Below are positions 1 to 46,183 of a stretch of 46,183 nucleotides of DNA, piece after piece. The first letter of the stretch is position 1, and every line of letters starts with the position of its first letter. The DNA is taken from contig JAFUPT010000019.1 in NCBI GenBank assembly GCA_017481065.1, forward strand, positions 1 through 46,183. The letters run 5' to 3'. The notes beneath the pieces were generated by a model. The model ran no database searches. It had not been told where the DNA came from and saw nothing but the letters and a program-made list of their open reading frames with translations. The translations under genes and the position numbers were made by a program. This DNA is from Clostridia bacterium (lineage in GTDB: Bacteria > Bacillota_A > Clostridia > Christensenellales > Aristaeellaceae).

Positions 1-2
1 TG

Positions 3-524
3 CCCCCGGTCAGCATCCTGACCCCCGAGCAGACCAAGTACTACTTCCTGTCCGGCTTCACCGCCAAGCTGGCCGGCACTGAGCGCGGCATCACCGAGCC
101 CACCCCGACCTTCTCTGCTTGCTTCGGCCAGGCCTTCCTCGAGCTGCATCCCACCAAGTACGGCGAGGAGCTCGTCAAGAAGATGGAAGCCAACGGCGCC
201 AAGGCCTATCTGGTAAACACCGGCTGGAACGGCACCGGCAAGCGCATCACCATCAAGGATACCCGCGGCATCATCGACGCCATCCTGAGCGGCGATATCC
301 TGAAGGCTCCCACCAAGAAGATCCCCATGTTCGATCTGGAAGTTCCCACCGAGCTGCCGGGCGTCAACCCCGCCATCCTCGATCCCCGCGACACCTACGC
401 TGATGTCACCGAATGGGAAACCAAGGCCAAGGATCTGGCATCCCGCTTCGTAAAGAACTTCGTCAAGTACACCGGCAACGATGCAGGCAAGGCCCTGGTC
501 GCAGCTGGCCCGAAGGCTGAATAA
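3..524 (+). CDS. pckA: Phosphoenolpyruvate carboxykinase (ATP), C-terminal part
   Basis: The gene enters from the left edge, so only about the last 173 residues are present. They carry stretches typical of the ATP-dependent PEP carboxykinase family: the [11 protein letters not shown] block, [12 protein letters not shown], and [13 protein letters not shown] followed by IKDTR, which contribute to nucleotide and substrate binding. The enzyme interconverts oxaloacetate plus ATP with PEP plus CO2 and ADP in the cytosol. In fermentative anaerobes it often runs towards oxaloacetate, which is an inference here. The end (LVAAGPKAE) matches the usual family C terminus, so the 3' end is intact. A strong terminator lies 16 bases downstream, so it is the last gene of its transcript. 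Confidence 0.95.
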
Positions 525-540
525 GTTCTGTCCATCATGT

Positions 541-570
541 AACCCGGCGGATATTTCCGCCGGGTTTTTC
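541..570 (+). terminator. Intrinsic terminator after pckA
   Basis: Perfect inverted repeat AACCCGGCGG (541-550) and CCGCCGGGTT (557-566) with a 6-base loop, running into TTTTT. Confidence 0.9.
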
Positions 571-624
571 TCATGTTTGCGCGCCGGAAAATACGGCTTT
601 TCTACGCAATTTCTCCTAAAAATA

Positions 625-653
625 TTGCATTTTTCTACGGTTTGGCTTATAAT
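625..653 (+). promoter_or_regulatory. Sigma-A type promoter for the small Cys-rich gene
   Basis: TTGCAT (625-630), a 17-base spacer, and a consensus TATAAT (648-653). It lies 28 bases upstream of the GTG start at 681. Confidence 0.75.
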
Positions 654-680
654 AAATTGGTAGATAGGGGAGGGGTTCAA

Positions 681-851
681 GTGGAAAAGCGCTGCCTACT
701 GGATGATTACAAAATCTGTGATGAATGCGGCGAATGCCAGAAATGCGATCTCGATCCCAACAAAATCTGCGATAATTGCATGAAGTGCGTCAATTCCGGC
801 GCAGATTACACCGCAATCGAAATCGACGAGATTCAGGAAGGCGATGGCTGA
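681..851 (+). CDS. Small eight-cysteine protein, probable metal-binding
   Basis: A 56-residue protein starting at GTG, chosen because AGGGGAGGGG (665-674) sits at ribosome-binding distance and a good promoter lies just upstream. The open frame extends further 5' but without a start signal. Eight cysteines (residues 5, 13, 16, 19, 22, 30, 33, 36) form two runs of C-x2-C, CDECGECQKC and CDNCMKC. Such an array most plausibly binds zinc or an iron-sulfur cluster. The last 20 residues are acidic and lack Cys. I do not know a named family for it and assign no function. It has its own promoter, so it is not simply read through from pckA. Confidence 0.75.
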   Translation: MEKRCLLDDYKICDECGECQKCDLDPNKICDNCMKCVNSGADYTAIEIDEIQEGDG

Positions 852-1037
852 GCCAATCATCCGGAAATCTTACGATTTTTCAGCCGATGCAGCCCAGAGG
901 GAAGGGCTTTTTCGGCTATTTATCGTTCCCTGTATCTATGCGTAAAAGACAGCTTTTGCGAATAGATATGCCGTTTTCCAGCGTATCTGCTTCACAAAAG
1001 CCGAGAAATATTACATCATCTCCGGAGGTTCATATAT
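852..1037. other. Intergenic region with a weak two-level hairpin
   Basis: This 186-base gap holds a nested hairpin: AGCCGA (882-887) pairs with TCGGCT (912-917) around AGCCC/GGGCT, with a T5 run inside the outer stem. It may weakly terminate the small Cys-rich gene. No convincing promoter for the recombinase was found. GGAGG at 1023-1027 is the recombinase ribosome binding site. Confidence 0.4.
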
Positions 1038-2102
1038 ATGTCCACTTATGCCGAAGAACGCGCCAAGGATTTGGTCTTCCTTACCCGCAGCATCCTGCGC
1101 GAACTGCCGCCCGTCTGTTCGGATTTCATCCGCGCCATTGAGCTCACCACCCAGCCCTTGACCCGCTATGCCTATGTATCCGATTTAAAGCTGTTTTTTC
1201 ATTATTTAATCACCGAATCTCCGCGCTTCGGCCATCTAAAACCTTATGAGATTACCGAAGATCACCTCAACAGCATCACCGCCCGGGATATCCGCATGTA
1301 CATGGAATACCTCTCCCTCTACGTCAAAAATGATGTGGAAATCACGAATGCAGAGCGCGGAAAAATGCGAAAGCTCGCAAGTTTACGTTCTTTTTACAAA
1401 TTTCTCTTTAAAAATTCGTTAATTGATGCGGATGTGGCACAGCTGATCGACATGCCCAAGCGCCATGAAAAACCCATCATCCGCCTTGAAATCGATGAAG
1501 TAGCCCGGATGCTGGATCTTGTGGAATCCGGAGAAGCGATGTCTGAACGACAGAAAAACTACAATAAAAACACAAGAATCCGTGACCTGGCAATCCTTAC
1601 CCTATTTCTGGATACAGGCATCCGCGTGAGCGAGCTGGTGGGCATCAATATCAGCGATATCGATTTTTCCATCAATGGTTTTCTGGTAACACGCAAGGGC
1701 GGCAATCAGACGATCCTCTATTTTTCCGACGAAGTTGAAACCGCCCTGAAGGACTACCTGGAAATCCGAAAGGAACTCACAGCGATCCCGGCCGACGAGG
1801 ACGCCCTCTTCCTATCCCTGCAAAATCGCAGAATTTCCGTCCGCGCGGTACAAAATATGGTTAAAAAGTATGCTACGCAGGCTGCTCCGCTGAAAAAACA
1901 TTTAAGTCCGCACAAACTGCGCTCCACCTTCGGTACCAACCTGTACCACGAAACCGGCGATATCTATCTGGTTGCCGATGTGCTGGGACACTCCGATGTA
2001 AATACCACACGCCGCCACTACGCTGCCATGAGCGATGATCGCCGCAGGATGGCTGCACAGAAGATTCGAGCGCGCGATGATCGGAAAAACAGCGATAAAT
2101 AG
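1038..2102 (+). CDS. Tyrosine recombinase/integrase, XerC/XerD-like
   Basis: A 354-residue site-specific tyrosine recombinase. The N-terminal part (about 30-145) is a SAM-like core-binding domain; the catalytic domain follows. Family catalytic residues are visible: Arg196 (DTGIRVSEL), Lys220 (TRKGG), His292 and Arg295 (PHKLRSTF), His318 (LGHSD) and nucleophile Tyr328 (RRHYA). It cuts and rejoins DNA through a 3'-phosphotyrosine. It is somewhat longer than housekeeping XerC/XerD (about 300 residues), partly through an insert near 165-180. GGAGG at 1023 and the spacing support the ATG at 1038. No mobile-element genes, att sites or tRNA lie nearby, so a chromosomal Xer-like role is more likely than a phage or ICE integrase, but this is not proven. 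Confidence 0.88.
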   Translation: MSTYAEERAKDLVFLTRSILRELPPVCSDFIRAIELTTQPLTRYAYVSDLKLFFHYLITESPRFGHLKPYEITEDHLNSITARDIRMYMEYLSLYVKNDVEITNAERGKMRKLASLRSFYKFLFKNSLIDADVAQLIDMPKRHEKPIIRLEIDEVARMLDLVESGEAMSERQKNYNKNTRIRDLAILTLFLDTGIRVSELVGINISDIDFSINGFLVTRKGGNQTILYFSDEVETALKDYLEIRKELTAIPADEDALFLSLQNRRISVRAVQNMVKKYATQAAPLKKHLSPHKLRSTFGTNLYHETGDIYLVADVLGHSDVNTTRRHYAAMSDDRRRMAAQKIRARDDRKNSDK

Positions 2103-2128
2103 ACCGGAGTCTAATCAGACTCCGGTCT
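2101..2128. terminator. Bidirectional terminator between the recombinase and rnhA
   Basis: A perfect 12-bp stem, AGACCGGAGTCT (2101-2112) and AGACTCCGGTCT (2117-2128), with a 4-base loop. It lies between convergent genes and overlaps both stop regions. The T tracts on each side are short. Its core resembles two other terminators in the window (see findings). Confidence 0.75.
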
Positions 2129-2570
2129 ATTTCATATGTCTTTTCTTAATTTCTCCGGTTGCAAGCTCGTCGCAGCGGTTGTTCAGCGGATTATCCGCAT
2201 GTCCCTTTACTTTATGCCAAGCAATTTTATGTATTTTTGCAAATTCCAGCAGTCTTTCCCACAGATCGCGGTTTTCTACCGGCTTCTTATCGCTCTTGAT
2301 CCAGCCGCGCCGCACCCAGTTTCCCAGCCAATTCTGCAAAAAAGCGTTGGTCAGGTAGGCACTGTCGGAGTATACATCCACCTCGCAGGGTTCTTTCAGC
2401 CGGGAGAGCGCCTCGATCGGCGCGAGCAGCTCCATACGGTTGTTGGTGGTGTGGGCTTCGTAGCCCGAAAGCTCCAATTTCTTCTCCTTATAGATCAGAA
2501 TCGCGCCCCAGCCGCCCGGACCCGGGTTGCCGGAGCAGGCTCCATCGGTATAAATCATCACTTTTTTCAC
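2127..2570 (-). CDS. rnhA: Ribonuclease HI
   Basis: 147 residues, the usual size for bacterial RNase HI. It degrades the RNA strand of RNA-DNA hybrids in the cytosol. The four acidic metal ligands of the family are present: Asp9 (YTDGACSGNPGPGGWG), Glu47 (NNRMEL), Asp69 (YSDSAYL) and Asp134 (NRCDELA), with His124 in KVKGHAD. The start is GTG at 2570: GGAGG sits 7 bases upstream, and the GTG overlaps the TGA stop of the lipoprotein gene, indicating translational coupling. An in-frame ATG four codons later is a less likely start. Confidence 0.96.
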   Translation of the reverse strand: MKKVMIYTDGACSGNPGPGGWGAILIYKEKKLELSGYEAHTTNNRMELLAPIEALSRLKEPCEVDVYSDSAYLTNAFLQNWLGNWVRRGWIKSDKKPVENRDLWERLLEFAKIHKIAWHKVKGHADNPLNNRCDELATGEIKKRHMK

Positions 2571-3526
2571 GAATCAGCCTCCATTTCCGCCGCAAATGCC
2601 GCCTTAATTGCCGCCGCATTCGCACGCTGCGCCTCAAAATAGCCCTCCGAACCCTCTCCAGCGCGCCGTGTGGACAGCGTATCGAGCTTGGCAACGGCAT
2701 AGCCGGCCGCTTCCAACGCCTCACAGAAGCGCTGCGGGGCCTGTTTTTCGATGAGCACTACCTTCGCGCTGCTTTCCGAAAGCGCCACCAGGCAGGCTTC
2801 CAGGTCGCTTTCATAGAAGTCTTCCCCGCTCTCACGCTCGATGCAGAGCGCGATTTCAAGTTCAAATTCCTCGGCAACGTAAACGAGCGCCTCGTTGATT
2901 ACTGCAACAGGATTACCGACCAAAGTCTGATCATCCGAATGCACCTCTGTTTTTAAAGACTCCAGTCTGTTTTTTGCCTTTTCCAGGTTCTCAGCATACA
3001 AATCGCCGTACTCAGGATCAATCACAGCAAAATTTGCTGCAATTCTCTCGGCAATTTCGATTGCGCCGTCGATTTTCAGGTAGATATGTGGGTTTTCGCC
3101 GCTCCAATGGGATTCCTCCGCCGTTTCTGCGGGCGAATAACTGCTCAGGTCCATGTTGTAGAGCACGGAAGCAATCGCCGGACCTTCATCCCCAAGGGCG
3201 TAGAGGATGCTTTCGAAGCTCTCAAGCCCCCGTCCGCCTGCGATTACCGCATCAGCGGCGCCAGTGAGCAGCGCGAGATCCCAATCGGAGAGCTGGTAAG
3301 CGCGCAGGCAGCCATCCTGGGGCTGCACAAGGCAATTGACCTGCAAATCCGGCACGCCCTCGCCGATCATCGAAGCAAGCGCGTAGAAGGGATAGAAGGT
3401 TGCATAGACAGAGAGGGCGCTTTTTTCCTCTGTTTGCGGCTTAACAGGCGCTTTTTCACAGCCCGCAAGCATGCCGAGCAGCAAAACCATGCACAATATG
3501 CCCGCAATAGCGCGCAGCTTTCGCAT
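2567..3526 (-). CDS. ZnuA-like solute-binding lipoprotein with degenerate metal site
   Basis: 319 residues. A lipoprotein signal peptide ends at the lipobox LAGC (Cys23), so it should be anchored outside the membrane. The fold signature (VYATFYPFYALASMIG, then an AADAVIAGG segment) places it in the cluster A-I zinc/manganese-binding family. The expected first His ligand segment (H-x-Y-E-P) reads CLRAYQL, and the third ligand region reads VAVINEALVY without His; only the second (ENPHIYL) keeps its His. Metal binding is therefore doubtful. ATG at 3526 follows GGGAGGGA. It shares an operon with rnhA and has no ABC partner nearby. Confidence 0.78.
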   Translation of the reverse strand: MRKLRAIAGILCMVLLLGMLAGCEKAPVKPQTEEKSALSVYATFYPFYALASMIGEGVPDLQVNCLVQPQDGCLRAYQLSDWDLALLTGAADAVIAGGRGLESFESILYALGDEGPAIASVLYNMDLSSYSPAETAEESHWSGENPHIYLKIDGAIEIAERIAANFAVIDPEYGDLYAENLEKAKNRLESLKTEVHSDDQTLVGNPVAVINEALVYVAEEFELEIALCIERESGEDFYESDLEACLVALSESSAKVVLIEKQAPQRFCEALEAAGYAVAKLDTLSTRRAGEGSEGYFEAQRANAAAIKAAFAAEMEADS

Positions 3527-3556
3527 CTTATCCCTCCCATCAGCGGTTTTCGAACC

Positions 3557-3585
3557 ATTATAGCACATCCGATACAATAAAACAA
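3557..3585 (-). promoter_or_regulatory. Promoter for the ZnuA-like gene and rnhA
   Basis: On the minus strand TTGTTT (3580-3585), a 17-base spacer and TATAAT (3557-3562), preceded by TGC (extended -10). It overlaps the base of the spoIID terminator. Confidence 0.8.
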
Positions 3586-3617
3586 TGCCGCAAACTCCGA
3601 AGAATCTGCGGCAATTG
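3579..3617 (-). terminator. Terminator of spoIID
   Basis: Stem of CAATGCCGCA (3583-3592) with TGCGGCAATTG (3607-3617), one bulged base, followed on the minus strand by TTTTATT. It starts immediately after the spoIID stop. Confidence 0.7.
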
Positions 3618-3618
3618 T

Positions 3619-4602
3619 TCACCAGTGCTCCTGCAGCTCCACACCGGTATAGTAGTGCTCGATGATTTCCTCGGCGCTCCTTCCCTCTTCTGCCATGCCG
3701 AACGCGCCCCACTGGGACATGCCTGCGCCGTGGCCGAAGCCGCTGCCGGTGAAAGTAATGCCATTTTCATTGAGGGTAATGCCATCAATCAGCGTGCTCT
3801 TGAGCTTGGATGCGCCAATATGCAGCCGGAAGCTGGGCGCGGAAACCTCTTCGCCATTCACAAGGAAGGTGACAGCGCGGCCGGATTCGCCCTTTTCGCC
3901 GATTTCAAAGCTCTCGATGCCGTCCAGCTTCACACCGACCCCTTCACAGGCCTCCCGGACCTCATCCAGGGTAAATTCAGCCGTCCAGCGCTTCACTTCC
4001 TCGGGCGCCTGCTCCGATTCCGGGGAATCCACCACCTTCAGGTAGCTGGGATCGGTGCTGTATTCCAGCGCCTTGGTGGGCAGCTCAGTCTTACCGCCGG
4101 AATGGGCATGGAACCAGGCCTGAGTGAATTCGCCATTGGCCGCCATAACAATGCCCCGGGTGGCGTTTACGGCTTCGCGGATGCGGTCATTCACAGCATC
4201 GGCATTGTACGCCTGGGCCTCGTGGATATCTGTGGAAATATCCGCGCCCTCATACTGGCTGGTTTTCGTGCTGAGGAACTGCATGGTGAAGGTGCGGGCA
4301 AGGATTGCCTGGGCCTTCAGGGCTTCAACGGGCCAATCATTGCGCATTTCGCCGCCGACCACGCCCATAATGTAGGTCTCGATATCCATTTCCTCGATCG
4401 TTTCCGTTTCGGCATTGTAGACCTTGAGCACGGGTACGCCGTCCCCATTCTTTTCGAGCCGTTCGGGAATCTCCGGCACGCCGCCGCTGGTGGATGCAGG
4501 CTGCTCCTCAGCAGCGTTCATGCACGCGGTGCAGCCGAGAACCAGCGCAGCGCAGCAGAGCAGGAGCAGCATTTTCTTCAAAAAACCGGATTTCAGGTTC
4601 AT
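3619..4602 (-). CDS. spoIID: SpoIID/LytB-domain protein, stage II sporulation protein D
   Basis: 327 residues. An N-terminal hydrophobic signal with a possible lipobox (VLGC) precedes a SpoIID domain. SpoIID is a lytic transglycosylase that trims denuded glycan strands during forespore engulfment, working with SpoIIP and SpoIIM. Signature blocks: GEMRNDWPVEALKAQAILARTF, where the Glu near residue 85 matches the catalytic Glu; HSGGKTE; and GSGFGHGAGMSQWGAFGMAEEG near the C terminus. ATG at 4602 is preferred over an upstream in-frame TTG (4608) because GAGGTGA is six bases before the ATG and abuts the TTG. It could be a SpoIID paralogue such as a cortex or amidase-enhancer protein, but spoIIP in the same window supports a sporulation role. 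Confidence 0.88.
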   Translation of the reverse strand: MNLKSGFLKKMLLLLCCAALVLGCTACMNAAEEQPASTSGGVPEIPERLEKNGDGVPVLKVYNAETETIEEMDIETYIMGVVGGEMRNDWPVEALKAQAILARTFTMQFLSTKTSQYEGADISTDIHEAQAYNADAVNDRIREAVNATRGIVMAANGEFTQAWFHAHSGGKTELPTKALEYSTDPSYLKVVDSPESEQAPEEVKRWTAEFTLDEVREACEGVGVKLDGIESFEIGEKGESGRAVTFLVNGEEVSAPSFRLHIGASKLKSTLIDGITLNENGITFTGSGFGHGAGMSQWGAFGMAEEGRSAEEIIEHYYTGVELQEHW

Positions 4603-4651
4603 ATCCAATCACCTCGTGCTTAGATTGAACCGAAATCCGGGAATTATGCGC

Positions 4652-6034
4652 TTATCTTTCGTTGAAAAGGCCCAGTTCGCCGATGGCCTGCGACACGGTT
4701 TCCACGCCGACAACCTGCATCCCCTCGGGAATTTTGAGGTTCCGGAGGTTCGATTTGGGCAGCAGAACATGGTCAAAGCCCAGGCGCATGCATTCCACGA
4801 TGCGCCGCTCCGCCTGGGGTACGGCGCGGATTTCGCCCGCAAGGCCGACCTCGCCCATCACCGCCCAGTTGCCTTCGGTGGGACGGTTCCGGAAGGAGGA
4901 GGCTACGGCTGCGCAGAGCGCGAGATCCGCGGCGGGCTCTGTGAGGGACATCCCGCCGGCGATATTGATGTATACATCCTTATCGTAGAGCCGCATTCCG
5001 GCGCGCTTTTCAAGCACGGCCAGCAGAAGCGCAAGCCTGCCCTGGTCCACGCCGCTCGCCATGCGCCGGGGATTTCCGAAGACAGTGGTGGAAACCAGCG
5101 CCTGCACATCGGTGAGCAGCGGCCGCGAGCCCTCGATGGCGCACATGATCACCGAACCGCTGGCATTGTGGGCGCGCTCAGAGAGCAGCGCCTCGCTGGC
5201 GTTCTGCACTTCCTTCATGCCCTCGCTGGTCATTTCAAACATGCCAAGCTCATTGACGGAGCCAATGCGGTTCTTCACCGCGCGCAGCAGGCGATACTGG
5301 TGCTGGCGGTCTCCCTCGAAATAGAGAACGGCGTCCACCATGTGCTCCAGCACCCGGGGTCCGGCCAGCGAGCCCTCCTTGGTGACATGGCCCACAAGGA
5401 ACACGCTGCAATTGCCCATCTTTGCAAGGCGCATCAGCCTGGAAGCGCACTCGCGCACCTGGGAAACGCTGCCGGGCGCGGAAGCCATCTCCGGCAGGTA
5501 CATGGTCTGGATGGAGTCCACCACAACGACGCCGGGCCGGAGTTCCTCCATGCGCCGTTCTACGGTATTTAAATCATTCTCGGAGAGCACATAGAAGCCG
5601 GACGCGCTGGCTTCCAGACGGTTTGCGCGCATCTTGATCTGCCGGGCGGATTCTTCGCCCGATACATAGAGCACAGATACGCCAGCCCGGGAAAGATTGG
5701 CGCAGACCTGCGTGAGCAGCGTGGATTTGCCGATGCCCGGATCGCCGCCCACCAGCACGAGGGAACCCTCCACAATGCCGCCTCCGAGCACGCGGTCCAG
5801 CTCGTCAATGCCGCTGGGACAGCGCTCGAGGGCATTATCGGGAATCTGGTCGATGCGCAGGGCCGCGGCGTCGCTGCCGGGCGCACGCTTGAGCTTCTTC
5901 TCGGATACGATGGCTTCCACCTTGGCCTGCTCGGTAAGGGTGTTCCAGTTGCCGCAGTCCGGGCATTTTCCCAGCCAGCGGGGCGTTTCATAGCCGCATT
6001 CGCTGCAGACGTATATCGATTTGGCCTTTGCCAC
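4652..6034 (-). CDS. radA: DNA repair protein RadA/Sms
   Basis: 460 residues, the usual RadA length. Order of parts: a zinc finger (Cys10, Cys13, Cys24, Cys27; CSECG...CPDCG), a RecA-like ATPase with Walker A GDPGIGKST (97-105) and Walker B VVVDSIQTM, the RadA-specific KNRIG motif (254-258; usually KNRFG), then a Lon-type domain. RadA is a hexameric DnaB-like helicase that promotes branch migration in homologous recombination. The GTG start at 6034 is chosen because GGAGG lies eight bases upstream; the frame extends further but lacks an RBS. The next gene downstream on the same strand is spoIID, 49 bases on. Confidence 0.96.
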   Translation of the reverse strand: MAKAKSIYVCSECGYETPRWLGKCPDCGNWNTLTEQAKVEAIVSEKKLKRAPGSDAAALRIDQIPDNALERCPSGIDELDRVLGGGIVEGSLVLVGGDPGIGKSTLLTQVCANLSRAGVSVLYVSGEESARQIKMRANRLEASASGFYVLSENDLNTVERRMEELRPGVVVVDSIQTMYLPEMASAPGSVSQVRECASRLMRLAKMGNCSVFLVGHVTKEGSLAGPRVLEHMVDAVLYFEGDRQHQYRLLRAVKNRIGSVNELGMFEMTSEGMKEVQNASEALLSERAHNASGSVIMCAIEGSRPLLTDVQALVSTTVFGNPRRMASGVDQGRLALLLAVLEKRAGMRLYDKDVYINIAGGMSLTEPAADLALCAAVASSFRNRPTEGNWAVMGEVGLAGEIRAVPQAERRIVECMRLGFDHVLLPKSNLRNLKIPEGMQVVGVETVSQAIGELGLFNER

Positions 6035-6065
6035 AATTTCTTCCTCCAATATTCCAATTGAATTC

Positions 6066-6074
6066 ATTATAACA
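6066..6074 (-). promoter_or_regulatory. Extended -10 promoter for radA
   Basis: TGTTATAAT on the minus strand (TGn plus a consensus TATAAT), 31 bases upstream of the radA GTG. The -35 is poor, as is common for extended -10 promoters. Confidence 0.65.
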
Positions 6075-6088
6075 CACCATCGCAAAAC

Positions 6089-6117
6089 TTGCCATATCAA
6101 AGAATTTCTTTTATAAT
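6089..6117 (+). promoter_or_regulatory. Sigma-A promoter for the phosphoesterase-like gene
   Basis: TTGCCA (6089-6094), a 17-base spacer, and TATAAT (6112-6117), divergent from the radA promoter. An AAGGAG ribosome binding site follows before ATG 6160. Confidence 0.8.
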
Positions 6118-6159
6118 AGAATTGAGTTTATATGAGTTCATTCTTTTAAGGAGATACAG

Positions 6160-7581
6160 ATGCAGGATTCCGAAAAGAAAGAGATCGGAACGATCGACGA
6201 CGAAATCATCCAGCCCGAACCCCGGCGCGGCAGACACGCCAAGGCCGAGGCAGAGCCCGCCCCCGCGCAGGAGGAAGCCATCCCCGAGGATGAGGAGCTT
6301 CTGGGCGACGAGGGCGATATTCCGCTGCGTAAAAAGAAGAAAAAGGCAGACTCCGCCAAGGATAAAAAGCGCAGGAAGCCGAAAAAGGATGGAAAAAAGA
6401 AGAAGCAGGGCAAGGTTCCTCCCCTGTTTTCCGAGAAGAAATTCCGTCGCAAGAAGAGCCTGTTTGAGATCATGAGCGCCTCCGGCGAGGATGGCTTCTT
6501 CAAGCCCATTTATATCTTCGGCCGCGAAATCCGCTTCTGGCCCCTGTTTTTGCTGGCCGCGCTGATTGTGCTGGTCGGTATGGTGGTGCTGAGCAACAGC
6601 AATGTGAGCGTGGTGAATGACCAGGTAACGGTTGTGGGCCTGCCCGATGACCTGGAAAATTACAATGTACTTGTAATTTCCGACCTGAACGGCAAGCGCT
6701 TCGGCGACGAACAGAGCTCCCTGCTGCGCACACTGGATGGCGTGGATTACGATATCATCCTCTGCGTGGGCGATATGGTGGGCGAAGATGGCGACGCGGA
6801 GCCCTTCTACGAATTCCTGGACGGCATCAGCGACCCGGAGGACGTTTACTTTATCTGCGGCGATTCTGATCCCGGCCCCTACCTCTCCTCCCCCCGGCAG
6901 ATCGAGGGAACGCTGGAGCAGATCGTGCTGGAGGACTGGATTCTCGGCGCGATTGAGCGCGGTGCAAACTATGTGGACGCGCCCATCAGCCTGGATGTTG
7001 GCGAGAGCCGCATCTGGCTGACCCCCACTTCCTACCTGAACCTGGATGCTGCGGCATACCAGGAGGAATGGAAGGACCAGATGCGCCAGGAGGAGGACGG
7101 CGTGATTTCCGGCGTGGCTTCGGATTACAACACCCTGCCCTTCACCAGCCACCGCTACGCACTGGCGCAGGAATTCTATGCCGCGGTAAAGGCCATGAAT
7201 TCCTCGGACTTCATCATCGGCATGTCCCACATCGTGCCCAGCGACGCCTATATTGAATCCGCAGCCACCCACGACGGCGATGCGAACTTCATGCCGGAGC
7301 CGGAGCTGATCGTTGCCGGCCATTACTGCGGCGGCGTATGGCAGCTGCCGGTGGCGGGCGCGGTATATGTGCCCAACCGCATGCTGCCGCGAAACGGCTG
7401 GTTCCCGGCGCAGGAGGATGTGAGCGGCCTTTCCAAGATCAGCGAAAGCCAGGTCTACATCAGCGGCGGCCTGCACACTACGGAGGCCATCCCGGTGCTT
7501 CCCTTCCGCCTGTTCAACGATCCGGAAGTCGGCCTGCTCACCTTCACAGCCAAGCTGCCGGAGAGCATGCTGGAATCCTGA
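6160..7581 (+). CDS. Membrane-anchored metallophosphoesterase-fold protein, degenerate active site
   Basis: 473 residues in three parts. Residues 1-100 are a charged cytoplasmic region with a Lys/Arg-rich stretch (57-83). Residues about 127-144 form one membrane helix. Residues 165-470 form an extracytoplasmic domain with the order of calcineurin-like phosphoesterase motifs. The ligands are eroded: DxH is DLN (175-177), GDxxD is GDMVG (204-208), GNH is GDS (234-236), His357 remains, and GHxH is GHYC (387-390). Ordinary two-metal hydrolysis is unlikely, so it may be a pseudoenzyme or use an altered metal site. It has its own promoter and terminator just before the germination operon. The true role is unknown. 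Confidence 0.7.
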   Translation: MQDSEKKEIGTIDDEIIQPEPRRGRHAKAEAEPAPAQEEAIPEDEELLGDEGDIPLRKKKKKADSAKDKKRRKPKKDGKKKKQGKVPPLFSEKKFRRKKSLFEIMSASGEDGFFKPIYIFGREIRFWPLFLLAALIVLVGMVVLSNSNVSVVNDQVTVVGLPDDLENYNVLVISDLNGKRFGDEQSSLLRTLDGVDYDIILCVGDMVGEDGDAEPFYEFLDGISDPEDVYFICGDSDPGPYLSSPRQIEGTLEQIVLEDWILGAIERGANYVDAPISLDVGESRIWLTPTSYLNLDAAAYQEEWKDQMRQEEDGVISGVASDYNTLPFTSHRYALAQEFYAAVKAMNSSDFIIGMSHIVPSDAYIESAATHDGDANFMPEPELIVAGHYCGGVWQLPVAGAVYVPNRMLPRNGWFPAQEDVSGLSKISESQVYISGGLHTTEAIPVLPFRLFNDPEVGLLTFTAKLPESMLES

Positions 7582-7602
7582 GCAATTTTATAAATACCTT
7601 TC

Positions 7603-7633
7603 GAAGTCCCTGCAAGCAGCAGGGACTTCTTTT
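7603..7633 (+). terminator. Terminator after the phosphoesterase-like gene
   Basis: Perfect 11-bp stem GAAGTCCCTGC (7603-7613) and GCAGGGACTTC (7619-7629) with a 5-base loop, followed by TTTT. Confidence 0.88.
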
Positions 7634-7662
7634 GCATAAATTCGCCATTTTCCGCCATACTG
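7633..7662 (+). promoter_or_regulatory. Probable sigma-G (forespore) promoter for the ger operon
   Basis: TGCATA (7633-7638), a 17-base spacer and CATACTG (7656-7662). The sigma-G consensus known from Bacillus is close to TGAATA, 17-18 bases, CATACTA. It lies directly after a terminator and about 20 bases before the AGGAGGTGA of the first germination gene, and no sigma-A hexamers fit this gap. Forespore expression of ger operons is established for Bacillus. Confidence 0.65.
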
Positions 7663-7688
7663 AAATGGAATTTCAGGAGGTGAAGCCC

Positions 7689-9200
7689 GTGCAGGAACAG
7701 CCGCATGCCGACCTTTTGCGCCGGAGTTTATCCGAAAATCTTGAGGAAAATATCTCCGTGCTCAAAACCATATTGAATGTTCCCCTCAACGAGGACCCCA
7801 TCTTCCGCAGCTTTGAAGCCAACGGACGCAAAATATGCGCTGTTTACATTGAAGGAATGGCTGATGCGCGCCTCATCAGCGAATTTGTGCTCCACGCCAT
7901 GGCGGACGCGCACGATCCACTGGATGGACTGGACGCCAAGAAATTCGGCGAGACGATGATCGAGGTCGCCCAGTGCAGGCGGGCCACGGAGATCAAGGAG
8001 ATCATTTCAAAGGTACTCGCCGGCATGGCCTGCATCCTGCTGGAGAATTCTGCCGAGGCGCTGATCCTGGAAACCCGCGGCTATGCCCATCGCAGCGTGG
8101 ATAAGCCGCTGGCTGAGACGGTAGTAGACGGCTCCCACGAGGGCTTCAACGAGCATTTGAGGACGAATATCACGCTGCTGCGGCGCTACTGCCAGAGTCC
8201 GGATCTGGTGACCCAGATGATGAGCGTCGGCACGAAGGTTCCCACGCAAGTGGCCATGGTCTACCTGAACGGCGTGGCGGATGAAAAGTGCGTCGCTGAG
8301 GTGAAAAAGCGGCTGATGTGCATAAAGGAAAAGGTGGTGCGCGGCACGGGCGGCATACAGCAGCTGATCGAGGACCATCCCTTTGCGCTGGTACCCCAGA
8401 TGCTGCAGACCGAGCGGCCGGACCGGGCGGCCTCCTGCCTGTGCGATGGGCAGGTTGCTATCTTAGTGGAAAACTCTCCCTATGCGCTGATCGCGCCCGT
8501 AACCTTCTTCCATCTGGTGCATTCCTCGGATGATTCCTTCCTGCGCTGGCAGTATGGCACGGCGCTGCGCATCATACGCCTGCTGGGGCTGCTCATCTCG
8601 CTGTTCCTGCCGGCCTTCTACATCGCCGTGACCATGTACCATACCCATCTCGTGCCGATGTCGCTGCTCAGCTCCATTGCCGAAGCGCGGGCAAATGTGC
8701 CCTTTCCGGTAATCATCGAGGTATTGTTCATGGAATTTTCCTTTTACCTGCTCAACGAGGCCGGGCTGCGCACGCCCAGCCAGATCGGATCGGCCTTCGG
8801 CATCGTGGGCGCGCTGGTCCTCGGGCAGGCGGCGGTTTCAGCCTCGATCATCAGCCCGATACTGATCATCATCATCGCGCTGACGGGCCTCGGGAACTAT
8901 GTGGTGCCGAACTATGGGCTCGGCATCGGCATTGTGCTCTACCGGCTGATGATGATCGCCTTCAGCGCGGCGCTGGGGCTCTACGGGCTGATGATCGGCG
9001 CATTTCTTCTTACGCTCCGGCTCTGTTCCCTCAAATCCTTCGGCGTGGATTACTTCGCACCCATCGCGCCCATGCGGAGGCACAACCCGGACATCCTGCT
9101 GCGCCTGCCTATATGGATGCAGCAAAAATCCATGTTTTACGCCTCGCCGACGAGCTGGATGCGGGACAGGGGCGGCAAAAAGGGAGGTAAGCAGAAATGA
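7689..9200 (+). CDS. GerA-family spore germinant receptor subunit A
   Basis: 503 residues of the GerA/SpoVAF family. The first ~270 residues are soluble (RSLSENLEENISVLKTIL through the conserved VAILVENSPYALIAPVTFF turn), followed by a membrane part with several helices (LLGLLISLFLPAFYIAVTMY, AVSASIISPILIIIIALTGLG and others). The A subunit sits in the spore inner membrane and, with B and C, senses small-molecule germinants. The GTG at 7689 is chosen as the start because AGGAGGTGA (7675-7683) is five bases before it; an ATG at 7665 lacks an RBS. It overlaps the B subunit gene by ATGA. Which germinant it senses cannot be read from sequence. Confidence 0.93.
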   Translation: MQEQPHADLLRRSLSENLEENISVLKTILNVPLNEDPIFRSFEANGRKICAVYIEGMADARLISEFVLHAMADAHDPLDGLDAKKFGETMIEVAQCRRATEIKEIISKVLAGMACILLENSAEALILETRGYAHRSVDKPLAETVVDGSHEGFNEHLRTNITLLRRYCQSPDLVTQMMSVGTKVPTQVAMVYLNGVADEKCVAEVKKRLMCIKEKVVRGTGGIQQLIEDHPFALVPQMLQTERPDRAASCLCDGQVAILVENSPYALIAPVTFFHLVHSSDDSFLRWQYGTALRIIRLLGLLISLFLPAFYIAVTMYHTHLVPMSLLSSIAEARANVPFPVIIEVLFMEFSFYLLNEAGLRTPSQIGSAFGIVGALVLGQAAVSASIISPILIIIIALTGLGNYVVPNYGLGIGIVLYRLMMIAFSAALGLYGLMIGAFLLTLRLCSLKSFGVDYFAPIAPMRRHNPDILLRLPIWMQQKSMFYASPTSWMRDRGGKKGGKQK

Positions 9201-10255
9201 ACCGCACTCCCGGGAAAAGCTCAACGGCGGCAATGCTCGCGCTGGCCGTCAGCATACGGCTGTTCTGGGGCATCGCCGCAGACCGGCCCTTTGTACCGAA
9301 CGCCAGCTGGATGTGTCCGCTTGCAGGGCTCATCATCTACCTGCCCTTCTGCTTTGCAGCAAGCCGCGCCGAACGCCTGGGCAACGACAGCGCATGGGGA
9401 AACCTCGCCAATGCCGGGCCGAAGTTCATCATCCATGCGGCGGAGCTCATCTTCGCGCTGCTGCTGCTCTACGACTGCGCCGCTTCCATGCGCCTGATGG
9501 CATACACGGCAAATGTACTGGCGCTGGGCGAGGTTTCAATCATACTGCTGCTCCTTCCCCTCGCCGCGCTTCTGGCTGCGGATGTGCTCATTGGCGCGGA
9601 TGCGATGGGAAGCAGCGCCCGGATCTGGCTCAGGTTCATGCCGATCCTGTTCCTGGTGGTGTTTATTGTGCAGGCGCAGGTCTACAACCCATCCTGGCTC
9701 ACGCCCCTGTTCGGCAGTGGCGCACAGGATATACTGGACGGCGGGCTCTATTCCGCGGGCTGCCTGGCCCTGCTTACCATTCCATGGCTATTTTCCCTGC
9801 CGGACAGGAACAAAAGGCCGCTGATCCTTTATATCGGCCTTTCCGTGCTCGCCGCCGCGATCCTGCTTGCGGCCAGCCAGATGCTCACGCCGCCCATCAT
9901 TGCCGCAGAGCTCTCCCGCATGAGCCGGATCAAGCTGGTCCTGAGCAACGGCAGGTCCGCTCTGTCCCTTCAGATGCTCATGATCGTGCTCTGGTACGGC
10001 GCGCTGCTGCATCTAACAGGCACGGAAGCCGTGTCCGCCGCCTGCTGCATAAAGCGCATCGTTCCGAAGGCGCCGCAGTGGACGCTGGCGCTGGGCGTGG
10101 CTGTGCTCACCACCATCGCCGCTTCCTCCGGTCTGACTTCCGAGGAAGCGGGCCGCATGCTGTATCCGTGGCTGTTCGCTGTGCTGGGCGGCACGATGAT
10201 CACCGTCATGCTCTCCTGCCTGTTGAAGAGAGGAGGAAAGGTATGCGAAAGCTGA
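9197..10255 (+). CDS. GerB-family endospore germination permease
   Basis: 352 residues, almost entirely hydrophobic, with about ten predicted membrane segments. It matches the GerB/spore permease family of the amino acid-polyamine transporter superfamily, and it is the subunit where germinant binding is thought to occur in GerA-type receptors. It starts at ATG 9197, overlapping the A subunit stop by four bases (ATGA), with GGAGG at 9183-9187 upstream. It overlaps the C subunit gene by 13 bases. This A-B-C order with tight coupling is typical of complete germinant receptor operons. Confidence 0.92.
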   Translation: MNRTPGKSSTAAMLALAVSIRLFWGIAADRPFVPNASWMCPLAGLIIYLPFCFAASRAERLGNDSAWGNLANAGPKFIIHAAELIFALLLLYDCAASMRLMAYTANVLALGEVSIILLLLPLAALLAADVLIGADAMGSSARIWLRFMPILFLVVFIVQAQVYNPSWLTPLFGSGAQDILDGGLYSAGCLALLTIPWLFSLPDRNKRPLILYIGLSVLAAAILLAASQMLTPPIIAAELSRMSRIKLVLSNGRSALSLQMLMIVLWYGALLHLTGTEAVSAACCIKRIVPKAPQWTLALGVAVLTTIAASSGLTSEEAGRMLYPWLFAVLGGTMITVMLSCLLKRGGKVCES

Positions 10256-11394
10256 TTGCCTTTTTCCTGGCTGCGGCGCTTCCCATGCTGCTGGGCGGAT
10301 GCGCGGAATCCCGGCAGGCAGAAAACCAGGCCTATGTGATTGCCATGGGGCTGGACCGGACGGAAGAGGGCGGGATTGAAATCAGCGCCCAGATTCCCAA
10401 GATTTCCGGCTCGCAGAATTCTGAATCCGGCGGCGGATCGAAGTCTTCCGGGAATTACCTGCCCATCAGCGCAGCGGCGGCGGACTATGTAACTGCGCTG
10501 GAGCGGCTGAACTGGTCCGTACCCCGGGAACTGAACCTATCCCAGATCAAGATCATTATTATCTCCCGTGCGCTCGCCAGTGAAGCAGATTTCGGGGAAC
10601 TTATGCAGGAACTTGTCAACACGGAGCAGCTCTTTGCCGCAGCAGACGTGGTGGTTTGCGAGGGCAGCGCAAAGGAATTCGTGAATGCGCTCTCCCCGAC
10701 GCTGGGAACCCGGCTCTCGGCGGACATTGAATCCACCATCGAGCACTACCAGTCGCTGGGCGTCATGCCGGACTGCAGCCTCGCAAACCTGAATTACTAC
10801 ACCCAATCCGTCTATTCCGATCCACTGGCAGGCTACGCCATACTCTCCGGGGAAGGGGCTGAAACGTCCAAGGCTCAACCCGCTTCCGCGCTGGGCGGCT
10901 CTCCCCAGGAAATCATGCAGTCCGCCGAATCGGAAATCACGACGCGCTACCTCGGCGCAGCTGTTTTTGCAAACGGCAGCTTCCGCGGCGTGCTCAACGG
11001 CGACCAGGCCATCCTGACCAACCTGATCAACAATTCGCTGGACAGCTTCCGCTATGTTTTTGACGGCGATACGCTGGAGCTTTCCCCGATGGGGCAATGC
11101 CGTATCAGCGTGGATACCAAGGAAAACCCGGCAAGGATTGCCATATCCCTGAACCTGTCCATCAGCGGCCAGAACAAAACACCGGATGTGAATAAGCTCC
11201 GGGAGGCGCTGAAAGGCGATATGATGGAGGCGATTTCCCTCGCCCGGGATATGGGGGCCGATCCATTTGGCTTTGCAGAGGCCGCAGCGCGGGATTTTCT
11301 CACCCTGCAGGAATGGCTGGATTACGATTGGCGCAGCCGCTTTCAGGATGCCGAGATCGAAATAAAGCTGCGTTTCTCCCATGCAGGCGCTTGA
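10243..11394 (+). CDS. GerC-family germination lipoprotein
   Basis: 383 residues. The signal peptide ends at lipobox LGGC (Cys20). The family N-terminal pattern follows (NQAYVIAMGLDRTEEGGIEISAQIP), then a C-terminal GerAC domain (ITTRYLGAAVFANGSFRGVLNGDQAILTNLI). GerC is a lipid-anchored subunit of the germinant receptor. AGGAGG (10231-10236) six bases before ATG 10243 fixes the start; the frame is open far upstream, inside the permease gene, but that is a shadow. Its TGA overlaps the -35 box of the next promoter, so the receptor operon ends here without a recognisable terminator. Confidence 0.92.
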   Translation: MRKLIAFFLAAALPMLLGGCAESRQAENQAYVIAMGLDRTEEGGIEISAQIPKISGSQNSESGGGSKSSGNYLPISAAAADYVTALERLNWSVPRELNLSQIKIIIISRALASEADFGELMQELVNTEQLFAAADVVVCEGSAKEFVNALSPTLGTRLSADIESTIEHYQSLGVMPDCSLANLNYYTQSVYSDPLAGYAILSGEGAETSKAQPASALGGSPQEIMQSAESEITTRYLGAAVFANGSFRGVLNGDQAILTNLINNSLDSFRYVFDGDTLELSPMGQCRISVDTKENPARIAISLNLSISGQNKTPDVNKLREALKGDMMEAISLARDMGADPFGFAEAAARDFLTLQEWLDYDWRSRFQDAEIEIKLRFSHAGA

Positions 11395-11419
11395 CAAAAT
11401 CATGCCTATTTCTTACAAT
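11391..11419 (+). promoter_or_regulatory. Sigma-A promoter for the lipid kinase gene
   Basis: Consensus TTGACA (11391-11396), a 17-base spacer, TACAAT (11414-11419). The -35 overlaps the stop codon of the GerC gene. Confidence 0.85.
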
Positions 11420-11470
11420 TAATATAGGATAAGTGTGATACAAAAGAAATTACGAAAGAATTGATGAACG

Positions 11471-12346
11471 ATGTATATCATGATCCTGAATCCCAACTCC
11501 GGCAGAGGGATTGCGCTGAAAAAGCTGCCTGAAATCGAAGCGATTCTCCATCAGCAAGGCATCGAATATCGAATTGAGAAGGACCACGATGAATCCCAGA
11601 CCAGCGAGGTCGTGCGCCGCGCAGTTGCCGAAAAACCCGAGGGCATCATCGTGCTCGGCGGCGATGGCACCCTATTCCGGGTGGCAAACGGCATGGTTGG
11701 AAGCGATGTGCCGCTGATCTTCGTATCCTGCGGCACGGGAAACGACTTCGTCCGCGCGCTGAACCTGCCGAAGGACCCCATCGAGGCATTGAAGCTGCAA
11801 TTGAGCTCCCCGGTGCGGCGCATCGACACGGGCCGAATGAACGAAACCTGCTTCTTGAACGTATCCGGCACGGGCTTTGATGTGGATGTGCTGCGCTTGG
11901 TGGACAAGTACAAGGAGAAGCATTCCGGCTTAAAGGCCTATCTCCTGGCCCTTGCAGCGGCGCTAAAGGCATACAAGCCCATGACTGCCATGATTTCCGT
12001 GGACGGCGAGCCGGAGCAGGAAATCTCCTTCGCCATCCTCTCCATCGGCAACGGCCGCTATTTCGGCGGCGGCATGAAGGCCGTGCCCACAGCTGTTGTA
12101 AATGATGGGCTTTTTGATCTTGTAATCGTGCGGCCGGTAAAGAAAGCCATGATTCCCTTCCTGCTGGTTTTCTATATTGCAGGTAAGCATGTCGACCTGA
12201 AATTCGGCACACTGCGCCGCTGTAAATCGGTCACGGTGCGCCGCAAGGCTTCCACCTTCAACCTGGATGGCGAGCTCATGGATACGGATTCGGCAAGATA
12301 CCAGATTCTTCCCGGCGCGATCACAGTAAGGGTGCCGGGATTATAA
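11471..12346 (+). CDS. Diacylglycerol/lipid kinase family protein (DgkB/YegS type)
   Basis: 291 residues, typical for this family. The N-terminal half holds the nucleotide-binding GGDGTLFRV (GGDGT at 63-67) and a CGTGNDFVRAL loop; the C-terminal beta domain includes SIGNGRYFGGGM and ends in an FNLDGE segment. Members phosphorylate diacylglycerol or related lipids at the membrane surface, feeding phosphatidate back into lipid synthesis after lipoteichoic acid turnover; the substrate here is inferred. It has its own promoter and a strong terminator, so it is monocistronic. Confidence 0.9.
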   Translation: MYIMILNPNSGRGIALKKLPEIEAILHQQGIEYRIEKDHDESQTSEVVRRAVAEKPEGIIVLGGDGTLFRVANGMVGSDVPLIFVSCGTGNDFVRALNLPKDPIEALKLQLSSPVRRIDTGRMNETCFLNVSGTGFDVDVLRLVDKYKEKHSGLKAYLLALAAALKAYKPMTAMISVDGEPEQEISFAILSIGNGRYFGGGMKAVPTAVVNDGLFDLVIVRPVKKAMIPFLLVFYIAGKHVDLKFGTLRRCKSVTVRRKASTFNLDGELMDTDSARYQILPGAITVRVPGL

Positions 12347-12387
12347 GAAAAAGAACTCCGAAGCGTTTGCTTCGGAGTTCTTTTTCT
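12346..12387. terminator. Bidirectional terminator between the lipid kinase and zinc-ribbon genes
   Basis: A perfect 19-bp stem: 12346-12364 pairs with 12369-12387 around a 4-base loop, with A-rich and T-rich flanks giving a U tract on either strand. The genes are convergent. Confidence 0.92.
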
Positions 12388-12390
12388 GAA

Positions 12391-12798
12391 TCAGGCCTTC
12401 TGCTTGAACTGGTGGCGGCACTTGCCGCAGGTGACGGTAACCTCCCCCACCTTCCTCGGCAGGCGCAGCCTGGCCTTGCATTCCGGGCAGCGGAAATATT
12501 TGAACTGCTTGGAATTCTTCATGCGGGCGAAGAACTGGGAGATGTTGGTCTTGTAGTTGCGGCGGAAGTTCATATATTTTTCGTTCTCCGCACGGCGCTT
12601 TGCCACATTGCGGGAGAACATGCGGAACAGCGCGTACACATACAGCGCAAGGCCGAGATAATGAATGATTACGAGATTGGTGATGCTGGCCAGCACGACC
12701 AGTACGAGGCCGCCGAGAATCAGCGCCATGCCCAGCTGGTCGCTGCCGTTGCGTCCGGCCATGAAATTGCGCATGCCTGCCTTAATTTTCTGCCACAT
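12391..12798 (-). CDS. Membrane protein with C-terminal zinc ribbon
   Basis: 135 residues. Two hydrophobic helices (about 22-39 and 43-60) form a hairpin; a basic linker leads to a zinc ribbon with Cys104, Cys107, Cys124 and Cys127 (CPEC...CGKC). The ribbon should face the cytoplasm if the basic linker obeys the positive-inside rule. ATG at 12798 follows GGAAAGGGG; the frame upstream lacks a start signal. It is the last gene of the dnaK-DUF5685-dnaJ-like group, 41 bases after the J-domain gene, and a terminator follows. A role in recruiting the J-protein or DnaK to the membrane is only a guess from position. Confidence 0.7.
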   Translation of the reverse strand: MWQKIKAGMRNFMAGRNGSDQLGMALILGGLVLVVLASITNLVIIHYLGLALYVYALFRMFSRNVAKRRAENEKYMNFRRNYKTNISQFFARMKNSKQFKYFRCPECKARLRLPRKVGEVTVTCGKCRHQFKQKA

Positions 12799-12839
12799 TG
12801 AAATATTTTCCCCTTTCCAGAGTTCCGACCGACCGGCGA

Positions 12840-13553
12840 TCAGAACATGCGATAGTAACCATGCCCGCCGCAGCAGCTGCCTGAACAGCAGTTGCACAGC
12901 AGGGACATCAGGCAGCACATCCCCAGCGGATTGCGGCAGACGAACTGCTGCGCATTGAAGGGACTGCCCGTTTGCTGATAATTTGCATTTCTTCCCTCGA
13001 GGCGGGCAAGCAGGGAGCGGTATTCAAAGTTATCCGGCTCCATGCTCACAGCCTGGCGGGCATAATTGAGCGCCGCGACCCGGTTGCCGAGGCCCAGGTT
13101 GGCTTCGCCGCTCAGGTAATACCATTCCGCGCTGCGCTCGGATATGTTCTGCAGCACGTTCATGGCCTCGCTGTAATGGCCGGAGCGCACATAATTGCGC
13201 GCGGCAGTGAGCAGCGGATCATTGCTCTGGCTGCGGCTCTGGCCGCCGTAGCTGCTGTAACCGCCGTAGCTTCCATAGCCACCAAAGCCGCCGTAGCCCT
13301 GGCCATAACCCTGGCCGTAGCCGGAATTTCCGTAGCCGCCGCCATAGCTATTCTGGCTGCCGGAGGCGCCTTCGCGCTTCATCTTCATAACCTGCGAATA
13401 TGCCTCATTGACCTCCTTCATGCGAGCCTCGGCCTCAGGAGAGCCGTTGTTCACATCCGGATGGTATTTCTTGGCCAGGTTTCTGTATGCCTTTTTGATT
13501 TCGTCCTCAGAGGCGCCCTGCGATACGCCAAGCACGCGATAGGGATCCTGCAT
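12840..13553 (-). CDS. J-domain protein with Gly/Tyr-rich linker, TPR-like repeats and Cys-rich tail
   Basis: 237 residues. An N-terminal J domain (1-65) has the HPD motif at 31-33, needed to stimulate Hsp70 ATPase. Residues 68-105 are a low-complexity Gly/Tyr/Ser/Gln run. Residues about 113-186 look like two TPR helix pairs ([53 protein letters not shown]). The tail (206-231) has eight cysteines, some in CC pairs. It lacks the zinc-finger and substrate domains of housekeeping DnaJ, so it is a class III J-protein. Its ATG overlaps the DUF5685 stop by one base (TAATG), and dnaK heads the group, suggesting a dedicated pair. Confidence 0.9.
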
Positions 13554-14404
13554 TATTGTGCTCCTTTAACTTTGGCCTGTTTTTCGGCCTTTTTGGTTTG
13601 AATGTAGCCGTATTTTGCCCAAACACCGGAATAAAGTATGTTCCGGATGAGCTGTGCATCCTGGATGACGGGCAATTCCTCAAATGCCGCCGCGCAGTCC
13701 GCGAGGGCCATGGTCATGGCGTCCTTGCAGATTTCCTCATAATCCGACTGGCCCATGATGGATTTGAGGGGATTGTATTTCTTCCGCTTTACATCCTTTT
13801 CCAGGTCGTCGTAGGCGTCCATGAAGTAGATGAAGCGGCCGAGGCCATCGCCCATGCGAAAGAGGGCTTCGGAAAAGAAATCATCCCGATACTGAAACAG
13901 CGTGCCCAGCATGCGCCCGGTGAGATTCATCGGCGGATCGATTTCCTCCCTGCCGCTCTTTTCAATCTCCCCCACGCCGCGCATCCATTCCTCAATCGCC
14001 CGGCATTTTTCAGGATGCAGCGCGCATGCCTTCCTGTATGCGCCTTTAAGTGCCTGCTTTGCCGCGGCGTACACGGGGTTTTTATCATCCTGCCAATTAT
14101 CCGCGCATTTGTGGTAGGCCAGGGCAATATTCATATCCACCGCGTATTCCATGATGGAATTGAGCACATAATCGTGGGGTTTGAGCATGTGGGGCATGCA
14201 CCGCTCGCTGCCGGATAGCTCCTGTGGCTCATAAAGCCCGGAGAGCACCATGGCAACGAAGGTCATATCGTAGCTCAGGGTGAAGCGACCAAGGTTGCCA
14301 TAGCGCCGCTTCAGCGTATGGCACATGCCGCAATACATCGCCCGGAAGCGGGCGCGCTCAGCGTCGCTCAGCGTCTTGCAATTGGTGATCACATAGCCGA
14401 ACAC
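13553..14404 (-). CDS. DUF5685 family protein
   Basis: 283 residues matching the clostridial DUF5685 family, which begins with FGYV and a [13 protein letters not shown] motif (C-x2-C) and has a [12 protein letters not shown] segment. The body is mostly helical; later motifs include [29 protein letters not shown], whose DAYDDLEKD is reminiscent of the acidic motifs of all-alpha prenyl-transfer enzymes, though I do not claim that activity. The start is GTG 14404, because GGGGAGG lies eight bases upstream and the protein then begins at the family N terminus. It sits between dnaK and the J-protein gene. Function unknown. Confidence 0.8.
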
Positions 14405-14482
14405 GCTCTGCACCTCCCCGGACGGCAAATACTTCCTACATTATAAACCAGCAATGTTAAGGGCGTTCTATATCGGGCGGGT

Positions 14483-16270
14483 TCAGTGCTGATCGCCGTC
14501 CGTAGGCTCGTAGGTCGCATCGTAAACGCCGTCCTCACTGCTGGCGGTGGCGTCCGTATTCCACACAGACTGGCCCGCGGCGCCGAGGGCGCGCTCAAGG
14601 TCCATGCAGGAATTGCGCACAGCATTGGGATCCTTGCTCTTGAGGGCCTTCTTTGCCTCCTTCACCAGCTCGGTCATGCGCTGCTTATCTTCCTTGCTGA
14701 GCTTCTTCATCACGGATTCAGCCTGGTAGATCAGGTTATCCACCCGGTTCTGCATCTCCGCCTCCTCCTTGCGCTTGGCATCCTCCGCAGCGTAGATCTC
14801 AGCATCCCGGATCGCGCGGTTGATTTCCTCGCGGCTCATATTGGAAGAAGAGGTGATGGTGATGTTCTGCTGGCGGCCGGTGCCAAGGTCCTTTGCAGAA
14901 ACATTTACGATGCCGTTTGCATCAATGGCAAAGGTGACTTCGATCTGCGGCACGCCGCGCATGGCGCGGCGGATACCATCCAAGCGGAACTTGCCGAGCT
15001 CCTTGTTCTGGGAAGCGATGGGGCGCTCGCCCTGGAGCACATGCACGTCAACAGCAGTCTGGAAGCTGGCAGCAGTGGTGAAAATCTGGCTGCGCTGGAT
15101 CGGAATGGTGGAGTTGCGCTCGATGATCTTGGCGTATACATCGCCCACGGTCTCGATACCGAGGGACAGCGGAGTCACATCCAGAAGGAGCAGGCTCTTC
15201 ACATCGCCGCCCATTACGCCGGCCTGCAGCGCCGCGCCCATGGCCACGCATTCATCCGGGTTGATGCCCTTGAAGGGCTCCTTGCCGGTGAAGCGCTTAA
15301 CGGCTTCCTGCACGGCGGGGATGCGGCTCGATCCGCCCACCAGCAGCACTTTAGAGAGGTCCTTCGGGCTGAGGCTGGAATCAGCCATCGCCTGCTGCAC
15401 CGGACCCATGGTCATATCCACCAGATGGCGGGTCAGTTCATCAAATTTTGCCCGGGTGAGCACAGTTTCCATGTGCAGCGGGCCATTTTTATTGGCGGTA
15501 AGGAAGGGCAGGTTGATATTCGCCATCGTGATGCCGGAGAGCTCGATCTTTGCCTTCTCAGCAGCTTCCTTCACGCGCTGCATGGCGGTGGAATCCTTGC
15601 GGAGGTCGATCTTGTACTCCCGCTTGAATTCATCCACAAGGTAATCCGTGATGCATTTATCGAAATCATCGCCGCCGAGGCGGTTGTTGCCGGCGGTGGC
15701 CAGCACTTCGATGACGTCGGAATTGATATCGAGTATGGATACATCGAAGGTACCGCCGCCGAGATCGTACACCATGATCTTCTGGGGCTCTTCCTTATCC
15801 ACGCCGTAGGCCAGCGCAGCCGCAGTGGGCTCGTTTATGATGCGCTTCACATTCAGGCCCGCGATCATGCCCGCATCCTTGGTGGCCTGGCGCTGGGAAT
15901 CGGTAAAATAGGCTGGGACGGTGATCACCGCTTCGGAGATGGTTTCGCCGGTATATGCCTCGGCATCTGCCTTGAGCTTTTGCAGGATCATCGCGGAGAT
16001 TTCCTGGGGCGTATACTTTTTTCCATCAATATTTATGCGGTAATCCGATCCCATCTCGCGCTTGATGGAGCTTACTGTGCGCTCGCTGTTGGTAACGGCC
16101 TGGCGCTTTGCCACCTGGCCTACGAGGCGCTCGTTGTTTTTTGAAAAGGCTACGATGGAGGGAGTGGTTCTGCCACCCTCCGAATTGGGGATCACAACTG
16201 CCTCGCCGCCTTCAATTACGGCGACGCAGGAATTCGTAGTACCCAGATCGATGCCGATCACCTTGGACAT
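14483..16270 (-). CDS. dnaK: Hsp70 chaperone DnaK
   Basis: 595 residues. The nucleotide-binding domain has phosphate loop [54 protein letters not shown] and [12 protein letters not shown]; the substrate domain follows ([17 protein letters not shown]) and the lid is helical. It refolds proteins using ATP, helped by J-proteins and GrpE. The start is ATG 16270, seven bases after GGAGG. The lid is slightly shorter than usual and the C terminus is [15 protein letters not shown] without the common acidic EEV-type ending. No hrcA, grpE or classical dnaJ is adjacent and no CIRCE element is visible upstream, so it could be a second DnaK. Confidence 0.93.
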
Positions 16271-16422
16271 GTGCATTCCTCCGATTTTCAGGATATGCTG
16301 GTATTTTACCCCTGTTTTATCAACTGAATGTGAATTTGGGCAGGCAGAAGGCAAATTTGCGCCAAGACAAGCAATAATATCTGTAATATTTGCTTAATAA
16401 CAAACCGACCGCTGTATTTTAA

Positions 16423-16454
16423 AGACCGAAGTCTATTATTCAAGACTTTAGTCT
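16423..16454 (-). terminator. Second (distal) terminator of the glycyl-radical operon
   Basis: AGACCGAAGTCT (16423-16434) and AGACTTTAGTCT (16443-16454) pair over 12 positions with one mismatch and one wobble; on the minus strand TTTAAAAT follows. Confidence 0.55.
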
Positions 16455-16478
16455 GTGGATTTCTTGCTATTCTTTTGC

Positions 16479-16516
16479 AAAAAAACAATGCCTGACAAAA
16501 TATGTCAGACATTGTT
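16479..16516 (-). terminator. First terminator of the glycyl-radical operon
   Basis: AACAATGCCTGACA (16484-16497) pairs with TGTCAGACATTGTT (16503-16516); on the minus strand a run of seven T follows. It lies seven bases after the DUF1653 stop. Confidence 0.9.
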
Positions 16517-16522
16517 TATGTG

Positions 16523-16762
16523 CTATTCCCCACCATGCATGCGCAGGTATTCTTCCTCCGGCAGAAAGCGGGTGTAGGTTTTGCCATCCCGCTCCAGCGT
16601 TTCCGACCACATACTCAGCGGCCGGACCCAGAGCCCTCCTTCCCCGTAGAGCGCCCGGTAAACCACCATGGGCTCCAGGGTTTCGGAGTGCCTGGCTATA
16701 TCAATAAGTTCGTAGCGCATGCCCTTGAAATGACGGTAAATTCCCTTCTTCGGCAGTTCCAC
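16523..16762 (-). CDS. DUF1653 family protein
   Basis: 79 residues matching the DUF1653 pattern: GIYRHFKGMRYELIDIARHSET near the start, VVYRALYGEGGLWVRPLSMW in the middle, and FLPEEEYLRM near the end. No function is established for the family. The start is GTG 16762, because GAGG overlapping the upstream stop lies six bases before it; earlier in-frame codons are inside the glycyl-radical enzyme gene. The 8-base gap to that gene implies co-translation. Terminators follow directly. Whether it takes part in the radical enzyme pathway or is merely carried along is unknown. Confidence 0.83.
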   Translation of the reverse strand: MELPKKGIYRHFKGMRYELIDIARHSETLEPMVVYRALYGEGGLWVRPLSMWSETLERDGKTYTRFLPEEEYLRMHGGE

Positions 16763-16770
16763 GGCGCGCC

Positions 16771-18711
16771 TCAGATGGAATAGGAGGTGCGCTCGATAAT
16801 CTGGTCCTGGTAGCCCTTGTCCAGCTGGACAAAGTGACCGCTCCAGCCCCACACACGCACGATCAGGTTCTGGTGCTCCTCGGGATGCTTCTGGGCATCC
16901 AGCAGGGTATCACGGCTGACGGCGTTGAGCTGCAGCTGGTGGCCGCCGAGCATGATGTAAGTGCGAACGAGCTGGGCAACCTTGCGAATGCCCTCTTCAT
17001 TCTTGAACACGGTATCATGGAGCTCGAGGGTCATCGGGCCGCCGTTGCAGACGAGGTTCAGGGTCGGGCGCGCCATGGCCTGCAGCACAGAGAGCGGGCC
17101 CGCATCGGAGAGCAGCAGGGAAGGCGAGAAGTTGGCCGCCAGCATTTCGCCGGCTCCTCGGCCATCGGCGGTGGCGCCCATGCCGCGGGCATGCCAGAGA
17201 TAATACATCGCGGTGCCGGTGCCGGTGCGGAAGATGCCGCCGCGTTCGTTGGTGCGGTTCTGCCAGGCTGCATGGAAGTAGGTGATCAGGGTGTCGAGCA
17301 GTTCGGCGCAGACATCGTCCCGACCGAGCTTGGGAGCCTTTTCGCGCAGCTTGTGCTTGAGGGCGATGTTTCCAGCGAAATCATTCTCCATCGCATCGAG
17401 CAGTTCATCCTTGGAGACGGACTGATCGCCGTACACAAATGCCTTGACTGCGGCCAGCTGGTCGACGGCGGTGGCAAAGCCGGTGCCATGAATGCCGTAA
17501 TTGTTGTACTTTGCGCCCTCGGAAATATCGCGGCTGTAATCGCTCATCAGCACGGACTGGTAGGGTGCGGGCTCCATGAAGAGGTTCTTAAAGCCGGGTT
17601 CCAGCTTATCCGCCTCTGCAATTTCAGCAAGGCGCACCTTTTCGAGGAGAACCTCAAAGGATTCGCAGTTTTTGAGCTCCGCAAGGATGACATTTCGAAC
17701 CAACTCGGCATGAGAAACCGCGCCGATATTCGGGATATCCAGCGCCACGCCGGGGATGATGAATTCCCAGCAGGCGGCGACGGTGTAGTTCCGGGCGTCC
17801 TTGAGGTCATAACCCATTTCCACCAGCGCCGGGATGACCACATCATCGTTGGCGTACTGCGGGAAGCCCAATCCCTGCTTGGTGAGCTGGGTGCAGAGCT
17901 CGTAGAGCTCGAGGGGCGTATCCTTGTTGACGCGCAGGTTGATCTTCGGGTCGATGCGGCGGTTGTGCAGGCTGGCCTTGAGGCAAATGTAAGTGAGCTC
18001 ATTGACCGCGCAGGAGCCATCCTCCTTGCAGCCGCCGAGCATCAGGCTCTGGCCGTTGTCGCCCTGCTGCATGCCGATATAGAGATCGCTGTCGCGGTTG
18101 AAGGAGAGGAAGAATTCCTCGGTGAGTTCGAGGGCGGATTCCGCCGTGAGCTTGCCGGACTCGATATCCTTCTTGTAGTAAGGATACATATACTGATCGT
18201 AGCGGCCCACAGTGTTGTGGTACACATTGGAAGCCCACATGCAGAAGTGCAGGATGCGGAACATCTTCATGGCGCCGAGGTAGCCATCCGCGCCGTAGCG
18301 CACGGCATCGGAGAGGCCGGCGTCTTCATAGCGGTCGGCATAGGCGATCACCGCGTCGACAGTCGCCTGCATATCCTTATTTCCAGCTTCGCGGCGGGCG
18401 AGCAGGCCGGATTTGATCACGCCCTCCCAATCGTTGGAGATATTGCAGATGCGGCCCTGCTCATGCACATAGCGGCCCTCGGTGAGCTTTTCCTTCTCTC
18501 CCCCGGCATAGATATCCGGGAAGGAGATGATGGTGCGCCAGGCGGGAATATTCTCGCCCGGGTTTTTGATGATCTGCTCCTCTTCCAGGAAGAGCTTCAG
18601 GCGCAGCGCGGCGCGCTCGGACAGGGTGAGCGCAGGATTCTGAATCTGCGCGCTGATGGCGTCCCAGCGTTCCTTGCTCAATTCCCGGCGAATTGCCTTG
18701 ATATTGCTCAT
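16771..18711 (-). CDS. Glycyl-radical enzyme of the Cys-x-Glu (eliminase/decarboxylase) type, substrate unknown
   Basis: 646 residues, shorter than most pyruvate formate-lyases or diol dehydratases (about 750-900), mainly through a reduced N-terminal region. The glycyl loop near the C terminus reads RVWGWSGHF, radical site Gly622. The thiyl site reads AACWEFIIPG: Cys314, Glu316. Pyruvate formate-lyase has two adjacent cysteines and no such Glu; Cys-x-Glu is known from choline lyase, diol and hydroxyproline dehydratases, isethionate lyase and arylacetate decarboxylases. SLMLGGCKEDGSCAVNELTYICLKA is a family block. AGGAGG precedes ATG 18711. The activase gene is 39 bases upstream. A C-O, C-N, C-S or C-C cleaving enzyme is inferred; the substrate is unknown. 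Confidence 0.88.
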   Translation of the reverse strand: MSNIKAIRRELSKERWDAISAQIQNPALTLSERAALRLKLFLEEEQIIKNPGENIPAWRTIISFPDIYAGGEKEKLTEGRYVHEQGRICNISNDWEGVIKSGLLARREAGNKDMQATVDAVIAYADRYEDAGLSDAVRYGADGYLGAMKMFRILHFCMWASNVYHNTVGRYDQYMYPYYKKDIESGKLTAESALELTEEFFLSFNRDSDLYIGMQQGDNGQSLMLGGCKEDGSCAVNELTYICLKASLHNRRIDPKINLRVNKDTPLELYELCTQLTKQGLGFPQYANDDVVIPALVEMGYDLKDARNYTVAACWEFIIPGVALDIPNIGAVSHAELVRNVILAELKNCESFEVLLEKVRLAEIAEADKLEPGFKNLFMEPAPYQSVLMSDYSRDISEGAKYNNYGIHGTGFATAVDQLAAVKAFVYGDQSVSKDELLDAMENDFAGNIALKHKLREKAPKLGRDDVCAELLDTLITYFHAAWQNRTNERGGIFRTGTGTAMYYLWHARGMGATADGRGAGEMLAANFSPSLLLSDAGPLSVLQAMARPTLNLVCNGGPMTLELHDTVFKNEEGIRKVAQLVRTYIMLGGHQLQLNAVSRDTLLDAQKHPEEHQNLIVRVWGWSGHFVQLDKGYQDQIIERTSYSI

Positions 18712-18750
18712 ATATTTTCCTCCTGATTCATACCTATATATGTATACTCC

Positions 18751-19617
18751 TTACAATATTTCTACCCGGATGCCGCGGCGTTCAAACGGCTCGCGGATAA
18801 CCTGCGGCTCCTGCTGCTCGGGAAAATCCACGCAGTACTCCATGTCGAGGCCGCTGTATTTTGCCCCAGCCGCCTTGTTGTAGCGCATGAGCTCCACCTT
18901 TTCCAGCATTTGCGCGCCTTCGAGGAGGGCGGCGGTGGCTTCCATGTTTTCCGGGGTATCGTTCACCGTAGGAATGAGGGGCACACGGATGCGGAAGGGT
19001 TTGTTCATGCCCTTCAGGATTTCCAGGTTGCGCAGGATGGGCGCGTTGTCCACGCCTGTATAGCGCTTGTGGAGCGCAGAATCGGCGATTTTCACATCCA
19101 TGATCACCATGTCCATGGCCTCGCAGAGCTTCGTGAACGTTTCCGCACCGGCAAAGTCGCTGGTTTCAATGAGGGCGTGCACCTCGGGAATGAGCCTGCG
19201 CACAGCGATGATGAATTCGCTCTGGAGCATGACCTCGCCGCCGGAGAAGGTGACTCCCCCGCCGTTCATTTCGAGTATCTTTGCTTGCCTGCGGATTTTA
19301 TCCGCCACTTCCTTGGCAGTCATGCGGGTTCCGGCGATGCGGATGCAGCCCTTCGGGCACACATCCACGCATTTCCCGCAGCCGATGCACTTCCGGGGCG
19401 ACGGGCAGACCGCCTTGCAGGCGCCGCAGTGCTCGCAGAGGGACTGGGTGACCACGCGCTGGGGATGCACCGCCAAGCCTTCCGGATTATGGCACCACAT
19501 GCAGCGCAGCGGACAGCCCTTCATAAATACCGCGCAGCGGATTCCGGGACCGTCAAATACGGCAAATTCCTCGATGTCAAATACGAGTCCTGTGACTTCT
19601 TCCAAATTCATATTCAT
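18751..19617 (-). CDS. Glycyl-radical enzyme activating protein (radical SAM)
   Basis: 288 residues. The radical-SAM cluster motif is CPLRCMWC (Cys35, Cys39, Cys42). An inserted bis-[4Fe-4S] ferredoxin domain has Cys61, 64, 67, 71 and Cys77, 80, 83, 87. This architecture belongs to activases of non-PFL glycyl-radical enzymes; PflA itself lacks the ferredoxin insert. GGGVTFSGGEVMLQ is the SAM-binding GGE block. It makes a 5'-deoxyadenosyl radical that abstracts H from Gly622 of its partner. There is no Shine-Dalgarno sequence; a consensus promoter places the start point at the A of ATG 19617, so the mRNA is probably leaderless. An in-frame ATG at 19611 is the alternative. Confidence 0.93.
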   Translation of the reverse strand: MNMNLEEVTGLVFDIEEFAVFDGPGIRCAVFMKGCPLRCMWCHNPEGLAVHPQRVVTQSLCEHCGACKAVCPSPRKCIGCGKCVDVCPKGCIRIAGTRMTAKEVADKIRRQAKILEMNGGGVTFSGGEVMLQSEFIIAVRRLIPEVHALIETSDFAGAETFTKLCEAMDMVIMDVKIADSALHKRYTGVDNAPILRNLEILKGMNKPFRIRVPLIPTVNDTPENMEATAALLEGAQMLEKVELMRYNKAAGAKYSGLDMEYCVDFPEQQEPQVIREPFERRGIRVEIL

Positions 19618-19623
19618 ACATGC

Positions 19624-19652
19624 ATGATAGCACGCCGGGTGGCCGATGTCAA
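19624..19652 (-). promoter_or_regulatory. Promoter of the glycyl-radical operon, predicted leaderless
   Basis: TTGACA (19647-19652), a 17-base spacer and TATCAT (19624-19629) on the minus strand. Counting seven bases from the -10 places +1 at 19617, the first base of the activase ATG. Confidence 0.8.
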
Positions 19653-19677
19653 TCGCAGGAAATACGGAATTTGGGCA

Positions 19678-19690
19678 AATTGTGACAATT
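19678..19690. promoter_or_regulatory. Palindrome between divergent promoters, candidate operator
   Basis: AATTGTGACAATT, six-base arms around one base, lies between the -35 boxes of the activase and acetate-kinase-like promoters. It contains TTGTGA, one half of the Rex (NADH sensor) consensus; the second half is not matched, so the regulator is uncertain. Confidence 0.4.
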
Positions 19691-19696
19691 ATTCAA

Positions 19697-19725
19697 TTGA
19701 CAAAATCATTGCATATTGATATGAT
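19697..19725 (+). promoter_or_regulatory. Sigma-A promoter for the acetate-kinase-like gene
   Basis: Consensus TTGACA (19697-19702), a 17-base spacer, TATGAT (19720-19725). A roughly 42-base leader ends in TTAGGAGG before ATG 19774. Confidence 0.87.
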
Positions 19726-19773
19726 AGTTAGGGTTTATGCAATTTTCTTACATATATACATTAGGAGGCTTTC

Positions 19774-20940
19774 ATGAAGATCCTGATTTGCAACGCGGGC
19801 AGCACTTCCCTGAAGTTCAAGCTGTGGAAGATGCCCGAATTTGAAGTGCTCGCAACCAGCTATGTGGAGAAGGTTGGCTCCGTGGACGCCATCTTTTCCT
19901 ACGGAAGCGGCGCGGGCAAGGTGCGCCGGGAGGGTTTGAATATTCCGGACTACACCAGCGGCATCCGCATGTTCCTGGATGAACTTTCCGTCTCCGAACT
20001 GAAAGCCATCGATTCCCTGGATGAAATTGCCGCTGTGGGCTACAAGACCGTGCTCTCCAAGGATCACTACGGCGTTCACGAGCTCACGGAGGACGTGCTG
20101 GAGGGCATGCGCGCCTACTTTACCGTGGCGCCCGCCCACAACGGCCCATATCTGGAGGCCATTTCCGTATTCAAAAAGCTGCTTCCCGAAGTCAAGCAGG
20201 TAGGCGTGTTCGAGACCGCCTTCCACCAGACCATTCCCATGGAGCGCCGAGTCTTCCCCATTCCCTATGAATGGACGGAGAAATATGGCATACTGCGCAT
20301 GGGCTACCACGGCGCATCCCACGGCTACATCGCCGAAAAATTAAAGGATTACCGCCGCGTGGTATCCTGCCATTTGGGCGGCAGCACCAGCCTGTGCGCC
20401 ATCCTTGATGGCAAGAGCCAGGACAACAGCTTCGGCTTTTCCCTGCAGATGGGCGTTCCCCACGCCAGCCGCACGGGGGATGTGGATGTATACATCGTGC
20501 CCTACCTGCTGGAAAAGGGCCTTTCCATCGAGGAAATCTACCATGGACTCGGCAAAAACGGCGGTTTGAAGGGCATCTCCGGCACCAGCGGCGATATGCG
20601 CGACATCGAAGCCGCCATCGAGGCCGGCAGCGAGCGCGCGGAGCTGGCGCTGAAGGTGTATGCCACCCACATCCTGCGCTACATCGGCGCTTATTCCATG
20701 GAAATCGGCGGACTGGACGCGGTGGCCTTCACCGGCGGTATCGGTGAAAACTGTGTGCGGCTGCGCAGGATGGTGCTGGAGGGCATGGCACACCTCGGCT
20801 TGAAGATCGATGCAGAATCCAACGAGCGCGGCAGCGGCGAGCGCAGGCTCACCTCTGATGATTCCGCCGTGGCTGCGTTTGTGATCCCGGCAAACGAGGA
20901 ATATATGGTCGTTCGCGAAACTTTCAAGCTCTGCGAGTGA
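19774..20940 (+). CDS. Acetate kinase family protein with altered active site
   Basis: 388 residues, close to the ~400 of acetate kinase (ASKHA fold). Conserved: Asn7, Ser10 and Ser12 (CNAGSTSLK), MGYHGASH, HLGGSTSL, Arg233 (ASRTGDVD), FTGGIGEN and the C-terminal NEEYMVVR. Changed: the VGHRVVHGG block with the substrate Arg (Arg91 in the Methanosarcina enzyme) reads VGYKTVLSK, placing Lys91 there, and the catalytic Asp in FDTAFH is Glu147 (FETAFH). The GLMMGTRSGD block is GVPHASRTGD. It should still phosphorylate a carboxylate or dephosphorylate an acyl phosphate, but the substrate may not be acetate. It is divergent from the glycyl-radical operon and shares its control region. Confidence 0.85.
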   Translation: MKILICNAGSTSLKFKLWKMPEFEVLATSYVEKVGSVDAIFSYGSGAGKVRREGLNIPDYTSGIRMFLDELSVSELKAIDSLDEIAAVGYKTVLSKDHYGVHELTEDVLEGMRAYFTVAPAHNGPYLEAISVFKKLLPEVKQVGVFETAFHQTIPMERRVFPIPYEWTEKYGILRMGYHGASHGYIAEKLKDYRRVVSCHLGGSTSLCAILDGKSQDNSFGFSLQMGVPHASRTGDVDVYIVPYLLEKGLSIEEIYHGLGKNGGLKGISGTSGDMRDIEAAIEAGSERAELALKVYATHILRYIGAYSMEIGGLDAVAFTGGIGENCVRLRRMVLEGMAHLGLKIDAESNERGSGERRLTSDDSAVAAFVIPANEEYMVVRETFKLCE

Positions 20941-20992
20941 AAATATTTTCCATACTTTGTGTTTACATCTGGTAATTTTGGATAATTTATTG

Positions 20993-20998
20993 TATAAT
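20993..20998 (+). promoter_or_regulatory. Probable -10 box of the glycogen operon
   Basis: A consensus TATAAT 65 bases before the glgC start. The -35 at the expected spacing (TGGTAA) is weak. No terminator for the preceding gene is evident. Confidence 0.5.
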
Positions 20999-21062
20999 GG
21001 TTACAGCGTATGCTTTCCTATTGTTTCGAGGTATCAATACTATCTGAAAGAAGGGGTTTTAG

Positions 21063-22259
21063 TTGATCAAAAAGAAGTGTATCGCCATGCTGCTGGCTGG
21101 CGGACAGGGCAGCCGTCTGGGCTTGCTGACCAAGGAAGTTGCGAAGCCTGCCGTACCGTTCGGCGGAAAATTCCGCATCATTGACTTCCCGCTGTCCAAC
21201 TGCACCAATTCCCACATCGACACCGTTGGCGTACTGACCCAGTACCAGCCGCTGGAGCTCAACCGCTACATCGGCTCCGGCGCTCCGTGGGATCTGGACC
21301 TTTCCAGCGGCGGCGTTTTCATTCTGCCTCCCTACCAGAACATCAAGGGCAGTGAATGGTATCGCGGCACCGCCAATGCGATTTACCAGAATATCAGCTT
21401 CATCGAGCAGTATGATCCGGAGTATGTGCTCATCCTTTCCGGCGACCATATCTACAAGATGGACTACAACAAGATGCTGCAGGCCCACATCGACGACGGT
21501 GCAGACATTACCATCGCCGTGCGCCCCGTTCCGATGGAGATCGCTCCCTCCTTCGGCATCATGAATGTGGACAAGGACGACCACATCATCGAATTCGAAG
21601 AGAAGCCGAAGCAGCCCAAGAGCAACCTGGCTTCCATGGGCGTATACATCTTCAATTGGAAGATGCTGCGTGAATACCTGATCAACGATGAAAACGACCC
21701 CAATTCCAAGAATGACTTCGGCAAGAACATCATTCCCAATATGCTGAACGACAAGCGCGTGATGCTGGCCTACCGCTTCGAGGATTACTGGAAGGATGTA
21801 GGCACCATCGCCAGCCTTTGGGAGGCCAACATGGACCTGCTGAAGGAAAATCCGGAGTTCGACATCACCGATACCCGCTGGAACATCTATGCCCGCACTC
21901 CCGTTATGCCGCCCCACTACATCGGCGACGGCGCGGTTGTGGAGCGCAGCATGATCGCCGAGGGCTGCGATGTATACGGCAAGGCCAGCGGCAGCGTGCT
22001 GTTTGCAGGCGTTGTGGTTGAAGAAGGCGCGATCGTTGAGGACAGCGTAATCATGCCGAACACCATCATCAAATCCGGCGCAGTGGTCCGCAGGGCCATG
22101 GTTGCCGAAAACTGCGTTGTCACCAAGGGCTGCGTTGTAGGCGAAGCCGAGGGCGATATCGCGCTTGTGGGCCAGGATACCACCCTGCCCGAGAATTACA
22201 CCGTCCGCGCGGGCGAACAGGTTGACGGCAAGATCATTGCCGAGAAGGAGGCAGAATAA
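21063..22259 (+). CDS. glgC: Glucose-1-phosphate adenylyltransferase, catalytic subunit
   Basis: 398 residues. It makes ADP-glucose from glucose-1-phosphate and ATP, the committed step of glycogen synthesis. The nucleotide-binding loop [36 protein letters not shown], the Asp of [16 protein letters not shown] and DYWKDVGT are family blocks; the C terminus is a left-handed beta helix. It starts at TTG 21063 with AAGGGG six bases upstream; no ATG is placed as well. It overlaps glgD by one base (TAATG). The glgC-glgD pair is typical of Bacillota. Confidence 0.96.
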
Positions 22260-23395
22260 TGAACGACGTAATGGGCATTGTCTATACTTCCAAAGACAAT
22301 CTGAATCTCCGCGAGCTGACTGTGAACCGCGCCGTGGCCGCCCTGCCGGTTGCCGGCCGCTATCGCGTGATTGACTTCACCCTGTCCAACCTGGTGAATT
22401 CCGGCGTGCGCAACGTTGGCGTGATCGCCCAGAAGAATTACCATTCCCTGATGGACCACCTGGGCTCCGGCAAGGAGTGGGACCTGCACACCCGCAACAA
22501 CGGTCTCTTCATCCTGCCCCCCTTCCTGAACCGCGAAAACGGCGGCGAATACACCGGCATCATCGATGCCCTGCGCGCCAATTTTGACTACCTGCGCCGC
22601 TCCCGCCAGCAGTATGTCATCGTGACCAACAGCAACTACGTCTGCAACACTTCCTTCGAGCCGATGATCGAGCAGCACATCAAGAGTGAAGCGGACGTCA
22701 CCATGATGTATGTAAAGGTGCAGCCCGAGCATCTGGAGTTCTCCCGCTCCGCCGACGGCAACCACTGCTACCTGAAGGTGAATGAGGATAAGATCGTCGA
22801 GGATATCGAGGTCAATCCCAATGCCGCAAGCTACTCCAACCTGAACATGGACTGCATCATGATCAAGCGCACCCTGCTGATCCACCTGATTGACCAGGCC
22901 ATTTCCCGCGGCGCTACGGATCTGGAGGCGGATGTGCTGCGTCCCTACATCAATTCCGGCTCCCTGAAGATCATGGGCTACGAATTCGAGGGCTACTATC
23001 GCCGCATCGAAACCATCAAGGGCTTCTTCAAGTTCAACATGGACCTGCTCAACGCCGAAGTTCGCCGCGAGCTCTTCGCCCAGAACCCGGTTTATACCAA
23101 GACCCGCGATGATGCTCCCGCCCTCTACCGCAATGAATCCGTGGTGACGAATTCCTTGATCGCCGACGGCTGCGTGATCGAAGGCAGCGTGGAAAACTGC
23201 GTGCTCTTCCGCGGCGTGCATGTGGGCCGCGGCGCCAAGCTGAAGGACTGCATCATCATGCAGGACAGCTACATCGAGGACGAAGTCGAGATGGAAAATG
23301 TAATCCTCGACAAGGCCGTCACCGTTCGCGCACATGGCCGCCTGATCGGTCAGCGCCAGTATCCCATCGTGATCGGCAAGAACGTGACCCTCTAA
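22259..23395 (+). CDS. glgD: Glucose-1-phosphate adenylyltransferase, regulatory subunit
   Basis: 378 residues, homologous to GlgC but with the N-terminal GGxGSRL nucleotide loop lost (the start reads GIVYTSKDNLNLRELTVNRAVAALPVAGRYRVIDF), as in GlgD proteins. GlgD pairs with GlgC and raises its activity; it is not catalytic by itself. Hexapeptide repeats fill the C terminus. Start ATG 22259 has AAGGAGG just upstream inside glgC. A stem-loop without a T tract lies between it and glgA. Confidence 0.95.
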   Translation: MNDVMGIVYTSKDNLNLRELTVNRAVAALPVAGRYRVIDFTLSNLVNSGVRNVGVIAQKNYHSLMDHLGSGKEWDLHTRNNGLFILPPFLNRENGGEYTGIIDALRANFDYLRRSRQQYVIVTNSNYVCNTSFEPMIEQHIKSEADVTMMYVKVQPEHLEFSRSADGNHCYLKVNEDKIVEDIEVNPNAASYSNLNMDCIMIKRTLLIHLIDQAISRGATDLEADVLRPYINSGSLKIMGYEFEGYYRRIETIKGFFKFNMDLLNAEVRRELFAQNPVYTKTRDDAPALYRNESVVTNSLIADGCVIEGSVENCVLFRGVHVGRGAKLKDCIIMQDSYIEDEVEMENVILDKAVTVRAHGRLIGQRQYPIVIGKNVTL

Positions 23396-23413
23396 TCGCA
23401 TAGATTCATCGGC

Positions 23414-23441
23414 TGGGCGCGGCGAATTTAAACCGCGCCCA
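23414..23441 (+). other. Stem-loop in the glgD-glgA spacer
   Basis: TGGGCGCGG (23414-23422) pairs with CCGCGCCCA (23433-23441). No T run follows, so it is more likely a processing or stability element than a full terminator. Confidence 0.5.
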
Positions 23442-23489
23442 TGCTGAATTATCGAAATATCAATTTCCCCCACAGGAGGACTGGTAGCT

Positions 23490-24938
23490 ATGAAAATTTT
23501 GTTTGCCACTTCCGAATGCGTTCCGTTCATCAAGACGGGCGGTCTTGCGGATGTAGTCGGCGCGCTGCCGAAGGAGCTCGTGAAGGCGGGCCACGATGTG
23601 CGCGTCATCCTGCCCCTGTATAAGACCATGGATGCAAAGTGGCGCCAGCAGCTGGAACAGCTGATGCATTATTATGTTGACCTCGGTTGGCGCAAGCAGT
23701 ATGTAGGCATCTACAAGCTGGAATACTGCGATATCACCTTCTATTTCGTGGACAACGAGCAGTACTTCGGCCGCGATTATGTTTACGGCTCCGGCACCGA
23801 CGAGGGCGAGAGATACGCTTATTTCTGTCGCGCTGTGCTGGAAGGCCTGCCGAAGCTGGATTTCATCCCCGATATCCTGCACTGCAACGACTGGCAGACC
23901 GGCCTGATCCCCGCCATGCTGAAGATTCAGTACAACAGCCTGGGCGTGTACAAGGATATCAAGACCATTTATACCATCCACAACCTGAAATTCCAGGGCA
24001 TCTTCCCCATCGATTTCGTGGAAGAGATGCTCTCCCTGGGCAACCTGGCCTACACCAGCGACAGCCTGGAATTCTTCGGCATGTGCTCCTTCATGAAGGG
24101 TGGCATCGTGTACGCAGATGAGATCAGCACCGTGAGCCCCACCTATGCCGAGGAGATTCAGACCGCTTACTACGGTGAGAAGCTGGATGGACTGCTCCGC
24201 TCCCGCATTGATCACCTCTCCGGCATCCTGAACGGCATCGATACCGATGATTACAATCCGGAAACCGATACCTTCCTGCCGAACAACTATACCGCAGAAA
24301 CCTTTGAGCTCAAGACCCAGAATAAGCTGGCCCTGCAGCGCGAGCTGGGCCTGACCCAGGATGCAAACATCCCCATGATCGGCATGGTAAGCCGCCTCTC
24401 CGGCCAGAAGGGCCTGGACCTGGTGGAATGCGTGTTCGAGCCCATCATGAAGACCGGCGCACAGCTGGTTGTACTGGGCATGGGCGAAAGCAAATATGTG
24501 GATCTGTTCAGCTGGGCCCAGTGGAAGTATTCCGGCCAGGTTTCCGCCTGCTTCCAGATGAACAACCCGCTGGCCCACAAGATCTACGGCGCCTGCGATA
24601 TGTTCCTGATGCCCTCCATGTTCGAGCCCTGCGGCCTGTCGCAGCTCATCTCCCTGCGCTACGGCACCCTGCCGATCACCCGCGAAACCGGTGGCCTGCG
24701 CGATACCGTGCTCGCCTACAACGAGTACACCGGCGATGGCAACGGCTTCACCTTCCTCAATTACAACGCGCACGATATGCTGCATGTAATTGAGAACGCA
24801 GTGGATATGTACAACAACAACCGCATCACCTTCAACCGCCTGGCCACCCGCGCAATGCAGGGCCAGTACGGCTGGGATAAGTCCGCACAGACCTATCTCA
24901 AGCTCTACGAGAAGGCACTCGGCAACAAGGCCGAATAA
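23490..24938 (+). CDS. glgA: Glycogen synthase (ADP-glucose type)
   Basis: 482 residues of the GT5 family. It transfers glucose from ADP-glucose to the non-reducing end of alpha-1,4-glucan. The N-terminal KTGGLADVVGALPKEL loop binds ADP-glucose; the acceptor-side DILHCNDWQTGLIPAML and the C-terminal EPCGLSQLISLRYGTLPITRETGGL, with its catalytic Glu and Gly-rich turn, are all present. AGGAGG precedes ATG 23490 at a slightly long spacing. It is the last gene of glgC-glgD-glgA and is followed by a clear terminator. No branching enzyme or phosphorylase gene is in the window. Confidence 0.96.
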   Translation: MKILFATSECVPFIKTGGLADVVGALPKELVKAGHDVRVILPLYKTMDAKWRQQLEQLMHYYVDLGWRKQYVGIYKLEYCDITFYFVDNEQYFGRDYVYGSGTDEGERYAYFCRAVLEGLPKLDFIPDILHCNDWQTGLIPAMLKIQYNSLGVYKDIKTIYTIHNLKFQGIFPIDFVEEMLSLGNLAYTSDSLEFFGMCSFMKGGIVYADEISTVSPTYAEEIQTAYYGEKLDGLLRSRIDHLSGILNGIDTDDYNPETDTFLPNNYTAETFELKTQNKLALQRELGLTQDANIPMIGMVSRLSGQKGLDLVECVFEPIMKTGAQLVVLGMGESKYVDLFSWAQWKYSGQVSACFQMNNPLAHKIYGACDMFLMPSMFEPCGLSQLISLRYGTLPITRETGGLRDTVLAYNEYTGDGNGFTFLNYNAHDMLHVIENAVDMYNNNRITFNRLATRAMQGQYGWDKSAQTYLKLYEKALGNKAE

Positions 24939-24951
24939 GGCTGCACAATCC

Positions 24952-24980
24952 AAACCCTCCGCTTGCCGCGGAGGGTTTTT
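24952..24980 (+). terminator. Terminator of the glycogen operon
   Basis: Perfect 11-bp stem AAACCCTCCGC (24952-24962) and GCGGAGGGTTT (24968-24978) ending in a T5 run. Confidence 0.93.
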
Positions 24981-24981
24981 C

Positions 24982-25010
24982 TGTACAATCGCGCTGCGGC
25001 GTGGTATAAT
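24982..25010 (+). promoter_or_regulatory. Promoter of the AAA+ ATPase gene
   Basis: TGTACA (24982-24987), a 17-base spacer, TATAAT (25005-25010) with TGG before it (extended -10). Confidence 0.75.
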
Positions 25011-25034
25011 ACCAGCAGTAAAGGAGTTGATACC

Positions 25035-26150
25035 ATGGATAAGCGTGATGAGATCATCCGCACGCAGATGGACGTGATCGAGACGCTGATCAGCAACAAT
25101 ATGCGCCGTGTAGCGGACGATTTTTGGGGTTCTCCCTCCCCTGCGCCCAAGGCAAAGCCCCAGCAGCCCGAGGAAAAGAAGCCTGTACCGCAGGAAAAGG
25201 CCCCGGAGCAGAGCTCCGCACCCCAGGAAGAAGCGCTGCCCGTGGAAGATATCGATGATTTGAAGGCGGAGCTCAACGAGCTGATCGGCCTTGGCGGCGT
25301 AAAAAAAGAGGTGAATAACCTCATCAACATGGTCACCGTGCATAAACTGCGCCAGCAGCACGGCCTGAAATCCCCAGATATGTCCCTGCACATGGTGTTT
25401 TCCGGCAATCCCGGCACAGGCAAGACCACCATCGCCCGCATGATGGCCCGCATCTACCGCAGCCTGGGCATTCTTTCCAAGGGACAGTTGGTGGAGGTGG
25501 ACCGTTCGGGCCTCGTGGCCGGCTATGTCGGCCAGACCGCCACCAAGACCAGCAAGGTAATCGAGGGCGCTCTCGGCGGCGTGCTCTTCATCGACGAGGC
25601 GTACGCACTGAACTCCAATTCCGAAAATGATTTCGGACAGGAGGCCATCAATACCCTGCTCAAGGCTATGGAGGACCACCGCGAAGACCTAGTGGTAATT
25701 GTTGCCGGCTACGATGGGCTGATGGACACCTTCATCCACTCCAATCCCGGCCTGGAATCCCGCTTCAACCGTTACCTGCATTTCGATGATTACAACGTGG
25801 ATGAAATGCTCGCCATTCTTGATATGCAGCTAAAAAAGGGCCAGTACACGCTGGATGAGGCCGCACGCGCCGCTGCAAAGGAATATATCGAGGCTTCCAA
25901 CACCAGCTCCATCGCCTTCGGCAACGCGCGCGGCATCCGGAATATCTTTGAAAAGCTGATGGTAGAGCAGGCAAACCGCCTCTCCAAAGAGGAAAATCTC
26001 TCCAAGGAGGCGCTGATGTGCATCACCGAGGCAGATGTGCTTGCCGCCCGTGCAAATGATACGCAGCTTGCCAAGGCGGAGCTCGCCAAGAAGCAGATGG
26101 AAGAAAATACAAAGGCCGCAATCGAGGAATTGCAGAATTTGATGAAATAA
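25035..26150 (+). CDS. AAA+ ATPase of the CbbX/SpoVK family
   Basis: 371 residues. A short N-terminal helical part (1-30) and a Pro/Glu/Lys-rich linker (32-70) precede one AAA+ module: Walker A GNPGTGKTT (124-132), Walker B GGVLFIDEAYAL, sensor and arginine-finger region NPGLESRFNRYLHFDDY, and a lid with GNARGIRNIFEKLMVEQANRL. CbbX and SpoVK proteins are ring-forming remodelling ATPases; CbbX reactivates Rubisco and SpoVK acts in spore maturation. No Rubisco is present, so a sporulation or general remodelling role is possible but unproven. It starts at ATG 25035 after AAGGAG and is monocistronic. Confidence 0.88.
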   Translation: MDKRDEIIRTQMDVIETLISNNMRRVADDFWGSPSPAPKAKPQQPEEKKPVPQEKAPEQSSAPQEEALPVEDIDDLKAELNELIGLGGVKKEVNNLINMVTVHKLRQQHGLKSPDMSLHMVFSGNPGTGKTTIARMMARIYRSLGILSKGQLVEVDRSGLVAGYVGQTATKTSKVIEGALGGVLFIDEAYALNSNSENDFGQEAINTLLKAMEDHREDLVVIVAGYDGLMDTFIHSNPGLESRFNRYLHFDDYNVDEMLAILDMQLKKGQYTLDEAARAAAKEYIEASNTSSIAFGNARGIRNIFEKLMVEQANRLSKEENLSKEALMCITEADVLAARANDTQLAKAELAKKQMEENTKAAIEELQNLMK

Positions 26151-26165
26151 GCGACCAAAGTCTAT

Positions 26166-26209
26166 ATAAAACAAACCGAAGTCTTCTTTCAGACTTCGGT
26201 TTGTTTTAT
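26166..26209. terminator. Bidirectional terminator between the AAA+ ATPase gene and nrdG
   Basis: A perfect 19-bp stem: 26166-26184 pairs with 26191-26209 around a 6-base loop, with A/T-rich bases giving U tracts both ways. The core ACCGAAGTCT/AGACTTCGGT recurs elsewhere. The nrdG stop codon lies inside the right arm. Confidence 0.93.
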
Positions 26210-26697
26210 GATATTTCGATTGCAGCGCCCGCTTTCAGGGACTTTTTTACATCGATCAGCCGCTGGTTGGAGGAGCCGCGGAAGCGGCATTCCAGTGTTT
26301 TCTTTTCCAGAATGAAGCGGCCATCGACAAGCACATCGATTTCCCGGAGCAATTCCATCCACTCGCTCTTTCCCGCGACGAGTTCCTCAAAGGTATAGCC
26401 TGTGTAGCACCACACATTGAGTCCGGCAGCACGAGCGCCCCGGGCAATCTCCGCGCAGGCTCCGCTCTGGCAGAAGGGTTCACCGCCGCTGAGTGTTATA
26501 CCGTCCAGAAGGGGATTTTCCCGCATCTGATCGAGGATTTTTGCCGTCTCCTCTTCCCTGCCCCCGGAAAAATCGTGGGTCTGGGGGTTGTGGCAGCCGG
26601 GACAGTGGTGCGGGCAGCCCTGGGTGAATATGGTCAGACGAAATCCCGGGCCATCCACGATGGAATCATTCACGATTCCGGCAATGCGGATCTTCAT
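26206..26697 (-). CDS. nrdG: Anaerobic ribonucleotide reductase activating protein
   Basis: 163 residues, the usual NrdG size. The radical-SAM motif CPHHCPGCHNPQTHDF, GITLSGGEPFCQ and WCYTGYTFEEL are family hallmarks. It generates the glycyl radical on NrdD so that ribonucleotides can be reduced without oxygen. nrdD is not in the window; instead nrdG is the last gene of an operon with an RpiR regulator and an HI0933 flavoprotein. ATG 26697 overlaps the flavoprotein stop by ATGA, with GGAGG upstream. Confidence 0.93.
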   Translation of the reverse strand: MKIRIAGIVNDSIVDGPGFRLTIFTQGCPHHCPGCHNPQTHDFSGGREEETAKILDQMRENPLLDGITLSGGEPFCQSGACAEIARGARAAGLNVWCYTGYTFEELVAGKSEWMELLREIDVLVDGRFILEKKTLECRFRGSSNQRLIDVKKSLKAGAAIEIS

Positions 26698-27944
26698 GCT
26701 CCCGCCTCCGCAGCCGATCTGCCCGCCAGCGCACCGGAAGAGAAGGCGATCTGCAGGTTATAGCCGCCGGTCTGGGCATCCACATCCATTAGCTCCCCGG
26801 CAAAATAGAGGCCGGGCAGGATTTTCGATTCCATGGTGGAGGGATTGATCTCCTTCACGCTGACGCCGCCGCGGGTGACGATGGCTTCCTCGAAGCCGCG
26901 CAGCTTCTTGGGTGTGAGCGGCAGGTTTTTCAAAAGGTTCAGGATCGTCGCGCGCTGGGCCTGGGTGATGCTGTTCACCGGAGTCTGGGGAGAAATTCCT
27001 GCGATCACGAGGATCTGCTGGCCCAGGCTGTGGGGAACGAGGCCATCCATCATGGCGGTGAGGCGCTTGCGCTGGAACTCCTGGAAATCCCGCAGCAGGC
27101 GCGCGTCCAGGGTCTGCTCGTCCAATGCGGGTTTCAGGTCGATGCACATGCGCACATCGCTGAGCTCCTCCGGCATGTAGCTGGAGAGGGTGAGCGCCAG
27201 CGGGCCGCTGATGCCATAGTGAGTGAAGAGCATTTCGCCCTGCTCATCATAAAAATACTTTTTCTTCTTGCCGCCGGTCTTCCATGCACGCAGGGCCACG
27301 TTTTTCAGGGAAAGGCCGGTGAGAATGGAGGGCCAGCTCTCCTTCGTTTCAATGGGAACCAGCGCCGGAATGGGCTTCTGGATGCTGTGTCCGGCATCCC
27401 CGGCAAACTTATAGCCATCCCCCGTGGAACCGGTGAGCGGATAGCTCGCGCCGCCGGTGCAGAGGATCACCGCGTCGCCGAATACCTTGCCGCCGCCCTC
27501 CAGCTCCACGCCGCAGCAGCGGCCGCCGCTCTGGAGAACTTTGGAAACGCGCGTATTGTATTCGATTTCCACGCCCAGCTTTTCCAGCTCGCGGCGCAGG
27601 GCATTGGTGATATCGCTGGCGTGGTCGGAGACCGGGAATACGCGGTTGCCGCGCTCCACCTTCAGCGGAACGCCCAGGCTCTCCATCAGATCCATCATAT
27701 CCTGGTTATTAAAGGCAGCAAAGGATGCGTATAGGAAGCGCGGATTGCGCACGATGGCGCGCATGAATGCCTCGCCCTCCGCAGCGTTGGTGAGGTTGCA
27801 GCGGCCCTTTCCGGTGATATACACCTTCTTGCCCAGCTTTTCATTGCGCTCCAGCAGCATGACGGAAGCGCCGTTTCTCGCGGCAAAGAGCGCGGCCAGC
27901 ATGCCGGCCGCGCCTCCGCCAATCACAAGGATTTTCCTGGTCAT
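26694..27944 (-). CDS. HI0933/YhiN family FAD-dependent oxidoreductase
   Basis: 416 residues. An N-terminal Rossmann FAD loop (VIGGGAAGMLAALFAARNGASVMLLERNEKLGKKV) is followed by YITGKGRCNLTN, the family signature, with ATGGASYPLTGSTGDGY-like text (CTGGASYPLTGSTGDGY) in the middle and a C-terminal FAD contact (PGLYFAGELMDVDAQTGGYNLQIAFSSG). The family is broad; one clostridial member (BaiN) reduces bile acid intermediates, but membership alone does not show that here. AGGAG sits seven bases before ATG 27944. It lies 15 bases after the RpiR gene and overlaps nrdG by four bases. Confidence 0.93.
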   Translation of the reverse strand: MTRKILVIGGGAAGMLAALFAARNGASVMLLERNEKLGKKVYITGKGRCNLTNAAEGEAFMRAIVRNPRFLYASFAAFNNQDMMDLMESLGVPLKVERGNRVFPVSDHASDITNALRRELEKLGVEIEYNTRVSKVLQSGGRCCGVELEGGGKVFGDAVILCTGGASYPLTGSTGDGYKFAGDAGHSIQKPIPALVPIETKESWPSILTGLSLKNVALRAWKTGGKKKKYFYDEQGEMLFTHYGISGPLALTLSSYMPEELSDVRMCIDLKPALDEQTLDARLLRDFQEFQRKRLTAMMDGLVPHSLGQQILVIAGISPQTPVNSITQAQRATILNLLKNLPLTPKKLRGFEEAIVTRGGVSVKEINPSTMESKILPGLYFAGELMDVDAQTGGYNLQIAFSSGALAGRSAAEAGA

Positions 27945-27959
27945 ATTCTTTCTCCTGCT

Positions 27960-28826
27960 TTATTCGCTGGCCTTGGCGAGATACACATCGTATTCCGCCC
28001 AGATGGCCTCCATCTTGTTGAAGAAATCAGAAACTTCCGTGCGCCTGCGCTGGCCGAGCGCCACGATCAGTGCATTGATCAGGGACAGCGGCGCGGCGAA
28101 GGAATCCACGAAGGAGGACATATCGCTCTTCGCCATCAGGCAGATATCCGCCGTGGAATGGAGTGGCGAGAGCGGGCCATCGGTAATGGCAATCAGGGAA
28201 GCACCCTGCCTGCGGGCAAATTCCATGGCTTCAATGGATCGGGAAGTATAGCGCGGGAAGGAAATGCCGATCAGCAAATCGCCCTCGCCGATGCGGGAAA
28301 GCTGCTCGAATACATCGCTCACGCCGGAGGTAACCACGCGCACATTCGGGAAAATAAACTTCAAATAATGCACGAAGAATTCGGCGATGGGCGCGGAAGC
28401 GCGCAGGCCCATCACATAAATCTGCCGGGCCTGGATGATGGTATCGATGGCATTTTCAAAGGAAACCAGGTCAATTTCATCCAGCGTGGAACGAATGTTC
28501 TGGATATCCGCCTTGAGCACCTTGTTGAGCACCTGGGCATGATCCATATCGCTGGTCATTTCAAAGCGCTGGGAGGCAGTAAGGCGGTGGCGCAGCAATT
28601 CCTGCAGGGCCTTCTGCAGCTGCGGATATCCGCTGTATCCCAGGGCTGCTGCAAAGCGGACTACCGTGGATTCTGATACGCCCACATATTCGCCCAATTT
28701 CGAGGCAGTCATAAACACAACTTTATCGTAATGGGTCACGATGCATTCTGCAATCCTGCGGTGGCTCTTGGAGAGCTTTTTTCCGCTGTGGTTCAAGCGG
28801 CGGATCAGTTCCTGCGCGTTGTCCAA
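27960..28826 (-). CDS. MurR/RpiR family transcriptional regulator
   Basis: 288 residues. The N-terminal helix-turn-helix domain (about 1-75; KSHRRIAECIVTHYDKVVFMTASKLGEYVGVSESTVVRFAAALGYSGYPQLQKAL) and C-terminal SIS sugar-phosphate domain (QIYVMGLRASAPIAEFFVHYL, ISFPRYTSRSIEAMEFA) are typical. The ligand is normally a phosphosugar. The start is placed at TTG 28826 because GGAGG is eight bases upstream; a GTG at 28835 lies inside the Shine-Dalgarno itself. It heads an operon with a flavoprotein and nrdG, with no sugar genes adjacent, so its targets are unclear. Confidence 0.92.
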   Translation of the reverse strand: MDNAQELIRRLNHSGKKLSKSHRRIAECIVTHYDKVVFMTASKLGEYVGVSESTVVRFAAALGYSGYPQLQKALQELLRHRLTASQRFEMTSDMDHAQVLNKVLKADIQNIRSTLDEIDLVSFENAIDTIIQARQIYVMGLRASAPIAEFFVHYLKFIFPNVRVVTSGVSDVFEQLSRIGEGDLLIGISFPRYTSRSIEAMEFARRQGASLIAITDGPLSPLHSTADICLMAKSDMSSFVDSFAAPLSLINALIVALGQRRRTEVSDFFNKMEAIWAEYDVYLAKASE

Positions 28827-28873
28827 TTCAATCACCTCCGAAGTGGAATTTCCATATAGAAAAATTCAGATGT

Positions 28874-28902
28874 ATTATACCCCAAAAATCCCCAATTTGC
28901 AA
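28874..28902 (-). promoter_or_regulatory. Sigma-A promoter of the rpiR-like operon
   Basis: TTGCAA (28897-28902), a 17-base spacer and TATAAT (28874-28879) on the minus strand. Confidence 0.85.
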
Positions 28903-29055
28903 GCGAAACCTGCAATCATTGCAAATTTTAATGCAGATGCAGGAATTGAAGCCGGGTTTTGAACAGGCGAGTTGCGTTCTTTTCATATCCTTCATGCAGG
29001 TTCTAGCTGCCGGGACAGGCGAATATATTGGAAGCGACGTGCGGGAGGTGGTTTC

Positions 29056-29919
29056 ATGATTCGATTCCGGGTTGTAAAGGGTTCCCATGTGCTGCTGGCG
29101 CTGGCGATACTTGCGCTGCTTGTTGTGCTGGCGGTGATCCTGCTGCAAAGCGCGGCGCCCGCCGGCCAGACAGCGCTCGTTCCCACCCAAACCGTGGAGG
29201 CAAAGGTTCTTGAGGCCTTTGCCTCCGCCGGTTTGGAGGGCGGATTCAAGATCACCGTGATCCCCGATCCCACCCCCAGCGCCGCACCCCGGAACGGCAA
29301 GCGCATACTGATCTACCACACCCACACGCACGAAGCCTATTCCCAGGTGGAAGGCGATCCCTATGTCGCCGTGGAAACCTGGCGCACGAAGGATGAGGAG
29401 CACAGCGTGGTGCGCCTCGGCAGCATTCTCGCGCAGATGCTGGAGGAAATGGGCTATGATGTGGTGCACGACCAGACGGATCATGAGCAGCAGGATATCA
29501 ACAGCTCCTATGTGCGCTCCCTGGCAACTTTGGAGGGCTACACAGATCTTTTCGACCTGACCATCGACCTGCATCGCGACGCCTATGTGGAGAGCCTGGA
29601 GCCATGCTACACCGATGGAAACAGCGAATATGCCCAGCTGATGCTGCTGGTGGGGCGCGGCGATGCCTATGAGGACGATGAGAAGCCGGATTACGAGGGG
29701 AACCTCTCCTTCGCCCAGCGCCTCACCAGCGCCATGAACGCGGAATTGCCCGGCATTTGCCGGAATGTTACCGTGAAAAAGGGGCGCTACAACCAGCACA
29801 TCGGCAGGCGCGCGATCCTCGTAGAAGTGGGCCACAATTTAAATACCCTGCCGCAGGCCATCAATTCCATCCCCTGCCTCGCCCGCGCCATCGACAAAAC
29901 ACTTCGACAAAATCATTAA
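29056..29919 (+). CDS. spoIIP: Stage II sporulation protein P
   Basis: 287 residues. One N-terminal membrane helix (10-32) and a linker lead to the SpoIIP amidase/endopeptidase domain. Zinc-site motifs typical of the family are visible: ILIYHTHTHEAY (His88, Glu93), DLTIDLHRDAY and RAILVEVGHNLNTL. SpoIIP cleaves stem peptides from peptidoglycan during forespore engulfment with SpoIID, also in this window. Start ATG 29056 has GGGAGGTG five bases before it. Known neighbours in other spore formers are gpr or spoIVB; here the next gene is the Spo0A homologue, on the same strand. Confidence 0.9.
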   Translation: MIRFRVVKGSHVLLALAILALLVVLAVILLQSAAPAGQTALVPTQTVEAKVLEAFASAGLEGGFKITVIPDPTPSAAPRNGKRILIYHTHTHEAYSQVEGDPYVAVETWRTKDEEHSVVRLGSILAQMLEEMGYDVVHDQTDHEQQDINSSYVRSLATLEGYTDLFDLTIDLHRDAYVESLEPCYTDGNSEYAQLMLLVGRGDAYEDDEKPDYEGNLSFAQRLTSAMNAELPGICRNVTVKKGRYNQHIGRRAILVEVGHNLNTLPQAINSIPCLARAIDKTLRQNH

Positions 29920-29937
29920 ATCCACAACTTTTCGATT
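29890..29937. promoter_or_regulatory. Cluster of 0A-box-like sites
   Basis: On the minus strand TGTCGAA (29903-29909) matches the Spo0A box consensus exactly; TGTCGAT (29890-29896) and AATCGAA (29931-29937) are near matches. They lie at the 3' end of spoIIP, immediately before the promoter of the Spo0A homologue. Confidence 0.5.
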
Positions 29938-29944
29938 CAGGGCA

Positions 29945-29973
29945 TTGACTTATCACAAACTGTGTGTTATATT
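29945..29973 (+). promoter_or_regulatory. Promoter of the Spo0A homologue
   Basis: TTGACT (29945-29950), a 17-base spacer, TATATT (29968-29973). A leader of about 58 bases ends in AAGGAG before ATG 30038. Confidence 0.75.
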
Positions 29974-30037
29974 TTGGTTGTAGGTGCTATTGGTTATTTA
30001 ATGCTTCTATTCGTAGCTAATTTAAGGAGTTGTTAAT

Positions 30038-30769
30038 ATGAATAAGATACGATTGCTGATTGCGGACTCCGATGTACGCCTTACTGAACAGATTGCCAGC
30101 TGTCTGAATTCCTATGCAGATATTGAAGTAGTTGCCACGGAGCAAAACGGGCGGGACGCCTTGAAGCGCATCCGCAGCCTGCGCCCGGACGCCGTACTCT
30201 TTGAACTGCTTCTGCCCGGGCTCGATGGATTGAGCCTGCTGCGCTCCATCCGCGAGATGGATGATACGCCTGCAACCATATGCTGCACCAGTATGTATTC
30301 CGATGTTTCCGTGGAGGCTGCTCGCCTGTGCGGCATTTCTTATCTGGTGTACAAGCCCTTCGAACCCCGCTCGCTGCATCCCATACTGGTTTCCTGCACG
30401 GATATCCACCGCAACCTGAAGCGGCTCAACCATGAAGCATTCGCCGGCAACAATGATCCGGAGGCCCAGAGCGCCTTTATCCGGAATTACATTGTGTCCC
30501 TCGGCGTACCGACAAAGCTGATCGGCTGCAGCTATCTCACCGAAGCCGTGCGCCTCGCCAGAATTGATGGTTCCCTGCTGCGCAACCTCTCCAAGGGACT
30601 GTATCTGGAAATCGCCCGAAGCATGGATACCACGCCTTCCCGCATCGAGCGCTGCATTCGCACTGCGATTTCCGATGCCTACCACAACAGCGATCTATGC
30701 AGCCGCATGCCCACCTGCCCAACCAACAAAGAATTTATCAACTACATACTTTGCAACATCCAGGCTTGA
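30038..30769 (+). CDS. spo0A: Spo0A homologue with Glu at the phosphoacceptor site
   Basis: 243 residues. The N-terminal receiver domain (1-120) has Asp10, Thr84 and Lys106 of the family, but the phosphoacceptor Asp is replaced: DAVLFELLLPGLDGL places Glu56 where Bacillus Spo0A has Asp56, and the second pocket acid is Ser11. The C-terminal Spo0A DNA-binding domain is clear (LIGCSYLTEAVRLARIDGSLL; LYLEIARSMDTTPSRIERCIRTAISDAY; PTNKEFINYIL). Spo0A controls entry into sporulation. Glu often mimics phospho-Asp, so it could be constitutively active or signal-independent. It may be the only Spo0A or a paralogue; the rest of the genome decides. It is shorter than Bacillus Spo0A (267). Confidence 0.87.
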   Translation: MNKIRLLIADSDVRLTEQIASCLNSYADIEVVATEQNGRDALKRIRSLRPDAVLFELLLPGLDGLSLLRSIREMDDTPATICCTSMYSDVSVEAARLCGISYLVYKPFEPRSLHPILVSCTDIHRNLKRLNHEAFAGNNDPEAQSAFIRNYIVSLGVPTKLIGCSYLTEAVRLARIDGSLLRNLSKGLYLEIARSMDTTPSRIERCIRTAISDAYHNSDLCSRMPTCPTNKEFINYILCNIQA

Positions 30770-30772
30770 TGA

Positions 30773-30801
30773 TTGAATTTTCCCCGTCCTTGTGTTATCA
30801 T
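30773..30801 (+). promoter_or_regulatory. Promoter of udk
   Basis: TTGAAT (30773-30778), a 17-base spacer, TATCAT (30796-30801) with TGT before it (extended -10). Confidence 0.78.
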
Positions 30802-30820
30802 AAATGGTGACAACACAAGG
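30788..30820. repeat. Inverted repeat over the udk promoter, candidate operator
   Basis: CCTTGTGTT (30788-30796) and AACACAAGG (30812-30820), perfect nine-base arms with a 15-base gap. It spans from the spacer and first base of the -10 box to the Shine-Dalgarno. Confidence 0.5.
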
Positions 30821-30830
30821 AGGGAATTTT

Positions 30831-31448
30831 ATGCTCGTAATCGGCATCTGCGGCGCAAGCGGCAGCGGAAAATCCACCCTGGCAAAGGAACTTGAGGCAC
30901 GCCTGAACCGGCGCTGCATCTATTTGAAGCAGGATTCCTACTACAAGGACCATCCGGACATGAGCTTCGAGGAGCGCGAAAAAATCAATTACGATGAACC
31001 CGAGGCCTTTGAGCATGATGTGCTCTGCGCAGACCTGTATTCCCTGCGGGAAGGCAGGAGCATTACCTCCAAGGATTACGATTATACCCAGCATCGCCGC
31101 TGCGATTCCGGCTCGGTGATCGAGCCTGCGGATGTGGTGCTGATCGAGGGCATCCATGTATTTTATGATCCCGCCGTGCGCGATCTGCTGGATTTCAAAA
31201 TTTACATCCAGGTGGACCCGGACGTGTGCCTGCTGCGCCGCGTAAAGCGGGATATCCGCGACCGCGGCCGAAACATCGAAGGCATTTACCACCAGTACCT
31301 GAACACGGTAAAGCCCATGTATGAGCAGCATATCCGCAACTATGTGGAGCATGCGGATCTGATCGTGGCCCGCGGCGGCAAAAATGCGAAGATTGTGGAT
31401 ATCCTCGCCCACTACATCAATTCCGGCATGCTGAACGAGGGCGTGTGA
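30831..31448 (+). CDS. udk: Uridine kinase-family nucleoside kinase
   Basis: 205 residues, the usual uridine kinase size. Walker A GASGSGKST (8-16), LKQDSYYKD (base and nucleoside contact), the YDEPEAFEHDVL block, DYTQHRR and a VVLIEGIHVFYD segment match uridine/cytidine kinase, which phosphorylates uridine or cytidine with ATP or GTP in pyrimidine salvage. Start ATG 30831 follows AAGGAGGG by six bases. It is the first gene of a probable two-gene operon with the alcohol dehydrogenase 18 bases downstream. Confidence 0.92.
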   Translation: MLVIGICGASGSGKSTLAKELEARLNRRCIYLKQDSYYKDHPDMSFEEREKINYDEPEAFEHDVLCADLYSLREGRSITSKDYDYTQHRRCDSGSVIEPADVVLIEGIHVFYDPAVRDLLDFKIYIQVDPDVCLLRRVKRDIRDRGRNIEGIYHQYLNTVKPMYEQHIRNYVEHADLIVARGGKNAKIVDILAHYINSGMLNEGV

Positions 31449-31466
31449 GCCCGGAAAGGACAGACT

Positions 31467-32480
31467 ATGAAGGGCCTGTACGGACGAAAGGGTTTTGATA
31501 TTGAGCTGCGGGAGCGGGCCGATAAGGCGGTTTCCGGCCGTTTGGCGCGCATCCGCGTGCATGCATGCGGAGTCTGCGGCACAGATCTGCATTTCCTGCG
31601 GGATATGGAGGATTGGACGCCCCTGGGGCACGAAATTTCCGCCGAGGTGATCGAGATCGGCGCGGAGGTCACCCGTGTAAAGCCCGGCGACAGGGTAATC
31701 TGCGAGGATGTGAGCATGTGCGGCGCCTGCGAAGCCTGCAAGACGGGCCGCGTGGACCTGTGCCGCAGCGGATATACGTTGGAGGACCAGCCCGGCATGT
31801 CTGATGAGATGGTGGTGCACGAGAATATGCTCAATGTGTTCACCGGCATCGACCCGGTCGCCGCCTCCATGGTGGAACCGCTGGCCGTAGCCATTCGCGG
31901 CGTGGATATGCTCAAGCTCCGGCCGCTGGAATCGGTGGCCATCTTCGGCATGGGCGCAATCGGCCTGTTCAGCGCTGCCTACGCGCGCATGCTGGGCGCG
32001 GGGAGAATCGCCATGTTTGCACGTTCCCGGGGCAGCCAGCGCAACAGCGCCGCCGAGAGCGCCGCGATGGACCTCGGCGCGGACGAGGTTTACTACACTG
32101 CGGAAGCGGATTACATCGAAAAGGCGCTGGAAAAGGGCGCGTTTGACGCCGCTATTATCGCCGCACCGCCCTCCCTCACCGCCCAGGCCATGGAACTGCT
32201 GGGCTACGGCGGCCGGGCGCTGGTAATGGGCGTGAGCTTCGGCGCAGATACCAGCTGCCAGATCAACGTGAGCGACATGGTATTCAACAAAAAGCAGCTG
32301 CTGACCTCCATCGCAGAGCCGGCGCTGAACTTCCCGCTCTCCATCGAGCTGATCCGCTCCGGCCGCATAGACGCAAACCGCATCATCACCCATACGCTGA
32401 GTCTGGATGAAGCCGCAAAACTAAAGGAACTCTTCGGGAAAGATGCTCCGGCGATCAAGGCTGTGATGCTCTGCCAATAA
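31467..32480 (+). CDS. Zinc-dependent medium-chain alcohol/polyol dehydrogenase
   Basis: 337 residues. Catalytic zinc ligands Cys37 (CGVCGTD), His55 and Glu56 (PLGHE) and the structural zinc site Cys85, 88, 91, 99 (CGACEACKTGRVDLC) are present; the Rossmann motif is VAIFGMGAIGLFSAAYAR. It oxidises a secondary alcohol or sugar alcohol (sorbitol, galactitol-1-phosphate or threonine type) with NAD(P); the substrate cannot be told. Start ATG 31467 follows GGAAAGGA. It lies downstream of udk with a strong terminator after it. Confidence 0.9.
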   Translation: MKGLYGRKGFDIELRERADKAVSGRLARIRVHACGVCGTDLHFLRDMEDWTPLGHEISAEVIEIGAEVTRVKPGDRVICEDVSMCGACEACKTGRVDLCRSGYTLEDQPGMSDEMVVHENMLNVFTGIDPVAASMVEPLAVAIRGVDMLKLRPLESVAIFGMGAIGLFSAAYARMLGAGRIAMFARSRGSQRNSAAESAAMDLGADEVYYTAEADYIEKALEKGAFDAAIIAAPPSLTAQAMELLGYGGRALVMGVSFGADTSCQINVSDMVFNKKQLLTSIAEPALNFPLSIELIRSGRIDANRIITHTLSLDEAAKLKELFGKDAPAIKAVMLCQ

Positions 32481-32507
32481 AAAAGCTGCTTACGCAGCTT
32501 TTTTATT
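32476..32507. terminator. Bidirectional terminator between the dehydrogenase gene and uppP
   Basis: AATAAAAAAGCTGC (32476-32489) pairs perfectly with GCAGCTTTTTTATT (32494-32507); loop TTAC. It serves convergent genes. Confidence 0.94.
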
Positions 32508-33339
32508 ATATAACGCCCAATACCAGCAGGATAATTACAACGATACCCAGCAGAATGCGGTACCAGCCGAACAGCTTGAAATCATGCTTTTTGATATAGG
32601 CCATCAGGAACTTGATTACCAGCAGGCTCACCACAAAGGCCGTGACCATGCCCACCAGCAGCACCACCAGCTCTGCGGGCGCGAATTCCAGGCCAAAATC
32701 CAGCAGCTTGAGAGCGCTCATGCCAAACATTACCGGAACCGCCAGGAAAAATGTGAATTCCGCGGCAGCCACGCGGCTCACGCCCAGCAGCAGCGCGCCC
32801 ACGATGGTTGCGCCGGAGCGGGAGGTGCCGGGAATGATGGAGAGCACCTGGAAGAGGCCGATCAGCAGCGCGGTGGAATAAGAAATATCCGAGAGGCGGC
32901 GAATCCGGGGCCGTGCTTTGCGCTTTGCCAGCAGTATAAAGGCCACGCCGTAGATGATGAGCATCAGGGAAATGACCAGCGGGGTGTGCAGGTGATCCTC
33001 GATAAAATCATCAAAGAGGATCGTGGCCGCCGCGCCGGGGATGCAGGCCACCACCACTTTGAGCCAGGTATGTATGGTGCGCATGCGGACGAAGGGCTTG
33101 GATTTATCCTTCGTCTGGAAGGGCCACATCTTCTTCCAGAAGAGCAGGATTACGGCGAAGATCGCGCCCAGCTGGATGATGTAGAAGAACATTTCCTTGA
33201 AGTCCTCGCCCATCCGGAGCGGCATGAATGCATCCACCAGGAGCATGTGGCCCGTGCTGCTGATGGGCAGCCATTCGGTTATGCCCTCGACGATGCCTAG
33301 GAAGATCACCTTCAGGATTTCGATAAAGTTAAGTTCCAT
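32506..33339 (-). CDS. uppP: Undecaprenyl-diphosphatase
   Basis: 277 residues of the BacA/UppP family with about eight membrane helices. Signatures: EGITEWLPISSTGH (18-31) and PGTSRSGATIVGA, the two catalytic blocks. It removes a phosphate from undecaprenyl diphosphate on the outer face of the membrane, recycling the lipid carrier for cell wall synthesis; overexpression gives bacitracin resistance. ATG 33339 is chosen over an ATG five codons upstream because GGAGG is eight bases before it. Confidence 0.95.
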   Translation of the reverse strand: MELNFIEILKVIFLGIVEGITEWLPISSTGHMLLVDAFMPLRMGEDFKEMFFYIIQLGAIFAVILLFWKKMWPFQTKDKSKPFVRMRTIHTWLKVVVACIPGAAATILFDDFIEDHLHTPLVISLMLIIYGVAFILLAKRKARPRIRRLSDISYSTALLIGLFQVLSIIPGTSRSGATIVGALLLGVSRVAAAEFTFFLAVPVMFGMSALKLLDFGLEFAPAELVVLLVGMVTAFVVSLLVIKFLMAYIKKHDFKLFGWYRILLGIVVIILLVLGVI

Positions 33340-33420
33340 TTTATTTTCCTCCACTTCGGAAATGGCTTTTGCTTAGTATATGCGCCGCCCAGCCACCGCA
33401 AGCGGGGCAAACCCCGCTAG

Positions 33421-33449
33421 ATTATACACCAGCGCCGCCGCAAAAGCAA
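33421..33449 (-). promoter_or_regulatory. Promoter of uppP
   Basis: TTGCTT (33444-33449), a 17-base spacer and TATAAT (33421-33426) on the minus strand. A small hairpin, AGCGGGG/CCCCGCT (33401-33418), sits around the predicted transcript start. Confidence 0.78.
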
Positions 33450-33452
33450 GAT

Positions 33453-33479
33453 GAACCGCCCAGTGCATCTGGGCGGTTC
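33453..33479 (-). terminator. Terminator of the DUF1540 gene
   Basis: Perfect 11-bp stem, GAACCGCCCAG (33453-33463) and CTGGGCGGTTC (33469-33479), with a 5-base loop; on the minus strand ATCTTGCTTTTG follows. Confidence 0.75.
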
Positions 33480-33494
33480 CGCAGTTCTGCCTGC

Positions 33495-33668
33495 TTACTT
33501 GCACTTGTAGCTTGCGCACATGCTCTCATCGCATGCCTTGCCGCTGTGGCAGTTGGTGCCGGGCTCCACCTGGATGCTGGACAGGGAGCAGTAATTCTCG
33601 TTGTCGCAGTGGTAATTGCAGCTCACGACGCCGCAGCGGATGTTCTTATTTGCCTGCTTCTGGCTCAT
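33495..33668 (-). CDS. DUF1540 small cysteine-rich protein
   Basis: A 57-residue gene below common length cutoffs. The protein begins MSQKQANKNIRCGVVSCNYH and has eight cysteines at 12, 17, 21, 27, 40, 46, 51 and 56. The pattern C-x-V-x2-C-x-Y then N-x-C-x4-I-x-V matches DUF1540, a family common in Clostridia, thought to bind metal but without known function. Start ATG 33668 follows GAGGTGA by six bases. A strong stem-loop lies 15 bases after the stop. It stands between the ASCH and uppP genes. Confidence 0.85.
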   Translation of the reverse strand: MSQKQANKNIRCGVVSCNYHCDNENYCSLSSIQVEPGTNCHSGKACDESMCASYKCK

Positions 33669-33733
33669 TTTGATTCACCTCGTCAGTTTTTTACCCTGTG
33701 GGCGAGGTTTATTCTTGCCGGAGCCTGCACAGA

Positions 33734-34186
33734 TTATGCGCCGGTGTAAGCCGTGCGGAATTCCACGAAAACCAGGGGCGCATCATCCCGGAACTCGCCG
33801 CCCACTTCCTCGATCTCGATTTTGATTGCAGGCAGGCGGATTTCCTTCCAAGCATCAAGGCTTTCGGCTTCCGCCTCGACAGCGCAGTGGGCATCGGAAA
33901 TTTCGCCGAGCGCGATGCTGCGCACAGACAGTACCTCCGCCACAGCGCGGGGCTTTTCCTGCCAATCGCACACGATGATGAAATCGCCGCGCTCAAGCGG
34001 GCGGTTCATGTTGGCGCGGTAGCCATCCGCAGGATAGATCATGGCCGTCTTTTCGCCGCGCACAACCCTTTCAGCAGCGCAGTCCGCACTGGCTTTGTCC
34101 ATGCCGAAGCAGATGCTCCATGCATATTTCGTGCTTTCATCCCTGCCGGTTTCGGCGAGGAATTTTTTCCAATAGTTATTCAGCAT
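33734..34186 (-). CDS. ASCH domain protein
   Basis: 150 residues. The pattern (MLNNYWKKF...YAWSICFGMDKASADCAAERVVRGEKTAMIYP, then RPLERGDFIIVCDWQEKPRAVAEVLSVRSIALGEISDAHCAVEAE, ending FVEFRTAY) matches the ASCH fold, a PUA-like beta barrel proposed to bind RNA or modified nucleobases; some members are N4-acetylcytidine amidohydrolases. Start ATG 34186 has AGGAG seven bases upstream; an ATG at 34192 is too close to it. It lies two bases after the S41 protease stop and is probably translationally coupled. Confidence 0.85.
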   Translation of the reverse strand: MLNNYWKKFLAETGRDESTKYAWSICFGMDKASADCAAERVVRGEKTAMIYPADGYRANMNRPLERGDFIIVCDWQEKPRAVAEVLSVRSIALGEISDAHCAVEAEAESLDAWKEIRLPAIKIEIEEVGGEFRDDAPLVFVEFRTAYTGA

Positions 34187-34188
34187 TT

Positions 34189-35385
34189 TCATTCTCCTAT
34201 TTCTGTTTGCAGCCAGCTTACGGCGGAGCGCAGCTGCGCATCGTTTTCAATGTCCGGAATTCCCGGCAGGGTGCGCATATCCTCCCCCGCCTCAGCGATA
34301 ATATCCGGGGTCACGCCCTCGCCGTGAATGGAGCGGCCCTGGGGCGTAAAATAGCTGGAAAAGGTATACTGCATGCCGGAACCATCCTCCGGAAAGCTCA
34401 GCAGCGCCTGCACCACGCCCTTTCCATAGCTCCGGGAACCGATGACGGCGCCGCGGCTCCAGTCCTGCACAGCACCGGCAAGAATTTCCGATGCGCTTGC
34501 CGACATTCCGTTGATGAGCAGCGCCAGCGGCACATCGCAGTATTCGCCTTCGGAGAAGTATTCCACCCGGTTGCCGGCCCTGTCCTCGGTATAGACGATC
34601 AATCCTTCGGGCAGGATTTCATCCGCAATGGCCACCACATCATCCAGCAGGCCGCCGGGATTGTTCCGCAGGTCGATCACCAGACCCGCCATCCCAGCAT
34701 CCTGCAGGCCGTTGAGCGCCTCGGAGAAGGCTTCAACATCATCCCCGGAGAACTGGAAAATGGCGATATAGCCGATATTGCCCGGCAGCATAGCGGACGC
34801 CACATTGGAATAATGCACGCTGTTTCGCGTGATGGATAGCTCCGCTTCCCCGCTATCCCGCTGCAGCCGCAAAAGCACCTGCGTGCCGTTTTCGCCCTTG
34901 AGCTGCTGTATGGCGGCCTCAAGATTCTCCGTATCCACGGCGTTTCCATCTATGGCGGTGATCACATCCCCCGCCTTCACGCCTGCCTCATCCGCCGGGG
35001 AACCCTCGTACACGCGCAGAACTTCCAGCCCGCCGTTTTCATTTCCGAGCAGCAGGATGCCCAGGCCATCGTAGCTGCCCTCAATATCCTGGCTGTGGCG
35101 CGTCATCTCCTCCGGCGTGAAATAGAGGCTGTACGGATCCCCCAGCGATTCCAACATGCCCCGGATTGCGCCGTCCATAAGCGCATTTTCATCAACTTCC
35201 CGATAATAGTTCTCTGCAACTGTGCTGCGTGCGGCTTCCAGCTTGGCATAGCGTTTGAGCATTTCATAGGCTTCCCCATCAACAAGATGCAGTTTACCCC
35301 CGCCCACGAGGATCACGAGCGAGGAAAGCACCACCGCTGCAACCAGCACCCACGCAGCAGCCACCAGGATGTTGTTTTTCCGCAT
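34189..35385 (-). CDS. C-terminal processing protease, peptidase family S41
   Basis: 398 residues. One N-terminal membrane anchor, a helical region, a PDZ domain (GLGILLLGNENGGLEVLRVYEGSPADEAGVKAGDVITAIDG) and the S41 catalytic domain (LVIDLRNNPGGLLDDVV, catalytic Ser in NGMSASASEILAG, catalytic Lys in GSRSYGKGVVQ). It cleaves substrate C termini outside the membrane. Start ATG 35385 has GGAGG five bases before it; a TTG at 35397 overlaps that site. In spore formers such CtpB-like enzymes can process sporulation signals, but a general role is equally possible. Confidence 0.93.
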   Translation of the reverse strand: MRKNNILVAAAWVLVAAVVLSSLVILVGGGKLHLVDGEAYEMLKRYAKLEAARSTVAENYYREVDENALMDGAIRGMLESLGDPYSLYFTPEEMTRHSQDIEGSYDGLGILLLGNENGGLEVLRVYEGSPADEAGVKAGDVITAIDGNAVDTENLEAAIQQLKGENGTQVLLRLQRDSGEAELSITRNSVHYSNVASAMLPGNIGYIAIFQFSGDDVEAFSEALNGLQDAGMAGLVIDLRNNPGGLLDDVVAIADEILPEGLIVYTEDRAGNRVEYFSEGEYCDVPLALLINGMSASASEILAGAVQDWSRGAVIGSRSYGKGVVQALLSFPEDGSGMQYTFSSYFTPQGRSIHGEGVTPDIIAEAGEDMRTLPGIPDIENDAQLRSAVSWLQTEIGE

Positions 35386-35403
35386 TTCCGCCTCCAAGAA
35401 AGA

Positions 35404-35430
35404 AGCGGCGGTCCTAAGCAGGCCGTCGCT
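35404..35430 (-). terminator. Possible terminator of the PucR-type gene
   Basis: AGCGGCGG (35404-35411) pairs with CCGTCGCT (35423-35430) including one wobble; on the minus strand TCTTTCTT follows. Confidence 0.5.
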
Positions 35431-35468
35431 CCCGGATTCTCTATTCTATTCCGCTTGTCCAGCCGGAA

Positions 35469-36539
35469 TTACAGGCGATTCTTGCGGCTGCTGGTATTTT
35501 TGCCCAGCAGCATCATCATCTTGAAGGTTACGGCGTCGTCAAAGTTGCGCAGGTCAAGGCCGATGGCGCGCTGCACCTTTTCGAGGCGGTAAACCAGGGT
35601 GTTGCGGTGGATGTAGAGCTTGCGCGCGGTTTCGGAAAGGTTCAGGCTGTTATCGAAGAAGGTTTCGATGGTATGAACCATTTCATCATTGAAGAGGCGC
35701 GCGGTCTTGCGGTTGAAGATCATGGCATTGTAGCCGGTGCACATATCCGCAGGCACATCGTTCAGGAAGCGCTCCAGCAGTAGGTTGCGGTAGATGAACA
35801 CATTGCGGTTGCCATGGTATACGCGGCCCACGTTGATGGCGTTGCGGGCCTCCTCATATGCCTCGGGGATGCTGACGAGATCATCCCGGGGATTGGAAAT
35901 GCCAACGTACACAGCGGTGCCATACTCGGTGAGGAAGCTCATCTCGATGGCCTTGGCATACTCCTCCAGCTCGGAGAAGTTCACTTCCTCATCAACGCTC
36001 TTGAGCATTGCAAGGGAATGGCGGCCAACCTCGGCGAGGAGATCGCTCTCATCATCCAGGCTGTTGCTGAGTATCTGCATTGCGGCTTCCGCCTCGATAT
36101 CCACGAAGTAGAAATAGAGCACGCAGCGCTTCTTCTCAACGGGAATGTTGTGCTCCACTGCGAGGGCTTCGAACTCGCTGGTTTCGATCTCGCCGCGCAG
36201 CATCAGGCGCAGGGACTGCTCACAGCTGGTGTGGCTCATGTCCTCGTTGAGGATCAGGTTGATCAGTTCGGCGCAGAGCACGGCGCATTTCTTGATTTCT
36301 TCACTGTCGCCCTGCAGGCAGATGTAGATGGGCTGGTCCTCAGAGGTGCCGATCAGGGTAACGCCGCCGTAGATGAGCGGCATGGTGGGATTGGTGCGCA
36401 TGGGCTCAGGCAGGTTGAATACGCGCTGATCACCTTCGGGCACAATAACATTGCCGTTCGTATCCAGCAGCAGCGCAGACATATCCACCATATTCAGGAT
36501 GCGCGCGATTTTCAAAGTGATGCGGTGATCAAGATACAT
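35469..36539 (-). CDS. PucR/CdaR-type transcriptional regulator
   Basis: 356 residues. The C terminus holds the PucR helix-turn-helix (about 300-340: FFDNSLNLSETARKLYIHRNTLVYRLEKVQRAIGLDLRNFDDAVTFKM), where the HRNTLxYRL pattern is diagnostic. The middle region resembles a GGDEF-like sensor remnant found in this family (VYVGISNPRDDLVSIPEAYEEARNAINVG). Members respond to purine, sugar diacid or other metabolites; the ligand here is unknown. Start ATG 36539 follows AAAGGCGAG. It has its own promoter and faces no obvious target operon. Confidence 0.88.
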   Translation of the reverse strand: MYLDHRITLKIARILNMVDMSALLLDTNGNVIVPEGDQRVFNLPEPMRTNPTMPLIYGGVTLIGTSEDQPIYICLQGDSEEIKKCAVLCAELINLILNEDMSHTSCEQSLRLMLRGEIETSEFEALAVEHNIPVEKKRCVLYFYFVDIEAEAAMQILSNSLDDESDLLAEVGRHSLAMLKSVDEEVNFSELEEYAKAIEMSFLTEYGTAVYVGISNPRDDLVSIPEAYEEARNAINVGRVYHGNRNVFIYRNLLLERFLNDVPADMCTGYNAMIFNRKTARLFNDEMVHTIETFFDNSLNLSETARKLYIHRNTLVYRLEKVQRAIGLDLRNFDDAVTFKMMMLLGKNTSSRKNRL

Positions 36540-36593
36540 ATTCTCACTCGCCTTTCAATGGATTTGGCAGGATATACAAGCCATTCTATGGAA

Positions 36594-36622
36594 ATTATAT
36601 TCCGATTTGTGCAAACCGTCAA
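36594..36622 (-). promoter_or_regulatory. Promoter of the PucR-type gene
   Basis: TTGACG (36617-36622), a 17-base spacer, TATAAT (36594-36599) on the minus strand. Confidence 0.87.
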
Positions 36623-36687
36623 GCAAATTTAGGTGTGCAATATAAAGCAAAGGTTAATTCTCAGTCAAAATTTGCAGCATTATGACG

Positions 36688-36713
36688 AAAAAAGCCGCTC
36701 CAAACGGAGCGGC
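36688..36713 (-). terminator. Terminator of infC-rpmI-rplT
   Basis: GCCGCTCC (36694-36701) pairs with GGAGCGGC (36706-36713); on the minus strand TTTTTT follows (36688-36693). Confidence 0.92.
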
Positions 36714-36727
36714 GAATAAACTGTTTT

Positions 36728-37084
36728 TTACTTAACAGCTGCCTTGGCCTTCTCTGCCAGAGCTGCGAAAGCAGCGGGATCGGAGATAGCCAGTTCGGCC
36801 AGAACCTTGCGGTTGATATCGATGCCGGCGACCTTCAGGCCGTTGATCATCTTGGAATAGGACAGGCCGTTGATGCGGGCTGCGGCGTTGATACGGGCAA
36901 TCCACAGGCGACGGAAGTCGCGCTTCTTCAGCTTACGGCCGATGTATGCATAACGCAGGGAACGGCGAACCTGTTCGCTGGCTGCACGATACTGCTTGCT
37001 CTTTGCGCCAAAGTAACCCTTGGCGAGCTTCATAATCTTACGCTTTTTCTTCTGTGCGTTCACTGCACGCTTTACTCTTGCCAT
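36728..37084 (-). CDS. rplT: 50S ribosomal protein L20
   Basis: 118 residues, the standard length. It begins [33 protein letters not shown] and contains [26 protein letters not shown], diagnostic for bL20. It binds 23S rRNA early in large-subunit assembly and, in Bacillota, represses its own operon by binding the infC leader RNA. AAGGAGG precedes ATG 37084. It is 15 bases after rpmI. Confidence 0.99.
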
Positions 37085-37099
37085 TCTTGATTCGCCTCC

Positions 37100-37297
37100 T
37101 TACTTGTAGGGGATGAGTTTCTTCATGGTTCTGCCTTCGGTGGTGGTCAGGTACTCGGCCTTACGCAGGTTACGGGTACGCTTGGTGGGCTTCTTGGTCA
37201 GGATATGACGCTTGAAAGCCTGAGCGTGCTTGACCTTACCGGACTTGGTGAGATTGAAGCGCTTTGCTGCGCCCTTATGAGTTTTCTGCTTGGGCAT
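37100..37297 (-). CDS. rpmI: 50S ribosomal protein L35
   Basis: 65 residues with the typical bL35 start [46 protein letters not shown]. It is a small structural protein of the large subunit. AGGAGG lies eight bases before ATG 37297. It sits between infC (32 bases upstream) and rplT, the conserved operon order. Confidence 0.99.
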
Positions 37298-37329
37298 TGG
37301 GGTTTCCTCCTCTCATCAGTGGCTATGCG

Positions 37330-37842
37330 TTAGTTCGCATCCTTGGGGCTAACGAACATCGACATGTTGCGGCCTTCGATTATCGGCTGCTTATCGACAG
37401 TTCCGTACTCCTTGATTCGCTCTGCAAAATCGCGCATTACCTCGCGTCCGATTTCGGAGTGGGTAATCTGGCGGCCGCGGAAACGAATCGTTACCTTAAC
37501 CTTGTTTCCATCCTGCAGGAACTTGATAGCGTTCTTCACGCGAACGTCCACATCATGATCCTCGATGGTAGCGGAAAGGCGCACCTCTTTAACTTCAATG
37601 ACCTTCTGATTTTTTCGGATCTCGCGTTCGCGCTTGGACTGCTCAAAGCGATACTTGCCGTAGTCCATCAGCTTGCAAACGGGCGGCTTCGCCTGAGGGG
37701 CGATTTTGACAAGATCGAGCTCCTGCTCCTCTGCCAAGTTCAGTGCCTGGCGGATGGGCATAACACCCAGCTGTTCGCCGTTCTGATCTACGACTCGAAC
37801 CTCTCGGTCGCGGATCTCCTCGTTAATCATGAGATCGTTAAT
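37330..37842 (-). CDS. infC: Translation initiation factor IF-3, ATT start
   Basis: 170 residues. Typical IF-3: NDLMINEEIRDREVRVVDQNGEQLGVMPIRQAL at the N terminus, linker GKYRFEQSKREREIRKNQK, and the C-terminal domain (VKEVRLSATIEDHDVDVRVKNAIKFL, VTIRFRGRQITHSEIG). IF-3 keeps ribosomal subunits apart and checks initiation codons. The AGGAGGTG site is correctly spaced only from ATT at 37840-37842; the first in-frame ATG is 12 bases further and too distant. ATT or other rare starts are a known self-control feature of infC. The leader contains a terminator. Confidence 0.93.
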   Translation of the reverse strand: MNDLMINEEIRDREVRVVDQNGEQLGVMPIRQALNLAEEQELDLVKIAPQAKPPVCKLMDYGKYRFEQSKREREIRKNQKVIEVKEVRLSATIEDHDVDVRVKNAIKFLQDGNKVKVTIRFRGRQITHSEIGREVMRDFAERIKEYGTVDKQPIIEGRNMSMFVSPKDAN

Positions 37843-37858
37843 GCGGATGCACCTCCTG
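37840..37858 (-). promoter_or_regulatory. RBS and non-canonical ATT start of infC
   Basis: AGGAGGTG is followed at normal distance by ATT-AAC-GAT-CTC-ATG on the minus strand. The spacing favours ATT as initiator. Confidence 0.75.
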
Positions 37859-37985
37859 AAAAAGTTGTGGTAATGAAAAAGAGCAGCGCAAAGCGCCACT
37901 CTTCAAACAAACCCATTCCCGGGATGATTTCATTCGGAACCGCTGCATTGTGCACGCAGGGTGAGAAGTGGTCGCTTCTGCTTAC
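37843..37985 (-). ncRNA. infC operon leader (L20-leader type attenuator)
   Basis: About 140 bases of untranslated leader between the predicted start point and the infC RBS. It ends in an intrinsic terminator placed before the RBS, the arrangement of Bacillota L20 leaders, where L20 binding favours early termination. The L20-binding fold itself was not modelled. Confidence 0.65.
37875..37903 (-). terminator. Attenuator terminator in the infC leader
   Basis: AAGAGCAGCGC (37879-37889) and GCGCCACTCTT (37893-37903) pair over 11 positions with two wobbles; on the minus strand TTTTTCATT follows. Confidence 0.85.
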
Positions 37986-37991
37986 TCGGTT

Positions 37992-38020
37992 ATTATAGCA
38001 CAGCCCACCCCGCAAGGCAA
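37992..38020 (-). promoter_or_regulatory. Promoter of infC-rpmI-rplT
   Basis: TTGCCT (38015-38020), a 17-base spacer, TATAAT (37992-37997) preceded by TGC (extended -10). Confidence 0.85.
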
Positions 38021-38038
38021 GGGTATTTCCTGTTAATT

Positions 38039-39073
38039 TTATCCTCTCAGTTTGCCGATCAGGTTAAAGATCAGGAAAACCGCAAGGTTCACCAGCACGA
38101 TGGCTGCGCCCGCCGGAATGGAATAGAGGCAGGAGAGCATGATGCCCACCACAAAGCACACCACCGATACCACAGCCGAGGATACCAGCACATGGCGGAA
38201 GTGGGAAAAGACCCGCATCGATGTGAGCGCCGGGAAGATGATCAGGCTGGATATGAGCATCGTGCCCATCATGCGCATGCCGATCACGATGGTGACCGCC
38301 GTGAGGATGGCGATCAGCATGTTGTAAAGCCCCGCCCGCGTGCCGGTGGCCCGGGCAAAGGGTTCATCAAAGGTCACGGCGAAGATGCGGTTGCAGAACA
38401 ACACGAAGAGCACGATGACCGCGATGGACAGCGTGACCGAAATCGCCACATCCGCCGGGCTCATGGCCAGGATGGAACCGAACATGTAGTTCATCACATC
38501 CACATTCATGCCGCTGGTGAGGGATGTGACCAGCACACCCACCGCCAGCGCCGATGTGGAGAGCAGTGCGATGGCCGCATCGCCGCGCAGGCTGCTGCCC
38601 TCGCTCATGCGCAGGATCAGAAATGCCAGCGCGATCACCACCACCAGCGTAAACGGCAGCGGGGATCCTGCAATGCCCGCGCACAGGCGCGCAATGCCGC
38701 CCTTCATCCCCTCCGGCAGGAAGGCGGGCAGGGAATCCACCGTTACAAAGCCCAGCGATGCCGCGATGCTCAGCGCGCCGAAACCCACATGGGACAGGCC
38801 ATCGCCGATCATCGAATAGCGCTTGAGCACGAGTGTCACGCCCAGCAGCGCCGCGCACAGCGCCACCAGAACGCCCACAACCAGCGCGCGCTGGATGAAT
38901 TTATATTCCAAATAAGCGCCCATCTCCGCAAAGGCGGCGATGATGAAATCAAAGTTCACAGCGACCAGCACCAGTGCCAGCAGGGCAAGCGCGGCCAGCG
39001 CAATCCGCGCATTCCGCTGGGAACGGTCCTTATGCCCGGCGGGTTTGAGAAGCAACTCTAAAAAATGAGCCAT
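38039..39073 (-). CDS. znuB: Zinc ABC transporter permease
   Basis: 344 residues of the metal ABC permease family (ZnuB/AdcB/MntB). Several membrane helices follow an N-terminal extension with an extra helix (about 20-50). Family blocks: LGVTLVLKRYSMIGDGLSHVGFGALSIA and VIGMRMMGTMLISSLIIFPALTSMRVF. ATG 39073 follows GGAAAGGGTG and lies inside the 3' end of the ATPase gene (16-base overlap); an ATG 21 bases upstream lacks this RBS. It is the last gene of znuA-fur-znuC-znuB; zinc is inferred from the His-rich binding protein. Confidence 0.9.
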   Translation of the reverse strand: MAHFLELLLKPAGHKDRSQRNARIALAALALLALVLVAVNFDFIIAAFAEMGAYLEYKFIQRALVVGVLVALCAALLGVTLVLKRYSMIGDGLSHVGFGALSIAASLGFVTVDSLPAFLPEGMKGGIARLCAGIAGSPLPFTLVVVIALAFLILRMSEGSSLRGDAAIALLSTSALAVGVLVTSLTSGMNVDVMNYMFGSILAMSPADVAISVTLSIAVIVLFVLFCNRIFAVTFDEPFARATGTRAGLYNMLIAILTAVTIVIGMRMMGTMLISSLIIFPALTSMRVFSHFRHVLVSSAVVSVVCFVVGIMLSCLYSIPAGAAIVLVNLAVFLIFNLIGKLRG

Positions 39074-39771
39074 TTTTTCACCCTTTCCGCGCATACGCAG
39101 CTGTATTTCCGGTATTCCTCCAGGCTGCCCCAGAAGCTGACGCCCTTATCTACCACGAGAACCTTGTTTGCATCCTTCATCGCGCCGCGCAGGTCATGGG
39201 TGACCATCACGATGCTCACGCCGTGCTCCCGGTTGAGGCGGCGGATCAGGCCGTAGAGCTCGTCGGTGGACGCAGGATCGAGGCCGGTGACCGGCTCGTC
39301 CAGGATCAGCAGCGAATCCGTGGCGCAGAGCGCCCGGGCGAGCAGCACGCGCTGCTGCTGTCCTCCGGAGAGGGTGCGGTAGCTCTTCTCGCGCAGATGC
39401 TCCACATCCAGCATCGCCATCTTCTCCCGCGCCTTTTCCGCCAGCTTCCGCGAATAGAAAAAGCGGCCGCCCAGCTGGTTTGCGCAGCCGGAGAGCACAA
39501 CCTCCTCCACGGAGGCAGGGAAATCCCTCTGCGCCGCGGTCTGCTGGGGCAGGTAGCCGATTTGGTTTTTCTTCAAGCCGTCTCCATAGCGGATGGAGCC
39601 GGTTTTTGCATACACCAGGCCCAGCATCGCGCGCATGAGCGTGCTCTTGCCCGATCCATTTTCGCCGACGACCACCAGGTAATCGCCCCGGTTTACATCG
39701 AAGCTCACATGCTCGACGGCGGGTACGCCCTCAAAGGCAATGGTGACATCCGTGAGTGTGATCAGCGCCAT
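39058..39771 (-). CDS. znuC: Zinc ABC transporter ATPase
   Basis: 237 residues. Walker A GENGSGKST, Q-loop IGYLPQQTAAQRDFP, signature LSGGQQQRVLLARAL, Walker B LLILDEPVTGLD and H-loop VMVTHDLRGAM are intact. The IGYLPQ and VEEVVLSG segments are typical of ZnuC-type ATPases. ATG 39771 follows AGGAGG by nine bases and overlaps the fur-family gene by 41 bases, so the two are probably translated in a coupled manner. Confidence 0.93.
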   Translation of the reverse strand: MALITLTDVTIAFEGVPAVEHVSFDVNRGDYLVVVGENGSGKSTLMRAMLGLVYAKTGSIRYGDGLKKNQIGYLPQQTAAQRDFPASVEEVVLSGCANQLGGRFFYSRKLAEKAREKMAMLDVEHLREKSYRTLSGGQQQRVLLARALCATDSLLILDEPVTGLDPASTDELYGLIRRLNREHGVSIVMVTHDLRGAMKDANKVLVVDKGVSFWGSLEEYRKYSCVCAERVKKWLIF

Positions 39772-40189
39772 GCTCCGTTTCCTCCTGCGCATCCGTACAA
39801 TGCGCGCAAATTCCCATCAAAACCGTCTCCCGGGGATCCAAGCGGAAGCCGTGATCCGTAAAAATATGCTTCGCCAGGCCATCCATCAAGTTGCAGTTCA
39901 CATGCATCAGCTTTCCGCAGGCGCGGCACATCATGTGGAAATGGCCATCGCAGGCGGCATTATCCGCCACATGCTGGTACTGGGTCACGCCCCGGGCATT
40001 CTGGTACTTGCGCACGCTTCCCTGCTCGGCAAGCTGCTCCAGATAGCGGTAGGCGGTGCTGCGGCCGATTTTTTCGCCCTGCTCCTCCATTTTGAATACG
40101 AGATCATCCACCGTGAAGTTTTTCAGATCATTCTGCTTCAAAAAAGCGAGCATTTCCCGCTTCTGACGGGTGCTGTATTCGCCGCGCAT
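39731..40189 (-). CDS. Fur family regulator, probably zinc-responsive (Zur)
   Basis: 152 residues. An N-terminal winged helix (STRQKREMLAFLK...GRSTAYRYLEQLAEQG) and a dimerisation domain with the structural zinc site Cys88, Cys91 (CRAC) and Cys128, Cys131 (CAHC), plus HFHMMC at 83-88. The tail is His-rich (ETEHGADHTHGCHHCL), unusual and suggestive of extra metal sensing. It is encoded inside a zinc uptake operon, so a Zur role is the simplest inference; PerR or Fur cannot be excluded. Its ATG overlaps the binding-protein TGA by one base (TGATG). Confidence 0.88.
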   Translation of the reverse strand: MRGEYSTRQKREMLAFLKQNDLKNFTVDDLVFKMEEQGEKIGRSTAYRYLEQLAEQGSVRKYQNARGVTQYQHVADNAACDGHFHMMCRACGKLMHVNCNLMDGLAKHIFTDHGFRLDPRETVLMGICAHCTDAQEETEHGADHTHGCHHCL

Positions 40190-41109
40190 CAGTTTAAACC
40201 TTCCTTCAGAGCCTCAATATTGCGCTCCATGAGGGTGAGATAGGTCTCCCCCGCGCTGAAATCCGCCTCGCTCACATTCTGGATGGAATGGAAGCTGAGG
40301 ATTTTTGCACCGGTCTCCTCCGCGATGGTCTGGGCGGTCTTGCCGCTGGAGAGCTCGATGGTATAAACCGCCGGAACCTTGTCCTTCGCCACCCTGTCGA
40401 TCAGCTCCATCATGGTTCTGGCGCTGGGCTCGCTCTCAGCGGCGCAGCTCGGGAAGGCGGACACATAATCCAGTCCATATTCCCGGGCAAAATAGATGAA
40501 GGGGAAGCGGTCGGCAAAGATCATTTCCGTCCGGGCGGCGGTGCTCACGATATCGCGGAACTGCGCGTCGATCTTTTCGATCTCAGCGCAGTAAGCGCCG
40601 GCATTTTCCTGCCAGGCGGCGGCCTTTGCGCCGTCAATTTCGCTGAGTTTAGCAGCCAGTGCTTCCACCATACGAACAGCGTTCACAGGAGAGGTCCAGA
40701 TATGCTCATCGTACTCGGCAGCATCATGGTGGTCGTGCTCGTGGCCATGATCACCCTCGATGGCCTCCACGCAATCAAACATGCGCAGGCTTTCCGGCGC
40801 ATCGGAGCCGAAGGTGGCAAGGATATCCTCCACCCAGGCGTCGCTCTCGCCGCCGATATAGATAAAGAGATCACATTCGGCGATGGCCATGATATCCGCT
40901 GGGGTCGGCTCATAGGAGTGCACCTCCGCGCCGGGCTTGATCAGCAGGCGCAATTCGGCATTATCCCCGGCAACCGCGCGGGCGAAATCATAGCAGGGGA
41001 AATTCGTGCAGACAATGCTGAGCTTTTTTCCAGCTTCAGAAGCATTCGCGCCGCAGGCACACAGCGCCAGCACCAGGCAGAAAACCAACAGGATTTTGAA
41101 AATGCGCAT
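40189..41109 (-). CDS. znuA: Zinc-binding lipoprotein of ABC transporter
   Basis: 306 residues. Signal peptide with lipobox LCAC near residue 20. Metal ligands are visible: His in IKPGAEVHSYEPTPADI, His in EYDEHIWTSP, Asp in FADRFPFIYFAREYGLDY, and the FPSCAAESEPSA block of clostridial ZnuA. A His/Asp-rich loop (EGDHGHEHDHHDAAEYDEH) matches the zinc-scavenging loop of ZnuA. Start ATG 41109 has GAGG six bases upstream; a TTG at 41121 overlaps that site. It is the first gene of the operon behind a strong promoter and tandem repeats that may be the operator. Confidence 0.92.
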   Translation of the reverse strand: MRIFKILLVFCLVLALCACGANASEAGKKLSIVCTNFPCYDFARAVAGDNAELRLLIKPGAEVHSYEPTPADIMAIAECDLFIYIGGESDAWVEDILATFGSDAPESLRMFDCVEAIEGDHGHEHDHHDAAEYDEHIWTSPVNAVRMVEALAAKLSEIDGAKAAAWQENAGAYCAEIEKIDAQFRDIVSTAARTEMIFADRFPFIYFAREYGLDYVSAFPSCAAESEPSARTMMELIDRVAKDKVPAVYTIELSSGKTAQTIAEETGAKILSFHSIQNVSEADFSAGETYLTLMERNIEALKEGLN

Positions 41110-41129
41110 ATCATACCTCAAATTTGATT

Positions 41130-41151
41130 TTGAATTTCAATTTCAGTTTCA
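41130..41151. promoter_or_regulatory. Candidate metalloregulator operator before znuA
   Basis: Three tandem hexamers on the minus strand, TGAAAC-TGAAAT-TGAAAT (41134-41151), overlapping a palindrome TTGAATTTCAA (41130-41140). It sits just downstream of the -10 box, where a Fur-family repressor would block transcription. Confidence 0.5.
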
Positions 41152-41152
41152 T

Positions 41153-41182
41153 ATTATAAGGTACAGTATGTGCGCTTGTCAA
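41153..41182 (-). promoter_or_regulatory. Promoter of the zinc uptake operon
   Basis: TTGACA (41177-41182), an 18-base spacer, TATAAT (41153-41158) on the minus strand. Confidence 0.88.
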
Positions 41183-41205
41183 ATGAAATATGTGAAATTC
41201 AGGAT

Positions 41206-41235
41206 AAAAAACGGGCTCCGGCAAAACCGGAGCCC
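41206..41235 (-). terminator. Terminator of the mgl operon
   Basis: GGGCTCCGG (41213-41221) and CCGGAGCCC (41227-41235), a perfect 9-bp stem; on the minus strand TTTTTT follows (41206-41211). Confidence 0.92.
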
Positions 41236-41257
41236 ATTTGGCTGGCCGAACGCCCGT

Positions 41258-41530
41258 TCAGGCATTCGGACCGATTGCAATTCCCACAACCAACGCGATC
41301 ACGATGAGCGCCACGAGGGCATAGATGATGATATCCATAACCTTCAGCGGAATCTTGATCTTGTCGTATAGTTTGCCGCGGGTACGATAGGTCTTGGCGA
41401 ATTTTTCATCGCCGGTTTCCCGGAGCAGCTTCTCCTGGAATTCACCACTCGTATTCTTCCTCGCGGCATCCTCCATCTCGGCGCGGACACGCCGCTGGGA
41501 ATTGTTCAAACCATCGCGGAAGAGAGCCAT
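41258..41530 (-). CDS. Small membrane protein at the end of the mgl operon
   Basis: 90 residues. The first 60 are charged and helical (MALFRDGLNNSQRRVRAEMEDAARKNTSGEFQEKLLRETGDEKFAKTYRTRGKLYD...), and the C terminus is one hydrophobic helix (about 67-87, MDIIIYALVALIVIALVVGIAIG), so it is predicted to be a tail-anchored cytoplasmic protein. Its ATG is one base after the permease stop, a sign of coupling. I do not recognise a family; an accessory role with the transporter is possible but unproven. Confidence 0.75.
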   Translation of the reverse strand: MALFRDGLNNSQRRVRAEMEDAARKNTSGEFQEKLLRETGDEKFAKTYRTRGKLYDKIKIPLKVMDIIIYALVALIVIALVVGIAIGPNA

Positions 41531-41531
41531 A

Positions 41532-43226
41532 TTACTTCTTTGCGATGTACTTGCGGACGTCGATGGCAACGGCCAGGATGATGATCAGACCGCGGACAAC
41601 ATACTGCAGGTACGGGTTCACGCCCAAGAACTGCAGGGAATAGTTGATGGCCTGCAGGATGATCGCGCCGATAACGACGCCCTGGATGGTACCAACACCG
41701 CCGGAGAAGGATACGCCGCCGACAACAACCGCCGAGATTGCGTCGGTTTCGTAGTTGATACCGGTGTTTGCGCCAACAGAGGTGATACGGGCAGCCTCCA
41801 GGAATGCGGAGATGCCGTACAGCACGCCGGCTACCAGGTAAACCAGCATGATGGTCTTTGCAACGTTAACGCCGGAAACAGCAGCTGCTTCGGTGTTGCC
41901 GCCGACAGCGAACATGTTCTTACCGAGACGGGTCTTGTTCCAAACGAACCACATGATGATGGCAATGATCAGGAAGTAGATAACTACCAGCGGAACCTTC
42001 AGACCGCCGATGGTCAGGTTGCCTGCAGCGGCGTTCAAGAAGTTCTGGTCGAAGGTAGACAGAGCCTGAGCGGTACCGGAGGGCTGAGACTCAATGAACA
42101 GGCAGTTGCAGCCGAAGGCGATCAGCTGGGTGCCCAGGGTGATGATGAAAGCATGCAAATGCAGCTTTGCAACGCCGAAGCCGTTGATCAGGCAGAAGAT
42201 TACGGCAACGCCGATGGAGGCCAGCAGCGGCACCCACAGCGGAAGCTGCTGGGTCATCTGCGGGAACATACGGGAAGGATAGGTTACGGACTGAACCAGG
42301 GCTGCGGTAACAGCAGCGGACAGGCCCAGCACGCGGCCGATGGAAAGGTCGGTACCAGCCAGAACGATCAGGCCCGCGCAGCCCAGCGCCAGGATACCCT
42401 TGGTGGAGGCCTGCTTCAGGATGTTCAGGATGTTGACCGGATCCAGGAAGTTGGGCTTCACAAGGCAAACCACAACCAGAATGGCGATCAGGATGATGTA
42501 CAGTGCGTAGTTCAGGAAGAACTCGCCAACCTTGGCAGCCTTCGGGCTTACCTTCACGCCGCCCTTCTTGCTCTTCTTGGAATCATCCATGGTCTGGATG
42601 AAGAGGATGGCGCCGCCTGCGATGATCAGCACGATACCGATCCACAGGTACATGATGGCGTTGTTGAACAGGGTGGTGGAAAAGCCTGCGTTGGCCTTCA
42701 GGTTTTCAAAGCCCTTCTGGAACAGGCCGATCATTGCGGTATCGGCTTCGAGGGCAGCAAATTCCACTGCATCGCAGCCGAGGGCTTCGGTGACGCTGGT
42801 CATCAGGATTTCAGCCTGGATGGCTTCTTCCTGGGCGTCGTCCTTCTTGATGGCTTCCGCTTCTTCCTCAGTTACGCCGCGGGTTTCCATGACGTAGTTG
42901 ATGAAGGTATCCTTCTTCTTGGAAAGGGTGAGCTTTTCATCAAAGATTACGCGCTCGGATACAACTGCTTCAACTTCAGCAGCGTCCAGGCCGAGGCTCT
43001 TGGTGAGGAACTTGGTGTAGGCTTCCGCGCCCAGACCGCGCTCAATTTCGGTAATGGTGGTGGTATCGAGGATGTAATTGATGGTTTCGGGCTTCTTGCA
43101 GCCGATCATGGTGGTGGCATCATTGTAGATGGCCTGGCCCTTCTGACCCAGCATAACGAAGGCGATACCGGCGATGACCAGTACAGCTGCGATCAGCGCA
43201 GCGACCAGCCGCTTGGTATTTTTCAT
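41532..43226 (-). CDS. mglC: Galactose-type ABC transporter permease with N-terminal extracytoplasmic domain
   Basis: 564 residues against about 340 for ordinary MglC. Residues 235-564 are the BPD_transp_2 permease (LDPVNILNILKQASTKGILALGCAGLIVLAGTDLSIG; NMFAVGGNTEAAAVSGVNV; GGVSFSGGVGTIQGVVIGA). Residues 1-230 are extra: a helix (7-27), about 160 mostly helical hydrophilic residues predicted outside, and a second helix (191-210) before a Lys-rich linker. The extension has no motif I recognise. ATG 43226 opens the frame. The mglB-mglA-mglC order and the calcium-loop MglB point to galactose or glucose/methylgalactoside uptake. Confidence 0.88.
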   Translation of the reverse strand: MKNTKRLVAALIAAVLVIAGIAFVMLGQKGQAIYNDATTMIGCKKPETINYILDTTTITEIERGLGAEAYTKFLTKSLGLDAAEVEAVVSERVIFDEKLTLSKKKDTFINYVMETRGVTEEEAEAIKKDDAQEEAIQAEILMTSVTEALGCDAVEFAALEADTAMIGLFQKGFENLKANAGFSTTLFNNAIMYLWIGIVLIIAGGAILFIQTMDDSKKSKKGGVKVSPKAAKVGEFFLNYALYIILIAILVVVCLVKPNFLDPVNILNILKQASTKGILALGCAGLIVLAGTDLSIGRVLGLSAAVTAALVQSVTYPSRMFPQMTQQLPLWVPLLASIGVAVIFCLINGFGVAKLHLHAFIITLGTQLIAFGCNCLFIESQPSGTAQALSTFDQNFLNAAAGNLTIGGLKVPLVVIYFLIIAIIMWFVWNKTRLGKNMFAVGGNTEAAAVSGVNVAKTIMLVYLVAGVLYGISAFLEAARITSVGANTGINYETDAISAVVVGGVSFSGGVGTIQGVVIGAIILQAINYSLQFLGVNPYLQYVVRGLIIILAVAIDVRKYIAKK

Positions 43227-43276
43227 AGTCTATTCCCTCTTTCCGAGCTGATTTTGAAGTTCAACTTATCTTGCGC

Positions 43277-44791
43277 TTAAACGTACTTCGCGGCCAGGGC
43301 CAGAATCTTCTCCTGTTCGCCGGGGATGCCGCCGAAGTCCTTGCCGCGCTCCACGATGCCGGCAAGCTGTCCGTTGGACATAACCAGAATTCGATCGCAG
43401 ATGCCGATCAGCTCCGGCATTTCGGAGGACACCATCATGACGCCCTTGCCTTCGCCGGCCAGCTTCAGGATCAGCTGATAGATTTCATACTTCGCGCCGA
43501 CGTCGATACCGCGGGTCGGCTCGTCCAGCAGCAGCACTTCCGGGTTGGTGAGCAGCCAGCGGCCGATGATAACCTTCTGCTGGTTGCCGCCGGAGAGCGA
43601 CTTGATCAGCGTGCGTGCGCTAGGCGTTTTCACGCGCATGGAATCAATAACCCATTTGGTATCCTTGCTCATCTTGCGGTTGGAGAGCAGGGCCTTGCCG
43701 TAGGCGCGGATATTTGCGATGGTGGAATTGAAGTTGATGCTTGCCAGCGGGAAGATGCCGGTTGCGCGGCGCTCTTCCGTGAGCAGCGCGAAGCCGTTGC
43801 GCTGAGCTTCAAATGCAGATGCATTTTCAACAGGCTTGCCATTGAGCGTAATTTCACCGGTTTCGCGGGTGAAATAGCCGAAGATGGTGTTCAGCAGCTC
43901 GGTACGGCGGGAGCCAACCAGGCCGGCCACGCCCAGAACTTCGCCCTTGTGCAGTTCAAAGTTTACATTATGGCAGGTGGGCTCATATTTGCCGGTCATG
44001 TTCTTAACGGTCATGAGCACATCGCCGGGCGTGTTGGTCTTGGGCGGGAAGCGGTTATCGAAGGAGCGGTTTACCATCAGGCGGATGATTTCATCCGTGG
44101 TGAGCTCGGCAGCCGGGCGGGTGGCGACCCACTGGCCGTCGCGCATGATGGTAACATCGTCCGAGATGCGCAGGATTTCATCCATCTTATGGGAGATATA
44201 GATGATGCCTACGCCCTGGGCGGTGAGCTTTTCGATGATCTTGAACAGATGCTCTACTTCATTCTCGGTAAGAGAGGAAGTGGGCTCATCGAGCACCAGG
44301 ATCTTTGCATTATAAGAAACTGCCTTGGCGATTTCGATCATCTGACGCTGGGATACGGAGAGGTTGCCGATGATCGTGCGCGGATTCACATCGATCTCCA
44401 GGTCCTTAAACACCGCTTCCGTGTCCTTGAACATCTTTCGGGAATCGACAAATCCGCCCTTCATGGGGAATCTGCCAAGCCATACATTTTCCATTACATT
44501 GCGGCGCAGTACCTGGTTCAGCTCCTGGTGAACCATGGCAACGCCGTTATCGAGGGCATTGCGGGGATTGGCAAAGGCTACCTCTTCCCCATTTACCTTG
44601 ATCGTGCCTTCATCCTTCTTATAGATGCCGAACAGGCACTTCATCAGCGTGGACTTGCCAGCGCCGTTTTCGCCCATCAGGGCGTGCACGGTACCGGGAC
44701 GCAGCTTCAGCTGCGCGTTGTCCAGGGCCTTAACGCCCGGAAACTGCTTTACGATGCCTTCCATCTCAAGCAGGTAGGTGGATTGCTGCAT
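43277..44791 (-). CDS. mglA: Galactose/methylgalactoside ABC transporter ATP-binding protein
   Basis: 504 residues with two ATPase domains in tandem, as in MglA/RbsA/XylG. Domain 1 has Walker [11 protein letters not shown]-loop and [15 protein letters not shown] then VLDEPTSSL; domain 2 has the degenerate Walker [14 protein letters not shown] and [14 protein letters not shown] with [14 protein letters not shown]. It energises uptake of a hexose. ATG 44791 follows GGTGA closely; a GTG nine bases upstream lies inside that site. A stem-loop separates it from mglB, and mglC is 50 bases downstream. Confidence 0.93.
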
Positions 44792-44843
44792 TCTAATCAC
44801 CGCACTTTTTCGTATGAATTACTTCTGAAATACACGGAAAGAA

Positions 44844-44876
44844 GAGGCGCTGAAAGCCTGCGCTTTCAAGCGCCTC
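44844..44876 (-). other. Stem-loop between mglB and mglA
   Basis: GAGGCGCTGAAAGC (44844-44857) pairs with GCTTTCAAGCGCCTC (44862-44876) with a single bulge. On the minus strand TTCTTTCC follows, a weak U tract. Such hairpins commonly let the binding-protein mRNA outnumber the rest of the operon. Confidence 0.6.
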
Positions 44877-44928
44877 CTCCATAGCTAGGTCATAAACCGA
44901 TTGCTATTAGATCGTTCTAAGGATTGAA

Positions 44929-45972
44929 TTATTCAACCTCGGTGATCTTGGCGTAGGGGATACGTACGGAATAGCCGTCAGCTGCGAGGGCATAATCGGT
45001 GCCTTCCAGCCAGGAGCCGGTCTCGAGGTAGTTCAGAGCGATAGCGATGTTGGCATAGCCCATTGCATCGCCGTCCTGCTTAACGGTAGCGGTCATCTTG
45101 CCAGCCTTGATGGCGGCCAGAGCTTCGTCAACTGCGTCAACGCCGATAACAACGATGGAAGGATCGCCTTCGTTGCCGGTGTTGTAGCCAAATGCGTTCA
45201 TGGCGGCGATAACGCCGGTGCCCATCTGGTCGTTGTTGCAGAATACAACTTCGATAGCGCCTTCGGTGGCGGTCCAGGTGGGAGTCATCTTATCGGTTGC
45301 CTGAGCAGTATCCCAGTTTGCAACGATTACATACTCTTCCAGAGCGGGCTCGAGCGGAACGCCCTGAGCAACTGCGGTTTCCTCAGAATACTGGGTACGG
45401 GCGATTGCTTCGGGGTTGTTGGGCTCGCCCTGGAACTCTACGAACTGAACCTTGCCGTCGCCGTTCTTGTCGATGGAAGCGGGATCAGCTGCCCACATCT
45501 CGGCCAGGATTTCGCCCTGCATGTCGCCGGCCTCACGGGGGGTGGTGCCGATGAAGATGGAGCCGGAGTCAACTACTACGGACTGAACGGTCTCAGCAGA
45601 GGGCTCCTTGTTGTAGAACAGGAAGGGGATGCCTGCATCCTTGAACATGTCAACCAGCTGCTGGCCGGAAGCAACTTCTGCCAGGTTGATGATGACGAAG
45701 TCCGGCTTTTCGCCGATCAGCATGGTGGCCTGCTCTACCTGCTTGGCCATATCGTCAGCTGCGTCGTACATGGTGAGGGCAATCTTGTATTCGCCTTCTT
45801 CGTTGATCTCATCAACGGTTTCCTGCATGGCCTGACGTACGGAAGAGCCGTAAGCGTCATCATACTTCCAAACGAGCACGCGGATGTCATACTCTTTGAC
45901 TTCCTCGGCGAAAGCGCCGACGGTGGACAGGGCCAGCACGAGAGCCAGCAGAACTACCAGGATTTTCTTCAT
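44929..45972 (-). CDS. mglB: Galactose/glucose-binding protein of ABC transporter
   Basis: 347 residues of the periplasmic sugar-binding (type 1) family. A signal peptide ends near AFA-EE; no lipobox Cys is present. The calcium-binding loop typical of galactose/glucose-binding protein is visible (DKNGDGKVQFVEFQGE). DAADDMAKQVEQATMLIGEKPDFVIINLAEV, FCNNDQMGTGVIAAM and VIGVDAVDEALAAIKAGKMTATVKQD are ligand-domain blocks. It captures galactose or glucose and delivers it to MglA-MglC. ATG 45972 has an AAGGAGGAA site upstream. The missing lipid anchor is odd for a single-membrane bacterium. Confidence 0.92.
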   Translation of the reverse strand: MKKILVVLLALVLALSTVGAFAEEVKEYDIRVLVWKYDDAYGSSVRQAMQETVDEINEEGEYKIALTMYDAADDMAKQVEQATMLIGEKPDFVIINLAEVASGQQLVDMFKDAGIPFLFYNKEPSAETVQSVVVDSGSIFIGTTPREAGDMQGEILAEMWAADPASIDKNGDGKVQFVEFQGEPNNPEAIARTQYSEETAVAQGVPLEPALEEYVIVANWDTAQATDKMTPTWTATEGAIEVVFCNNDQMGTGVIAAMNAFGYNTGNEGDPSIVVIGVDAVDEALAAIKAGKMTATVKQDGDAMGYANIAIALNYLETGSWLEGTDYALAADGYSVRIPYAKITEVE

Positions 45973-46183
45973 AGTGAAATTCCTCCTTGTATTTTTGTTA
46001 TTTCAGGAGAATGCTTCTCCAAATAACCGCTGGTGCAGGCGGGAACAGGGCATTGTTCTTCGTTCCGAAAGGAACGAAGAACGGCATATGCCGTTGGCCT
46101 GACTTATGAAACTTTACATGTATGAATCGATATCTCGCCATCCATACATATTGTACCTTAATATTCTAGCGCAAATATTTACA
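45973..46183 (-). promoter_or_regulatory. Upstream control region of the mgl operon
   Basis: It contains a perfect 12-bp stem GTTCTTCGTTCC (46055-46066) and GGAACGAAGAAC (46071-46082), a 16-bp palindrome AACGGCATATGCCGTT (46080-46095), and an inverted repeat ATGTATG (46118-46124) with CATACAT (46143-46149). A weak TACAAT -10 lies near 46151-46156 on the minus strand. The region probably runs past the window edge. Confidence 0.5.

Follow-up and report, generated by a model that had tools for sequence, protein, structure and literature searches.

The glycyl-radical enzyme locus

Two adjacent genes on the reverse strand of the window, by which we mean the whole stretch of 46,183 nucleotides that was analysed, encode a glycyl-radical enzyme (GRE), a kind of enzyme sensitive to oxygen, and its cognate radical-SAM activase (Table 1). 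The GRE matches the Pfam PFL-like and Gly_radical domains, both above their cut-offs, and its motif AACWEF holds Cys314 and Glu316; with both domains, a thiyl cysteine and a radical glycine, it belongs to the GRE superfamily. The activase carries one CX3CX2C and two CX2CX2CX3C motifs, the pattern of GRE activases with a ferredoxin insert, and many GRE activases are described as carrying such an eight-cysteine ferredoxin-like domain (PMC6181972, excerpt). An earlier note on this DNA had reported a GRE with AACWEF and RVWGWSGHF beside an activase with a two-cluster ferredoxin insert, and both genes and their motifs are present as described.

Table 1. Features of the GRE-activase pair, in positions of the window.
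Feature	Position	Strand	Basis
Glycyl-radical enzyme (GRE), 646 aa, ACWE...RVWGWS family	16771..18711	(-)	ORF; Pfam PFL-like and Gly_radical; clade
Codons of catalytic Cys314-Trp315-Glu316	17764..17772	(-)	Sequence; invariant in 44/44 rows
Glycyl-radical loop RVWGWSGHF, residues 619-627, Gly622	16831..16857	(-)	Sequence; Gly_radical domain
Asn90	18442..18444	(-)	Aligned with His164 of glycerol dehydratase (profile alignment to 1r8w)
Asn328	17728..17730	(-)	Aligned with Asp447 of glycerol dehydratase (profile alignment to 1r8w)
Cognate radical-SAM activase, 288 aa	18751..19617	(-)	Above TIGR02494 cut-off
Activase radical-SAM motif CPLRCMWC, Cys35, Cys39, Cys42	19492..19515	(-)	Motif scan
Activase ferredoxin insert, eight Cys, residues 61-87	19357..19437	(-)	Motif scan; Pfam Fer4

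A DUF1653 gene lies directly downstream of the GRE gene, and dnaK, read by eye, lies beyond the GRE. Upstream and divergent is an acetate/propionate kinase gene (TIGR00016, 318.9 bits, cut-off 293.4), followed by glgC and glgD, both assigned by eye, and a starch synthase. The nearest locus compared, L001, whose GRE is 86% identical to the window copy, has the same gene order, and no glycoside hydrolase adjoins the GRE-activase pair in either locus, the neighbours being ackA, glgC/D/A and dnaK.

Comparison with known glycyl-radical enzymes

The window protein was scored in bits against the NCBIfam GRE models and their curated cut-offs. It reached 286.7 of 678.2 with the PFL2-3 model, 267.7 of 1100 with HypD (NF043068), the second-best score, 249 of 1109 with PRK09983, 221.7 and 216.4 of 1000 with the sulfopropanediol dehydratases of the HpsG and HpfG types (NF048011, NF048009), 201.8 of 1050 with CutC (TIGR04394), 168.6 of 1100 with IAD (NF033718), 163.3 of 1150 with HPAD (NF033715) and 52.6 of 994.2 with PFL (TIGR01255). 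In a common alignment, its identity was 28.7% to PflD, 28.4% to HypD, which is likewise a Cys-x-Glu eliminase, 25.0% to YbiW, 24.3% to CutC, 24.1% to HPAD and 21.2% to PFL, with 31.0% to the best row of the glycerol/propanediol type, a row typed by its active-site motif. Judged by model scores or identity, the window protein falls outside every GRE type tested.

A profile of the family gave its best scores with eliminases, namely glycerol dehydratase (394.0 bits), PflD (376.2) and propanediol dehydratase (370.9); HplG, IslA and TutD/BSS, none of which is in the tree described below, scored 277.1, 251.7 and 167.9 bits, and PFL (1h16) 102.4 bits. As a single sequence, the window GRE matched PflD best in the PDB (227.8 bits). 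The predicted fold of the whole protein is that of a GRE, with PflD as first Foldseek match and propanediol dehydratase near the top of the 50 matches listed. With Cys-x-Glu retained and its nearest similarity to eliminases, the protein very probably belongs to the GRE-eliminase class.

Extent and phylogeny of the family

Of 7998 candidates scored in the homology search, 7668 proteins had E <= 0.001, and the 120 relatives listed from it measure 635-675 aa and are 64-91% identical. Where source names are given, they are of the type 'pyruvate formate-lyase', 'pyruvate formate lyase family protein' or 'formate C-acetyltransferase', just as the earlier note had expected of similarity-based annotation. 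A member occurs in 19 of the 297 genomes in the order to which L001 belongs and in 20 of 391 of its class, the L001 genome, which stood in for that of the window, being included in both counts. The ACWE/RVWGWS family is widespread in Clostridia. The comparison took in 44 loci, of which 18 came from the order and 24 from the class, the remaining two being L001 and the window itself. To the other 43 family rows the window protein shows 42-86% identity, and identity between family rows and 75 non-family GRE rows never exceeds 34.6%.

A tree of 116 rows was inferred by a quick method, with SH-aLRT support only and midpoint drawing, after leaving out 18 duplicate PFL-type loci, 6 near-duplicate loci and six rows of under 600 aa. 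Forty family rows and one C-terminally incomplete member row stand on one side of a branch with support of 100 and length 1.0, with HypD, CutC, HPAD, PFL, PflD and YbiW all outside; IslA, HplG, BSS and phenylacetate decarboxylase are not among the rows of this tree. Other short Clostridia GREs with Cys-x-Glu (GCWE, GCQE, GCYE and further groups) fall with the family in one half of the tree, which comprises 77 rows and has support of 95, but form separate supported clades, in none of which ACWE occurs with RVWGWS, and no characterised member was found among these groups. The short uncharacterised GREs may form a large radiation, with up to 14-15 GRE matches per genome.

The earlier note had held that clustering with a characterised enzyme would speak against novelty; by models, tree, profiles and identities, the window protein groups with no characterised subfamily tested. 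A literature search, with subscription papers mostly outside its reach, found no paper describing the family among those listed. The ACWE/RVWGWS GREs are a new subfamily within a known enzyme family, and the substrate of the window enzyme is likely to be new. What the analysis gives is the signature and context of one GRE family, not demonstrated new chemistry.

Signature residues

Ala313, Cys314, Trp315, Glu316, Asp254, Lys256, Asn258, Arg260, Asn328, Asn404 and His408 are invariant in all 44 family rows, and Arg619, Trp621, Gly622 and Trp623 are constant in the 43 rows out of 43 that extend that far. Asn90 is found in 40 of the 44 (one has His and three a gap), and in 47 close relatives Asn90, His165, Lys256, Asn328 and His408 are invariant as well. 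The reference set comprised 20 rows, namely 4 HypD, 2 CutC, 1 PflD, 1 YbiW, 3 HPAD, 4 PFL and 5 of the glycerol/propanediol type, the last typed by active-site motif, without a model; in none of them are Ala313, Trp315, Asp254, Lys256, Asn328, His408, Trp621 or Trp623 present. Because these family-invariant residues are missing from the references, the pocket of the family differs from theirs. Arg495 is also invariant in the family, yet non-diagnostic, being shared by 3 of the 4 HypD rows.

Pocket residues are here derived from alignment rather than coordinates, and the fold search is not read for pocket geometry. His164 and Asp447 of glycerol dehydratase, which we take to be its contacts with glycerol or diol, are aligned with asparagines in the window protein (Table 1). 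Residue 165 aligns with either His281 or Ser282 of that enzyme, depending on the alignment, and is therefore not interpreted. From their side chains, Trp315, Trp621, Trp623, Asp254, Lys256 and His408 would suit a polar, ring-shaped ligand. What marks the family is the pairing of ACWE and RVWGWS together with some ten further invariant residues. On this point the earlier note needs correcting, because the tryptophan after the catalytic cysteine also occurs in the separate GCWE group (L040, L042) and is not diagnostic by itself.

Gene neighbourhoods

Genes around the family loci were called with a codon-usage script. The activase lies on the same strand within 400 bp of the GRE in 41 of the 44 loci; L052, L060 and L099 have none in the stretch examined, which in L060 is cut by a contig end. 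An AraC-type cluster (c2) recurs in 12 of 44 loci, a LacI-type cluster (c3) in 8 and a GH36-like cluster (c4, 'Raffinose synthase' by Pfam name) in 7. When 50 hand-picked neighbours were scanned one by one, 16 proved to be glycoside hydrolases, namely Melibiase (L046), GH28 (L047), GH2 and GH43 (L048), Raffinose_syn (L051), GH35 (L055), GH95 (L059), GH4 (L088), GH2 (L089), GH123 (L090), a trehalase type (L092), GH127 (L098, L102, L109), GH5 (L105) and GH43 (L107). At least 20 of the 44 loci have a glycoside hydrolase nearby, a figure that includes L053, L093, L094, L097 and L101, assigned solely through similarity to c4; in the other 24, whose neighbours were partly scanned, none was identified.

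A matched test set the five nearest genes beside the GRE-activase pair at 19 loci (95 proteins) against 91 control genes, drawn from 19 other parts of those contigs; a further control stretch, L181, was left out. HTH_18 (AraC-type) accounted for 16 of the 95 neighbours versus at most 1 of the 91 controls. GH78-type, Raffinose_syn, GH43 and GH2 each had two members among the neighbours, while no glycoside hydrolase family reached two in the control, these counts coming from the 25 of 89 and 25 of 124 families listed, with single-member families mostly outside. ABC sugar-type permeases were not enriched (3/95 versus 5/91), and xylose-isomerase-like proteins stood at 3/95 versus 2/91.

Taken together, the genes around the family suggest a role in carbohydrate breakdown, although none of the sugar kinases, isomerases and aldolases recurs widely. 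A metabolic module was sought in the FGGY kinase cluster (3 of 44 loci), an isomerase pair (L044, L058) and UxaC (L059), and was set aside as too infrequent to fix the substrate; single aldolases (L058, L101, L108) likewise recur too little to serve as a pointer. The FGGY-gluconolactonase set at L101 belongs with a second GRE, as is seen in G373, where homologues of the set adjoin the relative of that GRE. For the window copy the link to sugars is indirect and rests on relatives, because the neighbours in the window and L001 are ackA, glycogen genes and dnaK. Within the window's own subclade, a LacI regulator adjoins the pair in L043 and L044, and L044 has in addition a kinase of the FGGY cluster and a protein distantly related to sugar isomerases, which scores 84.8 bits with a sulfoquinovose isomerase model whose cut-off is 700.

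Proposed function and alternatives

The GRE is very probably activatable and of the eliminase type, because Cys-x-Glu is kept, the PFL cysteine pair is absent, the profile scores best on eliminases, the GRE fold is predicted and an activase is adjacent. Its substrate is probably carbohydrate-derived, a reading based on the nearby glycoside hydrolases and AraC/LacI clusters and on HTH_18 and glycoside hydrolases in the matched test. With reasonable confidence we favour the two combined, so that the GRE would be an eliminase, either a dehydratase or a C-O lyase, that has a dedicated activase and works on a substrate derived from carbohydrate. Counting against this reading are the window and L001 loci, where no glycoside hydrolase adjoins the pair, the 24 loci in which none was identified, the lack of enrichment of ABC permeases and the rarity of recurring sugar kinases, isomerases and aldolases. 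By the chemistry of the known family, the activase, identified from its sequence, would abstract a hydrogen from Gly622, to which a hydrogen would then pass from Cys314, leaving a thiyl radical. A hydroxyl-bearing substrate carbon would lose a hydrogen to Cys314, with Glu316 as base, and the adjacent hydroxyl or O-linked group would depart to give a deoxy-carbonyl product. From the relatives' neighbourhoods, the substrate may be a polyhydroxylated carbohydrate fragment, such as a sugar or polyol, that glycoside hydrolases set free, and would exceed glycerol and propanediol in size or polarity.

The closest known systems suggest two other substrates, each of which we consider unlikely. One is a small sugar-derived diol (e.g. 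from rhamnose or fucose), dehydrated by a B12-independent glycerol or 1,2-propanediol dehydratase. The enzymes of Clostridium butyricum (1r8w) and Roseburia (5i2g) share with the family the GRE fold, Cys-x-Glu and an activase with a ferredoxin insert; glycerol dehydratase is the top profile match, propanediol dehydratase is near the top by fold, and two alpha-L-rhamnosidase-type neighbours occur in the 95-gene set. Against a diol, the family has asparagine for both presumed contacts, His164 and Asp447, and identity to the rows typed by motif as glycerol/propanediol-type is at most 31%. In the part of the neighbours that was scanned, nothing was recognised as a microcompartment or aldehyde-dehydrogenase gene. 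The window protein differs from these dehydratases in length, being about 140 residues shorter, and in Trp315, Lys256, His408, Trp621 and Trp623, which only the family has. The other is an anhydrohexitol phosphate, whose ring ether would be opened by a lyase like PflD and YbiW, specific for anhydro-sugars or sugar phosphates. These GRE eliminases act on sugar-like polyols: PDB titles pair them with anhydro-hexitol phosphates, and both are reported to cleave 1,5-AG6P and 1,5-AM6P (PMC12441222, excerpt). PflD is the top match by single sequence and by Foldseek, and all family rows keep Lys256 and Arg495. However, the window GRE is 25-29% identical to PflD and YbiW, which stand in separate clades of the quick tree and have other neighbours, and the scanned neighbours of the family included no recognisable PTS gene. 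The L001 genome already has closer relatives of this kind, since three of its own GREs group with them, one with YbiW and two with PflD.

A decarboxylase of the arylacetate type is very unlikely: Cys-x-Glu is common to decarboxylases, and a glutamate beside the thiyl cysteine is described for HPAD and IAD (PMC6181972, excerpt), but both models score far under their cut-offs, the family profile scores lower on decarboxylases than on eliminases and the neighbourhood is non-aromatic. Also very unlikely is a PFL-like acyl lyase supplying the adjacent acetate kinase, even though a divergent acetate/propionate kinase adjoins the GRE in the window and L001, and the L001 genome has no PFL above cut-off. 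Ala313 replaces the first cysteine of the PFL pair and TIGR01255 gives a fraction of its cut-off; the kinase cluster is confined to the window and L001 among the 44 loci, so that acetate kinase was rejected as a functional partner. As a true PFL above cut-off is encoded separately in 10 of the 19 member genomes, the family is no PFL substitute, and the earlier statement that this is not PFL stands.

The favoured reading, an eliminase acting on a carbohydrate-derived substrate, can be taken further. The family could tentatively be seen as a new class of radical carbohydrate eliminase in glycan-degradation loci of uncultured Clostridia, performing dehydration of a sugar or sugar derivative, or cleavage of its ether or glycosidic C-O bond, alongside ordinary glycoside hydrolases and representing one branch of the short-GRE radiation. 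If carbohydrates are the substrate, anaerobic glycan breakdown would gain radical C-O cleavage besides hydrolysis. To our knowledge, the YbiW/PflD pathway is the only comparable case. Naming by similarity as 'pyruvate formate-lyase' hides the family in annotation, and many abundant gut GREs are described as having unknown functions (PMC11574389, excerpt). The signature of ACWE, RVWGWS, Asn90, Lys256, Asn328 and His408 makes the family findable by anyone, and the sugar-gene-linked loci L044, L058, L059, L101 and L102 provide concrete substrate candidates.

Sugar-related genes beside the family, and other GREs

Sugar isomerase and kinase genes adjoined the family glycyl-radical enzyme (GRE) gene at two of the compared loci (L044 and L058), the latter additionally carrying a class II aldolase gene identified by eye. 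Proteins of 617-627 aa were encoded beside the family GRE in two genomes, the one at L099 having no Pfam match and the one at L100 no NCBIfam match. At L101, the run comprising two unlike GREs also includes a gluconolactonase-like gene, a xylulokinase-like gene (TIGR01312, above cut-off) and, identified by eye, genes for a Zn alcohol dehydrogenase, a GH43-like protein and a deoxyribose-phosphate aldolase. Read from this gene content, the run suggests that its second GRE uses radical chemistry to convert a pentitol towards a 2-deoxy-pentose.

Coordinates of the genes and gene runs described
Feature	Location	Strand	Details
Sugar isomerase and kinase genes adjoining family GRE	L044:3015-6035
Sugar isomerase and kinase genes adjoining family GRE	L058:13051-16324
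Family-GRE-adjacent protein genes, two genomes	L099:6262-8115; L100:2976-4859		617-627 aa
Double-GRE gene run	L101:8050-18956 (G372:C13)	all same strand	two unlike GREs, one activase apiece
GRE array	L161:3034-15729 (G395:C69)	single strand	one activase, then five tandem GRE genes
NrdG-type anaerobic ribonucleotide reductase activase	window 26206-26697	(-)	TIGR02491, 157 bits vs cut-off 126.1
DUF1653 protein, immediately downstream of GRE	window 16523-16852	(-)	DUF1653 match on long frame

The tandem GREs of the L161 array are 768-783 aa each, with GCQE replacing GCVE in all five; a citrate-type transporter precedes the array, and a domain search of the gene that follows it found no domain. 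Among the 37 genomes counted, all selected for holding a family member, glycyl-radical domain matches, some of them accounted for by pyruvate formate-lyase and short GrcA-like frames, numbered 15 in G395 (2.0 Mb), which carries this array, 14 each in G339 and G348, 11 in G609 and 10 in G472.

A second Cys-Trp-Glu GRE type, with the motifs GCWE and RVSGW[NS]ARF, formed a separate group (L040, L042, L166 and L177). The genome of L001, the stand-in for the window genome, holds three more GREs (L008, L009 and L010); since these group with YbiW or PflD, anhydro-hexitols may also be used by this lineage.

Further genes in the window

The NrdG-type activase gene adjoins one for an aminoacetone-oxidase-family flavoprotein. 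The long DUF1653 frame runs into the end of the GRE gene and, because of this overlap, the real start of the DUF1653 gene probably lies inside the frame, further in than called.
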